Shown here one piece after another: positions 1 to 58,415 of a DNA stretch of 58,415 bases. A program made the translations under genes and the position numbers. The stretch is from Burkholderiaceae bacterium. Lineage in GTDB: Bacteria; Pseudomonadota; Gammaproteobacteria; Burkholderiales; Burkholderiaceae_D. Under the pieces are notes generated by a model, which was not told where the DNA came from, made no database searches, and saw nothing but the letters and a program-made list of their open reading frames with translations. The number at the start of each line of letters is the position of its first letter. Positions within the stretch are counted from its first letter, which is position 1. The stretch is from assembly GCA_018882935.1 (NCBI GenBank), contig VERA01000009.1:1-58415 (forward strand), given 5' to 3'.

Positions 1-224
1 AGGTCACACTCGCGTGCTGTTAAACGGCTGAGCTTTCCTGCGACGGGTGCGGATACCACGTAGCGATCGCGTAGCCGTGTCTTGCCGCTATCTTCAATCG
101 CGCGTTCGAAATAGCCAATATGAATTTCTGCGACATCGACATCGAACGGCTTTGGGTAAAACGCCCAAGCGATGACGGCTAAGAACAGAAGTGCTGCAGC
201 AAGTAATCCGAGTTTCTGCTTCAT
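1..224 (-). CDS. HlyD-family periplasmic adaptor (partial, N-terminus only)
   Basis: The first 74 codons of a gene that runs off the left edge. Translation from the ATG at 224 gives a short basic start, a hydrophobic run at about residues 5-22 (signal anchor), then a segment with RYVVSAPVAGKL, which resembles the start of the barrel-sandwich part of membrane-fusion proteins such as HlyD or MacA. Such adaptors join an inner-membrane ABC exporter to an outer-membrane channel. It lies downstream of and co-directional with an ABC permease and ATPase, so ATPase-permease-adaptor probably form one export operon. The family call rests on few residues, but context supports it strongly. The substrate is unknown. 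Confidence 0.75.
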   Translation of the reverse strand, partial: MKQKLGLLAAALLFLAVIAWAFYPKPFDVDVAEIHIGYFERAIEDSGKTRLRDRYVVSAPVAGKLSRLTARECD

Positions 225-261
225 TTCTTTGCGTAACGACCCCTACATGGTCGATGAATAT

Positions 262-285
262 GGATCCCGGCCTCCGCCGGGATCC
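262..285. repeat. Perfect 10-bp inverted repeat (REP-like hairpin)
   Basis: GGATCCCGGC at 262-271 and its exact complement at 276-285 flank a 4-base loop. It sits in the gap between the permease and adaptor genes. There is no T-run after it, so it is more likely an intergenic palindromic element or an mRNA-stability hairpin than a terminator. Confidence 0.6.
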
Positions 286-331
286 AGTATCTGCATCAGG
301 CTATGGATATTCGGTGCCAGCATCAGCATAG

Positions 332-2695
332 TTATTCATGCGTTTTAAGTACCCCTACCAAATCAAGATCGCGAATCTTGCGGTTGACAATCGCCGCACT
401 GATAACACCCGTCATCACGACGCAAAGCACTGCATATGCATAGGTCGAGGTCTGAACCTGTGCGGGCAGAAAGAATTCATCGGTTTCAATGAGCGCGACC
501 ATGCCTTTGGCTAATGTCAAACCGCCCAGCATGCCAACCGGTATGGCGAGCATGATTTCCAGCGCAATTTCAGCGAGCAAGATTTTTGATACCTCGGCAC
601 GCGTAAAACCGAGCACGCGCAAGCTCGCCAGTTCCCACGCGCGCTCAGCCAGCGCAACCCGTACTTGGTTGTAGACCACACCCACCGCGATAATCGAAGC
701 GAATACTGTCAGCACGCCGGTGATGATGCGCAAGTTACGCGCGGTGATACCTTCTACATTCGCCAGCATGGAGGCTTTGCTGAAGGCTGCGGCCACCACA
801 GGGATTTGCTGCATGTGTTGTAACACCTCGGCTTCATGACTACGGTCAGCCCGCAGCGTGACCCGGTTCAACACATCACCTTCGTGTAGCAAATTATTCA
901 GGCTGCGTCGCTCAATGTAGGCGCTCATGCCCATCAGCTCACTGACCACCGCAACCACCGGCAAGCTCAGCGTTGGCCGATGACCCTCTTCAACCTCCAC
1001 GAGCACCCTCTGGCCAACGCGTAAACCGAGCTTATGCGCGAGTCGGTCGGTGAGTAACAGGCCATCGCTTGGCAGTGGCATGGCATGTTTATCCAAACCC
1101 ACGACACGGTGTAGTTGGGGAACGCTGGGTCGGCCCTGGAGTATGCCGCGCCAATGTCGATGCTCATGTACCAACCTCACAGGGATCGACCGTGCAGGTT
1201 CAACCGCAGCTACATACGGCAAGCGTGCCATTGCATTCAGCGCATCGTTATTTCGTGGCTCTACCAAGCCAACGCTGATATCTGCGCGAAGTACCTGTTG
1301 AAACTGCGTCGTGAGTAGCAGGTCGATGGCATCGCCCCAGAAGGTGCCGCTGACTAGCACAGCGATAGACGCTGCAACCCCCAGTACCGTGATGCTTGCT
1401 CGGATACTATTGCGTTGCATGTTCCGGAACACCATGCGCATGCTTGGTGAAAAAGCGGCGCCCCAGCCGAGGCTTTCAATGAAGGTCGGGTGATAAACAC
1501 CCGGTACGCGCGGACGCATTGCTTCTGCAGGTGCAAGCGTCACACTGCTTTTTATGGCTTGCCAGGTAGCGGCCAGCGCCGCCGCCATGGTGGTAAACAA
1601 GGCAATTCCTATCAGCGCTGGTCGCACACGAAAATGAAATACGGGAAAGCTGAAGCTCTTGCGATATAACTCGGTCAGCATTTCACCGAGCCATGCGCCC
1701 GTGACCAAGCCCAGTACCACGCCCACGGTAACAATCAGTAGCGCGAGCTTGATGTAGTGCCAACCGATGCGGGCGTTGTCATAGCCCAGCGCCTTCAGTG
1801 CGGCGATTTGCTCACGCTGCATCAATATCTGCCGACCCAACACCACATTCAGCAGGAAAGCGGCGATCGCTAAAAAAATAGCAGGCAGTAGCGTGCCGAG
1901 TACGCGTTGCTCTTTGATCTCTGATTCAACTCGGGTGTAAGAGAGCTGCTCATCGCGGCCGTAGGCGCGTATGCCGCCCCACGGTTGTAATACACGATCG
2001 ATACCGGCAATCGCCTCGTCTTGCTTGGCACCGGGTGCGAGGCGGAGATTCACATGGTTGAACGCGCCATCCATTTGGTAGGCACTGGCGAGCGATTTTT
2101 TATCGAGCCAGAAGACACCAAACCCTTTTAAATCGGGCGCACCGGAAAACCCGGCAAAGATAAACTCCGGAGATAAAGCGATACCTGTAATCAGTAACGG
2201 CTCGCGCTTGCCGTTGATCAGTGCGACCACTCGGTCACCAGGCTGCAGCCCGCGCGCGATGGCAAACGCTTCTGACACAAGTACTTCGCGCGGGCCGCTT
2301 TGTTGGCCAGCCAGCATGCGACCACTGCGCAGAAAGACACGATTGATTTGCGGCGGGTGCCTGGGGTCGAGCCCGATCAACTTGCCGATGATGGGGTCAC
2401 TCACCCCGGGAATACTGACTTGCACATCGCGCACCACCGTGGTCTCGAGCGCGGCGATACCCGGTACTGCTGCAAGTTGCTGCATCACCCGATCCGGTGC
2501 CCGCTTCATATCGGCAAACACATCGGCGAACTGGCCTTCTGTATAAAACTGATCTCGCGAGTACTGCAGTGAGTCGTAGGCACTGTAGGTAGTAATAAAA
2601 CCAGCAACTGCTGCAGCCACGACGAGTGCCAGCGTCAGTGCCTGGCTCCACAGTCGCTGCAGATCGCGTAATAATTTACGATCGAGCGCGGTCAT
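332..2695 (-). CDS. ABC transporter permease, FtsX/MacB-like
   Basis: A 787-residue inner-membrane permease made of two similar halves. Each half has a membrane helix (about residues 15-38 and 435-455), a periplasmic core-like segment, then a block of three hydrophobic helices typical of FtsX domains (about 270-395 and 660-780). The cytoplasmic motif EQIAALKALGYDNARIGWHY in the first half is matched by AWELASLRVLGFTRAEVSKI in the second. This is the duplicated type found next to LolD/MacB-type ATPases, used for export or for mechanical coupling across the periplasm rather than import. It follows the ATPase by 88 bases and precedes an HlyD-type adaptor. The transported molecule cannot be told from sequence. 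Confidence 0.88.
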   Translation of the reverse strand: MTALDRKLLRDLQRLWSQALTLALVVAAAVAGFITTYSAYDSLQYSRDQFYTEGQFADVFADMKRAPDRVMQQLAAVPGIAALETTVVRDVQVSIPGVSDPIIGKLIGLDPRHPPQINRVFLRSGRMLAGQQSGPREVLVSEAFAIARGLQPGDRVVALINGKREPLLITGIALSPEFIFAGFSGAPDLKGFGVFWLDKKSLASAYQMDGAFNHVNLRLAPGAKQDEAIAGIDRVLQPWGGIRAYGRDEQLSYTRVESEIKEQRVLGTLLPAIFLAIAAFLLNVVLGRQILMQREQIAALKALGYDNARIGWHYIKLALLIVTVGVVLGLVTGAWLGEMLTELYRKSFSFPVFHFRVRPALIGIALFTTMAAALAATWQAIKSSVTLAPAEAMRPRVPGVYHPTFIESLGWGAAFSPSMRMVFRNMQRNSIRASITVLGVAASIAVLVSGTFWGDAIDLLLTTQFQQVLRADISVGLVEPRNNDALNAMARLPYVAAVEPARSIPVRLVHEHRHWRGILQGRPSVPQLHRVVGLDKHAMPLPSDGLLLTDRLAHKLGLRVGQRVLVEVEEGHRPTLSLPVVAVVSELMGMSAYIERRSLNNLLHEGDVLNRVTLRADRSHEAEVLQHMQQIPVVAAAFSKASMLANVEGITARNLRIITGVLTVFASIIAVGVVYNQVRVALAERAWELASLRVLGFTRAEVSKILLAEIALEIMLAIPVGMLGGLTLAKGMVALIETDEFFLPAQVQTSTYAYAVLCVVMTGVISAAIVNRKIRDLDLVGVLKTHE

Positions 2696-2783
2696 GCTTA
2701 ATCACATCTTGCGCACGACTTCTGCGCCGATAGTCAATAGGCTGATGCGGTATCTCTTCAGGCTGCGCATGATCGACGCTGAC

Positions 2784-3500
2784 TTACCATGACAACTCGG
2801 TGGGGCTGAGCTTATGCGGGTTGATGCTGATTTTTTGTAATCGACCGTCGCCCAGATACAGCACGCGATCTGCCATACCGGCGATCGCTGCGTTGTGGGT
2901 GATGACGATCGTAGTGGTGTGCAGCTCGCGGTTGATGTGCTCGATGACTTCCAGCACCCGTTTGCCGGTTTGATAGTCAAGTGCGCCGGTCGGTTCATCA
3001 CACAGCAAGACCGCAGGGCGTTTGACGATGGCGCGTGCAATCGCAACCCGCTGCTGTTCGCCGCCCGAGAGTTGCGATGGAAAGTGATCCAGCCGATCAC
3101 CCAGGCCAACCAATTGCAGCGCCTCGGCCGCCGGCATCGGGTGTTCGGCAATATCAGTCACCAATTCAACGTTCTCGCGAACTGTCAGGCTGGGCATCAG
3201 GTTATAAAACTGAAATACAAAACCCACATGCTCGCGCCGGTAGCGGGTGAGCTCATCGTCGCTGGCGCCATTCAACTCGTGATCGGCGAAATGCGCGCTA
3301 CCCGAAGAAGGGCGGTCGAGCCCGCCCAAGATATTTAATAGGGTTGACTTGCCGCTGCCTGAAGGACCGAGCAGCACAATGAACTCGCCCGGGTAGATAT
3401 CGAGATTAATGTCTTGCAGCGCACGCACCTCGCTACTGCCAGCCGCATAGGTCTTGCTCAGGGCGCGCGTCTGAAAAATCGGCTGAGTTAGCTGTTGCAT
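2784..3500 (-). CDS. ABC transporter ATP-binding protein (LolD/MacB class)
   Basis: A 238-residue nucleotide-binding subunit. Walker A is GPSGSGKST (about residues 45-53), the signature is LSGGEQQR (about 143-150), and Walker B is [12 protein letters not shown] (about 164-175), where the Glu after the Asp is the catalytic base. The switch His is in VITHN near residue 201. The TGALD wording after Walker B is typical of the LolD/MacB/FtsE class that pairs with FtsX-type permeases, which fits the downstream gene. It is the first gene of the inferred export operon; its promoter should lie in the 287-base gap to the divergent globin gene. Confidence 0.93.
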
Positions 3501-3787
3501 GCTACGGCCCGTCAGGGCGAGTCGACGAACCCGAAGAGCCCATCGCTCGCGCCGCCATCATCGTGTAGCCAGCGCGGTATGGGTATGCCGCCAACACCTT
3601 CATGTCAATTTGATATGGACGCTGACGTGCGGCATGTGAATACAGCGCATAAGGGGCATACGATCCGGCAACCGCTATTGATTTGGCCAATTAATGATGT
3701 TCACCTAACCCCATATTCGGATGAAAAAAACTAACTGACAAAATTTCAAAACCAACCCTCGGTAAAATCTACACCTTTCCTTGTCAT

Positions 3788-4687
3788 GTGCAGATTTTCA
3801 GTATGTCGCAACCGTCACCCACGCTTTTTGACAAATATGGCGGCGTGCCCGCAGTCCGCAGCCTGGTGCGACATTTCCACCAGCGCTTTGCTGCCAGTCC
3901 CACGCTGAGACGTTATTTCGAGAACGTCGGCACCGAAAAATTCATTCAGCATCACGCTGAATTGATCGCCTACGCTCTGGGTAAACCAGCGGCAAGCTTT
4001 GACCCCAACAAAATGGCAGATCAGCACCACCCACATGGCATATCAGCGTCCAGTTTCGAGCAGGTGGTGAATATATTGCGGCAGGTGCTGCTCGACGCTG
4101 AATTCGAAGGCAAAGATATCGCGCAGATTATTTATCGAATGGATCAGCAGCGTCACCGCATCGTGCCCGACACGGCGCCGCTGAACCATGTTTATCAACC
4201 CGAGCTTATTGATGATGTGACGGGGCTCGGGAATCAACTTGCCTTAATGAATACGCTGCAAGAAGAATATGGTTTTTTTCAGCGCCAGCAACGGCCACTT
4301 TCGCTGGCCTTGATGCGCGCCGCTGCCACCGGCAGCGATGAACTGCCCACCGACCACGCGGGTCTGCAGTTATTGGCGCGTCATTTAGCCGGTGCGCTGT
4401 CGCGTTCTGCCCGGCGTAACGATGCCTTGTGCCGTCGCCAGGATGGTGTGTTCGCGCTGGTACTGCGCGAGACCGACGCCGGCAAGGCGATGCAAGCTGC
4501 GCGACGTATACAAGGCGCAGTGACCCGTGAGCTGTTCGCTGCCGCTACGGGTAAACAGAAACTCGATCTGGCGGTGGGTCTGGCATCGTGCGGAGAAACA
4601 GTGCCATCTGCAGAGAATCTGGTCGACACGGCATTTGATGCGCTTGGCCGAACCGGTACTGGCGGCAAGATGATTATTGCGGCCTAG
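3788..4687 (+). CDS. Group 1 truncated haemoglobin fused to a degenerate GGDEF domain
   Basis: A 299-residue two-domain protein. Residues about 12-125 match the group 1 truncated haemoglobin pattern: LFDKYGGVPAVRSLV at the start, a PTLRRYF segment, and a proximal-histidine region ADQHHPHGIS, where His81 is the likely haem ligand. Residues about 141-295 have the outline of a GGDEF domain (DDVTGLGNQLAL at its start), but the active-site loop reads RRQDGVF where an active cyclase has R-x-GGDEF, so it cannot be a normal diguanylate cyclase. It is probably an O2- or NO-responsive signalling protein with a pseudo-GGDEF output. The GTG at 3788 and the ATG at 3803 are both possible starts; neither has a clear Shine-Dalgarno. 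Confidence 0.8.
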   Translation: MQIFSMSQPSPTLFDKYGGVPAVRSLVRHFHQRFAASPTLRRYFENVGTEKFIQHHAELIAYALGKPAASFDPNKMADQHHPHGISASSFEQVVNILRQVLLDAEFEGKDIAQIIYRMDQQRHRIVPDTAPLNHVYQPELIDDVTGLGNQLALMNTLQEEYGFFQRQQRPLSLALMRAAATGSDELPTDHAGLQLLARHLAGALSRSARRNDALCRRQDGVFALVLRETDAGKAMQAARRIQGAVTRELFAAATGKQKLDLAVGLASCGETVPSAENLVDTAFDALGRTGTGGKMIIAA

Positions 4688-4812
4688 CGTCAATTAATCA
4701 TTCCCGGCCACTGAATGCGTTTGCTACCGCGCTGACGCGGTGCAGTACACCCGCAGCGTCGGGCGCATCTCTGCCATAATTCTGCGAATATTCATAAAAA
4801 CAATTCTTCGAG

Positions 4813-6693
4813 ATGCGATATCTGCAGCGATTCGCCGTGATGCTGTTGCTGTTGGCGGCCTCGTTTGCGCATGCGAATGACCGCATCATTGCACGCGCCT
4901 TTATTGACGACCCCAGCGGTCATATGACGCTGGCCGAGGCCCAGCTTGCTCCCTCCAAGCCATTTACTGGTGTACTGAGTCGCGGCTTCACCGCGTCAGC
5001 GACGTGGCTCAAGCTATCGGTATCCGGGGACCCTGCGGCGCGACCGGGCGAGACATGGGTGGTGCGAGTGCGCCCGGTTTATCTGGATGACATTCAACTT
5101 TATGATCCGCTGGATACCTCGCAGCGTCCTCGTCAGGCCGGAGATCATGTCGAGTGGCGTGACGCTGAGTTTAAGTCACTCAGCCACGGGTTCGTGATAC
5201 CGGCTTCCACCGAGACGCGCCAGATCTGGCTTCGTTTATCGACAACCAGCTCAAGCTTCATCCATGTGCAGGTGATGACGGTGGACGATGTGCAGCAATC
5301 CAGCCGGTTGCAGGAAATGGCCTACGGGTTGATGCTCGGCTTTCTATTGCTGTTTTTCATGTGGGCCGTGCTGCACTGGTTCTTGTGGCGCGAGACCATG
5401 ATGGCGATGTTCAGTGCCACACATCTGATGGCCATCATCTACGCGATGACGCTGGTGGGCTACAGCCGCGTGCTGCTGGGTGAGTGGGTTTCAGCGCTGA
5501 CAGTAGATGCGCTCTCCAATCTGGTTTATTGCAGCTACGTACTGGTTAGTCTGCTCTTTCACTATTTCTTTTTGCGCGAGTTTCAGCCATCTCGCTGGCT
5601 GTTACGTCTGATACCGGCGTTAGCAATTGGCTTGTTTAGCGTGGCCATGGTGCTGATGGTGTCAGGCCAGGTCAGGTGGGCGATGCAGGCGAATGTGATC
5701 TCGGTCACCGTATCCCCATTTCTGATACTCGCAGTAGCAATTTCATGCTCTGCGTGGGATGGCGCGAGTGAGGATGCGCAGCCACCGATTCCGCGCTGGG
5801 CGTTGATATTTTTCTATGTGTTGGTATCTAGCGTAGTGCTGGTGGCGACTTCGCATGCACTCGGGCTATTTAACGCACCCGAAATTAACCTGCACTTATA
5901 TCTGATTCACGGCATCCTGACCGGCGCTGTGCTGGTGGCTTTGTTACAGTTTCGCGCACTGCGCAATGAGGAGGCACGTAGCCTGGCCGCCCTGCGGGCG
6001 CGCTCTGCGGCGCAGCAAGTTGAAATCGAACGCCAAAAATCGCAGCTGCAGAGCCGTTTTATGGAAATGCTCGCGCATGAGTTAAAGACCTCGCTGTCGG
6101 TGCTGCACATGGTATTCGGCTCATCACAGCCGAGTGCCGAGATGATGTCGCATGGCCGACAAACTTTGCAAAGCGTAAATGATCTCATCGATCGCTGTTT
6201 ACTAGTAGAGAAGTTCGAAGACGATCAGATCGTCTCTAACTTTGAACATTTCAGGATTGACGAAGTGGTCGATGAGGCCTGGCAGAAATCTGCCGACCCG
6301 TCGCGTTTTGCGACCTACTACGAAGAACGAATAAGCATTAAAAGTGACCGTCAGTTACTAAAATCGGTGGTGTCCAATTTATTGGACAATGCAATCAAAT
6401 ACTCTTTGCCCGGTAGCTTAATACAGCTGCGTGTACGTCCTGCTGCGCACGAAGGCTTGCGTGGATGTGAAGTCAGTGTCGAGAATGAGGTGAGATTGCG
6501 GGCAGGTGAGCCAGTGTTCCCTGAGCAGGAGCAGTTATTCAAGAAATACTACCGGGCGGATGCGGCGCGTCGTCATACGGGCTCTGGTCTCGGTTTGTAT
6601 TTGGTGATTAATTTTGTACGACTACTCGGTGGTACGGTGCGCTATGAACAGCATGATTTTTCCGTAAGGTTTACGGTATGGCTACCCAATTGA
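4813..6693 (+). CDS. 7TMR-DISM sensor histidine kinase
   Basis: A 626-residue membrane kinase. A signal peptide (about residues 1-21) is followed by a periplasmic 7TMR-DISMED2-like domain (about 25-160), seven hydrophobic segments (about 170-380), a short coiled coil (about 385-415), then the kinase. The H-box is LAHELKTSLSVL with His422; the usual Pro after the Thr is Ser here. The N-box VVSNLLDNAIKYS, and GSGLGLYLV near the end, show an intact ATP-binding domain. Its last 16 bases overlap the response regulator that follows, so they form a coupled two-component pair. 7TMR-DISM sensors often bind small or carbohydrate-like ligands; the ligand here is unknown. Confidence 0.9.
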   Translation: MRYLQRFAVMLLLLAASFAHANDRIIARAFIDDPSGHMTLAEAQLAPSKPFTGVLSRGFTASATWLKLSVSGDPAARPGETWVVRVRPVYLDDIQLYDPLDTSQRPRQAGDHVEWRDAEFKSLSHGFVIPASTETRQIWLRLSTTSSSFIHVQVMTVDDVQQSSRLQEMAYGLMLGFLLLFFMWAVLHWFLWRETMMAMFSATHLMAIIYAMTLVGYSRVLLGEWVSALTVDALSNLVYCSYVLVSLLFHYFFLREFQPSRWLLRLIPALAIGLFSVAMVLMVSGQVRWAMQANVISVTVSPFLILAVAISCSAWDGASEDAQPPIPRWALIFFYVLVSSVVLVATSHALGLFNAPEINLHLYLIHGILTGAVLVALLQFRALRNEEARSLAALRARSAAQQVEIERQKSQLQSRFMEMLAHELKTSLSVLHMVFGSSQPSAEMMSHGRQTLQSVNDLIDRCLLVEKFEDDQIVSNFEHFRIDEVVDEAWQKSADPSRFATYYEERISIKSDRQLLKSVVSNLLDNAIKYSLPGSLIQLRVRPAAHEGLRGCEVSVENEVRLRAGEPVFPEQEQLFKKYYRADAARRHTGSGLGLYLVINFVRLLGGTVRYEQHDFSVRFTVWLPN

Positions 6694-7382
6694 ATATCAC
6701 CGTAATTGAAGATCACGATGCTCTGCGCGCGGTAACGATAGAGGCGCTCAGGCAGCAGGGTCATCAGGTAATGGGGATTGACTGCGCCGAGGCGCTGGAT
6801 GATGAGGCGGCGGGGTTCCGGTCCGATGTTTTCGTAATAGACATTAACCTGCCCGGCGAAGATGGGCTTTCAGTCGCGCGACGCATCCGCAAGGGCAACC
6901 CTGGCGCGGGCATCATCATGGCCAGTGGTCGTACTCAGCTAGATGATCGTATTGCCGGCTACGACAGTGGTGCCGATGTTTACCTGCCAAAACCGGTCGC
7001 GGTTGAAGAGCTACTGGCAGCTGTCACCGCCATACAAAGACGTATTGAGCTGGCAAAATCGCCCGCTAGCCAAGGCGGGAATGCAGGCTTCGTGGTTGAC
7101 ACGCGTGCCATGCTGTTGAATGGTCCCAAAGGGTCGGTCGTGATCTCGCGCTCCGAGCTGCAGATGCTATCGGCATTTGCCAGCAGCGCTGGGCAGCAGC
7201 TGGAGTACTGGCAATTGATGGAGGCACTCGGGCAGCAGCCGGATGATCTGCGTAAGGCCACGCTCGAGGTCAAGATGGTGCGACTGCGAAAGAAATTGTT
7301 CGAAGTAGGTGCAGAACACCGCTGTATTCGATCGATTCGGCTGGTTGGCTACCAACTTTGCGTGCCACTACAAATCATTTGA
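6678..7382 (+). CDS. Response regulator, OmpR/PhoB-like
   Basis: A 234-residue regulator. The receiver (residues 5-120) has the acidic pair E11-D12, phospho-acceptor Asp55 in VFVIDINLPGEDG, Ser83 as switch residue and Lys105 in LPKP. The C-terminal part (about 140-230) has the shape of a winged-helix effector domain, with KATLEVKMVRLRKKL as likely recognition helix, so it should bind DNA. It overlaps the end of the kinase gene by 16 bases in another frame, which implies translational coupling and a cognate partnership. Targets are unknown; the bactofilin gene just downstream is in the same direction and could be co-transcribed. Confidence 0.92.
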   Translation: MATQLNITVIEDHDALRAVTIEALRQQGHQVMGIDCAEALDDEAAGFRSDVFVIDINLPGEDGLSVARRIRKGNPGAGIIMASGRTQLDDRIAGYDSGADVYLPKPVAVEELLAAVTAIQRRIELAKSPASQGGNAGFVVDTRAMLLNGPKGSVVISRSELQMLSAFASSAGQQLEYWQLMEALGQQPDDLRKATLEVKMVRLRKKLFEVGAEHRCIRSIRLVGYQLCVPLQII

Positions 7383-7503
7383 GGCCAGCGCGGCCGGTGG
7401 TGTAGGTATTTGTAGGTTGATTTAAATCAAGCGATCTAGGATGATCCGCTCACCACAAGCTCGAAGTGCCTCGGGCACCTATTTAGCCACCAAGGATGAT
7501 GCA

Positions 7504-7842
7504 ATGAAGGAAACAACGCCAGAGGGAACGCTTTATATTGGTAGCGGCGTCATCGCCAAGGGCCGGCTGACTGTGCCGTCGGCGGCAACGATCAATGGCA
7601 CCGTTGAAGGTGAACTCAGCGCACAGTCCTTGCGCGTATTAAATGCCGGTGTGGTGAATGGTATCGCCAATGCAGAGGAAATCGTGGTTGCAGGGCGTAT
7701 GGAGCAATCGGCCACGGCCACCCGCCTACTCGTTATTGAGTCGACCGGTGTGATTCACGGGCAGATTGCGTGTGGCGAGCTGGAAATTCGCAAGGGCGGC
7801 GAGCTGCACGGCAAGATAGAGATGCTCAACAACAAACGCTGA
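7504..7842 (+). CDS. Bactofilin family protein (polymer-forming)
   Basis: A 112-residue protein of the bactofilin (DUF583) type: short beta-helix rungs with regular Gly and hydrophobic spacing, such as GTVEGELSAQSLRVLNAGVV and GVIHGQIACGELEIRKGGEL. Bactofilins polymerise without nucleotide into filaments or patches that organise cell shape, stalks or polar proteins. I chose the ATG at 7504 because AAGGATG lies at a workable distance before it and the fold begins soon after; an in-frame ATG at 7441 would add 21 residues unlike the family. It is 121 bases downstream of the response regulator. Confidence 0.85.
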   Translation: MKETTPEGTLYIGSGVIAKGRLTVPSAATINGTVEGELSAQSLRVLNAGVVNGIANAEEIVVAGRMEQSATATRLLVIESTGVIHGQIACGELEIRKGGELHGKIEMLNNKR

Positions 7843-7942
7843 TGTCTGATTAGCTGCATAGCCGCATACCCGCATAGCTTGAGGCTATCTGCGGCAACCA
7901 AAGGCGGGCCGACTTCATAAGTCCGCCAGTTTTCATTAATGC

Positions 7943-9223
7943 TTACCTTGGCTGGTACCAGACACCGGCGCCCATGCCATGGCGCATGAGTTTGCCTTCA
8001 TGCACCAACTTTCGAAAATGCAGCTTCAGCGTGTTGCGGTTGCTACCGGTCAGCCTGATCGCATCCGCCATGGTCACCCGGCCATGTTCGCGCGCTAAAT
8101 TCACAATATCCGACGATAGCTTTGGCAGCACCGACAAAATCTCTTTGTCTCGCTCCAAACGGCTAAACAGTCTTCGCGCGTGGTCGACCAGGGCGGTCAA
8201 GAAGAACGCGGTCCAGGGTTCCCAGTGCGGTTGAGCGTTGTGAATGCCGGCCAGGGTTCGGTCAAGCGCCGTATAAAACGCATCGCGGTCACGCTCAAGC
8301 TGCGCTTCGAGCGATGCATAGGCCACTTGCGAGTAGCCGCTTTGCAGCAGCAATAAACGTGTTAGTAGCAGCCCCATGCGCGCGTTGCCGTCTTGATAGG
8401 GGCGGATCGCATGAAAGCCGGCAATAAAAGCCGCAATGGTCAGTAATGGGTGTTGCGTTGGGTGTTCTCTCTCGGATTGCAACCATTCCAGCAGATTGTT
8501 CAGTTGATCGGGTGCTTCCAGGGGGTTCGCGCCGGGTAAAGACGACCTGGTGCCGGTATCGGGGTTGTTGAACGAGCGGTGGTTGGCCGATGCCTTGTAT
8601 TTACCCGCATGCCAGACATCTTTCTTGCTGTGCTTGAGAAGCGTACGGTGTAGTTCGTGCAGATGCTCCTCGCGAACCGTGGGCAACGACACCCATTCAT
8701 ACACCCGATGCAAACTTTCGTAGTACCCGGCTGCCTGCTCCTCATCGGCATTAAATACCCGAACCTCGGAAGATTGCTGCATCAATAGCTCGTCGATTTC
8801 GTAATCGGTCAGTAACTCAGCAGAAAAATCATAAGCAGACGCCGAGTTATTCAGCTTAATCGACGGCTCGGTTCGCGTGACCTGATCTGACTCATTCACT
8901 TGCTCATACTGCTGTCGTTGCTTCAACATACCGATCAAGCGGCTGACTTCGCCATCAGATAGCTGAGCAGCACCCAGCCTTACACCCGCGCCGACGCTCT
9001 CAAGCGTGGCCTGGTAGCGCAGTGCTTGCAAGCGCTCCGGTGATAGCAATGCCATTGAGCGCAACGCGCCGCGATGTTCGTGAATTTGGGCAATCAGCGA
9101 GACACTGAGTGCTGAAATGGGTAAGCTCGGGGGTAACTTCATGGTGCCAATCGGTGATCCAATCATGACGCATTGCGCGTGAATCGCGAATACACCGAAA
9201 GAATAATCTGAATTGCCGATCAT
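7943..9223 (-). CDS. Fic-fold protein with C-terminal winged helix; catalytic His replaced by Arg
   Basis: A 426-residue protein of the Fic/DOC class. The central Fic core contains FHAIRPYQDGNARMG, which aligns with the canonical I-H-P-F-x-D-G-N-G-R; the catalytic His is Arg and the second Gly is Ala. N-terminally, where relatives have the inhibitory helix S-T-R-I-E-G before KLSD, this protein reads AGVRLGAAQLSD, so the inhibitory Glu is also missing. The C-terminus (about 365-425) is a winged-helix segment (GRVTMADAIRLTGSNRNTLK) suited to DNA binding. It probably no longer AMPylates and may act as a regulator. An inverted repeat lies directly upstream. Later in-frame ATGs at 9166 and 9142 are alternative starts. 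Confidence 0.85.
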   Translation of the reverse strand: MIGNSDYSFGVFAIHAQCVMIGSPIGTMKLPPSLPISALSVSLIAQIHEHRGALRSMALLSPERLQALRYQATLESVGAGVRLGAAQLSDGEVSRLIGMLKQRQQYEQVNESDQVTRTEPSIKLNNSASAYDFSAELLTDYEIDELLMQQSSEVRVFNADEEQAAGYYESLHRVYEWVSLPTVREEHLHELHRTLLKHSKKDVWHAGKYKASANHRSFNNPDTGTRSSLPGANPLEAPDQLNNLLEWLQSEREHPTQHPLLTIAAFIAGFHAIRPYQDGNARMGLLLTRLLLLQSGYSQVAYASLEAQLERDRDAFYTALDRTLAGIHNAQPHWEPWTAFFLTALVDHARRLFSRLERDKEILSVLPKLSSDIVNLAREHGRVTMADAIRLTGSNRNTLKLHFRKLVHEGKLMRHGMGAGVWYQPR

Positions 9224-9246
9224 TAAAACGCTTGAGAATATGGCAA

Positions 9247-9295
9247 GTTAAAGTAAATTATGAGTTAGCGCCGTTACCTTATAAATTACTTTAAC
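9247..9295. promoter_or_regulatory. Imperfect 18-bp inverted repeat, candidate operator for the Fic-fold gene
   Basis: The arms at 9247-9264 and 9278-9295 match at 16 of 18 positions (core GTTAAAGTAA), with a 13-base spacer. It lies 24 bases upstream of the fic start codon in an AT-rich gap. The position and the winged helix of the product suggest an autoregulatory site; this is inference. Confidence 0.5.
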
Positions 9296-9497
9296 AACTG
9301 ATCGCATCTTCTAAATTAGTTATAGCTTGAATATCAAATTGTTTGTATAACTTCATCCAAGATCAACGGCCAGCTGTAACTCCGTAACGTCAGACTGTGC
9401 GCGCACCACCCAGAATTTCTCCCGAGCGCTGGTCTGATCACCCAATTTCATCCGAAAATAACCGACCGGATCCCGGCGCAATAACGCAAGCCGACGC

Positions 9498-12400
9498 ATG
9501 AACCCGCATTCACCATCAATTTCATCGACCCCGGTGCGCTGGATGCGCTGGCTCGGGCTTGGCACGCTGCTGGTGCTACTGCCTGCGCTGTTCATGATTA
9601 CTCTGGCGGTGATCGGTGTTGAAATCGATATCAATACGCAGCGCGGAACACTTGCGCGTCTGATCAGCGAGAAAGCCGGGCGCGAGGTGCGTATCGAGGG
9701 TGCGCTGTACTTGCGGCTCGGACTACGGCCACAAGTACGCGTACAAAACCTGGTGGTCGCTCAGCCAAAGGGCTTCCCTGCGGGCGATTTTTTGCGCGTG
9801 GGTCAGCTTGAACTCAAGCTCGACCTGATACCTCTGCTATCGGGACAGTATCGGGCAGATCGGGTTGCTGCTCGTGATGTACGGCTGATGCTTCAGCAGC
9901 GCGATGATGACAGCAATAACTGGACCTTTGATCAGCAGCCAGACACAAGCAGTGACGACACATCGTTCACTGCGCGTGATGCAGCAGGTATCGATATTCG
10001 TCAAATCGATCTGGATAACATCAGCGTTACCTTACAGAGTGGTAGCGCAAGGCCGCTTGAATTTCGTCTGGATCAGCTCGATGCTGCATTGCCGGTCGGT
10101 GGCGGAGTCACGCTCAGGGCCAAGGGCATGGTTGAGAAAACCTTACCCTATGAACTAACGATCAACGGCGGCCCACTCGCTGATTTATTACGCGGCAAAC
10201 CCGGCTGGCCGGTGTCGGTGCAGCTCGGCTTTGCAGATGGTGTGCTGGTTGCGCAAGGCAAACTCGGCGAAAAAGCGAGCGCGCTTAGTTTTGGTTTAGG
10301 CGCGCCAGATTTACAGCGCTTTGGCAAAGTGATCGGGTTGAGATTGCCGAATGCCGGCGCTGCAGGTTTGTCGGGTGAGGTTGCGCTACGCCCGGGTCTG
10401 GTGCGGCTGGAGCGTGTTTCGGCCACGCTTGGTAAATCAAGTATGGCGGGCTGGATGCAATTAGATGCGCGACCCGAAACACCGAAGCTGACCGGCTCGC
10501 TTGCGATCATTGCACTGGATCTGCGGCCTTTTCTCGGGCAAGACGACGCAGATGAGCCGCCCACTGATTTGCGAGCGCTGTACAAAAGCCTCGAGCGTAT
10601 CAAGCTGGACTCGCAGGCGATGGACGACGTTGATGCAGATCTGCAGCTGGGTGTTGGTCAGTGGCTGAGTTTGCCGGGTGACATACGTCATGCATCGCTG
10701 CGGCTGCAATCTGATAACGGCAAGTGGGATATTCCGGTGCAAGCCACGGTAGAGCAGGTGCCGATGCGCGGCCGCTTGCTGGTCGATGCTCGGCAATCAA
10801 CACCATCGTTGTCAATCTCATTTAATGCCGAGAAATCGCCGATCGGTGGTTTATCGCGCTTCTTGTTGGGTGTGCCGGGTATCGAGGGGCAGCTGGGCGG
10901 GTTATCGCTCGCGCTCAATGCGCAGGGTGCGCGAGGTGATGCATTGATGCGCTCGCTGAGCTTGTCGATGCAAGTAAAACAAAGCCAGCTGAGTTACGGC
11001 AATGTGGCGGGTGGTAAGCCGGTCAGCTTCAGCTTGGATCAGATGTCGTTGAGTGTCGGTGGCGACAAGCCGCTGAGTGGCAGCTTGCGCGGCAATTTAC
11101 TGGGACGCCCGCTGTCAGCCGCGCTGGCCGGTGCTTCGCTACGATCGGCAATCGAGCAGGGCAGTTCACCGGTATCGCTAACCGTACAAACCGGCCGGAT
11201 TTCAGCGCGCGTATCGGGCCGTTTAGAGGGGGCGGACCAAAGTGCCGATATAAGCTTTGCGCTCGGCGCCGAGCGCGCCGGTGATGTGGCAACTTGGTTA
11301 GGCTTGAATCCGCAATCGGAATTGCCGATTGCACTGGCCGGCCGTGTGAAAGGGAATATGCAGCGCTGGTCGTTATCGAACCTTGTGTTCCAAGTGGGTG
11401 ATAGCAGTCTACACAGCGATCTGGATCAGACCACGATCGAAAGTCATCAGCGGCTTAATGCCAGACTACAAATCAGCAGCGTCGATCTGCAGCAACTTGA
11501 TCAATTATTTGCGCCTGCTGCGCCCGCGAAAGCGGGTAGCAAAGTGGGTGATAAGGCTGCTGATAAAGCCACTGGTAAAGCAATTGATCAGGTGGGAGAT
11601 AAAGCTGGTGATAAAGCTGGTGATAAAGCCGGCAATAAATCGGCTGATAAGGCGATCAATAAAACAAGTTTGGATATTCCGATTTTGCCCGCGAAACTAG
11701 TTCTGGCGGACGCCGATATCAGTGTGCGCGCGCGCGATATTCGTGGTTCACCATTGTCGCTCGGCGAGATGGGTTTTGATGGCCGTGTGCGTGACGGTTA
11801 CATGCAAAGCTCGCCGTTTTTCGCCCATATCGCCGGTACACGCTATGAGGGCGCGATCATGTTGGATATGCGTGCGGCCGAGCCGCATGCACAGCTATGG
11901 CTAGGTGCAGCACCGGTAGATATTACCCAGGTATTGCGTCAGCTGAAGCTTGCAAAAAATATTGATGCAAGCATAGACCGACTCAGCCTGTATATCGATT
12001 CAACATCGCGCAATTTAGCAAGCTTATTGGCCAATGCCTCGGTGCTGGGTGAAATTAGTGGCGGACGATTCAGTATTCGTGACGAAAATACGCGAGCGCA
12101 GCTGCAGGTGCAGGTATCGCAAGGCACGCTTTCCGCAAAACCAGGGGAGCGCGTTTCACTCGCACTGAGCGCCGCTGTCGATACCATTCCGTTGAGCTTA
12201 CGCTTGCGTAGCGCCACGCTGAAAGCACTGGCAGAACAACAGCGGCGTATTCCTTTCGAGTTAGCCGTAGAGGCTGCGAAAACCCGGCTACAGCTATCGG
12301 GTAGTGTCGATCGCGATCTGGAGGCGCGTGATCTTGAGCTGGCGCTTGATCTGCGCGGTGAGCGGCTAGACGCGCTGGATCGTTTGCTGCGAGTCTCACT

Positions 12401-13550
12401 ACCACCTTGGGGCCCCTGGTCAGCCGAGGGAAGATTTCGGATGAATACGCGCGGCTACACGGTTGATGCATTGCGTATGCAGGTCGGTAGTAGCGTGCTG
12501 AACGGGCGCGGTAGCATTGATACCGCCAGTGGCAAATCGAAGATTGATATTGCGCTTGATTCGCCGCTGATTCAGCTAGACGATTTCAAGCTACAGCAGT
12601 GGTCGGCGATAGAAAATAAATCCACCGCCGGTGATAAAGATGAACAAGAAAATAAAACGAAAGCCGACGCAGCAACTATCAAGAAAAAAGCGGTTGAGGC
12701 CAGCGATCAGGTACAGGGTTTATTATCCCGACAAACCCTATCAAAGGCTGACGCTACGCTCAGTGTACGGGTGGAGCAGGTGCGCTCCGGTAAAGATGTG
12801 CTCGGCAATGGCAAACTTGATGCACGATTACTCAAAGGCCGTGCAGAGATAGGGCCAGTAACGCTGGCGATGCCGGGCGGTGAAGCGACTATGCGCTTAG
12901 CCTATGAGCCGCGTGAGCAGGACGTGCTGGCTGATTTGAAAATCGATATCGATCGCTTTGATTACGGTGTGATTGGGCGCAGACTTAAGCCCGAGAGCGA
13001 TCTGGGTGGTCGCTTCAGCGTTAAGATGGACGTCAACGGGCGCGCTGCGAGATTGTCGCAAATACTCGCACACGGTAACGGCAGCATTGATATTGCGGTG
13101 TGGCCGGAAAAGCTGCAGGCTGGCGTGTTTGATTTATGGGCAGTAAATTTATTTGTTGCGCTGCTACCGACGCTTGATCCGTCGAATGCGTCTGTGGTCA
13201 ATTGCGGGGTGGGTCGATTTTCACTTAATGACGGCAAGCTAGTGCAGCGGCAGTTAGTGATTGATACCAGCCGTATGCGGGTCAACGGTGACGCGCAGGT
13301 TAACTTTGCGGATGAGCAGCTGCACATACGTATGCAGCCGCAGGCAAAAACTGCGCAGTTTCTGAGTCTGGCTACACCAATCGAAGTGAATGGTAGCTTC
13401 AATCAGTTCAAGGTAGGGCCAAACCCAGGCGATATCATGCAAACGATTGTACGACTCGCCACCTCGATTATCTGGGTGCCTATCCAAAAACTGATGGGCG
13501 AAAAACTACCGGTAGATGGCGCAGACGTCTGCAAAGTCTCGTTTCGTTAA
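9498..13550 (+). CDS. AsmA-family protein (large, envelope)
   Basis: A 1350-residue protein with one N-terminal membrane helix (about residues 16-40) and a long periplasmic body with AsmA features: the opening GREVRIEGALYLRLGLRPQV segment, repeated beta-rich modules, and a C-terminal AsmA_2-like region ending in MQTIVRLATSIIWVPIQKLM. AsmA-like proteins are thought to help phospholipid transport or outer-membrane assembly. Two Lys-rich low-complexity stretches interrupt it: ten four-residue units of the GDKA type at about residues 684-723, and a second Lys-rich stretch near 1038-1065. The last four bases overlap the end of the convergent GGDEF-EAL gene. No strong ribosome site is seen before the ATG. 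Confidence 0.88.
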   Translation: MNPHSPSISSTPVRWMRWLGLGTLLVLLPALFMITLAVIGVEIDINTQRGTLARLISEKAGREVRIEGALYLRLGLRPQVRVQNLVVAQPKGFPAGDFLRVGQLELKLDLIPLLSGQYRADRVAARDVRLMLQQRDDDSNNWTFDQQPDTSSDDTSFTARDAAGIDIRQIDLDNISVTLQSGSARPLEFRLDQLDAALPVGGGVTLRAKGMVEKTLPYELTINGGPLADLLRGKPGWPVSVQLGFADGVLVAQGKLGEKASALSFGLGAPDLQRFGKVIGLRLPNAGAAGLSGEVALRPGLVRLERVSATLGKSSMAGWMQLDARPETPKLTGSLAIIALDLRPFLGQDDADEPPTDLRALYKSLERIKLDSQAMDDVDADLQLGVGQWLSLPGDIRHASLRLQSDNGKWDIPVQATVEQVPMRGRLLVDARQSTPSLSISFNAEKSPIGGLSRFLLGVPGIEGQLGGLSLALNAQGARGDALMRSLSLSMQVKQSQLSYGNVAGGKPVSFSLDQMSLSVGGDKPLSGSLRGNLLGRPLSAALAGASLRSAIEQGSSPVSLTVQTGRISARVSGRLEGADQSADISFALGAERAGDVATWLGLNPQSELPIALAGRVKGNMQRWSLSNLVFQVGDSSLHSDLDQTTIESHQRLNARLQISSVDLQQLDQLFAPAAPAKAGSKVGDKAADKATGKAIDQVGDKAGDKAGDKAGNKSADKAINKTSLDIPILPAKLVLADADISVRARDIRGSPLSLGEMGFDGRVRDGYMQSSPFFAHIAGTRYEGAIMLDMRAAEPHAQLWLGAAPVDITQVLRQLKLAKNIDASIDRLSLYIDSTSRNLASLLANASVLGEISGGRFSIRDENTRAQLQVQVSQGTLSAKPGERVSLALSAAVDTIPLSLRLRSATLKALAEQQRRIPFELAVEAAKTRLQLSGSVDRDLEARDLELALDLRGERLDALDRLLRVSLPPWGPWSAEGRFRMNTRGYTVDALRMQVGSSVLNGRGSIDTASGKSKIDIALDSPLIQLDDFKLQQWSAIENKSTAGDKDEQENKTKADAATIKKKAVEASDQVQGLLSRQTLSKADATLSVRVEQVRSGKDVLGNGKLDARLLKGRAEIGPVTLAMPGGEATMRLAYEPREQDVLADLKIDIDRFDYGVIGRRLKPESDLGGRFSVKMDVNGRAARLSQILAHGNGSIDIAVWPEKLQAGVFDLWAVNLFVALLPTLDPSNASVVNCGVGRFSLNDGKLVQRQLVIDTSRMRVNGDAQVNFADEQLHIRMQPQAKTAQFLSLATPIEVNGSFNQFKVGPNPGDIMQTIVRLATSIIWVPIQKLMGEKLPVDGADVCKVSFR
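11547..11666 (+). repeat. 12-bp tandem repeat inside the AsmA-family gene
   Basis: Ten contiguous 12-base units, best copies ggtgataaagct at 11607-11618 and neighbours, with older copies diverged on both sides. Each unit encodes four residues of the GDKA/ADKA kind, giving a charged linker between AsmA modules. The length is a multiple of three, so copy-number change keeps the frame. Confidence 0.85.
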
Positions 13551-15364
13551 CTCTGCACTTTGCGTAGCCAAACTTTCGGGTCATGGTCGCGCAGCAGCGC
13601 GACAGTCTCTTCAATAGGTAGGGCAGGGCTGTGGATCCAGCCTTGCAGCACATCGCAATTACTCTCGCGCAGTATGGAAAACTGCTGCACGGTTTCAACA
13701 CCTTCGGCGATCACTGACATATCCAGCCCATGCGCAAGCTGTATCAAGGCCTTGGCGACCACTTGCGACTGCCGACCCTCTACTGTGTGTATCGCTGCTA
13801 CCAGGCGTCGGTCGATTTTCAATGCTGAAATTGGTAGACGAAGTAGCTGGGTAAAGCTGGAGAATCCGGTACCAAAATTATCAATCGCAATTTTTACCCC
13901 AAGCGTATTCAATGCAGATAAGGCGCTTATACTGCTTTCAATATCCGCCATGATCATTTTTTCATTCAGCTCGAGCACTAATGCCGTGGCCGGAAGAGCA
14001 AACCCGGTCAGCGCGCGATCGATTGTCTCGAGCAGCTGCGGCGCATGAAGCTGTTTGCCCGAGAGATTGACCGACACCGTAAGCCCACTAAAGCCCTGCT
14101 GCCGCAAGGCCGAGCATTCCTTGCACGCGGTATGGATGACCCAATCACCGATCTGATTGATAAGCTTACTTTCTTCGGCGATCGGTAAAAAACGACTCGG
14201 TTTTAGCGTACCCAGTGTTGGATGCTGCCAGCGCAAAAACGTTTCGATGCCTATGATCTCGCCGGTAGCAAAGTTAATCTGCGCTTGATATGCCAACGAT
14301 AGCTGATGCTGTTGCAGGGCGTCGGTGAGTGCTTTTTGAATTTGTGATCGTTCGGTATGTTGTTGTTGTATGTCGGTGTTATACAGCTGATAAAGATTAC
14401 GACCGGCACTTTTGGCGATATACATGGCAGCGTCTGCGCGCTCGATCAGCACATCCTCGTGATCACCATCCTCCGGGTATGCGGTGACGCCGAGGCTGCA
14501 GGTCACCGCCAGCTGGTGGCCATCAAAATCGACAGGCTCGCACACCACTTGCATGATGCGCTCCAAAATCGGCGTACTGAGTCGTGACTCCGGGCCACTA
14601 CGTAACAGCAGTACAAATTCGTCGCCACCGTAGCGACCGATAATGTCATCCTGACGCAGCAACTGACGCAGACGCGCAGTAATCGTTTCCAGTAAACGAT
14701 CGCCGGCGCGGTGACCAAATCGGTCATTGATCTGCTTGAAATGATCGAGATCAATGAATACCACCCAAAACTGCAAGTCATGGCGGCGGGCGAAGGCCAG
14801 AGTCTCGGAGAGCGAGGCGATCAGCGCTCTGCGATTACTCACACCGGTGAGCGAGTCGTGTGCCGCTTGGTGCGCAAGCTCTTTTTCCAGTCGCTTTCGG
14901 TCCGAGATATCGCGCGCTACCACTTGCATCGCTTGTTTGCCGTCGTAGGTCATGGGCAAGCAGCGCAGGGCAATTTCAAAACGCGAGCCATCGATACGTG
15001 TGGCGATGGTTTCAATACGCTCGCCTGGCTCTTCTGTCGCGCGCGCCACATCTGATTCCAACCCAAGATCATTCATCGTCAGGCCGACAAGCGTTCGCTG
15101 ACTGTGCTCGGCAAACATCCGGCGCGCGGCGGAATTGGCGAAGGCGAGTCGCCCGTCCAGCTCTACCATAATGGCATCCGGCGACATTTCAACGATCAAG
15201 CGGTAGCGCTCTTCGCTCTCCTGGAGTTTTTGCAGGACCGATTGACGCTCCTGCGCCTCGATATACAGCTCCAGACTTTTTTGTTCAAGCAGCGTCTCGG
15301 CCTGCTGCCGGGCGCTGATCTCGCGGGCCAGCCGGCGTTGATGTAACTCGTCAGTGTTTGACAT
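13547..15364 (-). CDS. PAS-GGDEF-EAL protein (active-looking cyclase, altered EAL)
   Basis: A 605-residue cytoplasmic c-di-GMP enzyme. An N-terminal coiled coil (about 5-50) leads to a PAS domain (about 50-155), a GGDEF domain (about 165-325) with intact GGDEF at 246-250 and an inhibitory I-site RQDD at 237-240, then an EAL domain (about 340-595). The EAL motif reads ETF (374-376), and loop 6 reads IDNFGTG where active enzymes have DDFGTG, so the second metal/loop Asp is Asn; Asn433, Lys516 and Glu554 are kept. Diguanylate cyclase activity is likely, phosphodiesterase doubtful. Its start overlaps the upstream H-NOX gene by 14 bases, the arrangement of H-NOX-associated c-di-GMP enzymes. Confidence 0.93.
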   Translation of the reverse strand: MSNTDELHQRRLAREISARQQAETLLEQKSLELYIEAQERQSVLQKLQESEERYRLIVEMSPDAIMVELDGRLAFANSAARRMFAEHSQRTLVGLTMNDLGLESDVARATEEPGERIETIATRIDGSRFEIALRCLPMTYDGKQAMQVVARDISDRKRLEKELAHQAAHDSLTGVSNRRALIASLSETLAFARRHDLQFWVVFIDLDHFKQINDRFGHRAGDRLLETITARLRQLLRQDDIIGRYGGDEFVLLLRSGPESRLSTPILERIMQVVCEPVDFDGHQLAVTCSLGVTAYPEDGDHEDVLIERADAAMYIAKSAGRNLYQLYNTDIQQQHTERSQIQKALTDALQQHQLSLAYQAQINFATGEIIGIETFLRWQHPTLGTLKPSRFLPIAEESKLINQIGDWVIHTACKECSALRQQGFSGLTVSVNLSGKQLHAPQLLETIDRALTGFALPATALVLELNEKMIMADIESSISALSALNTLGVKIAIDNFGTGFSSFTQLLRLPISALKIDRRLVAAIHTVEGRQSQVVAKALIQLAHGLDMSVIAEGVETVQQFSILRESNCDVLQGWIHSPALPIEETVALLRDHDPKVWLRKVQS

Positions 15365-15911
15365 CGACAGCGCGCACCAGGGTAAACCGCGTCAAGGCTT
15401 CCTCGCCTTGAGGCGGTAGTTCTTCGCGCTGGATAGAGATATTTTCTTTGAAATGGGCGATACAGCCATCGATCAAGCCTTGTGCAAAATCTGCCATGCG
15501 GCGACGCGAGCGATAGATGAACACCATTTTTTGCTGGTTGTCTTGTTCGTAGCTGAAGGTCGGTAGTTCAGCATCACGATATAGCTTGTTTACATCGACA
15601 TGAATCGTGTTTTCCAGTGCGCTAAGTAATGAAAATACGTCGCTGAATGCGTTTGTCATGCCCGGATGAATTTCAACGAAGCGCCCAAACAAATGACGGC
15701 CGAAGTGCTGCAACAGATCGGGTACCGCGATACCGGTTTTTACAGACAGATTTGACACCAGATCGACCATCTCTTGGTGCGGATAGGTGCCCACGCTGGT
15801 GTAGGCGCCGTGCGTGGAGAGCGATGACGATTGAATAATCGCATCTGCGGTTTCTACCGAAAACTGCGACTCCACCATGTCGATGAACTCGCGAAAAACA
15901 ATGCCCTTCAC
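15351..15911 (-). CDS. H-NOX haem nitric-oxide sensor
   Basis: A 186-residue haem protein of the H-NOX (HNOB) family. With the GTG start at 15911 it begins MKGIVFREF, as the family does. His104 in NTIHVDVNKLY is the proximal haem ligand and YRSRR (Tyr133, Ser135, Arg137) is the Y-x-S-x-R porphyrin-binding motif. By eye, the place of the distal Tyr of O2-binding members is Phe, which predicts selective NO binding. A longer in-frame start at 15977 would add 22 non-family residues; a G-rich run precedes the GTG. The gene end overlaps the GGDEF-EAL gene, so NO probably controls c-di-GMP turnover through direct protein contact. Confidence 0.93.
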   Translation of the reverse strand: MKGIVFREFIDMVESQFSVETADAIIQSSSLSTHGAYTSVGTYPHQEMVDLVSNLSVKTGIAVPDLLQHFGRHLFGRFVEIHPGMTNAFSDVFSLLSALENTIHVDVNKLYRDAELPTFSYEQDNQQKMVFIYRSRRRMADFAQGLIDGCIAHFKENISIQREELPPQGEEALTRFTLVRAVDVKH

Positions 15912-16121
15912 TGACCAAGCCCCCCGAGACGGATACCAGTCCGACCCCGCTTTTTGCTCACGCAGGAATATTACCACTAGACAAAAAATAAAACTTTTGG
16001 TTCCTCGGTTGCGGGCACGATTTTATCGATGAATTGTTTAGGAAACTTGGTTAAAAAATTTAGAATAAATCGGTATTTGGAATGCCAAATGCAAAACTGA
16101 AAATAAGCCTCTTGGGGTCGC

Positions 16122-16136
16122 TGAATTTTAAATTCA
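16122..16136. repeat. Short AT-rich palindrome
   Basis: TGAATTTTAAATTCA is a perfect palindrome around a central T, in the AT-rich gap between the H-NOX gene and the end of the HExxH gene. It could be an operator for H-NOX or just low-complexity sequence. Confidence 0.3.
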
Positions 16137-16165
16137 AAACAGGGCATTCAACGTGCAAAGCAAGT

Positions 16166-16705
16166 TCAGTTGGCTGGCCCAACCTGAGCCGCCAGACCTT
16201 TGCGGGCGTTCACGCAGGCCATGGTTTTTTCCCAGAATACGGCGCCGCTGCCGCCGTAGCGCGAGGGCAGCCGCCGCATTTTGCGGTGGGTGTTTGCGAG
16301 GCTGTGCTCAAGCGCCTCGCTCATCATGCCTTCACGCTCCAGATCAAGATAAGCCTCGCAGTTAGCGGCGATCTCGTCTCGCTCAGGGTCGGTGGCGTGC
16401 GCGCACTCATGATAAAAAATAAAGTCCAGCATGTGCGGGTCTCGCTCGCGCATGCCCTTGACCGTAACGTTATCGAAAAAAATCACCGGCCAGCCGTCGC
16501 GGTCAGGCCTTACCACGGCAGCGGCACCGCCTAGCTCCGGATGCCTATCGCCCGCATCGCCATGACCTAGCCAGTGCTCGGCCACGACGCGCCGTTCACC
16601 GTTCCGCTCAACCACGCATTCCACCAGCACACCATCCGAGCGATCAAACGCCAAGGCTTCGCACGCCACGGCCGACAACATCAGCAGAGCAAGCAGGCCG
16701 CGCAC
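16166..16705 (-). CDS. Exported putative zinc metallopeptidase (HExxH)
   Basis: A 179-residue protein that I cannot assign to a named family. It has a signal peptide (about residues 1-19), a beta-rich middle, and a metal-binding motif YHECAH (His99, Glu100, His103) followed by ERDEIAANCEAY, whose Glu111 could be the third ligand; the spacing recalls M78/IrrE-type gluzincins. Four Cys (15, 30, 101, 164-region) are present. It begins 15 bases after the di-heme peroxidase gene in the same direction, so the two are probably co-transcribed and both periplasmic. Proteolysis is inferred only from the motif. Confidence 0.6.
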   Translation of the reverse strand: MRGLLALLMLSAVACEALAFDRSDGVLVECVVERNGERRVVAEHWLGHGDAGDRHPELGGAAAVVRPDRDGWPVIFFDNVTVKGMRERDPHMLDFIFYHECAHATDPERDEIAANCEAYLDLEREGMMSEALEHSLANTHRKMRRLPSRYGGSGAVFWEKTMACVNARKGLAAQVGPAN

Positions 16706-16720
16706 GGTGATGGACTCGGC

Positions 16721-17806
16721 TTACTGCGGTCGCTGGAAGGCCGCTACAGGTAGCTGCGGTGCTTCTTTGAAGTTCTTCGGTACGTCACCGGTGAGCGTGC
16801 CGAGAAACGCAACGATCTGCCGAACATCATCGTCGGACAGCTGCTTGCCCAACTGCACGCGCGCCATCACCCGCACTGCGTCGTCAAGCGTCGCCACCGA
16901 GCCATCATGAAAATAGGGCGGTGTCATGGCCACATTTCGTAGCTGCGGTACTTTGAATATCCACTGGTCTTCCTGCTTGCCGGTGTCGTGGAATTTGCCC
17001 TTGTCGCGACCCTTGAGCAGCGCAATTTCAACGCTGCCGGTTGCCTTCCAGTAGTCTTCGACCAAGCCGAATTTCTGGAAGCTCTCACCACCGACGGTGG
17101 CGCCACTGTGGCAGCCGGCGCAGCCATAGCTGATGAACTTGTCGAGCCCGGCCTTGGCGTCGGCGCTGATAGCGCGGGTGTCACCTTTCAGGTAGCGATC
17201 AAACGGCGCTGGTGTCAGCAGGGTGCGCTCGAAAGCACCAATCGCCACCGCCCAGTTTTCGGCGCTGACCGCGACTTTTTCATTCGGGAAGGCTTCCTCG
17301 AAAAGCTTTTGGTATCCCAGCGCGCGCAGCTTGTCTTCCGCTTCGGCAAAGCTCTTGTTGCCGTAAGCCAGTGGGCTGGTGAGCGCTTTCCACGCCTGCT
17401 CTTCAACGCTGACGCGATTGCCGCCGTAGTGCTGCGCTATCAGCAGCGGCGTGTTGAACACCGTGTGTGCATTACGCGGCAACACCACACCATTGACCCC
17501 AACCGAGCGCGGCAAGGAATCGGCACCGTAGTGGCTGGGGCTGTGACAGCTGACGCAACCGGTCCGGCCGTCAATCGATACGCGGGTCTCGAAGAATAGT
17601 TTTTTGCCGAGTTCTACGCGGGCTGCCGAGTGCGGATAGTCATCGACATGCGCGGTGTATGGCAGCGGGCGAAACACCTGCTTGGCACGCTCTAAGAGTG
17701 CGGTGTCAGTATCGGCAGCAACCACCAGACCGACGCCCAGCGTGCCAGCGCCGAGCAGCAAGCCGATCAGGCCGCCGCGTTTCAACAAAGAGAGGGTGAG
17801 TTTCAT
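16721..17806 (-). CDS. Di-heme cytochrome c peroxidase / MauG-like
   Basis: A 361-residue periplasmic protein. An N-terminal hydrophobic signal (about residues 8-31) is followed by two haem c sites, CVSCH (about 97-101) and CAGCH (about 229-233). The spacing and length fit bacterial di-haem cytochrome c peroxidases, which reduce H2O2 with electrons from small c-type cytochromes, or MauG-like relatives. It is the first gene of a likely two-gene unit with the HExxH protein and is divergent from the DUF1800 gene; the 232-base gap between them holds a palindrome and direct repeats. Confidence 0.9.
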   Translation of the reverse strand: MKLTLSLLKRGGLIGLLLGAGTLGVGLVVAADTDTALLERAKQVFRPLPYTAHVDDYPHSAARVELGKKLFFETRVSIDGRTGCVSCHSPSHYGADSLPRSVGVNGVVLPRNAHTVFNTPLLIAQHYGGNRVSVEEQAWKALTSPLAYGNKSFAEAEDKLRALGYQKLFEEAFPNEKVAVSAENWAVAIGAFERTLLTPAPFDRYLKGDTRAISADAKAGLDKFISYGCAGCHSGATVGGESFQKFGLVEDYWKATGSVEIALLKGRDKGKFHDTGKQEDQWIFKVPQLRNVAMTPPYFHDGSVATLDDAVRVMARVQLGKQLSDDDVRQIVAFLGTLTGDVPKNFKEAPQLPVAAFQRPQ

Positions 17807-17951
17807 GGATGTCTTTCTGTAAATCTTGAGCTTAGGAAACTTACTGGATTTTGCCCCGAATCGGCGCGGCGTGCATGATCGATTAGCGGCAGGGCATGGC
17901 GCAAGCGACGTTGCCGGCTACAGACGCCCACGGCAGGGTCTGATTCATGAT

Positions 17952-17983
17952 TTGACGTATTGCAATACTTGCACGCAATACTT
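17952..17983. promoter_or_regulatory. Palindrome and direct repeats in the peroxidase/DUF1800 divergent gap
   Basis: TTGACG at 17952-17957 could be a -35 element for the plus-strand DUF1800 gene. It runs into the perfect palindrome GTATTGCAATAC (17957-17968), and GCAATACTT occurs twice, at 17962 and 17975, 13 bases apart. This looks like a regulator site overlapping a promoter; no regulator is known. Confidence 0.4.
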
Positions 17984-18038
17984 AGCCTAGGCCGCTTTCA
18001 ATTTAAGTCCGAGCAGCTAACGTAATCTCGCGCCCTCC

Positions 18039-19838
18039 ATGAACTCACTGATTCGAATTATTTGCGCGCTGCTGCTGATGGTTGTCTCTGCCATCCCGTG
18101 GGCGGGCCCAGCCGACTGGCAAGACCAACTGAGCCAGATTCCTGCCAAAGACTGGAGCCGCGCCCACGCAGCCCACTTGCTTGAGCGCGCTGGTTTTGGC
18201 GGTACACCGTCCGAGCTTGAGCGCTTCTCGGCAATGTCTCCGGTGATGGCAGTCAGAACCTTAGTTCGGTATCAGTCGGTGCGGCAGTCGTTACCGCCGT
18301 TCGAAGCTTCCGGCGCGTTTGACCCCGGGCTTGATCCTTTCTCACCATCGCGCCCTGCCGCCACTGAGAAAGCCAAGGCCGAGGGCGAAGCGCTCGGCGT
18401 AAAGGTAAAGCCACAGGGAAATCGCCGGCTGCAGCAGGTGGCTGATCGTTATCTTTACTGGCTGCGAGTGAGCAAGCTGGAGTCACAGCGTATCGGCTAC
18501 TGGTGGGCAAATCGCATGCTGGTCACGCAGCGCCCGCTGGAAGAAAAAATGACGCTGTTCTGGCATGGGCATTTCGCCACCAGTGACGAGAAGGTGCGCG
18601 ACTATCGAAAAATGCTGAAACAGAACGAAATGCTGCGAGCGAAAGCGACCGGTAATTTCCGTGATTTGCTGATCGCTGTTGCGCAAGACCCGGCGATGCT
18701 GGCGTATCTGGATGCTGCGGTGAATGTGAAGGGGGCACCCAACGAGAACTTCGCGCGCGAGATCATGGAGTTGTTCTCGATGGGCGTCGGTAATTACACC
18801 GAAGAAGATATTCGCGAGGCGGCGCGTGCTTTCACCGGTTGGAATTATCAGGGATTGAATTTTGTCATCAACCCGGCGCAGCATGATGATGGTAGTAAAA
18901 CCGTATTGGGTGAGCGCGGCCGCTTTGATGGCGTGCAGGTGATTGATATTATTTTGTCCAAACCTGTGACTGCTGAATTCATCGCGACCAGGTTGTATCG
19001 CTATTTTGTTCGCGAAGAGATCTCGCCGGAGATGCGCGTTAAGCTCGGTCAGCTGCTGCGCGATAACAAGTACGAGATCGCACCTTTCCTCGAGGCGCTA
19101 TTCTTGTCGAAAGATTTTTACGCCGAGGCCTCGGTGGGCACGCGTATCAAGCCACCGGTTGAGCTGGTGGTGTCAACGTACCGCAAGATGGGGCTGCGCG
19201 AAATACCGGGAATTCCAGACTTCAACGAGCTGACCGACGCGATGGGTCAGAAACTTCTGTTCCCACCGAACGTGGCGGGCTGGGCCAGCGGCAAGAGCTG
19301 GATCACGCCGGGCTTGCTGCTGGTACGCGGCAACTTTGTGTATGACACGGTGTTCCCGCCGATTGACTTTGTCGCCAAAGACCGGGTACCGGATGATCGC
19401 TACGGCATCGTGCCGGTTGCCGACAAGCTTGCGATGGGCGTTGATATAACGACCGCGACCAAGCCCGATGGTAAAGAGGTGACCTCGATGTCGATGCAAA
19501 ATGATCGCGACGAAGATTTCAACACCCGCCTGGCGAGTTACCACGCCTGGCGCAAAGCGATCGAGAAGGTGAAACCCATACCGCGCGCGCCGGCGCAACT
19601 TGACCTAGCCAAGCTGGTGCGTGATGCGGGCTGCCTGACCACGCAACAAGCGGTTGATCATTTGCTGATGCGCTTTTTAGTGGTGCCGGTTGACGCTGAC
19701 ACGCGTACAAAGTTAGCTGAATTACTGGCCAATGATCTCGGTACCAACGACCTGAAACTCGCCGATAGCTACATGGAAGATGCATTGCGCAATACGCTGC
19801 ATGTGATTCTCTCGCTTCCGATTTACCAATTAGGCTAA
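18039..19838 (+). CDS. DUF1800 family exported protein
   Basis: A 599-residue protein with an N-terminal signal peptide (about residues 1-22). It carries the DUF1800 signatures HLLERAGFGGTPSEL near the start, MTLFWHGHFATSDEKV in the middle, NENFAREIMELFSMGVG and the later WITPGLLLVRGNF region. The biochemical role of DUF1800 is not established; it is usually paired with DUF1501, as here, where the next gene starts 5 bases after the stop. The pair is exported and is thought to act on an envelope or extracellular substrate. Confidence 0.9.
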   Translation: MNSLIRIICALLLMVVSAIPWAGPADWQDQLSQIPAKDWSRAHAAHLLERAGFGGTPSELERFSAMSPVMAVRTLVRYQSVRQSLPPFEASGAFDPGLDPFSPSRPAATEKAKAEGEALGVKVKPQGNRRLQQVADRYLYWLRVSKLESQRIGYWWANRMLVTQRPLEEKMTLFWHGHFATSDEKVRDYRKMLKQNEMLRAKATGNFRDLLIAVAQDPAMLAYLDAAVNVKGAPNENFAREIMELFSMGVGNYTEEDIREAARAFTGWNYQGLNFVINPAQHDDGSKTVLGERGRFDGVQVIDIILSKPVTAEFIATRLYRYFVREEISPEMRVKLGQLLRDNKYEIAPFLEALFLSKDFYAEASVGTRIKPPVELVVSTYRKMGLREIPGIPDFNELTDAMGQKLLFPPNVAGWASGKSWITPGLLLVRGNFVYDTVFPPIDFVAKDRVPDDRYGIVPVADKLAMGVDITTATKPDGKEVTSMSMQNDRDEDFNTRLASYHAWRKAIEKVKPIPRAPAQLDLAKLVRDAGCLTTQQAVDHLLMRFLVVPVDADTRTKLAELLANDLGTNDLKLADSYMEDALRNTLHVILSLPIYQLG

Positions 19839-19843
19839 TTCAC

Positions 19844-21163
19844 ATGGGGCAATTCAATCGACATCAAGATCTGTCGCCAACTATTGGGTGTGATCAATCT
19901 CAGCACGAGCTTGATCATGCCAATGCTGACCTCATGCGACGCAGCTTGTTGAAGACATTGGGGGCAGCAGGTTTGTCGTTAGGTTTACCTTTTTCGCTTG
20001 CGCATGCGGGCACGGCAGCCTTGTCCGGTGCATCTGCATCACCTGCTGCTTCAGCGTCGAGTGGCGCTACCCGGCAACCGATTCTGGTGGTCGTGGAGTT
20101 GTCGGGTGCGAACGACGGCTTGAATACGCTGGTGCCGTATGCCGATGATGCTTATTATCGATTGCGTCCGCGTATTGGTATTCGCTCTGAGAAGGTACGC
20201 AAGATTGATGATCGTTTCGGCTTCAACCCGTCGATGTCAGGATTTGAACAGTTATTCAAAGACGGCAAGATGGCGATTGTGCATGGATGTGGTTATGCAC
20301 AACCTTCGTTCTCGCATTTCACCTCGGCGGCGTATTGGCACACGGCCGCACCGAATACCGGTGAGCCGTACGGCTGGTTGGGTAGGGTGGCTGATGCAAT
20401 TGATCCGCAACTGACACCGAATTTTCTGGTGAATATCGACGAGCGTCAGTCGCTGGCCGTGCGTTCAGCGCGGCATGTACCGGTGGTGTTCGATGACCCC
20501 GAGCGTTTCGCACGCAAAGGTCTACGGCAGAGCCGTCCGCTGCTGGATAACGCGGTGGCTGCAGACGCCGGTAGCACTTCGCGAAAATACCTCGATGAAG
20601 TTGCACAGAGCGCGCGGCAGGCATCGCACTTGGTACGCACCGCCTGGGAGGGTTACAAGACCCCGATTGATTACGGCATCATCTCGCTGGATCTACCCAA
20701 GGTAGCGTCGATGATTCATGCTGGTTTGCCGACCCGTTTGTTTTATGTGTCGTATCGCCATAATGCGTTTGATACCCACGTGCAGCAAGCCGAGCAGCAT
20801 GGTCGTTTGCTGTCATATGTATCCGATGCGATTGCTGGTTTTATCAAAGATATGCAGCGCATCGGTCGCGCTGATGATGTGAGCGTGCTGGTATTTTCCG
20901 AGTTTGGTCGCCGCGCTGCTGAGAATACCAGTCTGGGCACAGATCATGGCACCGCCAACCACATGTATGTGATTGGGAACCGAGTCCGTGGTGGTCATTA
21001 TGGTGAGATTCCCTCCCTCACCGATCTCGATGAGGGCGGCAATCTGAAATTCAGTACGGATTTTCGTCGTGTTTATGCCAGCGTCATCGAAGGATGGCTC
21101 GGGCATGCGGACAGCAAATCACTGCTATCCGGCAGCTTTGATACGTTTCCTTTGTTTGCATAA
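19844..21163 (+). CDS. DUF1501 family protein (Tat substrate)
   Basis: A 439-residue protein with a twin-arginine type signal: MRRSLLKTLGAAGLSLGLP begins at the internal ATG 19934 (residue 31), so the real start may be 19934 rather than 19844. The body has DUF1501 features: VVVELSGANDGLNTLVPY, a central GCGYAQPSFSHFTSAAYW, and a C-terminal VLVFSEFGRRAAENTSLGTD-type segment, similar in outline to alkaline-phosphatase-like/sulfatase folds. It forms an operon with the DUF1800 gene. The Tat signal suggests folding, possibly with cofactor loading, before export. Confidence 0.9.
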   Translation: MGQFNRHQDLSPTIGCDQSQHELDHANADLMRRSLLKTLGAAGLSLGLPFSLAHAGTAALSGASASPAASASSGATRQPILVVVELSGANDGLNTLVPYADDAYYRLRPRIGIRSEKVRKIDDRFGFNPSMSGFEQLFKDGKMAIVHGCGYAQPSFSHFTSAAYWHTAAPNTGEPYGWLGRVADAIDPQLTPNFLVNIDERQSLAVRSARHVPVVFDDPERFARKGLRQSRPLLDNAVAADAGSTSRKYLDEVAQSARQASHLVRTAWEGYKTPIDYGIISLDLPKVASMIHAGLPTRLFYVSYRHNAFDTHVQQAEQHGRLLSYVSDAIAGFIKDMQRIGRADDVSVLVFSEFGRRAAENTSLGTDHGTANHMYVIGNRVRGGHYGEIPSLTDLDEGGNLKFSTDFRRVYASVIEGWLGHADSKSLLSGSFDTFPLFA

Positions 21164-21165
21164 GC

Positions 21166-21519
21166 CTAGGGCTGTGAAGACGCAGTTGTACTGACAACTG
21201 CGGGCAAGCGCGGTTTCGGTTTGCCTTGTACATCCGAGATGCGATATTTGGTGCGGCGGTCGCCCATCAGATCGCGCAGCTCACGTATGCTGAGTTCGGT
21301 GACTTCATGCATACGAATCAGCATGGAAGCACCAACCGGTAGCGCACGGTGGCGTATTTTGCTGATCACCGGTGGTGCTACTTCAAGTGCCCTTGATAGC
21401 GCGGCATCGTTTTTGAGTTGCATGCGCTCGCGTAGCGTATCGAGAAGGCGACTCGGGTCATAGGTGTCTTGCGAGGCGAGGGCATGCTCTGCCGGGTGCT
21501 GACGGTGAAGGGGTTCCAT
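21166..21519 (-). CDS. Small XRE-like helix-turn-helix protein
   Basis: A 117-residue cytoplasmic protein. Residues about 35-85 form a lambda-repressor-like HTH: ALSRALEVAPPVISKIR reads as helices 2 and 3, followed by LIRMHEVTELSIRELRDLM. It probably binds DNA. It is convergent with the DUF1501 gene (2-base gap) and lies 149 bases downstream of the S8 protease in the same direction, so it could be the last gene of the protease cassette or an independent regulator. Confidence 0.7.
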   Translation of the reverse strand: MEPLHRQHPAEHALASQDTYDPSRLLDTLRERMQLKNDAALSRALEVAPPVISKIRHRALPVGASMLIRMHEVTELSIRELRDLMGDRRTKYRISDVQGKPKPRLPAVVSTTASSQP

Positions 21520-21668
21520 GATGCTCCTTGTTGCGACGTGGTTGCTATGATGACTGCGCGGTGGCGGTAGAGTTCCACCGCACCATCATCCGCACTCCGA
21601 TGCTTTGTCAGGCCGCAGAAACATCAGGACATACCTGAATAATCAACGCGGCGCGTAGTGCAACACGT

Positions 21669-23576
21669 TCACCATAAGTTGGTCATCATGCCGGGGCTTA
21701 TTGTTTGCGGGTAGTTACCCGGTATCGGAAATGACATCAGCCCAAGCGGTATCCCCAGCGAGGTCGTTTGTGCTTGTAGTGCCGGTAGATCGCGGTACCC
21801 CATGCGAAGCGCTTGCAGTGCAGGCATGTTCATTAATGCGCTCAGGCCTGCTGCAGTACTTGCTACAGTACTCGCCGCAGCAGGTAAGTTTTGGGGCGCT
21901 GCCAAGCCAACCGCACGCAGGGTATCGGGTAAACCAAAACCGGTACGGCGCTGGTCACCCAGCATCAGCGGCTGGCAGGATTGCTTGATGATCTGAAATA
22001 AACGCTCTACACGCGCTGCGCTGCGCATCTGCCCGCTGCCCCGGAAATCCGGATGATGCGCCAGCGCGAGTGCAGCAAGGCCTGTCACATGCGGCGCGGC
22101 CATCGAGGTGCCATCCCATGCCGCGTAACTCTGATCAGGCACCGAAGAGGTGATGGCAACGCCAGGTGCACATACCGATACTTCGGGGCCATAGCAGCTA
22201 AAGCTCGCAGAGAAAAAGCCATTGGCATCAACCACCGGTGTCACCGTTTGCGCGTGGTAGCTATCGGATGGGAATTCATTGACACGACCGATCGCGGCAA
22301 CCGTGAGCACATTCGGCGAGGAGCCAGGGTATTGCACAATGCCGCCCGAGTTACCCGCCGCGACGATACAGGCGATCCCCGCTTGCTTGGCACGGATGAT
22401 TTGTTGCTCGAGGGCTTCCGAGGGCTCGGCACCACCGAGCGACATGTTGACCACATCAATCTGCTGCTCGATACAGTATTCCAGCGCATCGATGAGCTGA
22501 CTCACCTGACCACCGGGGAACAGCTTGCAGACATGAATCTCTGCATCGGGTACGAAGCCGCGAATGCCACCGGCTGAATCTAGCCCCGCGATCAGCCCGG
22601 TGCAGTGCGAACCATGCGCCAGCGTATCGATATTCCAGGTGGCGGTGTTGATGCTCTTGTTGACGATGTCATAGCCACGCGATACTTGCGTTAGATCCGG
22701 GTGCGTGTTGGTACAGCCGGAATCAATCACAGCCACTTTCACGCCTTGGCCACGGAAGGTGTTCGGCAGCTGATCCAGTCGCATCGCACGCTGGCCCCAC
22801 GTGAGTTGCTGCTGTTGCGGGAAATTTTTCAGGCTGGGCCAATCAGAGAGTGCGCGTAATCCCACCATATTCAACTCGCTGTCGCTCACATCGGGTTGCA
22901 TTTGGTAGAAGCTCCAGAAATCAGCGCGTGGCTTCACATACAACTTGCGCAGGCTGGTAGCGGTCTCGCCGAATAGCGTGAGTCGTACGCGCCCTTGCGT
23001 ATCGGTGACGCCTTGCGCGGGCAGCATACTGCCGAATAAATACACCTCGGCACCGGCAACCGGCTGCCCTTTGCCCATGACAACAAATTCTGCGCTGAAC
23101 GCGGCACCGGCCGCAGGTAAATTACAGTTAGCGAGCGGTGGCTGCTGCAGGTAGCCCACGTCGTGCAGTTGCAAGGGCTGATCACGTTCAACAATCAGCT
23201 GGCCTTGCGCCTGTTGTGCAAGCGCGTGCGCTTTGTCTTCATGCATCAGCGCGACCAATACGCCACCTTCGTTCAGTCCGGTGCCAAGCGCACCGACCAC
23301 TTGCTTGGGCCCGACCCGATCAATAATCTGAATGTCGGGCGATTCTTTCAGCGCTTGCTCAACCATCGAGAAACTCAGCGGTGCGATCCCCATCATTTGC
23401 ATGCTCGGGTGGCGGCGCGGGGCAATCAGAAATTGCCCTTTGCGCTGCGTGATGCCGCGTGATGCGGGGTTCAAGCCCGAGACTGTACTCACTCCCGAAC
23501 TCGAGGATGCAGACGCCGGATTGGCGCCCGAACTTGATGTAGCCGAGGCCTTATCGGCGTCTGATTTGGTGGCCAT
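21669..23576 (-). CDS. S8 subtilisin-like serine protease with prodomain-like N-terminus
   Basis: A 635-residue protease. The catalytic set is complete: Asp285 in VAVIDSGC, His321 in AHGSHCTG, Asn409 in AAGNSG and Ser491 in DGTSMAAPHVTG. The Ser/Ala-rich N-terminus has no hydrophobic signal. Residues about 47-140 form a prodomain-like unit (GQFLIAP...IIDRVGPKQ...RDQPLQLHD) that is similar to the whole of the next upstream gene. Residues about 155-215 look like a carboxypeptidase-regulatory-type beta domain (GAEVYLFG, GVTDTQGRVRL). The C-terminal 100 residues are Ala/Leu/Met-rich. It is the third gene of a three-gene unit. With no Sec signal, it either acts in the cytoplasm or leaves by an unusual route. 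Confidence 0.92.
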   Translation of the reverse strand: MATKSDADKASATSSSGANPASASSSSGVSTVSGLNPASRGITQRKGQFLIAPRRHPSMQMMGIAPLSFSMVEQALKESPDIQIIDRVGPKQVVGALGTGLNEGGVLVALMHEDKAHALAQQAQGQLIVERDQPLQLHDVGYLQQPPLANCNLPAAGAAFSAEFVVMGKGQPVAGAEVYLFGSMLPAQGVTDTQGRVRLTLFGETATSLRKLYVKPRADFWSFYQMQPDVSDSELNMVGLRALSDWPSLKNFPQQQQLTWGQRAMRLDQLPNTFRGQGVKVAVIDSGCTNTHPDLTQVSRGYDIVNKSINTATWNIDTLAHGSHCTGLIAGLDSAGGIRGFVPDAEIHVCKLFPGGQVSQLIDALEYCIEQQIDVVNMSLGGAEPSEALEQQIIRAKQAGIACIVAAGNSGGIVQYPGSSPNVLTVAAIGRVNEFPSDSYHAQTVTPVVDANGFFSASFSCYGPEVSVCAPGVAITSSVPDQSYAAWDGTSMAAPHVTGLAALALAHHPDFRGSGQMRSAARVERLFQIIKQSCQPLMLGDQRRTGFGLPDTLRAVGLAAPQNLPAAASTVASTAAGLSALMNMPALQALRMGYRDLPALQAQTTSLGIPLGLMSFPIPGNYPQTISPGMMTNLW

Positions 23577-23600
23577 GACAATCCTTTCGACGTTGACGGT

Positions 23601-23876
23601 TTATTGGCTCGCTGCCTGCTGATCAAACATCTTTAATTTCTGATCGGGCTCGATCATGAGCTCGCCCGCACCTGCAAATTTCTGCTGCAGTTGCGCTGCT
23701 TGCTCATGCGGCATGTCGAACACGGCGGTGTGAGGCGCTTGCGATGGGCCGAGCGTATCGAGCAGGTGGAGCTCGGGATGTGCGCTCAGCTCGGACAAAA
23801 AAGCGGAAAGCTTCTCCCCGCTCGCACTACTGACGAGATAGCGACCGCGCCCGGGGGCGCTCTGAATAAGTGGCAT
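23601..23876 (-). CDS. Stand-alone protease-prodomain-like small protein
   Basis: A 91-residue protein starting at the ATG 23876, chosen because AGAGGA precedes it by 7 bases; the frame stays open further upstream but only as antisense-like sequence. It aligns by eye over almost its full length with residues 47-140 of the S8 protease encoded 24 bases downstream: GRYLVSS with GQFLIAP, LLDTLGPSQ with IIDRVGPKQ, PDQKLKMFD with RDQPLQLHD. The size and alpha/beta pattern recall I9-type propeptides, which fold subtilases and inhibit them in trans. It is therefore a candidate inhibitor, chaperone or immunity factor for that protease. The exact family is not recognised. Confidence 0.75.
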   Translation of the reverse strand: MPLIQSAPGRGRYLVSSASGEKLSAFLSELSAHPELHLLDTLGPSQAPHTAVFDMPHEQAAQLQQKFAGAGELMIEPDQKLKMFDQQAASQ

Positions 23877-23938
23877 ACCAATGTCCTCTGCGTGGGGTGG
23901 ACGATTGCGCCGGCCTACCACCGGCGCGGCCTGTCTTT

Positions 23939-24601
23939 TCAGTGCAGCGTCTGACCCGTCGCGTAGGCTTGTTGAGCAGCTGTGCCATACGGCTGCTGCT
24001 GTGCCAATTGCTGGGCCATTTGCTGTGCAAGCTGCATCTGCGCGCATTGCTGCGCCCACTGCTGCTGCGCAAGCTGTTGTTGCGCTAGCTGCTGTGCCAT
24101 GGCTTGCTGAACAGGGTCGAGCTGGAACGGTAACAGACGACCAATCTGCGCAGCGATACTGCCGATTTGTCCACCCAACGCCGGTTGACCATACAAACCG
24201 CCAATCGCTGTACCGACGGGCTGACCGATTTGACCGATCAGGTTGCCGAACCATCCCTGGGGCGCAAACTGCTGCTGAGTGAGTTGTTGCAGCTGTTGTT
24301 GCTGCGCGAGCTGTTGAAGTTGCTGCTGCAGCGCTTGCTGTTGAATCTGCTGTTGAAGCGCTTGCTGCTGCGCGAGTTGTTGCGCATAGACTTGCATCGG
24401 GTCGGCTGCAAAGGGAAGCAGCCCGCCGCCGATACCGCCGGCGAGTTGTCCAATCTGGCTACCCAGCCCCGGTTGTCCGAAGATACTACCGATGCCGCGA
24501 CCAATCAGCCCACCCACAGGTGCGCCGAACATTGTCCCGAAAAATCCCTGCGGCAGTAAGGCCTGCGAACCGTAAGCGCCTGTTTGCGAAATGCCATTCA
24601 T
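23939..24601 (-). CDS. Gly-zipper / Gln-rich duplicated protein, unknown function
   Basis: A 220-residue protein built from two tandem copies of one module. Each copy has a glycine-zipper-like hydrophobic stretch (residues about 17-63 and 114-158), the shared signature QIGxxAxxIGxLLPF, then DP and a Gln/Ala/Leu-rich helix (about 68-112 and 162-203). There is no signal peptide and only one Cys. Gly-zipper stretches can insert into or oligomerise in membranes; the Gln-rich arms could form coiled coils. It is the first gene of the cassette with the prodomain-like protein and the S8 protease, so it may be that protease's substrate. The ribosome site is partly inside a hairpin. Confidence 0.75.
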   Translation of the reverse strand: MNGISQTGAYGSQALLPQGFFGTMFGAPVGGLIGRGIGSIFGQPGLGSQIGQLAGGIGGGLLPFAADPMQVYAQQLAQQQALQQQIQQQALQQQLQQLAQQQQLQQLTQQQFAPQGWFGNLIGQIGQPVGTAIGGLYGQPALGGQIGSIAAQIGRLLPFQLDPVQQAMAQQLAQQQLAQQQWAQQCAQMQLAQQMAQQLAQQQPYGTAAQQAYATGQTLH

Positions 24602-24630
24602 GTCGTCTCCTGTTTGTAGAAAGAGACGAC
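24602..24630 (-). promoter_or_regulatory. Hairpin abutting the start codon and covering the ribosome site
   Basis: In the mRNA of the Gly-zipper gene, GTCGTCTC and GAGACGAC form a perfect 8-bp stem with a 13-base loop. The 3' arm ends at the base before the ATG (24601) and contains part of the AGGAG ribosome site. Such a stem should limit translation until melted or bound. Confidence 0.6.
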
Positions 24631-24661
24631 ATCTTTTCGGCTAGCGGCGATAAATGCAAAT

Positions 24662-24693
24662 CGATCGAGAGGCTAATTGTGGCCTCTCAATCG
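24662..24693. repeat. 12-bp stem hairpin upstream of the Gly-zipper gene
   Basis: Arms at 24662-24673 and 24682-24693 (core GAGAGGC/GCCTCTC) pair with a single G-T wobble around an 8-base loop. No T-run follows in either direction, so it is not a simple terminator. It may be part of the cassette's 5' leader or a protein-binding site. Confidence 0.5.
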
Positions 24694-24732
24694 CACGAAA
24701 TGATCGGCAATTTTTCAGCCGATAGCAGCCAA

Positions 24733-24768
24733 TAAAAAACCGTGCAGGCCTTGCAGCACTGCACGGTT
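24733..24768 (-). terminator. Intrinsic terminator of the lactate permease gene
   Basis: AACCGTGCAG pairs perfectly with CTGCACGGTT around an 11-base loop; on the minus strand the stem is followed by TTTTTTATT. It lies about 20 bases after the permease stop codon and separates it from the protease cassette. Confidence 0.88.
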
Positions 24769-24788
24769 ATCGCGAAACCAGCCAGACC

Positions 24789-26450
24789 TTACGGAATCAC
24801 CATCAGCGTGAACGGATGAACGTAGGCCTGCAGCGTCACCAGTATGCCCACCAGCGCGGCCAGCGCTATCGAGTGGAAGAATACGTAGCGCAGAATCTCG
24901 CCCTCGTGCCCGTACCACTTGGTTGCGGTCGAGGCCACCACAATCGATTGCGCGTCGATCATTTTGCCCATCACACCACCCGATGAGTTTGCGGACGCCA
25001 TCAGCACAGGTGACAGTCCAAGCTGTTCCGCTGAGGTTTTTTGCAAACCACCAAACAGCACGTTGGACGCGGTATCGGAACCCGTCAACGCAACACCTAA
25101 CCAGCCGAGCAGGGTACCGAAGAAGGGATAGAACATGCCGGTGTTGGCAAACGCTAAGCCGAGCGTCGAGTCAACGCCCGAGTAGCGGGTGCAGTAGCCA
25201 AGCGCGAGCATGGCGGCGATGGTGAGTAGCGAGTACTTCAGCAGTTTCAGCGTGTCCCAGTAAATGGCAAGCATTTCACGCAAGCGATATCCCATCAGAA
25301 GCGCAGAAATAATCGATGCAATGAAAATGCCGGTACCCGTCGCTGATAACCAATTCAGCTTGAAAATCGCCTCTTCAATTTTTGGTGTGGCGGCAACCGG
25401 CGGCATTTTTTGTACAACGTTGTGCAAATGCGCCCATTCAATTTTGACGATCGAAATACCATCAAGCGCCTTTTTCCACTCCGGGATACCCCAGATCAGC
25501 ACAACGACCGACAAAATCAGCCAAGGCGTCCATGCGTTCATCACCTCTTTACGCGAGTACTCATGGGCGGGCGCTTGCGGTGCCTGAGCCATTTGCTCAT
25601 CAGCGCCATCAAATTTGCCTGACGGCGAGGTCATGATTTCTTTGGGATGCCAGACCTTCAGGAACAGGGCAAGGCACACCATTGAAATGACAGCGGCGCC
25701 GACGTCAACCAGCCAAGGCCCGTGGAAGTTTGAAATGAAGTACTGCGGGATGGCAAAGGTTGCGCCGCCGACCAAAATTGCCGGCCAAATCGCCAACATG
25801 CCACGGAAACCGCAGAATGCCCACACCAGCCAGAACGGCACGATGATCGAGAAGAACGGTAGCTGTCGTCCAACCATGGCCGACAGCTGAAGCATGTCAA
25901 GCCCGGTGACCGCGGCCAACGCAATAATCGGCGTGCCGAGCGCACCGAATGCCACGGGCGCGGTATTGGCGATCAAAGACAAGCCGGAGGCTGCCAGCGG
26001 CGCAAAACCCAAGCCGATCAGCATCGCACCGGTCACGGCAACCGGCGTACCAAAACCACCGGCGCCCTCAAAGAACGCGCCGAAACAAAACGCAATCAGC
26101 AGCAGCTGCAGTCGTCGATCGCCTGATATACCGGCAATGCTCTCGCGCAGAATTTTGAACTGTCCTTTGCGGTCGGTGAGCTGATACAGAAAGATCACGT
26201 TGAGGATGATCCAGCCGATCGGAAACAAGCCGAACGCGGCACCGTAGAGCGCGGATGCAATGGCAGCATCGGCCGGCATAGTGAAGCCAACAATGGCCAC
26301 CACCAACGCTGACACCAAACCCATGATCGCTGCGATGTGCGCTTTGATATGGAAGAAAGCCAGCGCTGCCAGCATCACGACAACAGGAATTGCTGCCGCG
26401 ATGGTGGACAGCCAGACATTGTTGAACGGGTCATACACTTGTGACCACAT
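24789..26450 (-). CDS. lctP: L-lactate permease (LctP family)
   Basis: A 553-residue inner-membrane transporter with about 12-14 hydrophobic segments. Family landmarks include GAFFEGAGGFGTPVAVTGAM (about residues 123-142), NTAPVAFGALGTPIIALA, the cytoplasmic Lys/Gln-rich loop, TGSDTASNVLFGGLQ and SANSSGGVMGKMIDAQSIV near the end. It imports lactate (and often glycolate) with protons. It starts at an ATG preceded by GGAGGAG. No lactate dehydrogenase gene lies beside it in this window; the flavin oxidoreductase upstream is not one. A strong terminator follows. Confidence 0.94.
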   Translation of the reverse strand: MWSQVYDPFNNVWLSTIAAAIPVVVMLAALAFFHIKAHIAAIMGLVSALVVAIVGFTMPADAAIASALYGAAFGLFPIGWIILNVIFLYQLTDRKGQFKILRESIAGISGDRRLQLLLIAFCFGAFFEGAGGFGTPVAVTGAMLIGLGFAPLAASGLSLIANTAPVAFGALGTPIIALAAVTGLDMLQLSAMVGRQLPFFSIIVPFWLVWAFCGFRGMLAIWPAILVGGATFAIPQYFISNFHGPWLVDVGAAVISMVCLALFLKVWHPKEIMTSPSGKFDGADEQMAQAPQAPAHEYSRKEVMNAWTPWLILSVVVLIWGIPEWKKALDGISIVKIEWAHLHNVVQKMPPVAATPKIEEAIFKLNWLSATGTGIFIASIISALLMGYRLREMLAIYWDTLKLLKYSLLTIAAMLALGYCTRYSGVDSTLGLAFANTGMFYPFFGTLLGWLGVALTGSDTASNVLFGGLQKTSAEQLGLSPVLMASANSSGGVMGKMIDAQSIVVASTATKWYGHEGEILRYVFFHSIALAALVGILVTLQAYVHPFTLMVIP

Positions 26451-26651
26451 GGGGGATCTCCTCCGCTTGTATCAGCGTTTTAAATGCGAATCTACCATCA
26501 TATTGAACCTCAGAAACATTGTCCATGCCCGAAGCAGAGCAATCCAAGCGATTCGACTGCGACTCGGTGAAAACTTTTTCGAGACGTTTTGAAAATTTTT
26601 TGCTTGTCAAACGCAGACCCTGAACCGGCGCAAGTTGCAGAGGTGTCGTTG

Positions 26652-27770
26652 CTAGCGCTGATTGGTGGTGGTGTCGCCAAAAATCTTCGGCATGCTGCTC
26701 GGCATGCAGCGGTAATACTGCGGATGGCCCTTGAGCGTACCCCCAAGGGCAGCGGCGGCATGCCAAGGCCAGCGCGGGTCAGAGATGAAGGCCCGCGCCA
26801 GCGCCACCATATCCGCCTGGCCCGAATGCAAGATAGTTTCAGCCTGCTGCGGCTCGGTAATCATGCCGACCGTGATGACCGGGATCGCGACTGCGCGTTT
26901 GACCTGTTCGGCGAACCCGACCTGATAGCCGGGCCCGATACTGATTTTTTGCAGCGGCGAGACCCCGCCGGACGATACATCAACAAAGTCGGCGCCTGCG
27001 GCGGCTAATTTCTGGCACAGAGTGACGCAGTCACTGATGCTCCAGCCACCATCCACCCAATCGCTGCCGGTAACCCGCACGCCGAGTGCGATATCAGACC
27101 CAAGCTCGGTTCGCATCGCATTGAATATCTCGAACAGTAATCGCATACGGTTATCGAGCGAGCCGCCGTACTCATCGTCGCGCTGGTTCGCGATCGGCGA
27201 GAGAAATTCATGCAGCAAGTAACCGTGGGCCGCATGCAGCTCAACCGCATCGAATCCCAGCCGCCGCGCGCGCTGCGCGGCTTTCGCAAAGTCATCGGTG
27301 ACGCGCTGAATGTCGGCGCGGCTCATGGCGCGCGGAGAGGTCTCTTCGGGTTTATGCGGCACCGCTGAGGGTGCGATCGTCTCCCAGCCGCCGTCGGCAG
27401 CGGAGAGCAGGGCGCCGCCCTCCCACGGGCGTGCACTGGAAGCCTTACGTCCGGCGTGCGCCAGCTGCAGCATCAGCTTTGTTTCACTGGCAGCACGCAA
27501 CATATCCACCACCGCTTTCAGCGACGCTTCGTTCTGGTCGTTGTACAAGCCAAGACAGCCCGGCGTGATTCTGCCCTCAGGGCTGACAGCGCTTGCTTCG
27601 ACAGTCAGCAGGGCGGCGCCGGACAGTGCCAGTGTGCCCAAGTGCGCCATATGCCAGCCGTTGGCGTTGCCGTCGTGCGCCGAGTACTGGCACATCGGCG
27701 AGATCATGATGCGGTTGGATAAAGATATCGGGCCAAGGGCAATCGGCGAGAAAAGCAGGGGCGATGACAT
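26652..27770 (-). CDS. Old yellow enzyme-type NADH:flavin oxidoreductase (YqjM/NamA-like)
   Basis: A 372-residue FMN enzyme of the OYE family, bacterial YqjM-like class. It begins with LLFSPIALGPISLSNRIMIS and MCQYSAHDG, where the Cys is the class-specific flavin-tuning residue. ELHAAHGYLLHEFLSP carries the His pair that binds the substrate carbonyl, and the TIM-barrel ends with MVALARAFISDPRWPWHAA. These enzymes reduce activated C=C bonds of enones, nitro-compounds or xenobiotics with NAD(P)H. It stands alone between lactate permease and a cytochrome c gene. The natural substrate is unknown. Confidence 0.92.
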   Translation of the reverse strand: MSSPLLFSPIALGPISLSNRIMISPMCQYSAHDGNANGWHMAHLGTLALSGAALLTVEASAVSPEGRITPGCLGLYNDQNEASLKAVVDMLRAASETKLMLQLAHAGRKASSARPWEGGALLSAADGGWETIAPSAVPHKPEETSPRAMSRADIQRVTDDFAKAAQRARRLGFDAVELHAAHGYLLHEFLSPIANQRDDEYGGSLDNRMRLLFEIFNAMRTELGSDIALGVRVTGSDWVDGGWSISDCVTLCQKLAAAGADFVDVSSGGVSPLQKISIGPGYQVGFAEQVKRAVAIPVITVGMITEPQQAETILHSGQADMVALARAFISDPRWPWHAAAALGGTLKGHPQYYRCMPSSMPKIFGDTTTNQR

Positions 27771-27832
27771 GAGATTCCTTGCGGCCTAACCGCGCGCTTA
27801 ATGGCAGCAGGTGAGGCTCAGGCGAGAGGTGG

Positions 27833-27862
27833 ATGGCGCGAATCGTAAAAGATTTGCGCCAT
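27833..27862. repeat. 12-bp inverted repeat between cytochrome c and the OYE gene
   Basis: ATGGCGCGAATC (27833-27844) and GATTTGCGCCAT (27851-27862) pair at 11 of 12 positions around a 6-base loop. On the plus strand an AT-rich run with several Ts follows, but no plus-strand gene precedes it, so it may be an operator for the OYE gene or a bidirectional transcription stop. Confidence 0.4.
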
Positions 27863-27884
27863 ATTTTATTTATTAATCAATGGC

Positions 27885-28268
27885 TTACTTGGTATTCTTC
27901 AAGTACTCTATGATTGCAGAGCGAACCCCGGCATCAGGCTGCTGATACATCATGTAGGTGCCCTTAGCGACCTTTTGGGGGTTTTCCAGCCACTTGTCCA
28001 ACAGCTCTGGGCTCCATGACTTGCCCTTCAGCGCAGTCTTGAACTCTTTGGAGTGGGGAAAGCCTGCAACGGCACCAGCGGGCCTCCCGACCACGCCGAG
28101 TAAGTTGGGGCCCATTCCTTGAGGCGCATCTTTTTGTATTGCATGACAAGCAGCGCACTGCTGCTTGAACAGATCTTCACCAGACGCACTTTGTGCCGAG
28201 GCAACGCCGGCAGACAGCACCGCAGCGAAGCCGAGTGCAATGGCAAAGGTTTTTTGAGTAGGCAACAT
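27885..28268 (-). CDS. Periplasmic class I cytochrome c
   Basis: A 127-residue mono-haem cytochrome. A signal peptide (about residues 1-25) is followed by the haem site CAACH at about 38-42, GPNLLGVVGRPAG as in cytochrome c2/c550 types, and TYMMYQ near residue 107, where a Met serves as sixth ligand. It should shuttle electrons between periplasmic redox partners; the di-haem peroxidase in this window is a possible but unproven partner. AAGGAGT at 28274-28280 is a strong ribosome site. It seems to be transcribed alone. Confidence 0.92.
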   Translation of the reverse strand: MLPTQKTFAIALGFAAVLSAGVASAQSASGEDLFKQQCAACHAIQKDAPQGMGPNLLGVVGRPAGAVAGFPHSKEFKTALKGKSWSPELLDKWLENPQKVAKGTYMMYQQPDAGVRSAIIEYLKNTK

Positions 28269-28577
28269 TCTGAACTCCTTGTTGAAATCGCGCCGCCAGG
28301 CACGGCCGGGGACATTACTATCTTGCTTGAGTGCAACGAGGGCCGTATTTTGGCATGCGCGACGATTTTTTTCGACCGGCCAAAAAAATGCTCTCCGGCG
28401 GAGAGCAAAACCTAAGAGGGGATTAGGCGGAAACGAGGAGATTAAATCGAGACCCTCGCCGGCCAGCTTACCCCCTCTTGTTTTTTGTCATTTGAGCAAT
28501 CACAAGCGCAGTTTTGATCGACGTCAATTATTTGGAATTCTCTGAGGTCGAGTAATGCCGTTTGCTCGCTCTGATGC
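28269..28577. other. Intergenic region between cytochrome c and ribA
   Basis: 309 bases without a supported gene. It holds the ribosome site of the cytochrome c gene, an intrinsic terminator for ribA at 28382-28406, and presumably the cytochrome promoter, which I cannot place with confidence. No riboswitch-like structure was recognised. Confidence 0.6.
28382..28406 (-). terminator. Intrinsic terminator downstream of ribA
   Basis: GCTCTCC and GGAGAGC form a perfect 7-bp stem with a 3-base loop; on the minus strand it is followed by ATTTTTTT. It lies about 170 bases past the ribA stop codon, so the ribA message may have a long 3' tail. Confidence 0.75.
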
Positions 28578-29216
28578 CTATTCCTCGTTGCCGGTCCGCA
28601 CCGGTGTGAGCAAATGGCCGAGCTTTTTGGCTTTGGTTTGCAGGTAGCGCTGGTTCTTGTCAGTACTACGGGCAATATGGGCAACCCGTTCGGTGCTGAT
28701 CTCCAGCTCTTTGAGCGCATCGAGTTTGCGCGGGTTGTTTGTCATTAGCCGCAAAGCGTGAATGCCAAAATGCCGGAATATCGGTGCGCAGATATCGTAA
28801 TTGCGCAGATCATCGGCAAATCCGAGCTGGTGGTTGGCCTCGACCGTATCGGCGCCTTGCTCTTGCAATGCGTATGCGCGAATTTTATTCACCAGACCAA
28901 TGCCGCGACCCTCTTGGCGCAAGTACAGCAAGATTCCGCGGCCCTCCTCGGCAATGCGTCTGAGCGCAGCCTCCAGCTGAGCGCCGCAATCGCAGCGCTG
29001 GCTGAATAGCGTATCGCCGGTCAAACACTCGGAATGCATTCTGGCCAGCACCGGCTGGCCATTGCTGATGTCGCCAAGGACCATGGCAAGGTGCTCTTTG
29101 CCAGTGGCCGGCTCCTGAAACACGTGAAGTGTGAATTCTGCCCAAGGCGTTGGTAACGCGCAGCTGGCCATATGGGTCAGGGGAGCGCTGTCAGAAAGAG
29201 CAGTGATGGGTGACAT
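28578..29216 (-). CDS. ribA: GTP cyclohydrolase II (riboflavin synthesis)
   Basis: A 212-residue enzyme that converts GTP to the diaminopyrimidine precursor of riboflavin. The zinc site is [15 protein letters not shown] (Cys residues at the family spacing), followed by RQEGRGIGL, the catalytic/GTP-binding segment, then [15 protein letters not shown] and [13 protein letters not shown] place the start at the ATG 29216, which has AGGA about 7-10 bases before it; an in-frame ATG at 29249 would add 11 residues. There is no fused ribB domain. A strong hairpin lies just upstream at 29250-29281. Confidence 0.94.
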
Positions 29217-29249
29217 AAGGTGTTCCTGCAAGCCGGCGCTGAAACGCAA

Positions 29250-29281
29250 ATGCGGCGTCGCGAAGTTCGCGACCGCCGCAT
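29250..29281. terminator. Strong GC hairpin between the winged-helix gene and ribA
   Basis: ATGCGGC-GTCGCGAA pairs with TTCGCGAC-CGCCGCAT with a single bulged base and almost no loop. On the minus strand it is followed by TTTGCGTTTC, a weak T-run. It probably ends transcription of the upstream winged-helix gene; a cruciform or protein site is also possible. Confidence 0.5.
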
Positions 29282-29299
29282 GCCGGACGTCAGGTCGAA

Positions 29300-30142
29300 T
29301 TATGCCACCGCCCGAACCCGGTAGGGTGGCATGGTCTGACGTGCTTCCAGATATTCCTTGGGCCGAGGTGGGCCTTTTCCTGGACGAAGCGCATAACCCT
29401 CACCGTAAGCACAGGCGATGGTGAGCTGGTAGCGAGAGACGAGTTCTATCTTGAATCGAAGCTGAAAAATCGTTACGCGAATATTGCTGCCGGTGGCGGC
29501 CCGCCCAGCTAATTTGAACATCAGCAGCACCTCCTCGATTGGCACCACGCTACCCATGTGGCTGATGAATAATTCAGCCAGTGGTACCTCGGCAGGTGAC
29601 AGCTGGATAACATCGCCCAAGTAAATCAGGCGGCGTGATTCCAGATGTAGCGTGAGCAATCCAAGCCCAAGTTCATCCAGCAGTTTGTGATGACGCCGAA
29701 GTGCGGTAACCACTCGCCTCGCAACATCATTCATGGCATTTTTACCGCATACCCAGTCATCAACCATCTTGGGGATGTCGAACGCGGTTGGGGCACCGGT
29801 CTGTTCATCGAATACCAGTATCAACGGCGCGGACGGTACCGCAGTATCAGCACCGAAACACAGCGTTGGGTATTCCAGCCGACCACATTCCCACAGCATC
29901 TCGATATCAGCAGCATCATTCATTTCGAGAAGCACAACAGCGACTTGGCCCGGGTCGAGCTCGAGGTACTCGATACGGAACGGCGGCTCAAGGCGTTCCA
30001 GCTGCCAGCTCACTAATTGCGTATTACCGATACGCCTCGGGAATGCCGAATCGTGCGCGGCTATCTCCTTGGCCAAGCGATTGAACAAGTCTTCACCCAT
30101 GACCCTCAGCATGATTTTCACAGGGACTCGCTTTCGGCACAC
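29300..30142 (-). CDS. OmpR-type winged-helix protein with atypical receiver-like N-terminus
   Basis: A 280-residue probable regulator. Residues about 165-260 form a winged-helix domain of the OmpR/PhoB kind ([20 protein letters not shown], then [15 protein letters not shown] as recognition helix and YGEGYAL as wing end). The N-terminal half looks receiver-like, but the strand that should carry the phospho-acceptor reads [10 protein letters not shown], with Glu73 in place of Asp, so normal phosphorylation is unlikely. The start is uncertain: GTG at 30142, ATG at 30112, or ATG at 30100 with GAGG just before it. It lies 41 bases downstream of the LysR gene, probably in one transcript. No partner kinase is nearby. 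Confidence 0.7.
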
Positions 30143-30183
30143 GCCGCGTAACCGATCTGATGTTGTGCTTTCACGTTAATCTC

Positions 30184-31104
30184 CTAACGCACTGCAAGGT
30201 TTTGATGTTTCATGTCTCGAATGTTGTCCCACAAGTTCGCGTTCAGAAGCCGGGCGCGCTCATGGGAGGCATAAAGTCTTATCTCGATTTTTACCCGCCA
30301 CTCGTCATCACCTGCCAGCGCGAGTTTGCGCGCTGCTACATCGTCGGCGACACATCTTTCAGGTAACCAGGCGATCCCCATACCCGCTAGCGCGAGCGTT
30401 TGAAGTACACGCGCATTAGCCGTTTGAACGATGATGTTGAAATTCGGGTCGCTTGGCCTGAAGCGGATGATGCCGTTGCAGATACGCCCGAAAAATGTCT
30501 CAGGCGGGTAAGACAGCAGGGGCAAATGACGCAACCTGGATTCATTGAGTTGATGAATAGGTGAGCCGAATTCATCGGCCTGACTCACCGGTACCAGCCT
30601 TTCGCTTCCAAGCGTGATCGAGGGCGACATTTTTTCATCGATCGACATGGGCACCAGCGGGCTGTGATAAGCCATTAGCAGGTCGCAGCGGCCATTAGCC
30701 AGCGCGATAACACCTTCATAGGTCTCACCCGCTTGTATATCGAACTTGAGCCCACTGATACGCCGGCTGATTTGCTCTATCCAAGCGGGGAGCGTTTGCT
30801 GTATCAGTGACTGCGCGACGAACAGCTTGATGCCGGAAAACACCTTGCTGCGGTGGCCAAGCGCGATACGCGTATCTTGCAGCTGCCTGACCATTTCGCG
30901 CGCAGCATCACGAAACAAATGTCCTGCCATGGTCAGCCGCGGCGGTACGGTGTCGCGATCGACCAGGGCGATACCGATCCAATCCTCTAGCGAACGGATG
31001 CGGCGGCTGAACGCAGACTGCGTGACATTACGCGCCTGAGCCGCCCGGGTGAAGCTCGACATATCGGATAACACCAGAAAGTCTTCAAGCCATTCGATGT
31101 CCAC
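30184..31104 (-). CDS. LysR-family regulator (HypT-like)
   Basis: A 306-residue LysR regulator. The N-terminal HTH is EWLEDFLVLSDMSSFTRAAQ followed by NVTQSAFSRRIRSLEDWIGI, wording that resembles the HypT/YjiE branch, which in E. coli responds to hypochlorite. The C-terminal effector-binding domain spans about residues 90-295. I use the GTG at 31104 as start (V/M-DIEWLEDFL is the family beginning, with a GGGG run before it); an in-frame ATG at 31137 would add 11 residues. The winged-helix protein follows in the same direction. The oxidant-sensing role is inferred only from similarity. Confidence 0.88.
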   Translation of the reverse strand: MDIEWLEDFLVLSDMSSFTRAAQARNVTQSAFSRRIRSLEDWIGIALVDRDTVPPRLTMAGHLFRDAAREMVRQLQDTRIALGHRSKVFSGIKLFVAQSLIQQTLPAWIEQISRRISGLKFDIQAGETYEGVIALANGRCDLLMAYHSPLVPMSIDEKMSPSITLGSERLVPVSQADEFGSPIHQLNESRLRHLPLLSYPPETFFGRICNGIIRFRPSDPNFNIIVQTANARVLQTLALAGMGIAWLPERCVADDVAARKLALAGDDEWRVKIEIRLYASHERARLLNANLWDNIRDMKHQNLAVR

Positions 31105-31424
31105 AAGAGCCCCAATCCATCCGGCGGTGCAGGACACACCGCATCGAGATGCGTTATTAAAACGCTAACTTCGGATGGGCGAGACTGTAATTTAATTAGT
31201 TCCCAACCGCTAGGGGGGTGACAGCGAGTTAACGGGTTAAACCGTGCCAATAGCTTGGCTTTTGCAAGAATATGTACCGTCAAAACAACGAATTGAAATG
31301 GCGTCAATCGCTGAAGCAAGACGGTAATGATGCAGCGCAGGAGCAGAGAACATGCTGCAAAAAAGCCGCCGGCGAACCGGCGGCTTCTCTTTGCCTGGAG
31401 AGCCGCAGCTCTTCAGGCTGGCAC
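31105..31424. other. Intergenic region between LysR gene and MHS transporter gene
   Basis: 320 bases without a supported gene. It contains the transporter's terminator at 31359-31386 and should carry the LysR promoter near 31110-31200, which I cannot define. Nothing else was recognised. Confidence 0.6.
31359..31386 (-). terminator. Intrinsic terminator of the MHS transporter gene
   Basis: AAGCCGCCGG and CCGGCGGCTT form a perfect 10-bp stem; in the minus-strand transcript the loop is UUCG, an extra-stable tetraloop, and the stem runs into a TTTTTT tract. It lies about 40 bases past the stop codon. Confidence 0.93.
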
Positions 31425-33086
31425 CTAGTCGTGCGAGTGGATATCGTTATCCTTGGTTTCGCGAACAAACAGCGTACCGATCACGAAGGTGATGAGCGCG
31501 ATCACGATCGGATACCACAAGCCGTAATAGATATCGCCCTTGAACGCCACCAGTGCGAACGAAGTGGTGGGTAGCAAGCCACCGAACCAGCCATTACCGA
31601 TATGGTAGGGCAGCGACATCGAGGTGTAGCGAATACGGGTCGGGAACATCTCGACCAGCATCGCCGCGATCGGACCGTACACCATCGTCACGTACAGCAC
31701 CAAAATCACCAAGATCAAAAGTACCATCGGCTTGTTCAGCTGCGCGGGATCGGCTTTGGCCGGGTAGCCTGCCTCGCCAATCAATGCTTTCAACTGCTCG
31801 GTGAACTCTTTATCTTTTGCGGTCGCCTCTTCTTTTGGTAATCCGACTGCGCTGTAGGAAGAGAGCTCTTTGTCGCCGACCTTGATCACAGCCGTGGTGC
31901 CCGCAGGAGCCACTTCGTTTTTATAGTTCACCGAAGCCGCTGCAAGTTTGGCTTTGGCTATGTCGCAGGATGAGGTGAACTTCTTGGTACCGGTCGGGTT
32001 GAATTGGAACTGACACTCGGCCGGATCAGCAACCACCACAACCGGCGAATTGTTCTGAGCCGTTTCCAGCGCAGGGTTCGCGTAGTGTGTAAGCGCCTTG
32101 AATAACGGGAAGTAGGTCAGTGCTGCGATCAAGCACCCCGCCATGATGATCTTCTTACGGCCAATCTTGTCTGACAATGTACCAAACACGATGAAGAACG
32201 GCGTACCGATCAGGAGCGAGGCCGCGATCAGAATGTTCGCCGTGGGGCCATCAACCTTCAAGGTTTGCGTCAAGAAGAACAAGGCGTAGAACTGACCGGT
32301 GTACCAAACCACCGCCTGACCGGCGGTCAAGCCAACCAAGGCAAGAATCACGATCTTCAGGTTCTTCCATTGACCAAATGCTTCCGATAGCGGCGCCTTG
32401 GATACCTTGCCTTCTTCCTTCATACGCTGGAACGCTGGCGACTCATTCATCGAGAGCCGGATCCAGACCGAGATACCGAGCAGGAAAACCGATACCAGGA
32501 AAGGAATACGCCAGCCCCACTCGGCGAATTGCTCTTCGCCGATCGCGGTACGGGTACCGAGAATCACCAGCAGCGACAGGAACAGACCCAGCGTTGCCGT
32601 GGTTTGAATCCATGCGGTGAACGCGCCGCGCTTGTGATCGGGTGCATGTTCTGCAACATAGGTCGCAGCGCCGCCGTACTCACCACCAAGCGCCAGGCCC
32701 TGCAAAATACGTAGCGTGATCAAAATAATCGGAGCAGCGATACCGATGCTGGCGTAGTTGGGCAACAGACCCACAATGAAGGTCGATATACCCATCAGCA
32801 GAATCGTGACGAGGAAGGTGTATTTACGACCCACCATGTCACCCAAGCGGCCAAACACAATCGCGCCAAATGGACGCACCAAAAAGCCAGCGGCAAATGC
32901 CAGCAATGCAAAAATAAACGCGGTGTTAGGATCGGTGCCTGCAAAAAACTGCTTGGCGATGATGGCTGCCAGCGAGCCGTACAAATAGAAGTCGTACCAC
33001 TCGAATACCGTGCCCAGCGAGGAGGCGAAAATGACCTTTCGCTCTTCTGGCGTGATCACGTGGTCGGTTGCCTGATCTGTGGCCAT
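31425..33086 (-). CDS. MFS transporter, metabolite:H+ symporter (MHS) family, with periplasmic insert
   Basis: A 553-residue inner-membrane transporter with 12 predicted helices. MHS/ProP-type signs are FEWYDFYLYGSLAAI in helix 1, RPFGAIVFGRLGDMVGRK in the helix 2-3 loop and GGEYGGAATYVAEH after helix 4. Relatives import organic acids, shikimate or compatible solutes with protons; the substrate here is open. About 115 residues (about 350-465) are inserted between helices 9 and 10, on the periplasmic side, including two Cys (AECQFQF and SSCDIAK) that could form a disulfide. GGGAGA precedes the ATG. Transcription is probably monocistronic. Confidence 0.92.
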   Translation of the reverse strand: MATDQATDHVITPEERKVIFASSLGTVFEWYDFYLYGSLAAIIAKQFFAGTDPNTAFIFALLAFAAGFLVRPFGAIVFGRLGDMVGRKYTFLVTILLMGISTFIVGLLPNYASIGIAAPIILITLRILQGLALGGEYGGAATYVAEHAPDHKRGAFTAWIQTTATLGLFLSLLVILGTRTAIGEEQFAEWGWRIPFLVSVFLLGISVWIRLSMNESPAFQRMKEEGKVSKAPLSEAFGQWKNLKIVILALVGLTAGQAVVWYTGQFYALFFLTQTLKVDGPTANILIAASLLIGTPFFIVFGTLSDKIGRKKIIMAGCLIAALTYFPLFKALTHYANPALETAQNNSPVVVVADPAECQFQFNPTGTKKFTSSCDIAKAKLAAASVNYKNEVAPAGTTAVIKVGDKELSSYSAVGLPKEEATAKDKEFTEQLKALIGEAGYPAKADPAQLNKPMVLLILVILVLYVTMVYGPIAAMLVEMFPTRIRYTSMSLPYHIGNGWFGGLLPTTSFALVAFKGDIYYGLWYPIVIALITFVIGTLFVRETKDNDIHSHD

Positions 33087-33142
33087 TGTGTCTCCCTATT
33101 ATTTATAAATTTGCAACGGGTTTCCGAAGCATTATCAAAGAG

Positions 33143-33183
33143 TGTAGGTTTGAAAACTTACACTTCGCTTTCTTGAAACTTAC
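33143..33183. promoter_or_regulatory. Repeated TGTA-GTTT / AAAC-TACA elements upstream of the transporter
   Basis: TGTAGGTTTGAAAACTTACA at 33143-33162 is an imperfect palindrome, and GAAACTTACA recurs at 33174-33183, about two helical turns away. It lies some 60-100 bases before the transporter start, where an operator is expected. The binding protein is unknown. Confidence 0.4.
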
Positions 33184-33333
33184 AAAACCTTACGGCGAGC
33201 TTTCGCGCCGACCATGCCAGCGACAGCGGGTTAAGCACTTTAAGCAAAAAGCTGCTGTGCTATGCTCAATCCACCTTCCGGCCTGCGTTGCTTTGCATGC
33301 CGCGACGCGACCTGCAGTCATTCGGAAACATTC

Positions 33334-33639
33334 ATGATCAAACACATCGTCATGTGGCAGTTGAAAGAACACGCCGAGGGGGCGGATAAATCCACCAATG
33401 CGATCAAGATGAAAGCATTGCTGGATGCGTGCGCAGATATCGTTCCGGGTACGCTCGCCTTCGAGGTCGCCTTGGCGCAGCCTGGGTATGAGTGCACCTA
33501 CGATGTCGTGCTGTACTCGGTATTTGAATCGGCTGCAGCACTCGATGCTTACCAAAACCATCCGCAGCATGTTGCGCTTAAACCGTTTGTGGCGGCGGTT
33601 CGATCTGAGCGGCAGTGCATGGATTATCCGGTCAACTGA
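33334..33639 (+). CDS. Dabb-domain (stress-responsive A/B barrel) protein
   Basis: A 101-residue protein of the Dabb family. It starts MIKHIVMWQLKEHAEG, where HIVMWQLK is the typical first strand, and has the second-half FEVALAQPG and YDVVLYSVFESAAALDAY, then HPQHVALKPFV. Members are small dimeric ferredoxin-like barrels, some involved in stress response or polyketide cyclisation; the role here is unknown. The ATG at 33334 was chosen because it gives the family N-terminus and GGAAA precedes it. Confidence 0.88.
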   Translation: MIKHIVMWQLKEHAEGADKSTNAIKMKALLDACADIVPGTLAFEVALAQPGYECTYDVVLYSVFESAAALDAYQNHPQHVALKPFVAAVRSERQCMDYPVN

Positions 33640-33673
33640 TGTGCAGTTCAATCATACTGACCACAACAGCATG

Positions 33674-33799
33674 AACAGCCTCAACAGTCTCAACAGCCTC
33701 AACAGCCTCAACAGCCTCAACAGCCTCAACGGTCTCAACGGTCTCAACGGTCTCAACGGTCTCAACGGTCTCAACGGTCTCAACGGTCTCAACGCTATC
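33674..33799 (+). repeat. 9-bp tandem repeat, two sub-families
   Basis: Six copies of AACAGCCTC (one with T for C, 33674-33727) are followed by seven copies of AACGGTCTC (33728-33790) and one diverged unit. It fills the gap between the Dabb gene and the oxidoreductase gene. From the ATG at 33671 it would read as (NSL)6(NGL)7 and end at 33841, a 56-residue peptide, but no ribosome site precedes it and I do not call it a gene. Confidence 0.95.
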
Positions 33800-33872
33800 T
33801 GCAAGGCTGGTATGTCGCGGCCGCTGACAGCCTATTTCTAACCTGTTTTTCTTACCGAGCTTATCTGACCCC

Positions 33873-34868
33873 GTGCAAACTTATCAGCGTATCGTGCTCG
33901 CAGCACGTCCCAAAGGCGGTGTGTCGCCAAGCGATTTCAGACTTGAAACCGTGTCCGTACCCGAGGTCGGTGACGGACAATTATTAATCCGCAATCACTA
34001 TCTGTCGCTTGATCCGTACATGCGCATGCGCATGGAAGACATCAAGAGCTACGCCGCACCGCAAGCAATTGATGAGGTGATGGTAGGGGGCACAGTGGGC
34101 GAGGTGGTGGCGTCAAAACACCCCAAGTTCGCAGTGGGCGATCGGGTAGTCGGTATGCTGGGCTGGAGTGAAATGGGGCTTTCAGATGGCACCCTGCTCA
34201 AAAAGGTTGATGGATCACACGTTCCGTTGTCGGCCTACCTTGGTGTGGTAGGCATGCCCGGCATGACAGCCTGGTACGGGCTCAACCATATTTTGAAGCT
34301 GAAGCCTGGGCAGACCTTGGCGGTATCGGCTGCCAGTGGTGCTGTGGGTAGCGTGGTCGGCCAGCTCGCTAAACTTCAGGGTTGCCGTGTGATCGGTATT
34401 GCAGGCGGTAAGGCAAAGTGTGATCTGGTGATCAATGAATTTGGCTTTGATGCCTGCATTGACTACAAGGCCGGCAATTTGTTCAAAGATGTCAAGGCCG
34501 CTGCTCCCGATGGTATCGACGGCTTGTTCGAGAACGTGGGTGGCGTCGTAATGGATGCAGTGCTGCATCAGATGAACCCCTACGGCCGAATCGCTTTGTG
34601 CGGCATGATCTCCGGCTACGATGGCCAGCCTATGCCGGTGCACAACTTGCATAAAGTGCTGTCGATGCGGCTGATGGTGCAAGGCTTCATCATTACCGAG
34701 CACCTTGATCTATGGTCGCAAGGCTTGTCTGAACTGGGTCAGCTGGTCGCGTCGCAGCAGCTGAAATACCGTGAGACGGTATCCGAGGGTCTGGCGTCGG
34801 CGCCCGAGGCGTTCATTGGTCTGCTACGCGGTAAAAATATTGGCAAGCAGTTGGTTAAGTTGGTCTGA
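33873..34868 (+). CDS. NADP-dependent medium-chain oxidoreductase (CurA/PTGR-like)
   Basis: A 331-residue protein of the zinc-free MDR class. QRIVLAARPKGGVSPSDFRL and LSLDPYMRMRM near the start are typical of the leukotriene B4 dehydrogenase / NADPH-dependent curcumin reductase group. The cofactor site is AASGAVGSVVGQLAK (about residues 149-163), with GGKAKCD after the second strand fitting NADPH. These enzymes reduce alpha,beta-unsaturated carbonyls. It starts with GTG. The same-strand SDR, thioesterase and acetyltransferase genes follow closely and may share its transcript. Confidence 0.92.
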   Translation: MQTYQRIVLAARPKGGVSPSDFRLETVSVPEVGDGQLLIRNHYLSLDPYMRMRMEDIKSYAAPQAIDEVMVGGTVGEVVASKHPKFAVGDRVVGMLGWSEMGLSDGTLLKKVDGSHVPLSAYLGVVGMPGMTAWYGLNHILKLKPGQTLAVSAASGAVGSVVGQLAKLQGCRVIGIAGGKAKCDLVINEFGFDACIDYKAGNLFKDVKAAAPDGIDGLFENVGGVVMDAVLHQMNPYGRIALCGMISGYDGQPMPVHNLHKVLSMRLMVQGFIITEHLDLWSQGLSELGQLVASQQLKYRETVSEGLASAPEAFIGLLRGKNIGKQLVKLV

Positions 34869-34952
34869 GCGCCCGTCCTCAACGTGATCTGAGACCTGCA
34901 TTATCCATACTGCTTAACGCCATACCGACCGCTAATCTCCGTCAGGCGCGCC

Positions 34953-35858
34953 ATGCAATCATTCTCCGAAAAAACCTGTGTTATCACCGGCGCTGGTAGT
35001 GGTTTAGGTCGTGAGTTTGCGCTGCTTGCTGCCAAGCTGGGCATGCGGCTGGTGCTTGCAGATGTACAGCAAGACGCACTCAAACAGACCGAAGCCAGTG
35101 TGACGGCGCTTGGCGCTGATGTGCTGAGCCACGTTTGCGATGTGCGCCGTGGTGATGAGGTTGAATCGCTCGCGCAAGCAGCGGTGAAACGTTTTGGTGC
35201 GATTCACGTCGTGTTCAATAATGCCGGTGTCGGTGCCGGCGGTCTGATCTGGGAGAGTACTCAGCAAGATTGGGAATGGGTGCTTGGCGTGAACTTGTGG
35301 GGCGTAATTCATGGCGTGCGCGTTTTTACGCCGCTGATGCTCGCCAGCGCCAAAGCCGACCCCAACTTCGAAGGCCACATCATCAACACTGCTTCGATGG
35401 CGGGCTTGCTGACGCCGCCGGCGATGGGTATCTACAATGTGTCCAAGCACGCAGTCGTTGCGTTAACCGAGACGCTGTACCACGACCTCAGCCTGATTGA
35501 TGCACCGATCGGCGTGTCGGTGCTGTGCCCGTATTTTGTACCGACCGGTATCAGCCACTCCGACAGTGTGCGTCCGTCAGATACGCAAGCGACAACGCAA
35601 CCAACACGCAGCCAGCAGATATCACAAGCCATGCTGGAGAAAGCGGTCAGCGCCGGCAAGGTGAGTGCAGCTGAAGTCGCGCAGATCACGTTTGATGCGA
35701 TAAAGGCGGGCCAGTTTTATATTTACTCGCACCCGCAAGCGCTTGGTAATGTCGAGCGTCGGATGCAAGATATTCTGCAGGCGCACAACCCGAGTGACCC
35801 GTATGAGCAAGCGCCGAAATTGCGCGAACAATTGCGCGCGGGTTTGTTAGAAAGCTAG
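34953..35858 (+). CDS. Short-chain dehydrogenase/reductase
   Basis: A 301-residue classical SDR. The cofactor motif TGAGSGLGREF (about residues 12-22), NNAGVGAGG, the catalytic Ser in NTASMAG and the Y-x-x-x-K in YNVSKHAVV are all present, so it should be an active NAD(P)-dependent oxidoreductase. The C-terminal part is longer than in minimal SDRs and ends with an acidic, Gln-rich tail. It lies 84 bases after the MDR gene and 11 bases before a thioesterase gene, which suggests work on acyl or hydroxy-acyl substrates, though this is not shown by the sequence. Confidence 0.92.
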   Translation: MQSFSEKTCVITGAGSGLGREFALLAAKLGMRLVLADVQQDALKQTEASVTALGADVLSHVCDVRRGDEVESLAQAAVKRFGAIHVVFNNAGVGAGGLIWESTQQDWEWVLGVNLWGVIHGVRVFTPLMLASAKADPNFEGHIINTASMAGLLTPPAMGIYNVSKHAVVALTETLYHDLSLIDAPIGVSVLCPYFVPTGISHSDSVRPSDTQATTQPTRSQQISQAMLEKAVSAGKVSAAEVAQITFDAIKAGQFYIYSHPQALGNVERRMQDILQAHNPSDPYEQAPKLREQLRAGLLES

Positions 35859-35869
35859 AGGATTCAGGA

Positions 35870-36304
35870 ATGGCGCGCGAAGATTTCGGTTTTTTCCATC
35901 AGCTACGGGTACGCTGGTCTGAAGTCGATATGCAGGCAATTGTCTTCAATGGCAATTACCTCAATTACTTTGATGTTGCCTTCACCGAATACTGGCGCGC
36001 TACCAAGTTGCCTGATGTGATTGCCCAAGGCGAGGCGGGGCTGGAAATGTTTGCGCGCAAAGCCAGTATTGAATACCACGCGCCGGCGCGTTTTGATGAT
36101 GTGCTGGATATTGGTGTGCGTTGTGCCGAGATCGGTCGTAGTTCGATGCGCTTCATCCTCGAGATCTATCAGGCTGATCAGCTGCTGGTGTCCGGTGAAA
36201 TGACCTATGTCTATGCGGACAGCCAAGCACGCAAAAGCATGCCAGTGCCGGATACCTGGCGTGAATGTCTGATGTCCATGGAACACAATTCAGCAGCGCA
36301 CTGA
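35870..36304 (+). CDS. Acyl-CoA thioesterase, 4HBT (YbgC-like)
   Basis: A 144-residue hot-dog fold protein. RVRWSEVDMQAIVFNGNYLN matches the YbgC/4-hydroxybenzoyl-CoA thioesterase N-terminus, with the Asp of SEVD as probable catalytic residue. The central helix FDVAFTEYWRA and the strand SIEYHAPARFDDVLDIGV fit. It should hydrolyse a CoA thioester in the cytoplasm. It is 11 bases after the SDR stop, with AGGA before the ATG, so they are co-translated from one message. Confidence 0.9.
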   Translation: MAREDFGFFHQLRVRWSEVDMQAIVFNGNYLNYFDVAFTEYWRATKLPDVIAQGEAGLEMFARKASIEYHAPARFDDVLDIGVRCAEIGRSSMRFILEIYQADQLLVSGEMTYVYADSQARKSMPVPDTWRECLMSMEHNSAAH

Positions 36305-36329
36305 TCATGCGTTTTCCGGCGCAGCCCAC

Positions 36330-36752
36330 ATGAAGCTGACGATTGTTACTGGTGATTGGGACAGTGTGCGCGACCACGCACAAGAACTGCGCGTTGAAGT
36401 TTTCGTGGTCGAGCAAGGCGTACCGATTGAACTTGAGTGGGATGAGGCTGACGAGGTCAGCACCCATGCCGTTGCATATGACGAAGCCGGGCAAGTGATT
36501 GCAACCGGCCGCTTGCTACCCGATGGTCACATCGGTCGTATGGCAGTACGAAAATCTGCACGTGGCAAAGGGATTGGTTCCGAGGTGTTGGCGGCACTGC
36601 TCAAAGAAGCGAAGCGGGAACAGTTCAACGAACTGGTACTTCACGCGCAGACTCATGCGCTTGCGTTCTACACCAAGCACGGGTTTCAGATTGAGGGCGA
36701 TGAGTTTTTAGAGGCGGGTATTCCACATTACCGCATGCGGCTGAAGCTCTAG
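36330..36752 (+). CDS. GNAT-family N-acetyltransferase
   Basis: A 140-residue GNAT. The acetyl-CoA loop is VRKSARGKGIGSEVLA (about residues 73-88, pattern R-G-x-G-I-G), and LHAQTHALAFYTKHGF is the usual motif B near the C-terminus. The early VEVFVVEQGVPIELEWDEAD segment is typical of the YjcF/ElaA-like branch. The acceptor is unknown. It follows the thioesterase by 25 bases and probably closes this operon. Confidence 0.92.
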   Translation: MKLTIVTGDWDSVRDHAQELRVEVFVVEQGVPIELEWDEADEVSTHAVAYDEAGQVIATGRLLPDGHIGRMAVRKSARGKGIGSEVLAALLKEAKREQFNELVLHAQTHALAFYTKHGFQIEGDEFLEAGIPHYRMRLKL

Positions 36753-36844
36753 GTACGACGCGCCAGCCAAAAACGCATGGAGATTAGCCTCTGCACGAGC
36801 GTGACAAAAAGCTCCGCGATTGAATAGATCACTTGTACAGCGAT

Positions 36845-37561
36845 CTAACGAATTACCCGCTCATTCAATTCCGCTTTGCCACCCGCATGAACACGCACAA
36901 TGCTGGAAGCACGTGTGCCGTAATGCTCCGACTCGATGCAAATCGGTGAAAGCATTCGTTCCAGTTCAAGGCTCACGCCGGTATCGGGTAGTCGGCTATC
37001 CGCAGCTCGCGTGGTATCCGACAGCATCTCGAAGTAAGCATCATCCGGGGCGCCTTGACACAGCAAGCTGGCAAACTGCGCCTTGGCACGTACGACCTTG
37101 GGCCAAGGGGTATCCAAGGCACCATTCGACAAACCGTAAATACCGGGCTCAATCGCCTGCCAGTCGCTCTCGTTGCCATTCGATACCCAGTACATGGCCT
37201 GCTCATCACCCAGAATCAGGTTGAAGCCGTTGTAGTGCTCGCCGTTTGCTCGAACCTGCTCGAGGTAGGTCTGCGCCGAAATATCTTGACTGAGAAAATT
37301 CGCCACCAGCTCGCCGCGTGAGCGTTTCTCGCGCGAGGGCTCATAGCCATTCCGAATATTCGTCAGCGCTGCGAAGCGCCCCTGACGATTAACACCCAGC
37401 CAGGTACCGCCGCCCTCCAGATCGCGTCCGGCGAACACATTGGGCTGATCGGACCACCAGTCTGCCGACTGCGCGGGCCGGGAGAAAAACTCGTCTCGGT
37501 TTGCCGCCATCACCAACGGGCATTGTGGTATCAACTTCCAGGCAAAGACAATCAGGCACAT
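36845..37561 (-). CDS. NRDE family protein (TANGO2-like)
   Basis: A 238-residue protein that begins MCLIVFAWK, with Cys2 as a possible N-terminal nucleophile, and has the family tetrad NRDE in MAANRDEFFSRP. GTWLGVNRQGRFAALTN and YNGFNLILGD are further family blocks. NRDE/TANGO2 proteins may have an Ntn-hydrolase fold; in animals the relative is linked to haem handling and acyl-CoA metabolism, but the bacterial role is unclear. It overlaps the start region of the upstream DUF4936 gene's end by 10 bases, so ygfZ-DUF4936-NRDE form a tight operon. Confidence 0.9.
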   Translation of the reverse strand: MCLIVFAWKLIPQCPLVMAANRDEFFSRPAQSADWWSDQPNVFAGRDLEGGGTWLGVNRQGRFAALTNIRNGYEPSREKRSRGELVANFLSQDISAQTYLEQVRANGEHYNGFNLILGDEQAMYWVSNGNESDWQAIEPGIYGLSNGALDTPWPKVVRAKAQFASLLCQGAPDDAYFEMLSDTTRAADSRLPDTGVSLELERMLSPICIESEHYGTRASSIVRVHAGGKAELNERVIR

Positions 37562-37836
37562 TGGGGCAAGTCCACAAAAATTTCTACATGGCGCCCACCG
37601 TCAATCGGTAGATGCGCTTCAATCGCCGCCTGCTCCAAGACACCAAGAAATTCGTCGGGTACCGAGGGATAAATTTCCATCCAGGTTTGGGCGCCGTCTT
37701 TTTCTTCGGGGCGACGTTTCAGTAATGCGTCAACTCCGTAGGCTTCGCGCAGCCTTTCCTGCATCGCCCTCACATGGGGCAGCATCAACGCAGCCAATTC
37801 GCTTCGCACCCGGTAATAGACATAGATATCACTCAT
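37552..37836 (-). CDS. DUF4936 family small protein
   Basis: A 94-residue protein starting MSDIYVYYRVRSELAALM. The wording (RLREAYGVDALLKRRPEEKD, WMEIYPSVPDEFLGVLE) fits DUF4936, a family I know only as a small protein next to ygfZ and NRDE genes in Burkholderiales. Its ATG overlaps the ygfZ stop by 4 bases and its end overlaps the NRDE gene, consistent with translational coupling. No function can be assigned. Confidence 0.8.
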   Translation of the reverse strand: MSDIYVYYRVRSELAALMLPHVRAMQERLREAYGVDALLKRRPEEKDGAQTWMEIYPSVPDEFLGVLEQAAIEAHLPIDGGRHVEIFVDLPQCA

Positions 37837-38813
37837 GCCTCAGCGTTCAGTGCGTAGGGAAGTTCGCCGAATTCCAGCGTGGGGCCATTGACCGAGCGCA
37901 AATGTACGCTTGCTTCACGCGCTTCCATCTTCAGCTCGACCAGACAAGCCATGCGGCCATCGGGCCCGGCTTCCGCATTGACCACCATGCCGCAAGGTTG
38001 TTCGGGGTCATTCACGGAAAAGACCTCGACGCCTGCAGATGCGGTGATATCGTCAGTGAACGCGAGCAGGGTGCGACGCTTGGTCTTGCCGAGATATTGG
38101 CTGCGCGCTACGATCTCTTGCCCCGGGTAGCACCCTTTCTTGAAATTCACACCACCGACCAACTCGAAGTTGATCATTTGCGGCACGAATTGCTCACGGG
38201 TGGCATCAACAATTTGCGGCAAGCCGGCGATGATCTCGCTCCAGCGCCAGATGGATGCGGGTACGGTGGGTAGTTTCGAAGACCACAAGGCCCACGCTTG
38301 CTGAGCGCCCTCGGGTTTACCAACCCAAAGCCAGCGCTGCAGCGTGCCAGCATCCGGCACGCGAATCTGCGTCCCATGCTCGTCAGTAGTGCAACTCCAT
38401 ACGGGAGAGGCGTTATTCGACGATGTGGTGGCCGCGCCAATCATTAACCATTGGTCGCTGACATCTTTGAGCGTCACTTTCGAGCGCAGCACGAACATCT
38501 GCAGGCGCTTCAAAAAGCTGGGGAGTATCTCGCCAGGCAAGGTCAGATAGATGCGATCGCCCGCACGCCACACCATTAAACTGGCGAGGAGACGGCCTTT
38601 GGGGGAGCAGTAGCCTGCCAGTTCAGCGCGGCCTTGTTCAAGACCGAGAATGTCGTTGGTGAGTTGGTTATGCAGAAAGCCAGCGGCGTCATCACCGCTG
38701 GCCTCAATCACGCCTAGGTGATCGAGTCCACAGAGAAATCCTGAGCCCGTATCCGGCAAAGCCCCTGCGGGTGCCGACATGAATTCCGGGAAATTCGGTT
38801 TCGCGACTATCAT
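37833..38813 (-). CDS. ygfZ: Folate-binding YgfZ-type iron-sulfur cluster repair protein
   Basis: A 326-residue GcvT-like protein. The diagnostic motif KGCYPGQEIVARSQYLGKTK (about residues 229-248) includes the Cys of the YgfZ signature K-G-C-Y-x-G-Q-E. The N-terminal GcvT-like half has DAAGFLHNQLTNDI. YgfZ/IBA57 proteins bind tetrahydrofolate and help build or repair Fe-S clusters. Its start is divergent from mltG with only about 56 bases between; an internal ATG at 38780 is an alternative start that would leave more room for promoters. Confidence 0.93.
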   Translation of the reverse strand: MIVAKPNFPEFMSAPAGALPDTGSGFLCGLDHLGVIEASGDDAAGFLHNQLTNDILGLEQGRAELAGYCSPKGRLLASLMVWRAGDRIYLTLPGEILPSFLKRLQMFVLRSKVTLKDVSDQWLMIGAATTSSNNASPVWSCTTDEHGTQIRVPDAGTLQRWLWVGKPEGAQQAWALWSSKLPTVPASIWRWSEIIAGLPQIVDATREQFVPQMINFELVGGVNFKKGCYPGQEIVARSQYLGKTKRRTLLAFTDDITASAGVEVFSVNDPEQPCGMVVNAEAGPDGRMACLVELKMEAREASVHLRSVNGPTLEFGELPYALNAEA

Positions 38814-38869
38814 TGGGGGCGAATTATAGAGGCGCGCTCAAAAACGCGTTGGCCGCTCTGGGGATAGCC

Positions 38870-39862
38870 ATGGCAGTAATCAAAAAACTCGTCGCGCTGC
38901 TCGCGCTTCTGGTGCTGGCAGCTGCCGCTGGATTTATTTATTGGGCGCGGGATCCGTTGATGCCGGCGGATTCCGCCGCTATTGAGTTCAATATTGCGCA
39001 GGGCAGCAGTGTTCGTGCTGCAATGCGGCAAGTGGAGCAGGCTGGCGTACCGGCTTCGCCCATCTTGATGGAGATCCTGGCGCGCGGCTCAGGCACCCGC
39101 AGTCTGAAAGCCGGTAGCTACCGGGTTGAAGGGGGTACCTCTCCGTTGTCGTTGCTCGATACGCTGGCACGCGGCAACACCATCAAAGAGTCGCTGACCA
39201 TTATCGAGGGCTGGAATTTTGCGCAGATGCGTGCAGAAATCAGCCGCAATAAATACCTGCGTCAGGATAGCGCCGACATGGATATCGCTGCGCTGATGCA
39301 GAAAGTCGCACCGGGCTATACCCAACCGGAAGGTTTGTTTTACCCGGATACCTATTTCTTCGACCGTGGCACTAGTGATTTGCTGGTAATGCAACAAGCC
39401 CACCAGCGTATGCTCAAAATACTCGATGAAGCCTGGGCCAAGCGCTCGTCGCAGCTGCCGTTCAAAGAGCCCTACGAGGCGTTGATCATGGCGTCGATCG
39501 TCGAGAAAGAAACCGGTACCGCGGCCGACCGGGAAAAGGTCGCTGCTGTATTCGTTAACCGGTTGAAGCGCGGCATGCTGCTGCAAACGGATCCCACCGT
39601 GATTTACGGTATTGGCCCCAGCTTCGATGGCAACTTGCGCAAGATTGATTTGCAAACGGATACCCCCTACAACACCTACATGCGTCCCGGTTTGCCGCCA
39701 ACGCCAATCGCCTTGCCCGGGCGCGCTGCTTTGAATGCGGCGCTCAATCCGGCGGCCACTGAGGCGCTGTATTTTGTGGCACGGGGGGATGGCAGTAGTG
39801 AGTTCTCGAACAACCTCGACGATCATAATCGCGCGGTCAACAAATATCAGCGCGGGCAGTAA
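38870..39862 (+). CDS. mltG: Endolytic transglycosylase MltG
   Basis: A 330-residue inner-membrane murein enzyme. A membrane anchor (about residues 3-25) leads to a LysM-like region and the YceG domain with the catalytic Glu in [38 protein letters not shown] and [18 protein letters not shown] are further conserved blocks. It cuts nascent glycan strands and sets their length. I chose the ATG at 38870 because it gives the usual short cytoplasmic start and has GGGGAT before it. It begins the mltG-tmk-holB-pilZ-tatD string typical of Burkholderiales. Confidence 0.95.
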
Positions 39863-39875
39863 GCTCGCCCTCATC

Positions 39876-40493
39876 ATGGCAACCGGAAAATTCATCACCT
39901 TCGAGGGTGTCGATGGCGCGGGTAAATCGACCCATATCGCCGCCTTCGCGGATGCAGTTCGAGAGCTCGGTAAAACAGTGATCAGCACGCGAGAGCCCGG
40001 GGGCACTGCGCTCGGCGAGCAGCTGCGTAATTTACTGCTGCACCAGGCGATGCATTTGGAAACCGAGGCCTTGCTCATGTTCGCGGCGCGTAGAGAGCAC
40101 TTGGCGCAGGTCATTGTGCCTGCGCTCGCGCGCGGTGATTGGGTGATCTCCGATCGATTTACCGATGCGACCTTTGCGTATCAGGGCGGTGGTCGTGGTC
40201 TATCGCTCGACAAGCTGAGCCAACTCGAGCAATGGGTGCATGGCGATTTACAGCCCGATCTCACTTTGCTGTTTGATGTGCCGCTTGAAGTGGCGCGTGA
40301 GCGTTTAAAAAATAGCCGTGATCTCGACAAATTCGAGCAGGAGCAGGAAGATTTTTTTGTTCGTGTGCGGCAGGTATATTTGCAACGCGCTGCGCAATTC
40401 CCGCACCGTATTCGCGTGATTGATTCAACCAGGCCGATTGCGGACATCAGCCGCGAAATACAGCAGATCGCAGTGGATGTATGTGGCGTGTGA
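39876..40493 (+). CDS. tmk: Thymidylate kinase
   Basis: A 205-residue kinase making dTDP from dTMP. The P-loop is [11 protein letters not shown] (about residues 10-20), the DR-x motif is [18 protein letters not shown], and [13 protein letters not shown] forms the later helix. The ATG at 39876 gives the standard [14 protein letters not shown] start and lies 13 bases after the mltG stop; the open frame upstream is not part of the gene. It is followed by an unusual repeat before holB. Confidence 0.96.
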
Positions 40494-40507
40494 GCGCAGT
40501 GCGAGCG

Positions 40508-40613
40508 ATGAATCATCTTGCAGTATTCAGCCATGACACAGCAATGAAACAGCAATGAAACAGCAATGAAACAGCGATGACACAGCGATGACACAGCGAT
40601 GACACGACAATGA
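40508..40613 (+). promoter_or_regulatory. Leader with overlapping ATGA mini-ORFs before holB
   Basis: ATG codons recur every 11 bases at 40533, 40544, 40555, 40566, 40577, 40588, 40599 and finally 40610, the holB start. Each opens a four-codon frame (such as MKQQ or MTQR) whose TGA overlaps the next ATG as ATGA. A 16-codon frame from 40508 also ends in this ladder. No Shine-Dalgarno precedes holB, so reinitiation through the ladder may feed its translation. Confidence 0.55.
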
Positions 40614-40614
40614 G
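40533..40614 (+). repeat. 11-bp tandem repeat between tmk and holB
   Basis: Three exact copies of ACAGCAATGAA (40538-40570), three of ACAGCGATGAC (40571-40603) and one diverged copy that contains the holB start codon. The period is not a multiple of three, so every unit shifts the frame. Confidence 0.95.
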
Positions 40615-41641
40615 CGTCCCATATATTTATCCATGGCAGCATGATGACTGGGCGCGTCTTCAGCAACTGCGCGAACGCTTGCCACATGCGCTGCTGTTCC
40701 ACGGAGAAGCTGGTATCGGCAAAGTCGCACTGGCCGAGCATCTGGCCGCATCACTGCTATGTGAGCGTATCGGGCCAAATGGCCATGCCTGCGGTAGCTG
40801 TGACTCGTGTGGCTGGTTTGCGCAGTATGGGCATCCGGATTACCGTCGGGTACGACCCGATGCATTGGAAACCGAAGAGATCGACGACGGCACCGAGGCA
40901 GAAGAAAGCAGCGGCAAAAAAACCACCAAGACGCCGTCGAAAGAAATTCGTGTTGAGCAGGTGAGGGCGCTTGCCACCTTCATGAATGTCTCGACCCATC
41001 GCGCGGGTTTACGGGTGGTGCTGCTATATCCGGCTGAGGCGCTGAACACAACAGCGGCCAACACGCTGCTAAAGACGCTGGAAGAACCGCCACCGAATAC
41101 CTTGTTTCTGCTCGTGGCGCATCGTATTGACAGACTATTACCGACCATCTTGTCGCGCTGCCAGCGCTTTGCGCTGGCGCCTCCCGACACGGCTGCTGCA
41201 TCCGCATGGTTAGCGTCGCAAGAGGTCGCGCAACCCGAGCGCTGGCTGGCGGAATACGGCGGCGCACCGCTAGCGGCGTTGGCTGCTGCGCAAGGCGAAG
41301 CGATGCCGGAGAAAGACGACTGGCTAAATCAGCTGGCGCGACCGCAATCTATCAATCCGATGGCGGTAGCAGAACGCCTGCAAAAAGCACCATTATCTGA
41401 GCTGGTCGCGTGGCAGCAACGCTGGTTGCATGATTTGCTGTCACTAAAGCTCGGTGCTCGGGTACGCTACTTCCCGCATCAGCAGCAGTCACTGACGCAA
41501 CTCGCTGCACGGGTCAGCGCTGAGCATTTACAGCAGGCAGTACGCGACGCGGCCAACCGACGCAGGATATCGGATCACCCGCTCTCCGCGCGATTATTCA
41601 TCGAGCAGATGCTGCTAGAGTACACAGCTTTATTCAGATAA
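40610..41641 (+). CDS. holB: DNA polymerase III delta' subunit
   Basis: A 343-residue clamp-loader subunit. LPHALLFHGEAGIGKVALAE holds the degenerate P-loop, the zinc-binding Cys set is CERIGPNGHACGSCDSCGW, and NTLLKTLEEPPPNTLFLLVA plus LPTILSRCQRF (the SRC motif) follow. A short acidic/Lys insert (about residues 98-113) sits after the zinc module. It helps load the beta clamp with the other tau/delta subunits. Its start codon is the last unit of an 11-base repeat. The pilZ gene follows after 10 bases. Confidence 0.94.
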   Translation: MSVPYIYPWQHDDWARLQQLRERLPHALLFHGEAGIGKVALAEHLAASLLCERIGPNGHACGSCDSCGWFAQYGHPDYRRVRPDALETEEIDDGTEAEESSGKKTTKTPSKEIRVEQVRALATFMNVSTHRAGLRVVLLYPAEALNTTAANTLLKTLEEPPPNTLFLLVAHRIDRLLPTILSRCQRFALAPPDTAAASAWLASQEVAQPERWLAEYGGAPLAALAAAQGEAMPEKDDWLNQLARPQSINPMAVAERLQKAPLSELVAWQQRWLHDLLSLKLGARVRYFPHQQQSLTQLAARVSAEHLQQAVRDAANRRRISDHPLSARLFIEQMLLEYTALFR

Positions 41642-41651
41642 GGAATTTCGC

Positions 41652-42020
41652 ATGACAGAACCGGGAAATGAACAAGCCTTGCAATGGTCCAGACCCTCGG
41701 TGATGTCGCTGACCATCAAAGACAGAGCGGGCTTGTACGCCGCCTACATGCCTTATCTTCAGCGTGGTGGTGTATTCGTTCCCGGCACCCGGCCGTCGCA
41801 GTTAGGCGATGAAGTGTTTCTGCTGCTAACCTTAATGCAAGACGAAACACGCTACCCCGTTGCAGGCAGAGTCGCGTGGATCACACCGGCCGGTTCGACC
41901 CATACCGCAGGTATCGGTGTGCAGTTTCCAGACGATGAGAGCGGCGTACGCGTCAAGCGCAGAATCGAGGAATTGCTGGGTACCGCACTCGGTGCGTCGC
42001 GGCCGACGCATACAATCTGA
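41652..42020 (+). CDS. pilZ: PilZ-domain protein (type IV pilus PilZ type)
   Basis: A 122-residue protein with the compact PilZ fold: LQRGGVFVPG at the first strand, EVFLLLTLMQDETRYPVAGR, and HTAGIGVQFPDDE at the end. It lacks the R-x-x-x-R and D/N-x-S-x-x-G c-di-GMP motifs in clear form, which fits the PilZ orthologues next to holB that work in type IV pilus assembly without binding c-di-GMP. It lies between holB and tatD, the usual place in this lineage. The RBS AAGGAA precedes the ATG. Confidence 0.88.
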   Translation: MTEPGNEQALQWSRPSVMSLTIKDRAGLYAAYMPYLQRGGVFVPGTRPSQLGDEVFLLLTLMQDETRYPVAGRVAWITPAGSTHTAGIGVQFPDDESGVRVKRRIEELLGTALGASRPTHTI

Positions 42021-42055
42021 ACTACAATGGCGCGTTTTTCAGAGACGCGCTGTTC

Positions 42056-42832
42056 ATGTTTATCGACTCACATTGCCATCTTGATTTTCCGGAACTGTCG
42101 GAGCGCTTGCCCGAGATCTTGCAGAAGATGCAGGACAATCAGGTTAGTCATGCGCTGTGCGTCTCGGTGACGCTGCCGGAATTTCCCAACGTGTTAGCGC
42201 TGGCTGAGGCGCATCCTAACTTGTACGCTTCTGCCGGCGTGCATCCGGATTATGAAGACACCGAAGAGCCCACGGTAGAACGCCTGCTACAACTGGCAGC
42301 GCACCCGCGCATTATCGCGATTGGCGAAACTGGCCTCGACTATTATCGCTTGAACGGGGACCTGGAATGGCAGCGTGAGCGTTTCAGGGTACATATCCGC
42401 GCCTCGCGCGCCAGTAAAAAGCCGCTGATCATTCATACGCGCTCTGCCTCTGATGATACTTTGCGTATCATGCAGGAAGAGGGTGCGGGTACGGCGTCAG
42501 GTGGTGTTGGTGGTGTGATGCACTGCTTCACTGAATCATTGCAAGTGGCTGAGGCGGCGATTGCGATGGGTTTTTATATTTCCTTCTCCGGCATTGTCAC
42601 CTTCAAAAATGCCAAGGCATTGCAAGACGTTGCGCGCGCCGTGCCACTCGAGCGCATACTGATAGAAACTGATTCTCCGTATTTGGCACCGGTACCGATG
42701 CGCGGTAAGACCAATGAGCCGGGCTTTGTGCGTCACGTGGCCGAATATCTCGCCGATTTGAAAGGCGTACCGCTGGCGACCTTGGCGGAAGTGACGTCGA
42801 ATAACTTCCGTACCTTGTTCCGGGTTCACTGA
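42056..42832 (+). CDS. tatD: TatD-family metal-dependent hydrolase
   Basis: A 258-residue TIM-barrel nuclease. The metal ligands are visible: MFIDSHCHLDF (H-x-H), AIGETGLDYYR (Glu), LIIHTRSA, MHCFTESL and IETDSPYLAPVPMRGKTNEP. Members are 3'-5' exonucleases or D-aminoacyl-tRNA deacylase-like enzymes involved in DNA repair. It is the fifth gene of the mltG-tmk-holB-pilZ-tatD string. The ankyrin gene begins 2 bases after its stop. Confidence 0.94.
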   Translation: MFIDSHCHLDFPELSERLPEILQKMQDNQVSHALCVSVTLPEFPNVLALAEAHPNLYASAGVHPDYEDTEEPTVERLLQLAAHPRIIAIGETGLDYYRLNGDLEWQRERFRVHIRASRASKKPLIIHTRSASDDTLRIMQEEGAGTASGGVGGVMHCFTESLQVAEAAIAMGFYISFSGIVTFKNAKALQDVARAVPLERILIETDSPYLAPVPMRGKTNEPGFVRHVAEYLADLKGVPLATLAEVTSNNFRTLFRVH

Positions 42833-42834
42833 CC

Positions 42835-43512
42835 ATGATGCAGGAACCGCAAAACCCTGGCCGACGGCATTTACTGGCGGCGGTGGTGTTGGCAGATGCG
42901 GATTCTTTTTTTCAGCGATTACGACAAGCGAAGCCGGATTCGTATCGCGAGTGGTTCGAGGCGGTACGTGTTGATGACGTTAGACGGGTTCAAGCGTTAC
43001 TCGCGCGTGGCTTTGACCCCAATGCTGTCGAGCCGGAGCGCTTTGATACCGCACTGATTCTGTCGGTGCGGCTAAAATCATCCAAGGTGTTTTCCGCGCT
43101 GCTGCAAGCACCTGATGTGAATCTGAATGCGCGCTCATTGAATGGCGATACTGCGCTGATGATCGCAGCTTACTTACCCGATATTCCGCGCGCCTTAGCC
43201 TTGATTGCCAAAGGCGTTGAGATCAATCGTCCCGGCTGGACAGCACTGCATTACGCAGCATCTTCCGGCAGCATACCGATTATTCAACGTCTGCTGGATG
43301 AGTCGGCGTTCATTGATGCGGAATCACCAAATAAAACCACACCGCTGATGATGGCGGCGCGTAGTGGCCACACTGCAGTGGTCAAACTCTTGCTCGAGGA
43401 AGGCGCTGATCCCACTTTAAAAAATGAAGCTGACATGGTTGCGGCTGATTTTGCAAGGGCGCAGGGCTTTAAAGACTTGGCGCGTTTTTTGGATGACAAA
43501 GCTCAGCCTTGA
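42835..43512 (+). CDS. Ankyrin-repeat protein
   Basis: A 225-residue protein with five or so ankyrin repeats from about residue 40 to 220, best seen as DTALILSVRLKSSKVFSALL, GDTALMIAAYLPDIPRALAL, GWTALHYAASSGSIPIIQRL and KTTPLMMAARSGHTAVVKLL. No enzyme domain or clear signal is present. Ankyrin proteins right after tatD are common in Burkholderiales; the partner is unknown. Its last 20 bases overlap the rsuA-like gene. Confidence 0.9.
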   Translation: MMQEPQNPGRRHLLAAVVLADADSFFQRLRQAKPDSYREWFEAVRVDDVRRVQALLARGFDPNAVEPERFDTALILSVRLKSSKVFSALLQAPDVNLNARSLNGDTALMIAAYLPDIPRALALIAKGVEINRPGWTALHYAASSGSIPIIQRLLDESAFIDAESPNKTTPLMMAARSGHTAVVKLLLEEGADPTLKNEADMVAADFARAQGFKDLARFLDDKAQP

Positions 43513-44203
43513 TCGCATCCTGCAATCGCAGGGTTTTGGTACGCGTAACACCTGCCGGCAGCTCATACGGCAGGGTGAAGTCAGTATTGATGGTGTTGTG
43601 ATGGATGATGAGCGCGCTGTGTTTGATACTGCGCACCTGCAGTTCACCTTGTTCGACGAGGTCTGGCTGTATCGTGAGCATGTTTATATCGCACTGAACA
43701 AGCCCGGTGGCATTGAGTGTTCACGCCGCCCAAGCCATCACCCGAGCGTGATGACACTGCTACCCGACGTGTTTCGGCAGCGCGAGGTGCAGGCGATTGG
43801 TCGGCTGGATCATGACACCACCGGCTTACTCTTGCTGACGGACGATGGTGCGTTTAATCATCGTATGTCGTCCCCCAAGCACCATGTACCGAAGCGTTAT
43901 CTGGCCACTACCGCGGAGCCGATCACGGCGGAACTTATTGAAGCGCTACTGGATGGCGTTCAATTACATGACGAGCCTGCGCCGCTCGCGGCGGTTGAGT
44001 GCGTACAGGTAACCGGGCGACAGCTTGAGATGGTACTGGCGCAGGGTAAATATCACCAAGTCAAACGTATGCTGGCAGCAGCGGGGAATCATTGCGCCGC
44101 GCTCCAGCGGATTTCTATTGGTGATTTACGCTTGGAAGCGCTAGGCTTGGCAGAAGGCGAGTGGTGTTATCTGGAAGAGAACCAGCTTGCTTTGCTAAAT
44201 TGA
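43493..44203 (+). CDS. 16S rRNA pseudouridine synthase, RsuA-type
   Basis: A 236-residue enzyme. The S4 RNA-binding domain (LSLDRILQSQGFGTRNTCRQ, residues about 3-60) is followed by the synthase domain with catalytic Asp in AIGRLDHDTTGLLLLTDDG and later PKRYLATTAEPI, KYHQVKRMLAAAGNH. It should make a pseudouridine in 16S rRNA (RsuA makes it at position 516 in E. coli). I place the start at the ATG 43493, inside the end of the ankyrin gene, because the protein then begins in register with the S4 fold. Confidence 0.9.
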   Translation: MTKLSLDRILQSQGFGTRNTCRQLIRQGEVSIDGVVMDDERAVFDTAHLQFTLFDEVWLYREHVYIALNKPGGIECSRRPSHHPSVMTLLPDVFRQREVQAIGRLDHDTTGLLLLTDDGAFNHRMSSPKHHVPKRYLATTAEPITAELIEALLDGVQLHDEPAPLAAVECVQVTGRQLEMVLAQGKYHQVKRMLAAAGNHCAALQRISIGDLRLEALGLAEGEWCYLEENQLALLN

Positions 44204-44251
44204 TCAGATGATTGGCCAGCGTAATTCACGCTTGCCGCTATTGACTGGTTT

Positions 44252-45643
44252 CTAATGTGAAATCCGGTAGCATGGTTTGTATTGCGTGCCCGGCAGCTTC
44301 ATCCGCGACTGCTCCACAAACGCGCTGAGTAAGCGATCCATCTGCACCATGATCTCGGGGTCGCCATGCAGCTCAAATAAGCCGTGGCGTTCAATCTCTT
44401 GTATGCCTTGCAGTTTGACGTTACCCGCCACCACCCCTGAAAACGCCCGTCGTAGCTGTGCTGCGAGCTGATGCGGCTGCTGATGCCGGTGTAAATTCAG
44501 CCCACGCATGCTGGTATGGGTTGGTATGAATGGCCGCTGAAACTCGGTATCGATTTTCAGGCGCCAGTTGAAGTAATAGGCATCGCTGTGCTGCTTGCGG
44601 TACTCACGCACTTCGCGCGTACCCGCCCGGCATAATCGCGCCACCTGCTCAGGGTCATCAATGATTACTGTATAAAGCGCCTGCGCCTTCGGGCCGAGCG
44701 TAGCGCCAATGAACTCATCAATCTGATGGAAGTAGGCCGCAGATTCCGCAGGCCCGGTAAAGATGAGTGGGAAGGGCAGGGCATGATTTTCCGGGTGCAG
44801 CAAAATACCCAGCAAATAAAGAATTTCTTCTGCCGTACCCACGCCACCGGGAAACACCACGATCACATGCCCTGCACGAACAAAGGCCTCTAAGCGTTTT
44901 TCTATATCGGGCAGGATCACCAGGTTATTGACAATCGGGTTCGGCGATTCCGCCGCGATGATGCCCGGCTCGGTAAAGCCAAGGTAGCGGCCATTACCGA
45001 TGCGTTGTTTGGCGTGGCCAATGGTGGCGCCTTTCATCGGGCCTTTCATCGCCCCCGGGCCGCAGCCGGTACAGATATCCAGCTCGCGCAAGCCCATCTG
45101 ATAACCCACGCGCTTGGTGTACTCGTATTCCGTGCGCGAGATCGAATGCCCGCCCCAGCACACCACCAGATTCGGTGCGAGATCGGTTTGCAGCACATTC
45201 GCGTTACGCAGAATATGAAACACCAAATCGGTGAGCGCAACCGCGTCATGCTCGCCGCGTTGATCTTGTAGCGCGAGCTCGGTGCTAGTGAAAAGAATAT
45301 CGCGTAACGCAGCAAACAAATGCTCGCGCATACCGAGAATCATGCGCCCATCCACAAAAGCGCTTGCGGGCGCGTTGCTCAGCTCAAGTTTGATACCACG
45401 CTCACGGTGCACGATACGAATATCAAAATTAGGATACGCCTCCATCAGCGCCTTACCGTCATCCATGTAATCGGCTGAGGCCAGCACCGCCAGCGCACAA
45501 TTACGAAACAGTTGATGCAGACCGGTTTGGCTGTTGTCGAGTAGCTTGGCGATTTCTTGTCGCGACAGCACCTCCAGATGCCCCTCGGGCGCCACCACAC
45601 CATCGATCACGGGATATTTCATGGGGTTTTTCATGGCTGACAT
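44252..45643 (-). CDS. ppnN: PpnN-like nucleotide 5'-monophosphate nucleosidase (LOG family)
   Basis: A 463-residue LOG-fold enzyme of the long type. CTGCGPGAMKGPMKGATIGH and VVFPGGVGTAEEILYLLGIL hold the P-G-G-x-G-T-x-x-E active site. The N-terminal (about 1-130) and C-terminal (about 365-463) extensions match PpnN/YgdH, which splits purine and pyrimidine nucleotides to base and ribose 5-phosphate and is controlled by (p)ppGpp in E. coli. I use the ATG at 45643; an upstream in-frame ATG at 45679 would run into the pirin promoter region. Confidence 0.9.
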   Translation of the reverse strand: MSAMKNPMKYPVIDGVVAPEGHLEVLSRQEIAKLLDNSQTGLHQLFRNCALAVLASADYMDDGKALMEAYPNFDIRIVHRERGIKLELSNAPASAFVDGRMILGMREHLFAALRDILFTSTELALQDQRGEHDAVALTDLVFHILRNANVLQTDLAPNLVVCWGGHSISRTEYEYTKRVGYQMGLRELDICTGCGPGAMKGPMKGATIGHAKQRIGNGRYLGFTEPGIIAAESPNPIVNNLVILPDIEKRLEAFVRAGHVIVVFPGGVGTAEEILYLLGILLHPENHALPFPLIFTGPAESAAYFHQIDEFIGATLGPKAQALYTVIIDDPEQVARLCRAGTREVREYRKQHSDAYYFNWRLKIDTEFQRPFIPTHTSMRGLNLHRHQQPHQLAAQLRRAFSGVVAGNVKLQGIQEIERHGLFELHGDPEIMVQMDRLLSAFVEQSRMKLPGTQYKPCYRISH

Positions 45644-45718
45644 GATGCCTGATGTTGGCGGCGGCTGAGCCCGCCGCATCTCGGTACAATAACGGGTTCC
45701 GGAAACCGAGGTTTATTT

Positions 45719-46588
45719 ATGTCCAACGAACAAGTCACTTTGCGCACCTTAGCGCGCATTATTCCAGCGATTAACACCTCTGACGGTGCCGGCGTTCGGC
45801 TACGTCGTAGCCTAGGTAGCGGCAAGGAAGTGCGGCTGGACCCGTTTTTGATGCTGGACGAGTTTTCTTCGGAAAACCCTGGTGACTATATTGCTGGCTT
45901 TCCGGCGCATCCGCATCGCGGTTTTGAAACCGTGACTTATATTCTCGATGGCCACATGCGGCACGAAGACCATATGGGTAATCAGGGTGATTTGCAGAGC
46001 GGTGGCGTGCAGTGGATGACCGCCGGTCGCGGCATTATTCACTCCGAAATGCCGCAGCAGCTGGAAGGCCGTATGCGCGGCTTTCAATTGTGGATTAACT
46101 TGCCCGCCAAAGAAAAAATGAAACCTGCGGGCTACCGCGACATACAGCCTGACGAAATTCCGGTGCACATGCTGGCCGGTGGTGGCCAGGTGAAAGTTAT
46201 CGCCGGTACGCTGGAGTCCGACGACACCAAGATTACAGGCCCGATCGCAGGCTTATCGACCGACCCGATGTACATTGATGTGCAGTTACCGCCGGGGGCG
46301 AGTTTTTCTTTGCGCATTGCACGCGGCCTGAATGCCATGGCCTACGTATTTGAGGGTCAGCTCAGGCTAGCGGGTGCCGACACCTTGCTCGCCACTCACA
46401 GCGCCGCAGTCTTGAATGATGGCGATGTGGCTGCGTTTACAGCGGCCGAGCAGGGCGCGCGTTTTTTGGTGCTGGCGGGCCGCCCTTTAAATGAGCCTAT
46501 CGTGCAGTATGGCCCGTTTGTGATGAACACCATGGCTGAGATTGAGCAAGCGGTGCGGGATTATCAGACGGGCCGTCTCACTGCCTGA
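45719..46588 (+). CDS. Pirin-family protein
   Basis: A 289-residue bicupin. The pirin signatures are HPHRGFETVTYILDG, GDLQSGGVQWMTAGRGIIHS and FQLWINLPAKEKM; the two His of HPHRGF plus later His and Glu form the metal site. Bacterial pirins range from quercetinase-like dioxygenases to regulators of central metabolism. It is divergent from ppnN. Its stop codon lies in the first unit of a degenerate 17-base repeat. Confidence 0.92.
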   Translation: MSNEQVTLRTLARIIPAINTSDGAGVRLRRSLGSGKEVRLDPFLMLDEFSSENPGDYIAGFPAHPHRGFETVTYILDGHMRHEDHMGNQGDLQSGGVQWMTAGRGIIHSEMPQQLEGRMRGFQLWINLPAKEKMKPAGYRDIQPDEIPVHMLAGGGQVKVIAGTLESDDTKITGPIAGLSTDPMYIDVQLPPGASFSLRIARGLNAMAYVFEGQLRLAGADTLLATHSAAVLNDGDVAAFTAAEQGARFLVLAGRPLNEPIVQYGPFVMNTMAEIEQAVRDYQTGRLTA

Positions 46589-46649
46589 GCCGATTACAGC
46601 CTAAGCCGACTCAAAGCCTGAGCAGACTCACCGCATGAACCGGCATACA
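46583..46649 (+). repeat. Degenerate 16-17-bp tandem repeat after the pirin gene
   Basis: Four imperfect units begin GCCTGAGCCG, GCCTAAGCCG, GCCTGAGCAG and GCATGAACCG, at 46583, 46599, 46616 and 46633. The pirin stop codon is in the first. It looks like an eroded duplication. Confidence 0.7.
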
Positions 46650-46651
46650 CA

Positions 46652-47788
46652 CTAGGGTGTGAGTTCGCTTGCGGCGTTGGTCGTCTTGGTTGACGAGCCC
46701 AGCGCCGCCCTGACCGCTTCAACAATGCCATGCGCAGATTGATCAAAGTTATACGGTTCGATCATCATGCGCGAGCGCTGTCCATAGGCCTCGCGTAATC
46801 CGTCGTTCGATAGCAAGGTGGCAGCGCAATCGGCCCACTGCTCAAGGTCGATTTTTCGCACGAAACCATTTTGCTTATCCACCACCAGTTCATCTGCAGC
46901 GCCGGCATGCGGACTGATAATGACGGGTAGCCCGGCGGCGCATGCCTCATTTGCGACCACGCCCCAGACATCGGCCTCGGTCGGAAACAGAAACACTTTT
47001 GATGAGCGATACAACCCGGGAAGATCTGCTTGCTTTGCAAAGCCATGAAATACAACATCCACTTTAGTAGCGTACGCTTTTGCGCGCAGGCGCAATGATT
47101 TTTCCAGGCTACCTGAGCCGACAATCAGCAGACGCACCTTGCGCATTAATAGCGAGGCACAGCGCGCCGCAACCTCAATGGCGAATTCAGGACGCTTGCC
47201 GGGTTCAAGACGACCACAGAAAATGAAATCAAATTCTTGTGTTTGATGCTCATCGATAGCGACGCGAAAACTCTCGTTATCGATGCACAAGCAAGATCGA
47301 TAGCAAGCTGACCGTGGCACACCGTAGTGACGGTAGAGTGCAAAGCCACCGTTGCTCGCTGCGATGACGGTACGTGCACGCCGATACGTCCAACGCCGTA
47401 AGCCCACATGCACTTTGCTCAGACCCCGCTCGGATTGCAAAGTGCCATCGGTCATAGGAACGTAGGTACGGCGAAATAATGAGCACCAACTCATGGCATA
47501 AAGATGCGTCGGGTTGAAGCCATTGCCGATTACCGCATCAGGCGAAAAACGCGTCAGCGCCGCCAATACGTCGGGGTTATTGTGAATATAGCGGCCATTC
47601 ACCGTTGTGATGCGCTCGCGTAGATACACTGTGTCAAACTGCATCGCAGGTAAATCCCAGAAGCGATTCGGCTCGCGTCGGCAACAGAAAATAACGTGTA
47701 GTTGCATATCAGGTGTCGCTGCAACCCGGTTAAGGATTGGGATCCGATAGGGTGGTGGTTCATTCAGTACCAGCGCGAGTTTGGGCAT
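46652..47788 (-). CDS. Glycosyltransferase, GT4-like
   Basis: A 378-residue GT-B fold enzyme. The C-terminal Rossmann half holds FIFCGRLEPGKRPEFAIEVA and ADVWGVVANEACAAGLPVI, the family E-x7-E region where nucleotide sugar binds. The N-terminal acceptor half starts PKLALVLNEPPPYRIPIL. It probably adds a sugar to an exopolysaccharide, capsule or LPS precursor. It overlaps the other glycosyltransferase gene by 29 bases, so the two act together, most likely in one glycan pathway; no polymerase or flippase is nearby. Confidence 0.88.
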   Translation of the reverse strand: MPKLALVLNEPPPYRIPILNRVAATPDMQLHVIFCCRREPNRFWDLPAMQFDTVYLRERITTVNGRYIHNNPDVLAALTRFSPDAVIGNGFNPTHLYAMSWCSLFRRTYVPMTDGTLQSERGLSKVHVGLRRWTYRRARTVIAASNGGFALYRHYGVPRSACYRSCLCIDNESFRVAIDEHQTQEFDFIFCGRLEPGKRPEFAIEVAARCASLLMRKVRLLIVGSGSLEKSLRLRAKAYATKVDVVFHGFAKQADLPGLYRSSKVFLFPTEADVWGVVANEACAAGLPVIISPHAGAADELVVDKQNGFVRKIDLEQWADCAATLLSNDGLREAYGQRSRMMIEPYNFDQSAHGIVEAVRAALGSSTKTTNAASELTP

Positions 47789-49124
47789 CGATAGCTTGTG
47801 TAATTGACGAATCGGGCAGGGGAGTGAGCGCCTGATGGTAGATGTCCATCAGCATGGCGTAGTTGCGCTCGGGCGTGTAGCGCGCCAGGTAGGTCTGATA
47901 TGCCTCCAAGCCCATACGCCGCATCTGCAAAGGGTTTGCTACTGCATAGGCAATTGCATCGGCTAATTCATTGGCATCGCCCGGTGTCACCAACAAACCA
48001 GTGCGACCATGCGTCACAATCTCGCGTAAGCCACCGTGACGACTTGCGATAACCGGTGTGCCGCAGGCAAAGGCTTCAATAGCAGCGAGGCCAAAGCTCT
48101 CGATACCGGTACTCGGCATTACTAAAAATTCAGCATGGGCGATTCGGAGCCGCAGTGCATCGCCCTGCTGGAACCCCAAGTAATCAAAGCCTTCGGTTTG
48201 TTCGACCATGCCTTGCAAAGGACCGCTACCGCACACTGCGATGCGCGTGACAGGGCACTGCTGCAGCGCTTGCGCCCGCGCGTGTAGGCCTTTCTCTGGG
48301 GATAGTCGGCCGATGAACAAGCCGCCACTGCGGCTGCCGGGTTGGGAATATTGATTACGTTGATCGCGGTAATTGGCAGATACATCGTGATGGAGCGCAG
48401 CATCAATCGCATCATCAATCGCATCATCAAGCGCATTATCAATCGCATTATCAATCGCATTATCAATCGCATTATCAATCGCATCATCAATCGCATCCGC
48501 GCCCATGGGCGTTGTAGACGCCTGCACAAAATTTGGTTTGATACACAGCTTTTCCGCGGGCAAACCACCACGAATAAAAATCTCGCGGCACATCTGATTC
48601 AGCACGATGTAGCGGCTAACACGGCGACGCCATGTGCCTAGCGCTCGGTGTGCTGATAACATGCTGGCGCTGACTGCAGATTGCGCCAGCGAGCTTCGGT
48701 AGCAGCGATGCAGCACCGCGCGCCAGGGCCAGCGGCCGACACAATCATCACAGCTGCGGCCATCACGCGTCAGCGTCGCTTGCGGACACAGTAGTCGAAA
48801 GTTATGCAGTGTTTGCACCACCGGCACACGGTAATGCTCAGCGATGCTGTATAACGAGGGCGAAATTAAAGGGAAGGTGTTGTGAGCGTGTATCAAGTGT
48901 GGCCTGAAACTGCGCAGCAGACGCCCGACTTCCAAAACGGTTCTCTGTGACCACACACTGTCGATCGCTACCTGCCAGCGTGGCAGTGCGTCGAGTTCCG
49001 CGTTATCACGGTGATACAGCATCACCTCGTGGCCGTTTTGTCTGAGCAGCTTGATCTCAGCCTCGACCACCGTGTCCTCACCACCACGAAAGATGTAGGC
49101 GTTGTGCGCCACCAGTATTCTCAT
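47760..49124 (-). CDS. Glycosyltransferase, GT4, with expanded Ile/Asp/Asn/Ala linker
   Basis: A 454-residue GT-B enzyme. RILVAHNAYIFRGGEDTVVE opens the N-terminal domain, LFIGRLSPEKGLHARAQALQ opens the nucleotide-sugar domain, and IESFGLAAIEAFACGTPVI is the E-x7-E region. Between the domains, about residues 208-245, an in-frame 12-base repeat encodes repeated DAID/NAID units. A Cys pair region (CDDCVGRWPW) suggests it belongs to the glycan-assembly type with a zinc-like knot. The ATG at 49124 gives the family start; the frame is open upstream to 49190. It is first in a two-gene operon. Confidence 0.88.
   Translation of the reverse strand: MRILVAHNAYIFRGGEDTVVEAEIKLLRQNGHEVMLYHRDNAELDALPRWQVAIDSVWSQRTVLEVGRLLRSFRPHLIHAHNTFPLISPSLYSIAEHYRVPVVQTLHNFRLLCPQATLTRDGRSCDDCVGRWPWRAVLHRCYRSSLAQSAVSASMLSAHRALGTWRRRVSRYIVLNQMCREIFIRGGLPAEKLCIKPNFVQASTTPMGADAIDDAIDNAIDNAIDNAIDNALDDAIDDAIDAALHHDVSANYRDQRNQYSQPGSRSGGLFIGRLSPEKGLHARAQALQQCPVTRIAVCGSGPLQGMVEQTEGFDYLGFQQGDALRLRIAHAEFLVMPSTGIESFGLAAIEAFACGTPVIASRHGGLREIVTHGRTGLLVTPGDANELADAIAYAVANPLQMRRMGLEAYQTYLARYTPERNYAMLMDIYHQALTPLPDSSITQAIDAQTRAGTE
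48402..48497 (-). repeat. 12-bp tandem repeat inside the glycosyltransferase gene
   Basis: Eight contiguous units of ATCAATCGCATC/T (plus-strand reading), nearly perfect, one with G for T at 48431. On the coding strand they give repeated D/N-A-I-D residues in the linker between the two GT-B domains. Copy-number change would keep the frame. Confidence 0.95.
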
Positions 49125-49250
49125 GCGGCGCGATGGTAGATAGCCCAGCCGCAGGTTGCGATGCGCAGCCGCAAGCGACTCCGCTATCATCGATGGTGTT
49201 CAACCGTGATCAAACTTTCCAAGCCCAATCATGCCGGCATGCATTCGTTC

Positions 49251-49280
49251 AATTACAGGCGATTACAGGCGATTACATTC
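49251..49280 (+). repeat. 10-bp tandem repeat upstream of the dehalogenase-like gene
   Basis: AATTACAGGC, GATTACAGGC and GATTACATTC follow one another, with a further AATTACAGG at 49286. It lies about 40-70 bases before the start codon of the next gene. Confidence 0.7.
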
Positions 49281-49322
49281 GAGTGAATTACAGGGAAGCT
49301 TTTTCATCAAGGAGTCGAGGTT

Positions 49323-50006
49323 ATGGAGCCAATTCAGCTTTCCGGACAACGCGTGCTGCTGACGCAGGCATCGGATTTCATGGGGCCGGCGCTGGCCGAG
49401 GTGTTTCGTGAATGTGGCGCTGAGGTAATCACTGCCGACGGCCCGATCACCGACCCCGACTATCCGCAGCAGCTCGTCACTGTGTCAGGCGAGATTGACG
49501 TGCTGTTACTCAACTTAGGTGTGCCGGCACCGATCAGTCCAGCAGGCGATGTCAGTGACGACGAATGGCACTCGGTATTTTCAGCGATGGTCGATCCGCT
49601 GCCCAGATTCGCGCGCGCTGTTTTGCCGCAGATGCTGGCTCGTGGCAGCGGGAAAATCCTGCTCATCGGTAGCGCCTCGGCCTTGCGTGGCATGCGCCGG
49701 GCCTCCAGCTACAGCGCAGCGCGCGGTGCGCAGTTGGCCTGGGTTCAGGCAGTTGGCACCGAGTTGGCCGGCAAAGGAATTCAGGTCAATGCCATTGCGC
49801 AGAATTTTGTTGAGAACCCCACGTATTTTCCGCCGGAGGTGCAAGCCAATCCGGCGTTTCAGGAGCGGCTAAATCGCGAAGTGCCGCTGGGTCGTTTGGT
49901 CAGCGCGCGCGAGGATGCGATGTTCTGCGCCTACTTAGCCAGCCGGCACGCAGATTGTTTTGTCGGCCAGGTGTTCCCGGTCTGTGGTGGCTGGGTTGGG
50001 CGGTGA
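49323..50006 (+). CDS. Halohydrin-dehalogenase-like SDR protein
   Basis: A 227-residue SDR-fold protein that is not a normal dehydrogenase. The glycine-rich cofactor motif is replaced by TQASDFMG (Thr14, Phe19, Gly21), which fits T-x4-F-x-G, and the active site is Ser117, Tyr130, Arg134 (SYSAARG), which fits S-x12-Y-x3-R with Arg in place of the SDR Lys. Both patterns define halohydrin dehalogenases, which turn vicinal haloalcohols into epoxides. NFVENPTYFPPE is similar in place to the NYLHS...YFYP loop of HheC. It stands alone on the plus strand. A divergent NAD-independent SDR of other function is the alternative. Confidence 0.7.
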   Translation: MEPIQLSGQRVLLTQASDFMGPALAEVFRECGAEVITADGPITDPDYPQQLVTVSGEIDVLLLNLGVPAPISPAGDVSDDEWHSVFSAMVDPLPRFARAVLPQMLARGSGKILLIGSASALRGMRRASSYSAARGAQLAWVQAVGTELAGKGIQVNAIAQNFVENPTYFPPEVQANPAFQERLNREVPLGRLVSAREDAMFCAYLASRHADCFVGQVFPVCGGWVGR

Positions 50007-50104
50007 TTGGGTGGTGCTGATGTATCTGGAAATGCTTGGCTGGATGGCCAATCATCCCTTGAAAAGCGCATCGATAGACTCGTCTTTAAGCCGCATAATT
50101 TGTA

Positions 50105-50554
50105 TTATGTAAAACGATATCCCAGAATCGGCTGCTCCACGATCAAGCCCGCGACCATCGCCAGCTCGGACGCAATCAGGTTGATGACATCATCCGACGT
50201 AATCATGCCGAACAAGCCGCCGGCACGATTCACCACCGGCAATCGCCGGATTTTCTTGCCACGCATGACCCCCAGCGCTTCGTTCAGGCTGGCGTCTTCC
50301 TGCACCGTGGTCACCGGCGAACTCATCAGCTCAGCCGCTGAAAACATTTTCGGGTCGACATCCAAGGCCAAGGTCTCGACCAGAATGTCGCGGTCGGTCA
50401 CGATGCCAATTGGAATGCGGGCACCATCTTGCTGGTTATCGACGACCACCACATCGCCCACATGATGCCGACGCATCAGCGCGGCCACCTCGGCAATTGG
50501 GGCATCAGGTTCGCAACACACCACGTTTAGGTTTGCGTAGTCTCGTACCAGCAT
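50105..50554 (-). CDS. CBS-domain pair protein
   Basis: A 149-residue protein made of two CBS domains: VVCCEPDAPIAEVAALMRRH then IPIGIVTDRDILVETL, and SSPVTTVQEDASLNEALGVM then LFGMITSDDVINLIASEL. Such pairs bind adenine nucleotides or S-adenosylmethionine and sense energy state. I use the ATG at 50554, preceded by GGGAG, rather than the in-frame start at 50590. It is divergent from the DUF4404 gene. No effector domain is attached. Confidence 0.92.
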   Translation of the reverse strand: MLVRDYANLNVVCCEPDAPIAEVAALMRRHHVGDVVVVDNQQDGARIPIGIVTDRDILVETLALDVDPKMFSAAELMSSPVTTVQEDASLNEALGVMRGKKIRRLPVVNRAGGLFGMITSDDVINLIASELAMVAGLIVEQPILGYRFT

Positions 50555-50619
50555 GGATTTGATCTCCCGAGATTGACAGCGCTTCGGCACAGGAACACCA
50601 TGCCAAAAAGGAGGACGCT

Positions 50620-50904
50620 ATGTCATCGGAATTCAGTTTGGAACGCATTACCCAACTCGTCTCTGATCTTGAGCAGGAGCTGCAGGCCGCGCCGCCCGGC
50701 TCGGCCAAACTCGATGCATTACGCGAAGAGATTGTGGTTCTCAAACGTACGCTTGCGCAGCCTGAGGGCGCGCCCGTCGAGCTCAATGAGCACCTCCACG
50801 GCGTACGCAGCCGGCTAAGTGAAGTGCTCGCCAATGTCGAGGTCGAGGCAATGAAAGACACGCCCTACTTGGTTGAGTTCGGTCGGATACTCGGATTGGT
50901 GTAG
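50620..50904 (+). CDS. DUF4404 family small protein
   Basis: A 94-residue, acidic, largely helical protein. LDALREEIVVLKRTLAQPEG and LNEHLHGVRSRLSEVLANVE fit DUF4404, a family without known function. AAGGAGGA lies before the ATG (about 50608-50615), an excellent ribosome site. It is divergent from the CBS gene across 65 bases and may share its control region. Confidence 0.8.
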   Translation: MSSEFSLERITQLVSDLEQELQAAPPGSAKLDALREEIVVLKRTLAQPEGAPVELNEHLHGVRSRLSEVLANVEVEAMKDTPYLVEFGRILGLV

Positions 50905-50954
50905 GCCACCCGACCACCGTCGTGGTCGAGATGGCGTGGCATTACAGGTGGGAT

Positions 50955-52451
50955 TTACTGCGATGGGTTGTTGCTGCTGACCGAGTTGCTGGTCGAGTTG
51001 GTGCTTGATGCGCTGCTATTCGAGAGGTTGGCCAAACCAGTCGCGGCCGTGCTGCTCGGCGTAGAGCGCTCCCTGTCAAACTGCTGCAGTACCGCGCTGG
51101 CAAAGGGTGGGAACTGTTTGCCCGAGACCTCTTTGATAGTGGCCAGGAACAAGGTGGGCACCGCCAGACCAGCCTCGGTATCACCACCCTTCGCAGCTCT
51201 CAGCACCATGCGCGACATCACGAGCTCGTAGGCGAGTCGCTCCCGATGCGTGCTGCCCAGCTTCATCTCGACCAGCTTGCTATCCATGGCGCGCCATAGC
51301 GACATCAATTCTGGCGGGAATGTCTCGGCGGGATTTTCGCTCGACGCCTTTCCAAACGCAGCGTCGGCGAAAACGCGTGCCTTGGTCTCCATGTTTTGCA
51401 CGTAGCGTTTTTTGGTACCGGGATCTGCCTCCTCGCGTTTGGCAAGATCGGCCATAGTAAGCGTGGCGTCGCCGTAGTCTTGCATGACCGAGCGACGTAT
51501 AGCGGACAGCTGATTGCCCGCCGCGCTTTTATCAAACGCCTGGCTATACAAGAGGTTGATCAAGGCCGAGTGCGTGATGCTTGATTCTTTAAAAGACGCT
51601 GGTAGGCGCTTACGCAATTCAGGAGAAAACTGATCTACCGGGATTTTCACGGGCTGGCTAAGGAATAACTGTGCGTCAGATGCACGCATGCCCTTGCTTG
51701 CCGAGCCGGACGCCTGAATTGCTCGCGCAATATGTCCAGCGATTTCATCGCTCAACGCAACGAGCTCACTATCCGCTTTTTTGCCTGATGCCTGAACGTC
51801 AGCGCCATGGGTGCTTGGCTTGTTTGATGGATCGCTTGCTGATACTGAGCCTTTGCGCGTTGTTGATGGCGCTGATACGCTGCCCTGCCCCTCCGACGCG
51901 GTCTGTAGTGGCAACATGGCCCGCAATGACACTTTCAGGCGTTTCGACTTGGTGGGGCTAGTGCGCGGCGACTCATCGCTGGTGGCGTCACCCGTCAGCA
52001 GGCTCAGCGGCAGCGATGGCACATGAGACCTTGCTGATGCACGCGGCGTCAGCGTTGGCGTTGTCGGCGCCGTGGTAGGCAGTTTAGTGGGCGATGTTGG
52101 CGGCGCTGCAACCTGGAACGACGTTGAATGTGCGCTCAGTCGTGCTGGTGATGATCCACTACGTTCGCGGTTTTGCTGGGCTGAGTCCATGGCAAATTCC
52201 CGCAATGAGCGCGGTGAGCGTGGCACGACACGTGGCGGTGGTTGAAATTTTTTTGTCGGACTGGATGTGCCGGAGTTATTCGGTGTGGTGGGTGGCGTTT
52301 TGCTTGAGTTGACATTTTGGCTGGCAACAGGTTGCCCATAAGCGCTATTGGCATCAGTACGAGCATTCGGTTGATTCGCTAGTACAGCGGCTTGGTCAAT
52401 ATTGCCGACATAGGGAGTACCACTGGTGGCGGTAGAGCTGGGCAGACTCAT
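50955..52451 (-). CDS. Unknown Ser/Pro/Thr-rich protein with C-terminal helical domain
   Basis: A 498-residue protein that I do not recognise. Residues 1-225 are Ser/Thr/Pro-rich and likely disordered; the tetrapeptide SPTK occurs three times (near 64, 120, 165). Residues about 228-470 are a helical domain with ITHSALINLLYSQAF, SAAG and FPPELMSLWRAMDSKLVEM, all of which have counterparts in the protein encoded upstream. The last 25 residues are a Ser/Asn run. There is no signal peptide. Disordered N-terminus plus compact C-terminal domain recalls type III/IV effectors, but no secretion genes are present here. AAGGAAG precedes the ATG. Confidence 0.6.
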   Translation of the reverse strand: MSLPSSTATSGTPYVGNIDQAAVLANQPNARTDANSAYGQPVASQNVNSSKTPPTTPNNSGTSSPTKKFQPPPRVVPRSPRSLREFAMDSAQQNRERSGSSPARLSAHSTSFQVAAPPTSPTKLPTTAPTTPTLTPRASARSHVPSLPLSLLTGDATSDESPRTSPTKSKRLKVSLRAMLPLQTASEGQGSVSAPSTTRKGSVSASDPSNKPSTHGADVQASGKKADSELVALSDEIAGHIARAIQASGSASKGMRASDAQLFLSQPVKIPVDQFSPELRKRLPASFKESSITHSALINLLYSQAFDKSAAGNQLSAIRRSVMQDYGDATLTMADLAKREEADPGTKKRYVQNMETKARVFADAAFGKASSENPAETFPPELMSLWRAMDSKLVEMKLGSTHRERLAYELVMSRMVLRAAKGGDTEAGLAVPTLFLATIKEVSGKQFPPFASAVLQQFDRERSTPSSTAATGLANLSNSSASSTNSTSNSVSSNNPSQ

Positions 52452-52484
52452 GACTAACTTCCTTTCTTGGTGAGTAAACGTTGA

Positions 52485-55103
52485 TTAGGATTGTTTGAAT
52501 TGCTGAAAAAATGCGTCCCATGATGTCAAGGTTGATTGACGGACGGCATCCGCAAACGAGGTCCCTGGCAGACTTGGTCGAGTCCCGTCTACACCAATGC
52601 AGACTGGGTAGATCAGCCGTGTAACGATCAAATCAAAGCCAAGTGCAGAGCGCATCTTGTCTAGATCTTCATCCGATAACCTCAGGTCTTTCTTTGCCCA
52701 ATCAACCAGTTTTTGATCAAATTGCTTCCAGAGTTTTATCAATACGGGCGGAAAGCCAGATTGGGAAAGTTCGCCTCCAAGAAGGCTCATTGTTATTTTC
52801 TGGGCATGCGGCCCAAAGAGTGCAGTTAGGCGATTTTTTTCAGCCTTCAGTGTTGTTTGGTCGCTAGAAATGTCAGCTGTTGGAGAAGACCCTGCCGATC
52901 GCAAGGCTTGTTGTCGACCATCACTGATGGTCTTCCCTGCTGCGCTTGATCGGAATTCCTGAATTAACAATAGCTTCAGTAATTGAGCATGGCTGATACT
53001 TACGGCATCATCAGGCAAAGATTTGAGACTCATTATTTTTTCACGGGGTACTTTAGGGATACTCTCCAGGGGTATGGGAAACTTGTTACGGCCTGCAGTG
53101 ATGATTTCGTTGACCGGATTGTTTCTCATTACCAGGCCTTTGGCAGTTTTTCTAAAAATGAGCGGCTGAATGGTGCTAATGAGAAGATCAGGATAGGCAG
53201 TAATCAAGGCATTCCGTTCTTGCTCAGTCAAGCCCCTAGGCTGATCGCCCAATCTGACCGGCATGACGTCCGCCGTTTTCATGCGGCGGTGTTGTGATGG
53301 TTTCGGTGTGATAGGCGATGCGGATGGTCTGGGCGATCCAGGTGATATGGGTGATGCTGGCGATTTTGGAGAGGTTGTTGATGAACTTGAGCTCATCTTG
53401 AATTTTGTGGGCGACCCTACTGGTGATAGCGAGGGTGATGGTGAATCGGAAGGTAGGGTGGCACTACCTTTCGGGTTCAATGGAAGATAACTTGATAAGC
53501 GAGAGGCTCTTTCAATCGATGGTGTTTTTCCGCTTTTCTCTATTTCTGTTAGTTTTGCAAATAATTCGATTTCAAGCAAATCTTTGTCGATTATTGATTG
53601 CTCGTTCTCAGCCTCGGCGACTTCCTTCATCATGCGCTCGAGGGTATCGACTAAAGCGCTTTCGGCCTCATTCTCCTTCAGGATGCCTAGCCATGACTGA
53701 TATAGAGCAACCTCAGAGATTAAGTTTTTAGAGGTTGCGAACTCATTATTAAATGTTTTTATTTTTGCGATTATCGGTGTCGGGATTTTCTGGTTATCCA
53801 CAGCGAGTAGCGCAACAAGTTTTTTCAGCATGTGTTGTAATTCAATTCTTCGCTGGCGGCTCGGGCTAGGGGTTACGCTCAGCATCGATCGCGGAGTCGA
53901 TAGCAATAGCTGCGGTGATTGTTGATTTTTTTGGATTTGTTGAGTTTTTTGGGTTTGTGGCGCTTTTTCGGGCGAACTTTCCAGGCGATTGACCCTTGGC
54001 TGAAAATTCGTGGTGCGGCGCTTTTTCACCAAATTTTGGACATCCTCAGGCGCAGATTTGAGAGACTGCGAGAGCAGCGTAGGCGAAGAGATGGCGAACG
54101 CACCATCAAGTGCCGAGATAATTTGGCTGACGACTTGGTCAGCCGCTAACGTACCTCGAATCGGGAAAAATTCTTTTTGTACTAAAGGTACTAGAAAGGC
54201 ATCAATCAGGACTTTTGCTAACCACTCTTTACGCATGCGAAGAAAATTATCCTGACTCATGGCGATGCCCTTGTCATCAGATAGCAGCATCCGGATCTGG
54301 CGGTAGTCGATCTCTGCAAGAAAAAATTGCAGATTCTCCGGAAGTCTATTTTTTGATTCACTACCTGAAATGTTAAAAAATGCACCAGCAAAACTCGAGG
54401 CTAGTATGCTTAACATGCCGTCTACTTCTTTTTGTTTTTCAGGGGCCACAACACCCGATACATCCAAAACTTGAAAATAATTGATACGAATTTTATCGAT
54501 GATGTCAATCGCTATATTCCATGCCTCTGTTTTTTTAAGATCTCCTGAAAATAGCTGATACATCAAACTTTCTAAAAGAATTTTTTCATCATCTTTTTTA
54601 GGAAATTGTCGCTGCAAATTAATAGTGGCTTGGTTAAGATCGACGGGGTCATCCAGCCTTCCCTTCTTCCGTAGCAACACCTTTTCCATGAGATCGGCCA
54701 AGTCACTCGCTAGCTGCTGCTGTAGTGTCAGCACCTTGGTTTTCACTTTCGACGCTTTGTCTGTCAGCTTAGGTAGGGATGAGATTTCAGGTGGCTCAAC
54801 TTCAGCTTGACTGCTCGAAGGTATCGGACGATGAATCACCGGGCTAGATATACTGCGGTGGCGCTGCATTAGCTTTTGGCGCACAGGCTGCGGTTTTAAT
54901 GTAGGCGTTTTTGCTTTTTTTTGTTGTGATGGTTGCTGATCAAATTTTGAGTCATTCGATGAACGTGCCTGATTCTTTGAATCCGAACGATCATTATTTT
55001 TCTGATAGTTTGAATCAGTTAGCGCAGGGTCTTCCTGCTCACTAGTGTGTTGTGGTGGTATTTCTGGAATCTTGACTAAAGGCGGCGTAGTATTTAGAGA
55101 CAT
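52485..55103 (-). CDS. Large unknown protein, paralogous domain(s) to the downstream gene
   Basis: An 872-residue protein that I do not recognise. It alternates disordered stretches (1-115, Gln/Ser/Lys-rich; 365-410; 545-620, Ser/Pro-rich with SPTK once) with helical domains (about 120-345, 415-540, 630-870). The last domain shares ISHAQLLKLLLIQEF, SAAG and FPPVLIKLWKQFDQKLVDW with the C-terminal domain of the next gene; the first domain ends in a similar way (RMRKEWLAKVLIDAFLVPL). Parts of the gene are AT-rich: 54481-54600 holds 34 G/C in 120 bases by my count, unlike its neighbours, which suggests transfer. It lies 33 bases before its paralogue. CGGAG precedes the ATG. Confidence 0.6.
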   Translation of the reverse strand: MSLNTTPPLVKIPEIPPQHTSEQEDPALTDSNYQKNNDRSDSKNQARSSNDSKFDQQPSQQKKAKTPTLKPQPVRQKLMQRHRSISSPVIHRPIPSSSQAEVEPPEISSLPKLTDKASKVKTKVLTLQQQLASDLADLMEKVLLRKKGRLDDPVDLNQATINLQRQFPKKDDEKILLESLMYQLFSGDLKKTEAWNIAIDIIDKIRINYFQVLDVSGVVAPEKQKEVDGMLSILASSFAGAFFNISGSESKNRLPENLQFFLAEIDYRQIRMLLSDDKGIAMSQDNFLRMRKEWLAKVLIDAFLVPLVQKEFFPIRGTLAADQVVSQIISALDGAFAISSPTLLSQSLKSAPEDVQNLVKKRRTTNFQPRVNRLESSPEKAPQTQKTQQIQKNQQSPQLLLSTPRSMLSVTPSPSRQRRIELQHMLKKLVALLAVDNQKIPTPIIAKIKTFNNEFATSKNLISEVALYQSWLGILKENEAESALVDTLERMMKEVAEAENEQSIIDKDLLEIELFAKLTEIEKSGKTPSIERASRLSSYLPLNPKGSATLPSDSPSPSLSPVGSPTKFKMSSSSSTTSPKSPASPISPGSPRPSASPITPKPSQHRRMKTADVMPVRLGDQPRGLTEQERNALITAYPDLLISTIQPLIFRKTAKGLVMRNNPVNEIITAGRNKFPIPLESIPKVPREKIMSLKSLPDDAVSISHAQLLKLLLIQEFRSSAAGKTISDGRQQALRSAGSSPTADISSDQTTLKAEKNRLTALFGPHAQKITMSLLGGELSQSGFPPVLIKLWKQFDQKLVDWAKKDLRLSDEDLDKMRSALGFDLIVTRLIYPVCIGVDGTRPSLPGTSFADAVRQSTLTSWDAFFQQFKQS

Positions 55104-55233
55104 GAATGCTCCGGTTCTGACGGTAGAGAAAACCGGGCAATAGGTAACTCAGTATTGGGGGTAGTTCGACATAAAGATGTGTTGAGTAAGTTAAATTTTC
55201 TGAAACCATTAAATGTTCGATCAGCGGCTGCTT

Positions 55234-58200
55234 TTAACAAAAATTTCGACTCGATGTTTGCAAGCGACCGAGTAAATCACTCAGATCAACTAACCGTTTA
55301 GCGATCAAATGATTCACACTATTGTCTGTTTGCCAAATGCCATACACCGCAAGTAGCGATGACTGTAATAGCTCTCGGCGTTGCCGCTCGATTAATGCAG
55401 GCCAAACAATCACGTTCACTGTGCCCGTCTCATCTTCCAGAGTAACGAATACCGTGCCTTTCGCAGTGGCAGGCCTTTGTCGCACCGTGACAATGCCGCA
55501 GGCACGCGCGATCTGACCGTGCTTGAACGTAGCGAGTGTGTTCGCGGGGAGTAAACGACGCTTGAGTAAATGGGTGCGTAACAATGCCAGCGGGTGACGT
55601 CCCAATGTCAAACCGATTGATCGATAATCAGCAATTATCTGCTGTGCCTCGCTAGGTGCAGGGAGCTGTATAGGCTCTATCGCTGTTGAAGCGGTTTTCA
55701 GTAAACCTTTGCCCGGCGTGGCAGCCACTGCGTGCCATAGCGCCTCTCGTCGATGGCCTGCGATGGATTGCAAGGCGTTCGCTGCCGCTAGCGCTTGCAA
55801 ATCGGTCGCTGACAAACCTGCACGCATCGCGAGATCATTCAGATCGCTGAAGTCTTTCACCGCGCGTGCCTCTTCAATACGCCAGCCCGCCATTTGCGTC
55901 AGACCATGCACCCTGTTTAATCCGAGTCGCACTGCGGGTGCCTGGCTATCGCCGGGTTCAAGCGTGGCTTCCCAGTCGCTATGCATGACATCGACTGGCC
56001 TGATCTCAACACCATGCCGCCGCGCGTCTTGCACCAGCTGCGATGCGGAGTAAAAACCCATCGGCTGACTATTCAGTAATGCCGCCAGAAACGCAGCGGG
56101 ATGATGGCACTTCATCCATGCGCTGGCATAGGCCAGCAAGGCAAAGCTGGCTGCATGACTTTCGGGGAAGCCGTATTCGGCAAAGCCTTCGATCTGACTA
56201 AATAAAGCCTCGGCAAATTCAGGCTGATAGCCACGCGCAAGCATCCCGTTAATCAGCTTGTCATGAAATTTTTCCAGGCCACCTTTACGCTTCCACGCGG
56301 CCATCGCACGCCGCAACTGATCTGCTTCGCCTGCGCTGAAGCCGGCAGCCAGCATCGCCAACTGCATCACCTGTTCCTGAAAAATCGGTACGCCCAGTGT
56401 GCGTGATAAGGCGGCCTTCACATCCTCACTCGGATAGGTAATCGCTTCCCTACCCTGCCTCCTTCGCAAATATGGGTGGATCATGCCGCCTTGTATTGGG
56501 CCGGGGCGAATGATGGCGACCTCAATCACCAAGTCGTAAAACGTACGCGGCTTAAGGCGGGGCAGCATACTCATTTGCGCGCGGCTCTCGATCTGAAACA
56601 CGCCGACTGTATCAGCGCGACTGATCATGTCGTAGGTAGCCGCGTCTTCTGCCGGTATATCGGCTAACTCGAAAGGCTCGCCCTGCTGCTGCGAAATGAA
56701 TTCCAAGCCGCGCCGCAGTGCCGACAGCATGCCAAGCGCGAGGATGTCAATTTTTAGTAGGCCGAGTGCGTCAAGATCATCTTTATCCCACTGCACGACG
56801 CTGCGCCCTTGCATCGCAGCTTTTTCAATCGGCACCAAGCGCGAGAGCTTGTCGCGCGCAATCACAAAGCCGCCCGGGTGCTGTGATAGATGGCGTGGAA
56901 AGCCCATCAGCTCAAGCGCGATCTGATGCCAGTGCTGTGCAATTACCGAATCAGGATCAAGCCCGCACTCGGTAAAGCGCTCGCGCAGATTTTCTTTACG
57001 ATCCCACCAGCGCTGCGATTTTGCCAGCTGATCGATGATATGCGCATCAATACCCAGCGCCTTGCCGGTATCACGGATTGCACTGCGCGGTCGGTAGCTA
57101 ATAACCACGCCGGTGAGTGCAGCGCGCTCACGGCCGTATTTGTCGTAGATATATTGAATCACTTCTTCACGCCGCTGATGCTCGAAATCGACATCAATAT
57201 CCGGCGGCTCGTTACGCTCTTTCGAAATAAAACGTTCGAAGAGTAAATTGCCGCGCGCCGGATCGACCTCGGTAATACCCAGGCAGTAGCACACTGCAGA
57301 GTTGGCTGCCGAGCCACGGCCCTGACACAGAATATGACGACTACGTGCAAACGAAACAATGTCATACACCGTCAGGAAGTAAGGCTCGTACTGCATCTCG
57401 GCGATGAGTTGTAGCTCATGGGTGAGCTGCTGCTGTACCTCGGGCGGTATGCCCTGCGTAAAACGGCGCTGTGCGCCGAGCCAGGTTTGCTCGCGCAGAT
57501 AACTCGACGGCGTATAGCCTGCGGGTACCAGCTCATCGGGATATTCATAGCGCAGCTGATCCAATGAAAAATCGCACTGCGCCGCAATCGCCACCGACTC
57601 TGCCAACGTCTCGGCGGGATACAGGTTAGCTAAACGTAGTCGTGAGCGCAGATGCTGCTCGGCGTTGACGAATAATCCGCGGCCGCATTGGGCTACGGGT
57701 TTACCCAGTTGGATTGCGCTTAGAACATCTTGCAAGCGTTTGCGTGATCGCAGGTGCATGCATACATCGCCGGTTGCTACCACCGGTATACCCTGCTCGG
57801 CGCCGATCTGCTGCACGGTACGTTTATGCTGCTCATCCTGACCGCGATAGAGCAAGTTCAACGCAACTCGCGCGCGCGGTCCGAATGTATGCCGCATCCA
57901 ATCGAGCTGCTGCCGTAATACATCCGGCGCGATGCAGTAGCCAGGTGCCAGTAGCATGATGCAATTCGGCAGACCACGCACATGTGCAAGCGCTGCCAAG
58001 GGCTGCGTGAAGTCGTGGGTATACAGCAGATAATCACCCTTATCCGCGCGGCTGCGCGCCAGCGTAATCAGCTCGCATAAATTACCGTAGCCATCACGGT
58101 TCATTGCTAGCGCGATCAGGCGCAACGCTGCGCCAGTCGCATCAATCACGCGAAACTGGCTTCCGATGATTAACGCTAACCCTTGCCGCTTGGCCTCGCT

Positions 58201-58368
58201 ATGCGCGCGTACCACACCAGCGACCGAGCACTCATCGGTAATCGCAATGGCGCTGTAGCCAAGTTCTGCAGCGCGCGCGACCAACTGCTCCGGGTGTGAG
58301 GCGCCTCGCAGAAAGCTGAAATTCGATGCGCACTGTAGTTCAGCGTAACCAGGAAGAAGGGGGGACAT
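55234..58368 (-). CDS. dnaE2: Error-prone DNA polymerase DnaE2
   Basis: A 1044-residue C-family polymerase of the ImuC/DnaE2 type. An N-terminal PHP domain (AELQCASNFSFLRGASHPEQ) leads to the palm with catalytic Asp residues in PPDIDVDFEHQRREEVIQYI, the finger segment and a C-terminal OB-fold (about 955-1025). It is shorter than DnaE1 (about 1160), as DnaE2 usually is. With ImuA and ImuB it makes damage-induced mutations under LexA control. The start codon ATG overlaps the TAA of imuB as TAATG, so translation is coupled. No LexA box is visible here; it would be upstream of imuA, outside the window. Confidence 0.95.
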   Translation of the reverse strand: MSPLLPGYAELQCASNFSFLRGASHPEQLVARAAELGYSAIAITDECSVAGVVRAHSEAKRQGLALIIGSQFRVIDATGAALRLIALAMNRDGYGNLCELITLARSRADKGDYLLYTHDFTQPLAALAHVRGLPNCIMLLAPGYCIAPDVLRQQLDWMRHTFGPRARVALNLLYRGQDEQHKRTVQQIGAEQGIPVVATGDVCMHLRSRKRLQDVLSAIQLGKPVAQCGRGLFVNAEQHLRSRLRLANLYPAETLAESVAIAAQCDFSLDQLRYEYPDELVPAGYTPSSYLREQTWLGAQRRFTQGIPPEVQQQLTHELQLIAEMQYEPYFLTVYDIVSFARSRHILCQGRGSAANSAVCYCLGITEVDPARGNLLFERFISKERNEPPDIDVDFEHQRREEVIQYIYDKYGRERAALTGVVISYRPRSAIRDTGKALGIDAHIIDQLAKSQRWWDRKENLRERFTECGLDPDSVIAQHWHQIALELMGFPRHLSQHPGGFVIARDKLSRLVPIEKAAMQGRSVVQWDKDDLDALGLLKIDILALGMLSALRRGLEFISQQQGEPFELADIPAEDAATYDMISRADTVGVFQIESRAQMSMLPRLKPRTFYDLVIEVAIIRPGPIQGGMIHPYLRRRQGREAITYPSEDVKAALSRTLGVPIFQEQVMQLAMLAAGFSAGEADQLRRAMAAWKRKGGLEKFHDKLINGMLARGYQPEFAEALFSQIEGFAEYGFPESHAASFALLAYASAWMKCHHPAAFLAALLNSQPMGFYSASQLVQDARRHGVEIRPVDVMHSDWEATLEPGDSQAPAVRLGLNRVHGLTQMAGWRIEEARAVKDFSDLNDLAMRAGLSATDLQALAAANALQSIAGHRREALWHAVAATPGKGLLKTASTAIEPIQLPAPSEAQQIIADYRSIGLTLGRHPLALLRTHLLKRRLLPANTLATFKHGQIARACGIVTVRQRPATAKGTVFVTLEDETGTVNVIVWPALIERQRRELLQSSLLAVYGIWQTDNSVNHLIAKRLVDLSDLLGRLQTSSRNFC

Positions 58369-58415
58369 TACGCAAACAAACCATGCAAAAACCAGCGCGC
58401 GCTACTTGCATCACG
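58368..58415 (-). CDS. imuB: ImuB, DNA polymerase Y family (partial, last 15 codons)
   Basis: The last 15 codons of a gene cut by the right edge: RDASSARWFLHGLFA and stop. The ending W-x-L-H-G-L-F-A is typical of ImuB, the inactive Y-family protein that links DnaE2 to the beta clamp. Its TAA shares a base with the ATG of dnaE2. Identification rests on the short tail plus position. Confidence 0.75.
   Translation of the reverse strand, partial: RDASSARWFLHGLFA

Follow-up and report, generated by a model that had tools for sequence, protein, structure and literature searches.

A conserved cassette of glycine-zipper, propeptide-like and subtilase genes suggests an undescribed bacterial enzyme–brake–target system

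Stand-alone propeptide-like inhibitors of subtilases have been described as small separate proteins, and those named in the relevant part of PMC6993865 (POIA1, yeast proteinase B inhibitor, SPI-1 of Arabidopsis, TgMIC5 and SUB1-ProM of Plasmodium) are all eukaryotic; the SUB1-ProM gene adjoins that of its protease. The same source reports that Glu69 and Asp71 of the BPN' propeptide cap helices of the enzyme, while the propeptide tail enters the active-site groove. Among bacteria, PopC of Myxococcus xanthus is a subtilisin-like protease without a signal peptide that is complexed by PopD, which blocks its secretion until starvation; PopC is a secreted enzyme with p25, the product of csgA, as substrate, and the portion of PMC6434023 concerned mentions no glycine-zipper partner gene. 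Extended GxxxG repeats are known from CdzC and CdzD of Caulobacter, which depend on type I secretion and are encoded together with the gene for a membrane immunity protein, CdzI (PMC5380434, in its sections on this system). Finally, the anti-phage peptidase of IetAS (IteS) and the type VII mycosins contain a subtilase catalytic domain.

The locus described here shares features with each. Its small protein may have the propeptide-like topology of the eukaryotic inhibitors and, like SUB1-ProM, is encoded beside its protease, but it is bacterial, belongs to a three-gene unit, shows detectable sequence kinship to the N-terminal domain of the protease in that unit, and occurs in nature also fused to it. 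With PopC/PopD it has in common a subtilisin-like protease in which no signal peptide was seen, and it differs in the presence of a glycine-zipper gene; where Cdz has type I secretion and CdzI, this locus has a subtilase and a propeptide-like protein, and relative to IetAS and the mycosins the partner genes differ. No description of this cassette was found in the open-licence literature among the matches listed.

The window, the whole stretch of 58,415 nucleotides analysed from a Burkholderiaceae bacterium (contig VERA01000009.1), carries the three genes on its minus strand in the order zipper protein (24601–23939; 220 aa, with two glycine-zipper modules, Gln-rich arms and a C-terminal His), small protein (23876–23601; 91 aa, ATG at 23876, a free-standing propeptide-like domain) and family S8 subtilase (23576–21669; 635 aa), separated by 62 and 24 bases. 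These coordinates bear out the co-directional layout proposed in the sequence-only reading, which also placed a strong terminator on one side; a terminator-like hairpin lies upstream of the zipper gene (24693–24662, minus strand). A second hairpin, noted by eye at 24766–24740 and followed by six T (24739–24734) on the same strand, likewise lies between the lactate permease gene and the zipper gene. An AGGA-type ribosome site stands directly 5' of all three ATGs by eye. Across the three genes, dN/dS ranged from 0.05 to 0.19 in two genome pairs, with synonymous sites close to saturation in the first pair, and they therefore look like real genes.

The protease is a member of peptidase family S8 with a complete triad and oxyanion Asn (PF00082, E 5e-44, score 151 against a cut-off of 21.8). 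Its catalytic domain (residues 276–512; 22041–22751, minus strand) contains D285, H321, N409 and S491, all invariant in 16 homologues and in agreement with the Asp/His/Asn/Ser set first read from the sequence, together with Pro495; no signal peptide was seen by eye. A Foldseek search with a model of a natural fusion returned 1v5i_A (E 5e-15), confirming the subtilisin domain only. N-terminal to this domain lie, by profile homology, a domain related to the small protein (residues 47–140, containing E130-x-D132; 23157–23438, minus strand) and a putative Ig-like domain of approximate boundaries (residues ~155–235; 22872–23114, minus strand). The latter rests on weak domain matches: CarboxypepD_reg falls below its cut-off in the window protease, and among 42 alignment members at E ≤1 Big_1 was matched in 27 (best E 1.7e-4) and CarboxypepD_reg in 23 (best E 4.8e-4).

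Sequence comparison clearly points to the small protein as a paralogue of the protease N-terminal domain, upholding the alignment with residues 47–140 that had first been noticed. BLASTP aligned residues 30–85 with protease residues 76–139 (E 0.001), and profile–profile comparison aligned residues 11–87 with protease residues ~47–142 (P 97.9, E 3.1e-13), against P values of 0.1–0.6 for four other protease slices used as controls. When genomes were searched in six frames, the profile of the small protein likewise retrieved the N-terminal part of the protease (E 1e-7 to 1e-3). The two also have a predicted core topology in common: the small protein is predicted to adopt a βαββαβ topology (pLDDT 80.5), and in the natural-fusion model the protease N-terminal domain is predicted to have the same core order of strands and helices. 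That model was built from an alignment without free small proteins, in which the small domain of the fusion had two rows; mixed alignments of the fusion, proteases and small proteins were rejected because MAFFT set the small proteins on the other copy.

Among 70 free small proteins, only Met1 and the pair E76-x-D78 are invariant; this count and the tail-register counts cover free forms, and the fused small domain of one locus (L154) is without the E76/D78 pair. In the window protein the pair is followed by an L-x-x-F tail (Leu81, Phe84). Counting distinct sequences, the third position after the Asp is Leu in 81 of 82 small proteins, and the sixth is Phe in 65 of 82 compared with 3 of 90 protease copies; three small proteins and two protease fragments fell outside the pattern, the three small proteins having Phe at the sixth position by eye. 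In the register taken from 1spb_P, this sixth position corresponds to Tyr77, the C-terminus of the BPN' prosegment. At the sequence level, the invariant E-x-D matches the helix-capping pair of subtilisin propeptides with the tail in propeptide register, supporting the view that the most conserved part of the small protein comprises features specific to propeptide-style inhibition. None of the 70 members matched Pfam I9 at E ≤10 (HMMER filters drop weak matches), a search of the profile against PDB chain sequences yielded no informative hit (best E 0.46, to a ribosomal protein), and no significant alignment was obtained with the BPN' prosegment (P 0.2 global, 1.3 local), so that a kinship with I9 would be indicated by predicted topology, by motif and by register rather than by sequence.

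The first gene encodes a glycine-zipper protein, with eight GxxxGxxxG motifs against a mean of 0.73 in shuffled sequences and none of 5000 shuffles reaching eight. The duplicated zipper with Gln-rich arms initially perceived is upheld in its two modules and its Gln content (29%), whereas module 2 is weak when taken alone. Both modules were located with the module profile on the minus strand: module 1 (PQGFFGTMF...LLPFAAD; 24401–24553), recovered in the search with module 2, has a motif count reached in 14 of 5000 shuffles, and module 2 (APQGWFGNL...LLPFQLD; 24116–24265) one reached in 451 of 5000. Relatives contain 2–6 modules; of 84 distinct frames that have at least two modules, 78 end in His, and [LMIF]LPF occurs at 232 of 293 module ends in distinct sequences.

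We propose, at a probability of about one half, that a probably cytoplasmic subtilase is restrained by a propeptide-like inhibitor dedicated to it and has the zipper protein as its probable substrate, the whole forming a self-contained switch. The protease would be made together with the small protein, a free-standing relative of its own N-terminal domain, which would sit on the catalytic domain in the manner of subtilisin propeptides: E76-x-D78 would cap helices behind the active site, and the tail would occupy the substrate groove (P4 Leu81, P1 Phe84), so that the enzyme would be kept inactive in trans. The zipper protein is the likely client, most of its 2–6 modules ending in [LMIF]-L-P-F, a hydrophobic P4 and Phe P1 resembling the tail of the small protein. 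Removal of the small protein by degradation, dilution or stress would allow the protease to cut after the modules, releasing or remodelling hydrophobic, self-assembling segments. Inhibition, docking, substrate, trigger and outcome are what we infer here, around a computed homology, gene order, conservation, fusion and loss pattern. A bolder version, which we regard as a long shot, is an inhibitor-gated polyprotein switch in which loss of the brake leads to cuts after each [LMIF]LPF and yields membrane-active glycine-zipper peptides inside the cell, a subtilisin counterpart of caspase–gasdermin suicide logic, and in which the protease would have to be tamed, at the Pro close to its catalytic Ser, before a lineage could lose the brake.

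It is conceivable, if on balance improbable, that the zipper protein is instead structural and self-assembling (amyloid- or gel-like), the protease and inhibitor trimming or clearing it with no cell killing. The 2–6 repeats and Gln-rich arms fit such a role, as do the association of glycine zippers with aggregation in CdzC (PMC5380434, in part) and the five window neighbours scanned, in which no protein-secretion, immunity or defence genes were recognised. A prion-like role would, however, favour the arms, and the most distant relative with all three parts (L185) retains the modules but has no such arms; the arms thus appear inessential to the design.

Genome survey revealed that the order zipper–small–protease recurs across Oxalobacteraceae. 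The protease is next to the small protein in all 54 small-bearing loci examined, and zipper modules precede it in 53, the exception (L069) being a contig end. Viewed from the 80 protease loci, the small protein is present at 75 of the 78 observable; L105/L108 (G001) and L110/L210 (G015) were set aside because the contig ends where it would be. Inspection placed the gene in four loci first scored as lacking it (L126, L128, L158 and L178) and found a divergent copy in L185; small-protein matches in G060 and G095 (L037, L038) were attributed to chance, with neither protease nor zipper adjoining. Lactate permease accompanies the cassette in the window and in 11 of the 80 loci. Among four loci outside the window's genus whose flanks were inspected, EarP adjoins it in Duganella (L147, also with EF-P) and Massilia (L172), and citrate synthase and 2-oxoglutarate dehydrogenase in Noviherbaspirillum (L119). 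A constant gene order amid varying flanks supports the cassette as a conserved unit, and the scattering of the three genes that would have spoken against it was not seen.

In-frame fusions of the small protein to the protease occur in L123/L083 (one genome), L077 and L154; L072 was dropped as a fusion, its small protein ending at its own stop. In relatives without the small protein, the first gene is degraded or different, with zipper modules degraded in G003, G004 and G010. The Pro near the catalytic Ser is lost in every readable small-less relative: P495S occurs in L106/L116, L118 and L168, and Ala takes this place in L188, a homologue from Streptomyces, and in paralogues L107 and L212–L214. 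P495 is the sole one of 124 invariant residues altered in L106, L118, L168 and the fusion L154 alike, and it is kept in the proteases of the contig-end loci set aside above. This survey pools small-side and protease-side loci and keeps near-identical loci from the two routes; on a tree of 59 thinned rows, with contig-edge and duplicate loci left out, as well as small-less G004 (L207), cut before the active site, the association of small loss with Pro495 change has too few independent cases for significance. The pattern lends indirect support, from few cases, to a tendency for the small protein, undegraded zipper modules and the unchanged motif at the active site to disappear together. The changing position corresponds to P225 of subtilisin, which engineers alter to make peptide ligases (PMC7921005, in the part concerned), making the small-less enzymes natural candidates for altered chemistry.

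These losses also bear on whether the small protein acts mainly as a folding chaperone in trans, supplying the propeptide function once before being destroyed by the mature enzyme, the protease's own copy being degenerate at its tail. Subtilisin propeptides do both jobs, folding and inhibiting (PMC6993865, in part), the protease's own copy is without Phe at the sixth position in 87 of 90 sequences, and the weakly matched Ig-like domain separates that copy from the catalytic domain. We nevertheless consider this unlikely: the small-less pair L106/L118 is under purifying selection (omega 0.07) and presumably folds without the small protein, and its substitution close to the catalytic Ser is easier to reconcile with a requirement for lower activity than with one for help in folding.

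A module for toxin–immunity or abortive infection, directed at phages or competing cells, would share the protease–inhibitor–effector logic of the proposed switch, and in PADLOC the catalytic domain does match two models, 'subtilase' (PDLC03014, E 1.7e-24) and that of IetS (E 2.7e-9). In one genome pair the small protein is less conserved than the protease (69% versus 90% identity), and in the other nearly equally so (88.5% versus 90.4%). The PADLOC matches, however, extend over the S8 domain and directly adjoining sequence rather than the whole protein, and the protease scores far too low, at 26.8 bits against NCBIfam IteS (cut-off 900) and 125.6 against the mycosin model TIGR03921 (cut-off 278.75), to be placed in IetAS or among the mycosins. 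The five neighbours scanned in the window have housekeeping or unknown functions and match no PADLOC model, leaving a defence-island setting unsupported; among phage records, none reaches 80% coverage of the protease. This role therefore seems very doubtful. A plasmid search found no match to the small protein, while two Streptomyces plasmids match the protease. Mere operon coincidence, with neighbours kept by vertical inheritance and the small protein a degenerating copy of the N-terminal part of the protease, as its clear paralogy might suggest, is already disfavoured and highly improbable given the order retained amid differing flanks, a dN/dS of 0.10 and 0.19 for the small protein in the two genome pairs, its conserved E-x-D and the natural fusions.

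Collectively, three genes kept together, and seemingly lost or altered together, suggest an undescribed enzyme–brake–target system. If the proposed switch is correct, it would represent a single regulated unit within one bacterial operon, made up of a repeat protein, a subtilase and a separate version of that enzyme's propeptide-like domain. It would also provide a clean genetic system for the origin of a free inhibitor from a prodomain, with separate, fused and absent states occurring naturally, in which it could be tested whether loss of the inhibitor accompanies an altered active site.

The 58-kb contig derives from a 2.74-Mb genome and carries, on its minus strand, a glycine-zipper gene (zip; 24601–23939, 220 aa), a free-standing propeptide-like protein (small; 23876–23601, 91 aa) and an S8 subtilase (23576–21669, 635 aa), arranged in that order with intergenic gaps of 62 and 24 bases. 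The subtilase is the sole S8 match in the host genome. Upstream, a lactate permease gene is set apart from the cassette by hairpin terminators, one scored and one recognized by eye. Directly downstream on the same strand lies a 117-aa protein (21166–21519) that had no match in a Pfam scan, reads by eye like a small DNA-binding protein and follows the protease in 13 of 80 loci, window counted. A DUF1800–DUF1501 gene pair (18039–21163, plus strand) also adjoins the cassette.

The three-gene cassette proposed in the sequence-only reading is a conserved unit. Small was matched in 19 of 96 relatives (host genome included), and the neighbourhoods fetched for the 18 matches outside the host contained the full cassette in the same order in 16 cases, the remaining two being chance matches. 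A search with the zip module alone matched 20 of these 96 relatives. Small was also present in 17; the rest comprised two cases at contig ends and one degraded zip copy in a relative that lacks small. Across the window's family, the small profile matched 97 of 392 genomes, eight of which (G001, G003, G004, G010, G015, G203, G243 and G353) were discarded as matched via the protease N-terminus only. Gene order was examined in 54 of the remaining 89, window included: the protease follows small on the same strand in 54/54 loci, with frameshifts breaking it up in a few, and zipper modules lie ahead of small in 53/54, the single miss being a contig end. Surveyed from the protease side in 80 loci from named genomes, two of which could not show the site of small, small was present in 75 of 78 informative loci and absent in three. 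An order-level search matched 5 of 300 genomes, all five of which fall within the window's family.

Named homologues of the protease belong mainly to Oxalobacteraceae, including Massilia, Duganella, Rugamonas, Noviherbaspirillum, Herminiimonas and many freshwater MAGs, together with one MAG each from bins labelled Acidobacteria, Bryobacterales and Arthrobacter. Flanking genes vary. Lactate permease occurs in 11/80 loci; EarP accompanies the cassette in a Massilia locus and, together with elongation factor P, in a Duganella locus; and a Noviherbaspirillum locus has genes for citrate synthase and 2-oxoglutarate dehydrogenase beside it. L185, binned as Arthrobacter and the most divergent relative with all three parts (protease identity 46%), retains a small protein and a zipper protein without Gln-rich arms, with four module-like repeats by profile and a fifth by eye. 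An additional 107-aa gene lies between the two in this locus (4140–7749).

Profile comparison identifies small and the protease N-terminus as relatives. Pairwise BLASTP gave E 0.001, and a profile of 17 smalls matched a profile of 16 protease N-termini with probability 97.9 (E 3e-13), compared with 0.1–0.6 for four other protease slices; six-frame searches with the small profile likewise recovered the N-terminal part of proteases (E 1e-7 to 1e-3). The predicted fold of small is βαββαβ (mean pLDDT 80.5), and in a model of a natural fusion both domain copies share the same core strand and helix order. Three genomes encode small and the protease in a single reading frame (L123, same region as L083; L077; L154). 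Natural fusions of this kind often mark partner proteins.

Among 70 free smalls, a count that excludes the fused L154 copy reading E-x-E, only Met1, E76 and D78 are invariant. According to PMC6993865, Glu69 and Asp71 of the subtilisin BPN' propeptide cap enzyme helices and its C-terminal tail occupies the active-site groove; that tail ends at Tyr77, six residues past the capping Asp (1spb_P). Counted from D78, 65 of 82 parsed smalls carry Phe at position +6 and 81 carry Leu at position +3, and 28/82 smalls terminate at +6 or one residue beyond. The protease's own copy has Leu, Met or His at +6 in 80/90 sequences and Phe in 3/90, so that the substrate-like, Phe-bearing tail is a feature of free small and not of the domain within the enzyme. 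Small looks built to bind a subtilase. A simple I9 filing is disfavoured, since small had no match to Pfam I9, yielded no sequence alignment with the BPN' prosegment and produced fold-search matches that did not single out subtilase prodomains.

Zip comprises two modules of ~50 residues and is 29% Gln. GxxxGxxxG occurs eight times in the whole protein versus 0.73 in shuffles (0/5000 reach eight), with a strong excess in module 1 and a weak one in module 2. Relatives contain two to six modules, which end in MLPF, LLPF, ILPF or FLPF in 232/293 cases, a count partly built in by a seeding pattern that required P-[FLY] near the end. The resemblance of these hydrophobic-x-P-F ends to the L-x-x-F inhibitor tail suggests zip as the substrate, the likeness being loose (strict LxxF in 94/293 ends). 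A C-terminal His is present in 78 of 84 distinct zip frames with at least two modules. Although the C-terminal tail of the protease diverges strongly, its final residue is an invariant Trp (16/16; 21672–21674), paralleling the terminal His of zip.

Relatives lacking small draw attention to P495, near the catalytic Ser in the GTSMAAPH motif, which by this shared motif appears to correspond to subtilisin Pro225; changing the latter shifts the nucleophile (PMC7921005). Within the window's genus, small is missing from three genomes, G003, G004 and G010, whose zip modules are degraded, and the motif reads GTSMAASH in G003 and G010, where the active site is readable. The same motif occurs in the Bryobacterales-binned L168, without small or recognizable modules. 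Loci with small retain the Pro in 125 of 126 readable cases, near-duplicates included; only L154 departs, and the tail of its fused small is altered. Of 124 invariant residues, only P495 is changed in all of L106, L118, L168 and L154; these four each differ at two to seven such positions, more than most of 50 controls do (median 0, maximum 4). Purifying selection acts on the small-less pair L106/L118 (omega 0.07). A tree-based count gave three independent pairs, of which two agreed and one was a tie (p 0.5), leaving the association of small loss with Pro change suggestive and not significant.

Two further groups of homologues lack small. On Streptomyces plasmid p3211-2 (L188, 5051–7599), a Gln/Gly-rich 195-aa protein precedes a homologous subtilase with the motif GTTIAAAH and Thr at the catalytic Ser position, possibly a pseudoprotease. 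Within the window's family, four genomes (L107, L212–L214) have a paralogous subtilase of about 510 aa with the motif GTSMACAF and no neighbouring small; the prodomain-like part of this paralogue matches the small profile, and a protein with AAAAGMDLPTYLAVLQ-type repeats precedes it in place of the glycine-zipper protein. The L212 locus (3992–7198) adjoins thioesterase and ketoacyl-synthase genes.

Among the literature matches listed, no description of a three-gene zip–small–protease unit was found. In function, the closest precedents are the stand-alone propeptide-like inhibitors of eukaryotes and the PopC/PopD pair of Myxococcus; CdzC/CdzD resemble the glycine-zipper part. We infer inhibition and cleavage as well as the trigger and the benefit: small would most likely inhibit the protease in trans, and zip would most likely be the client of that protease.
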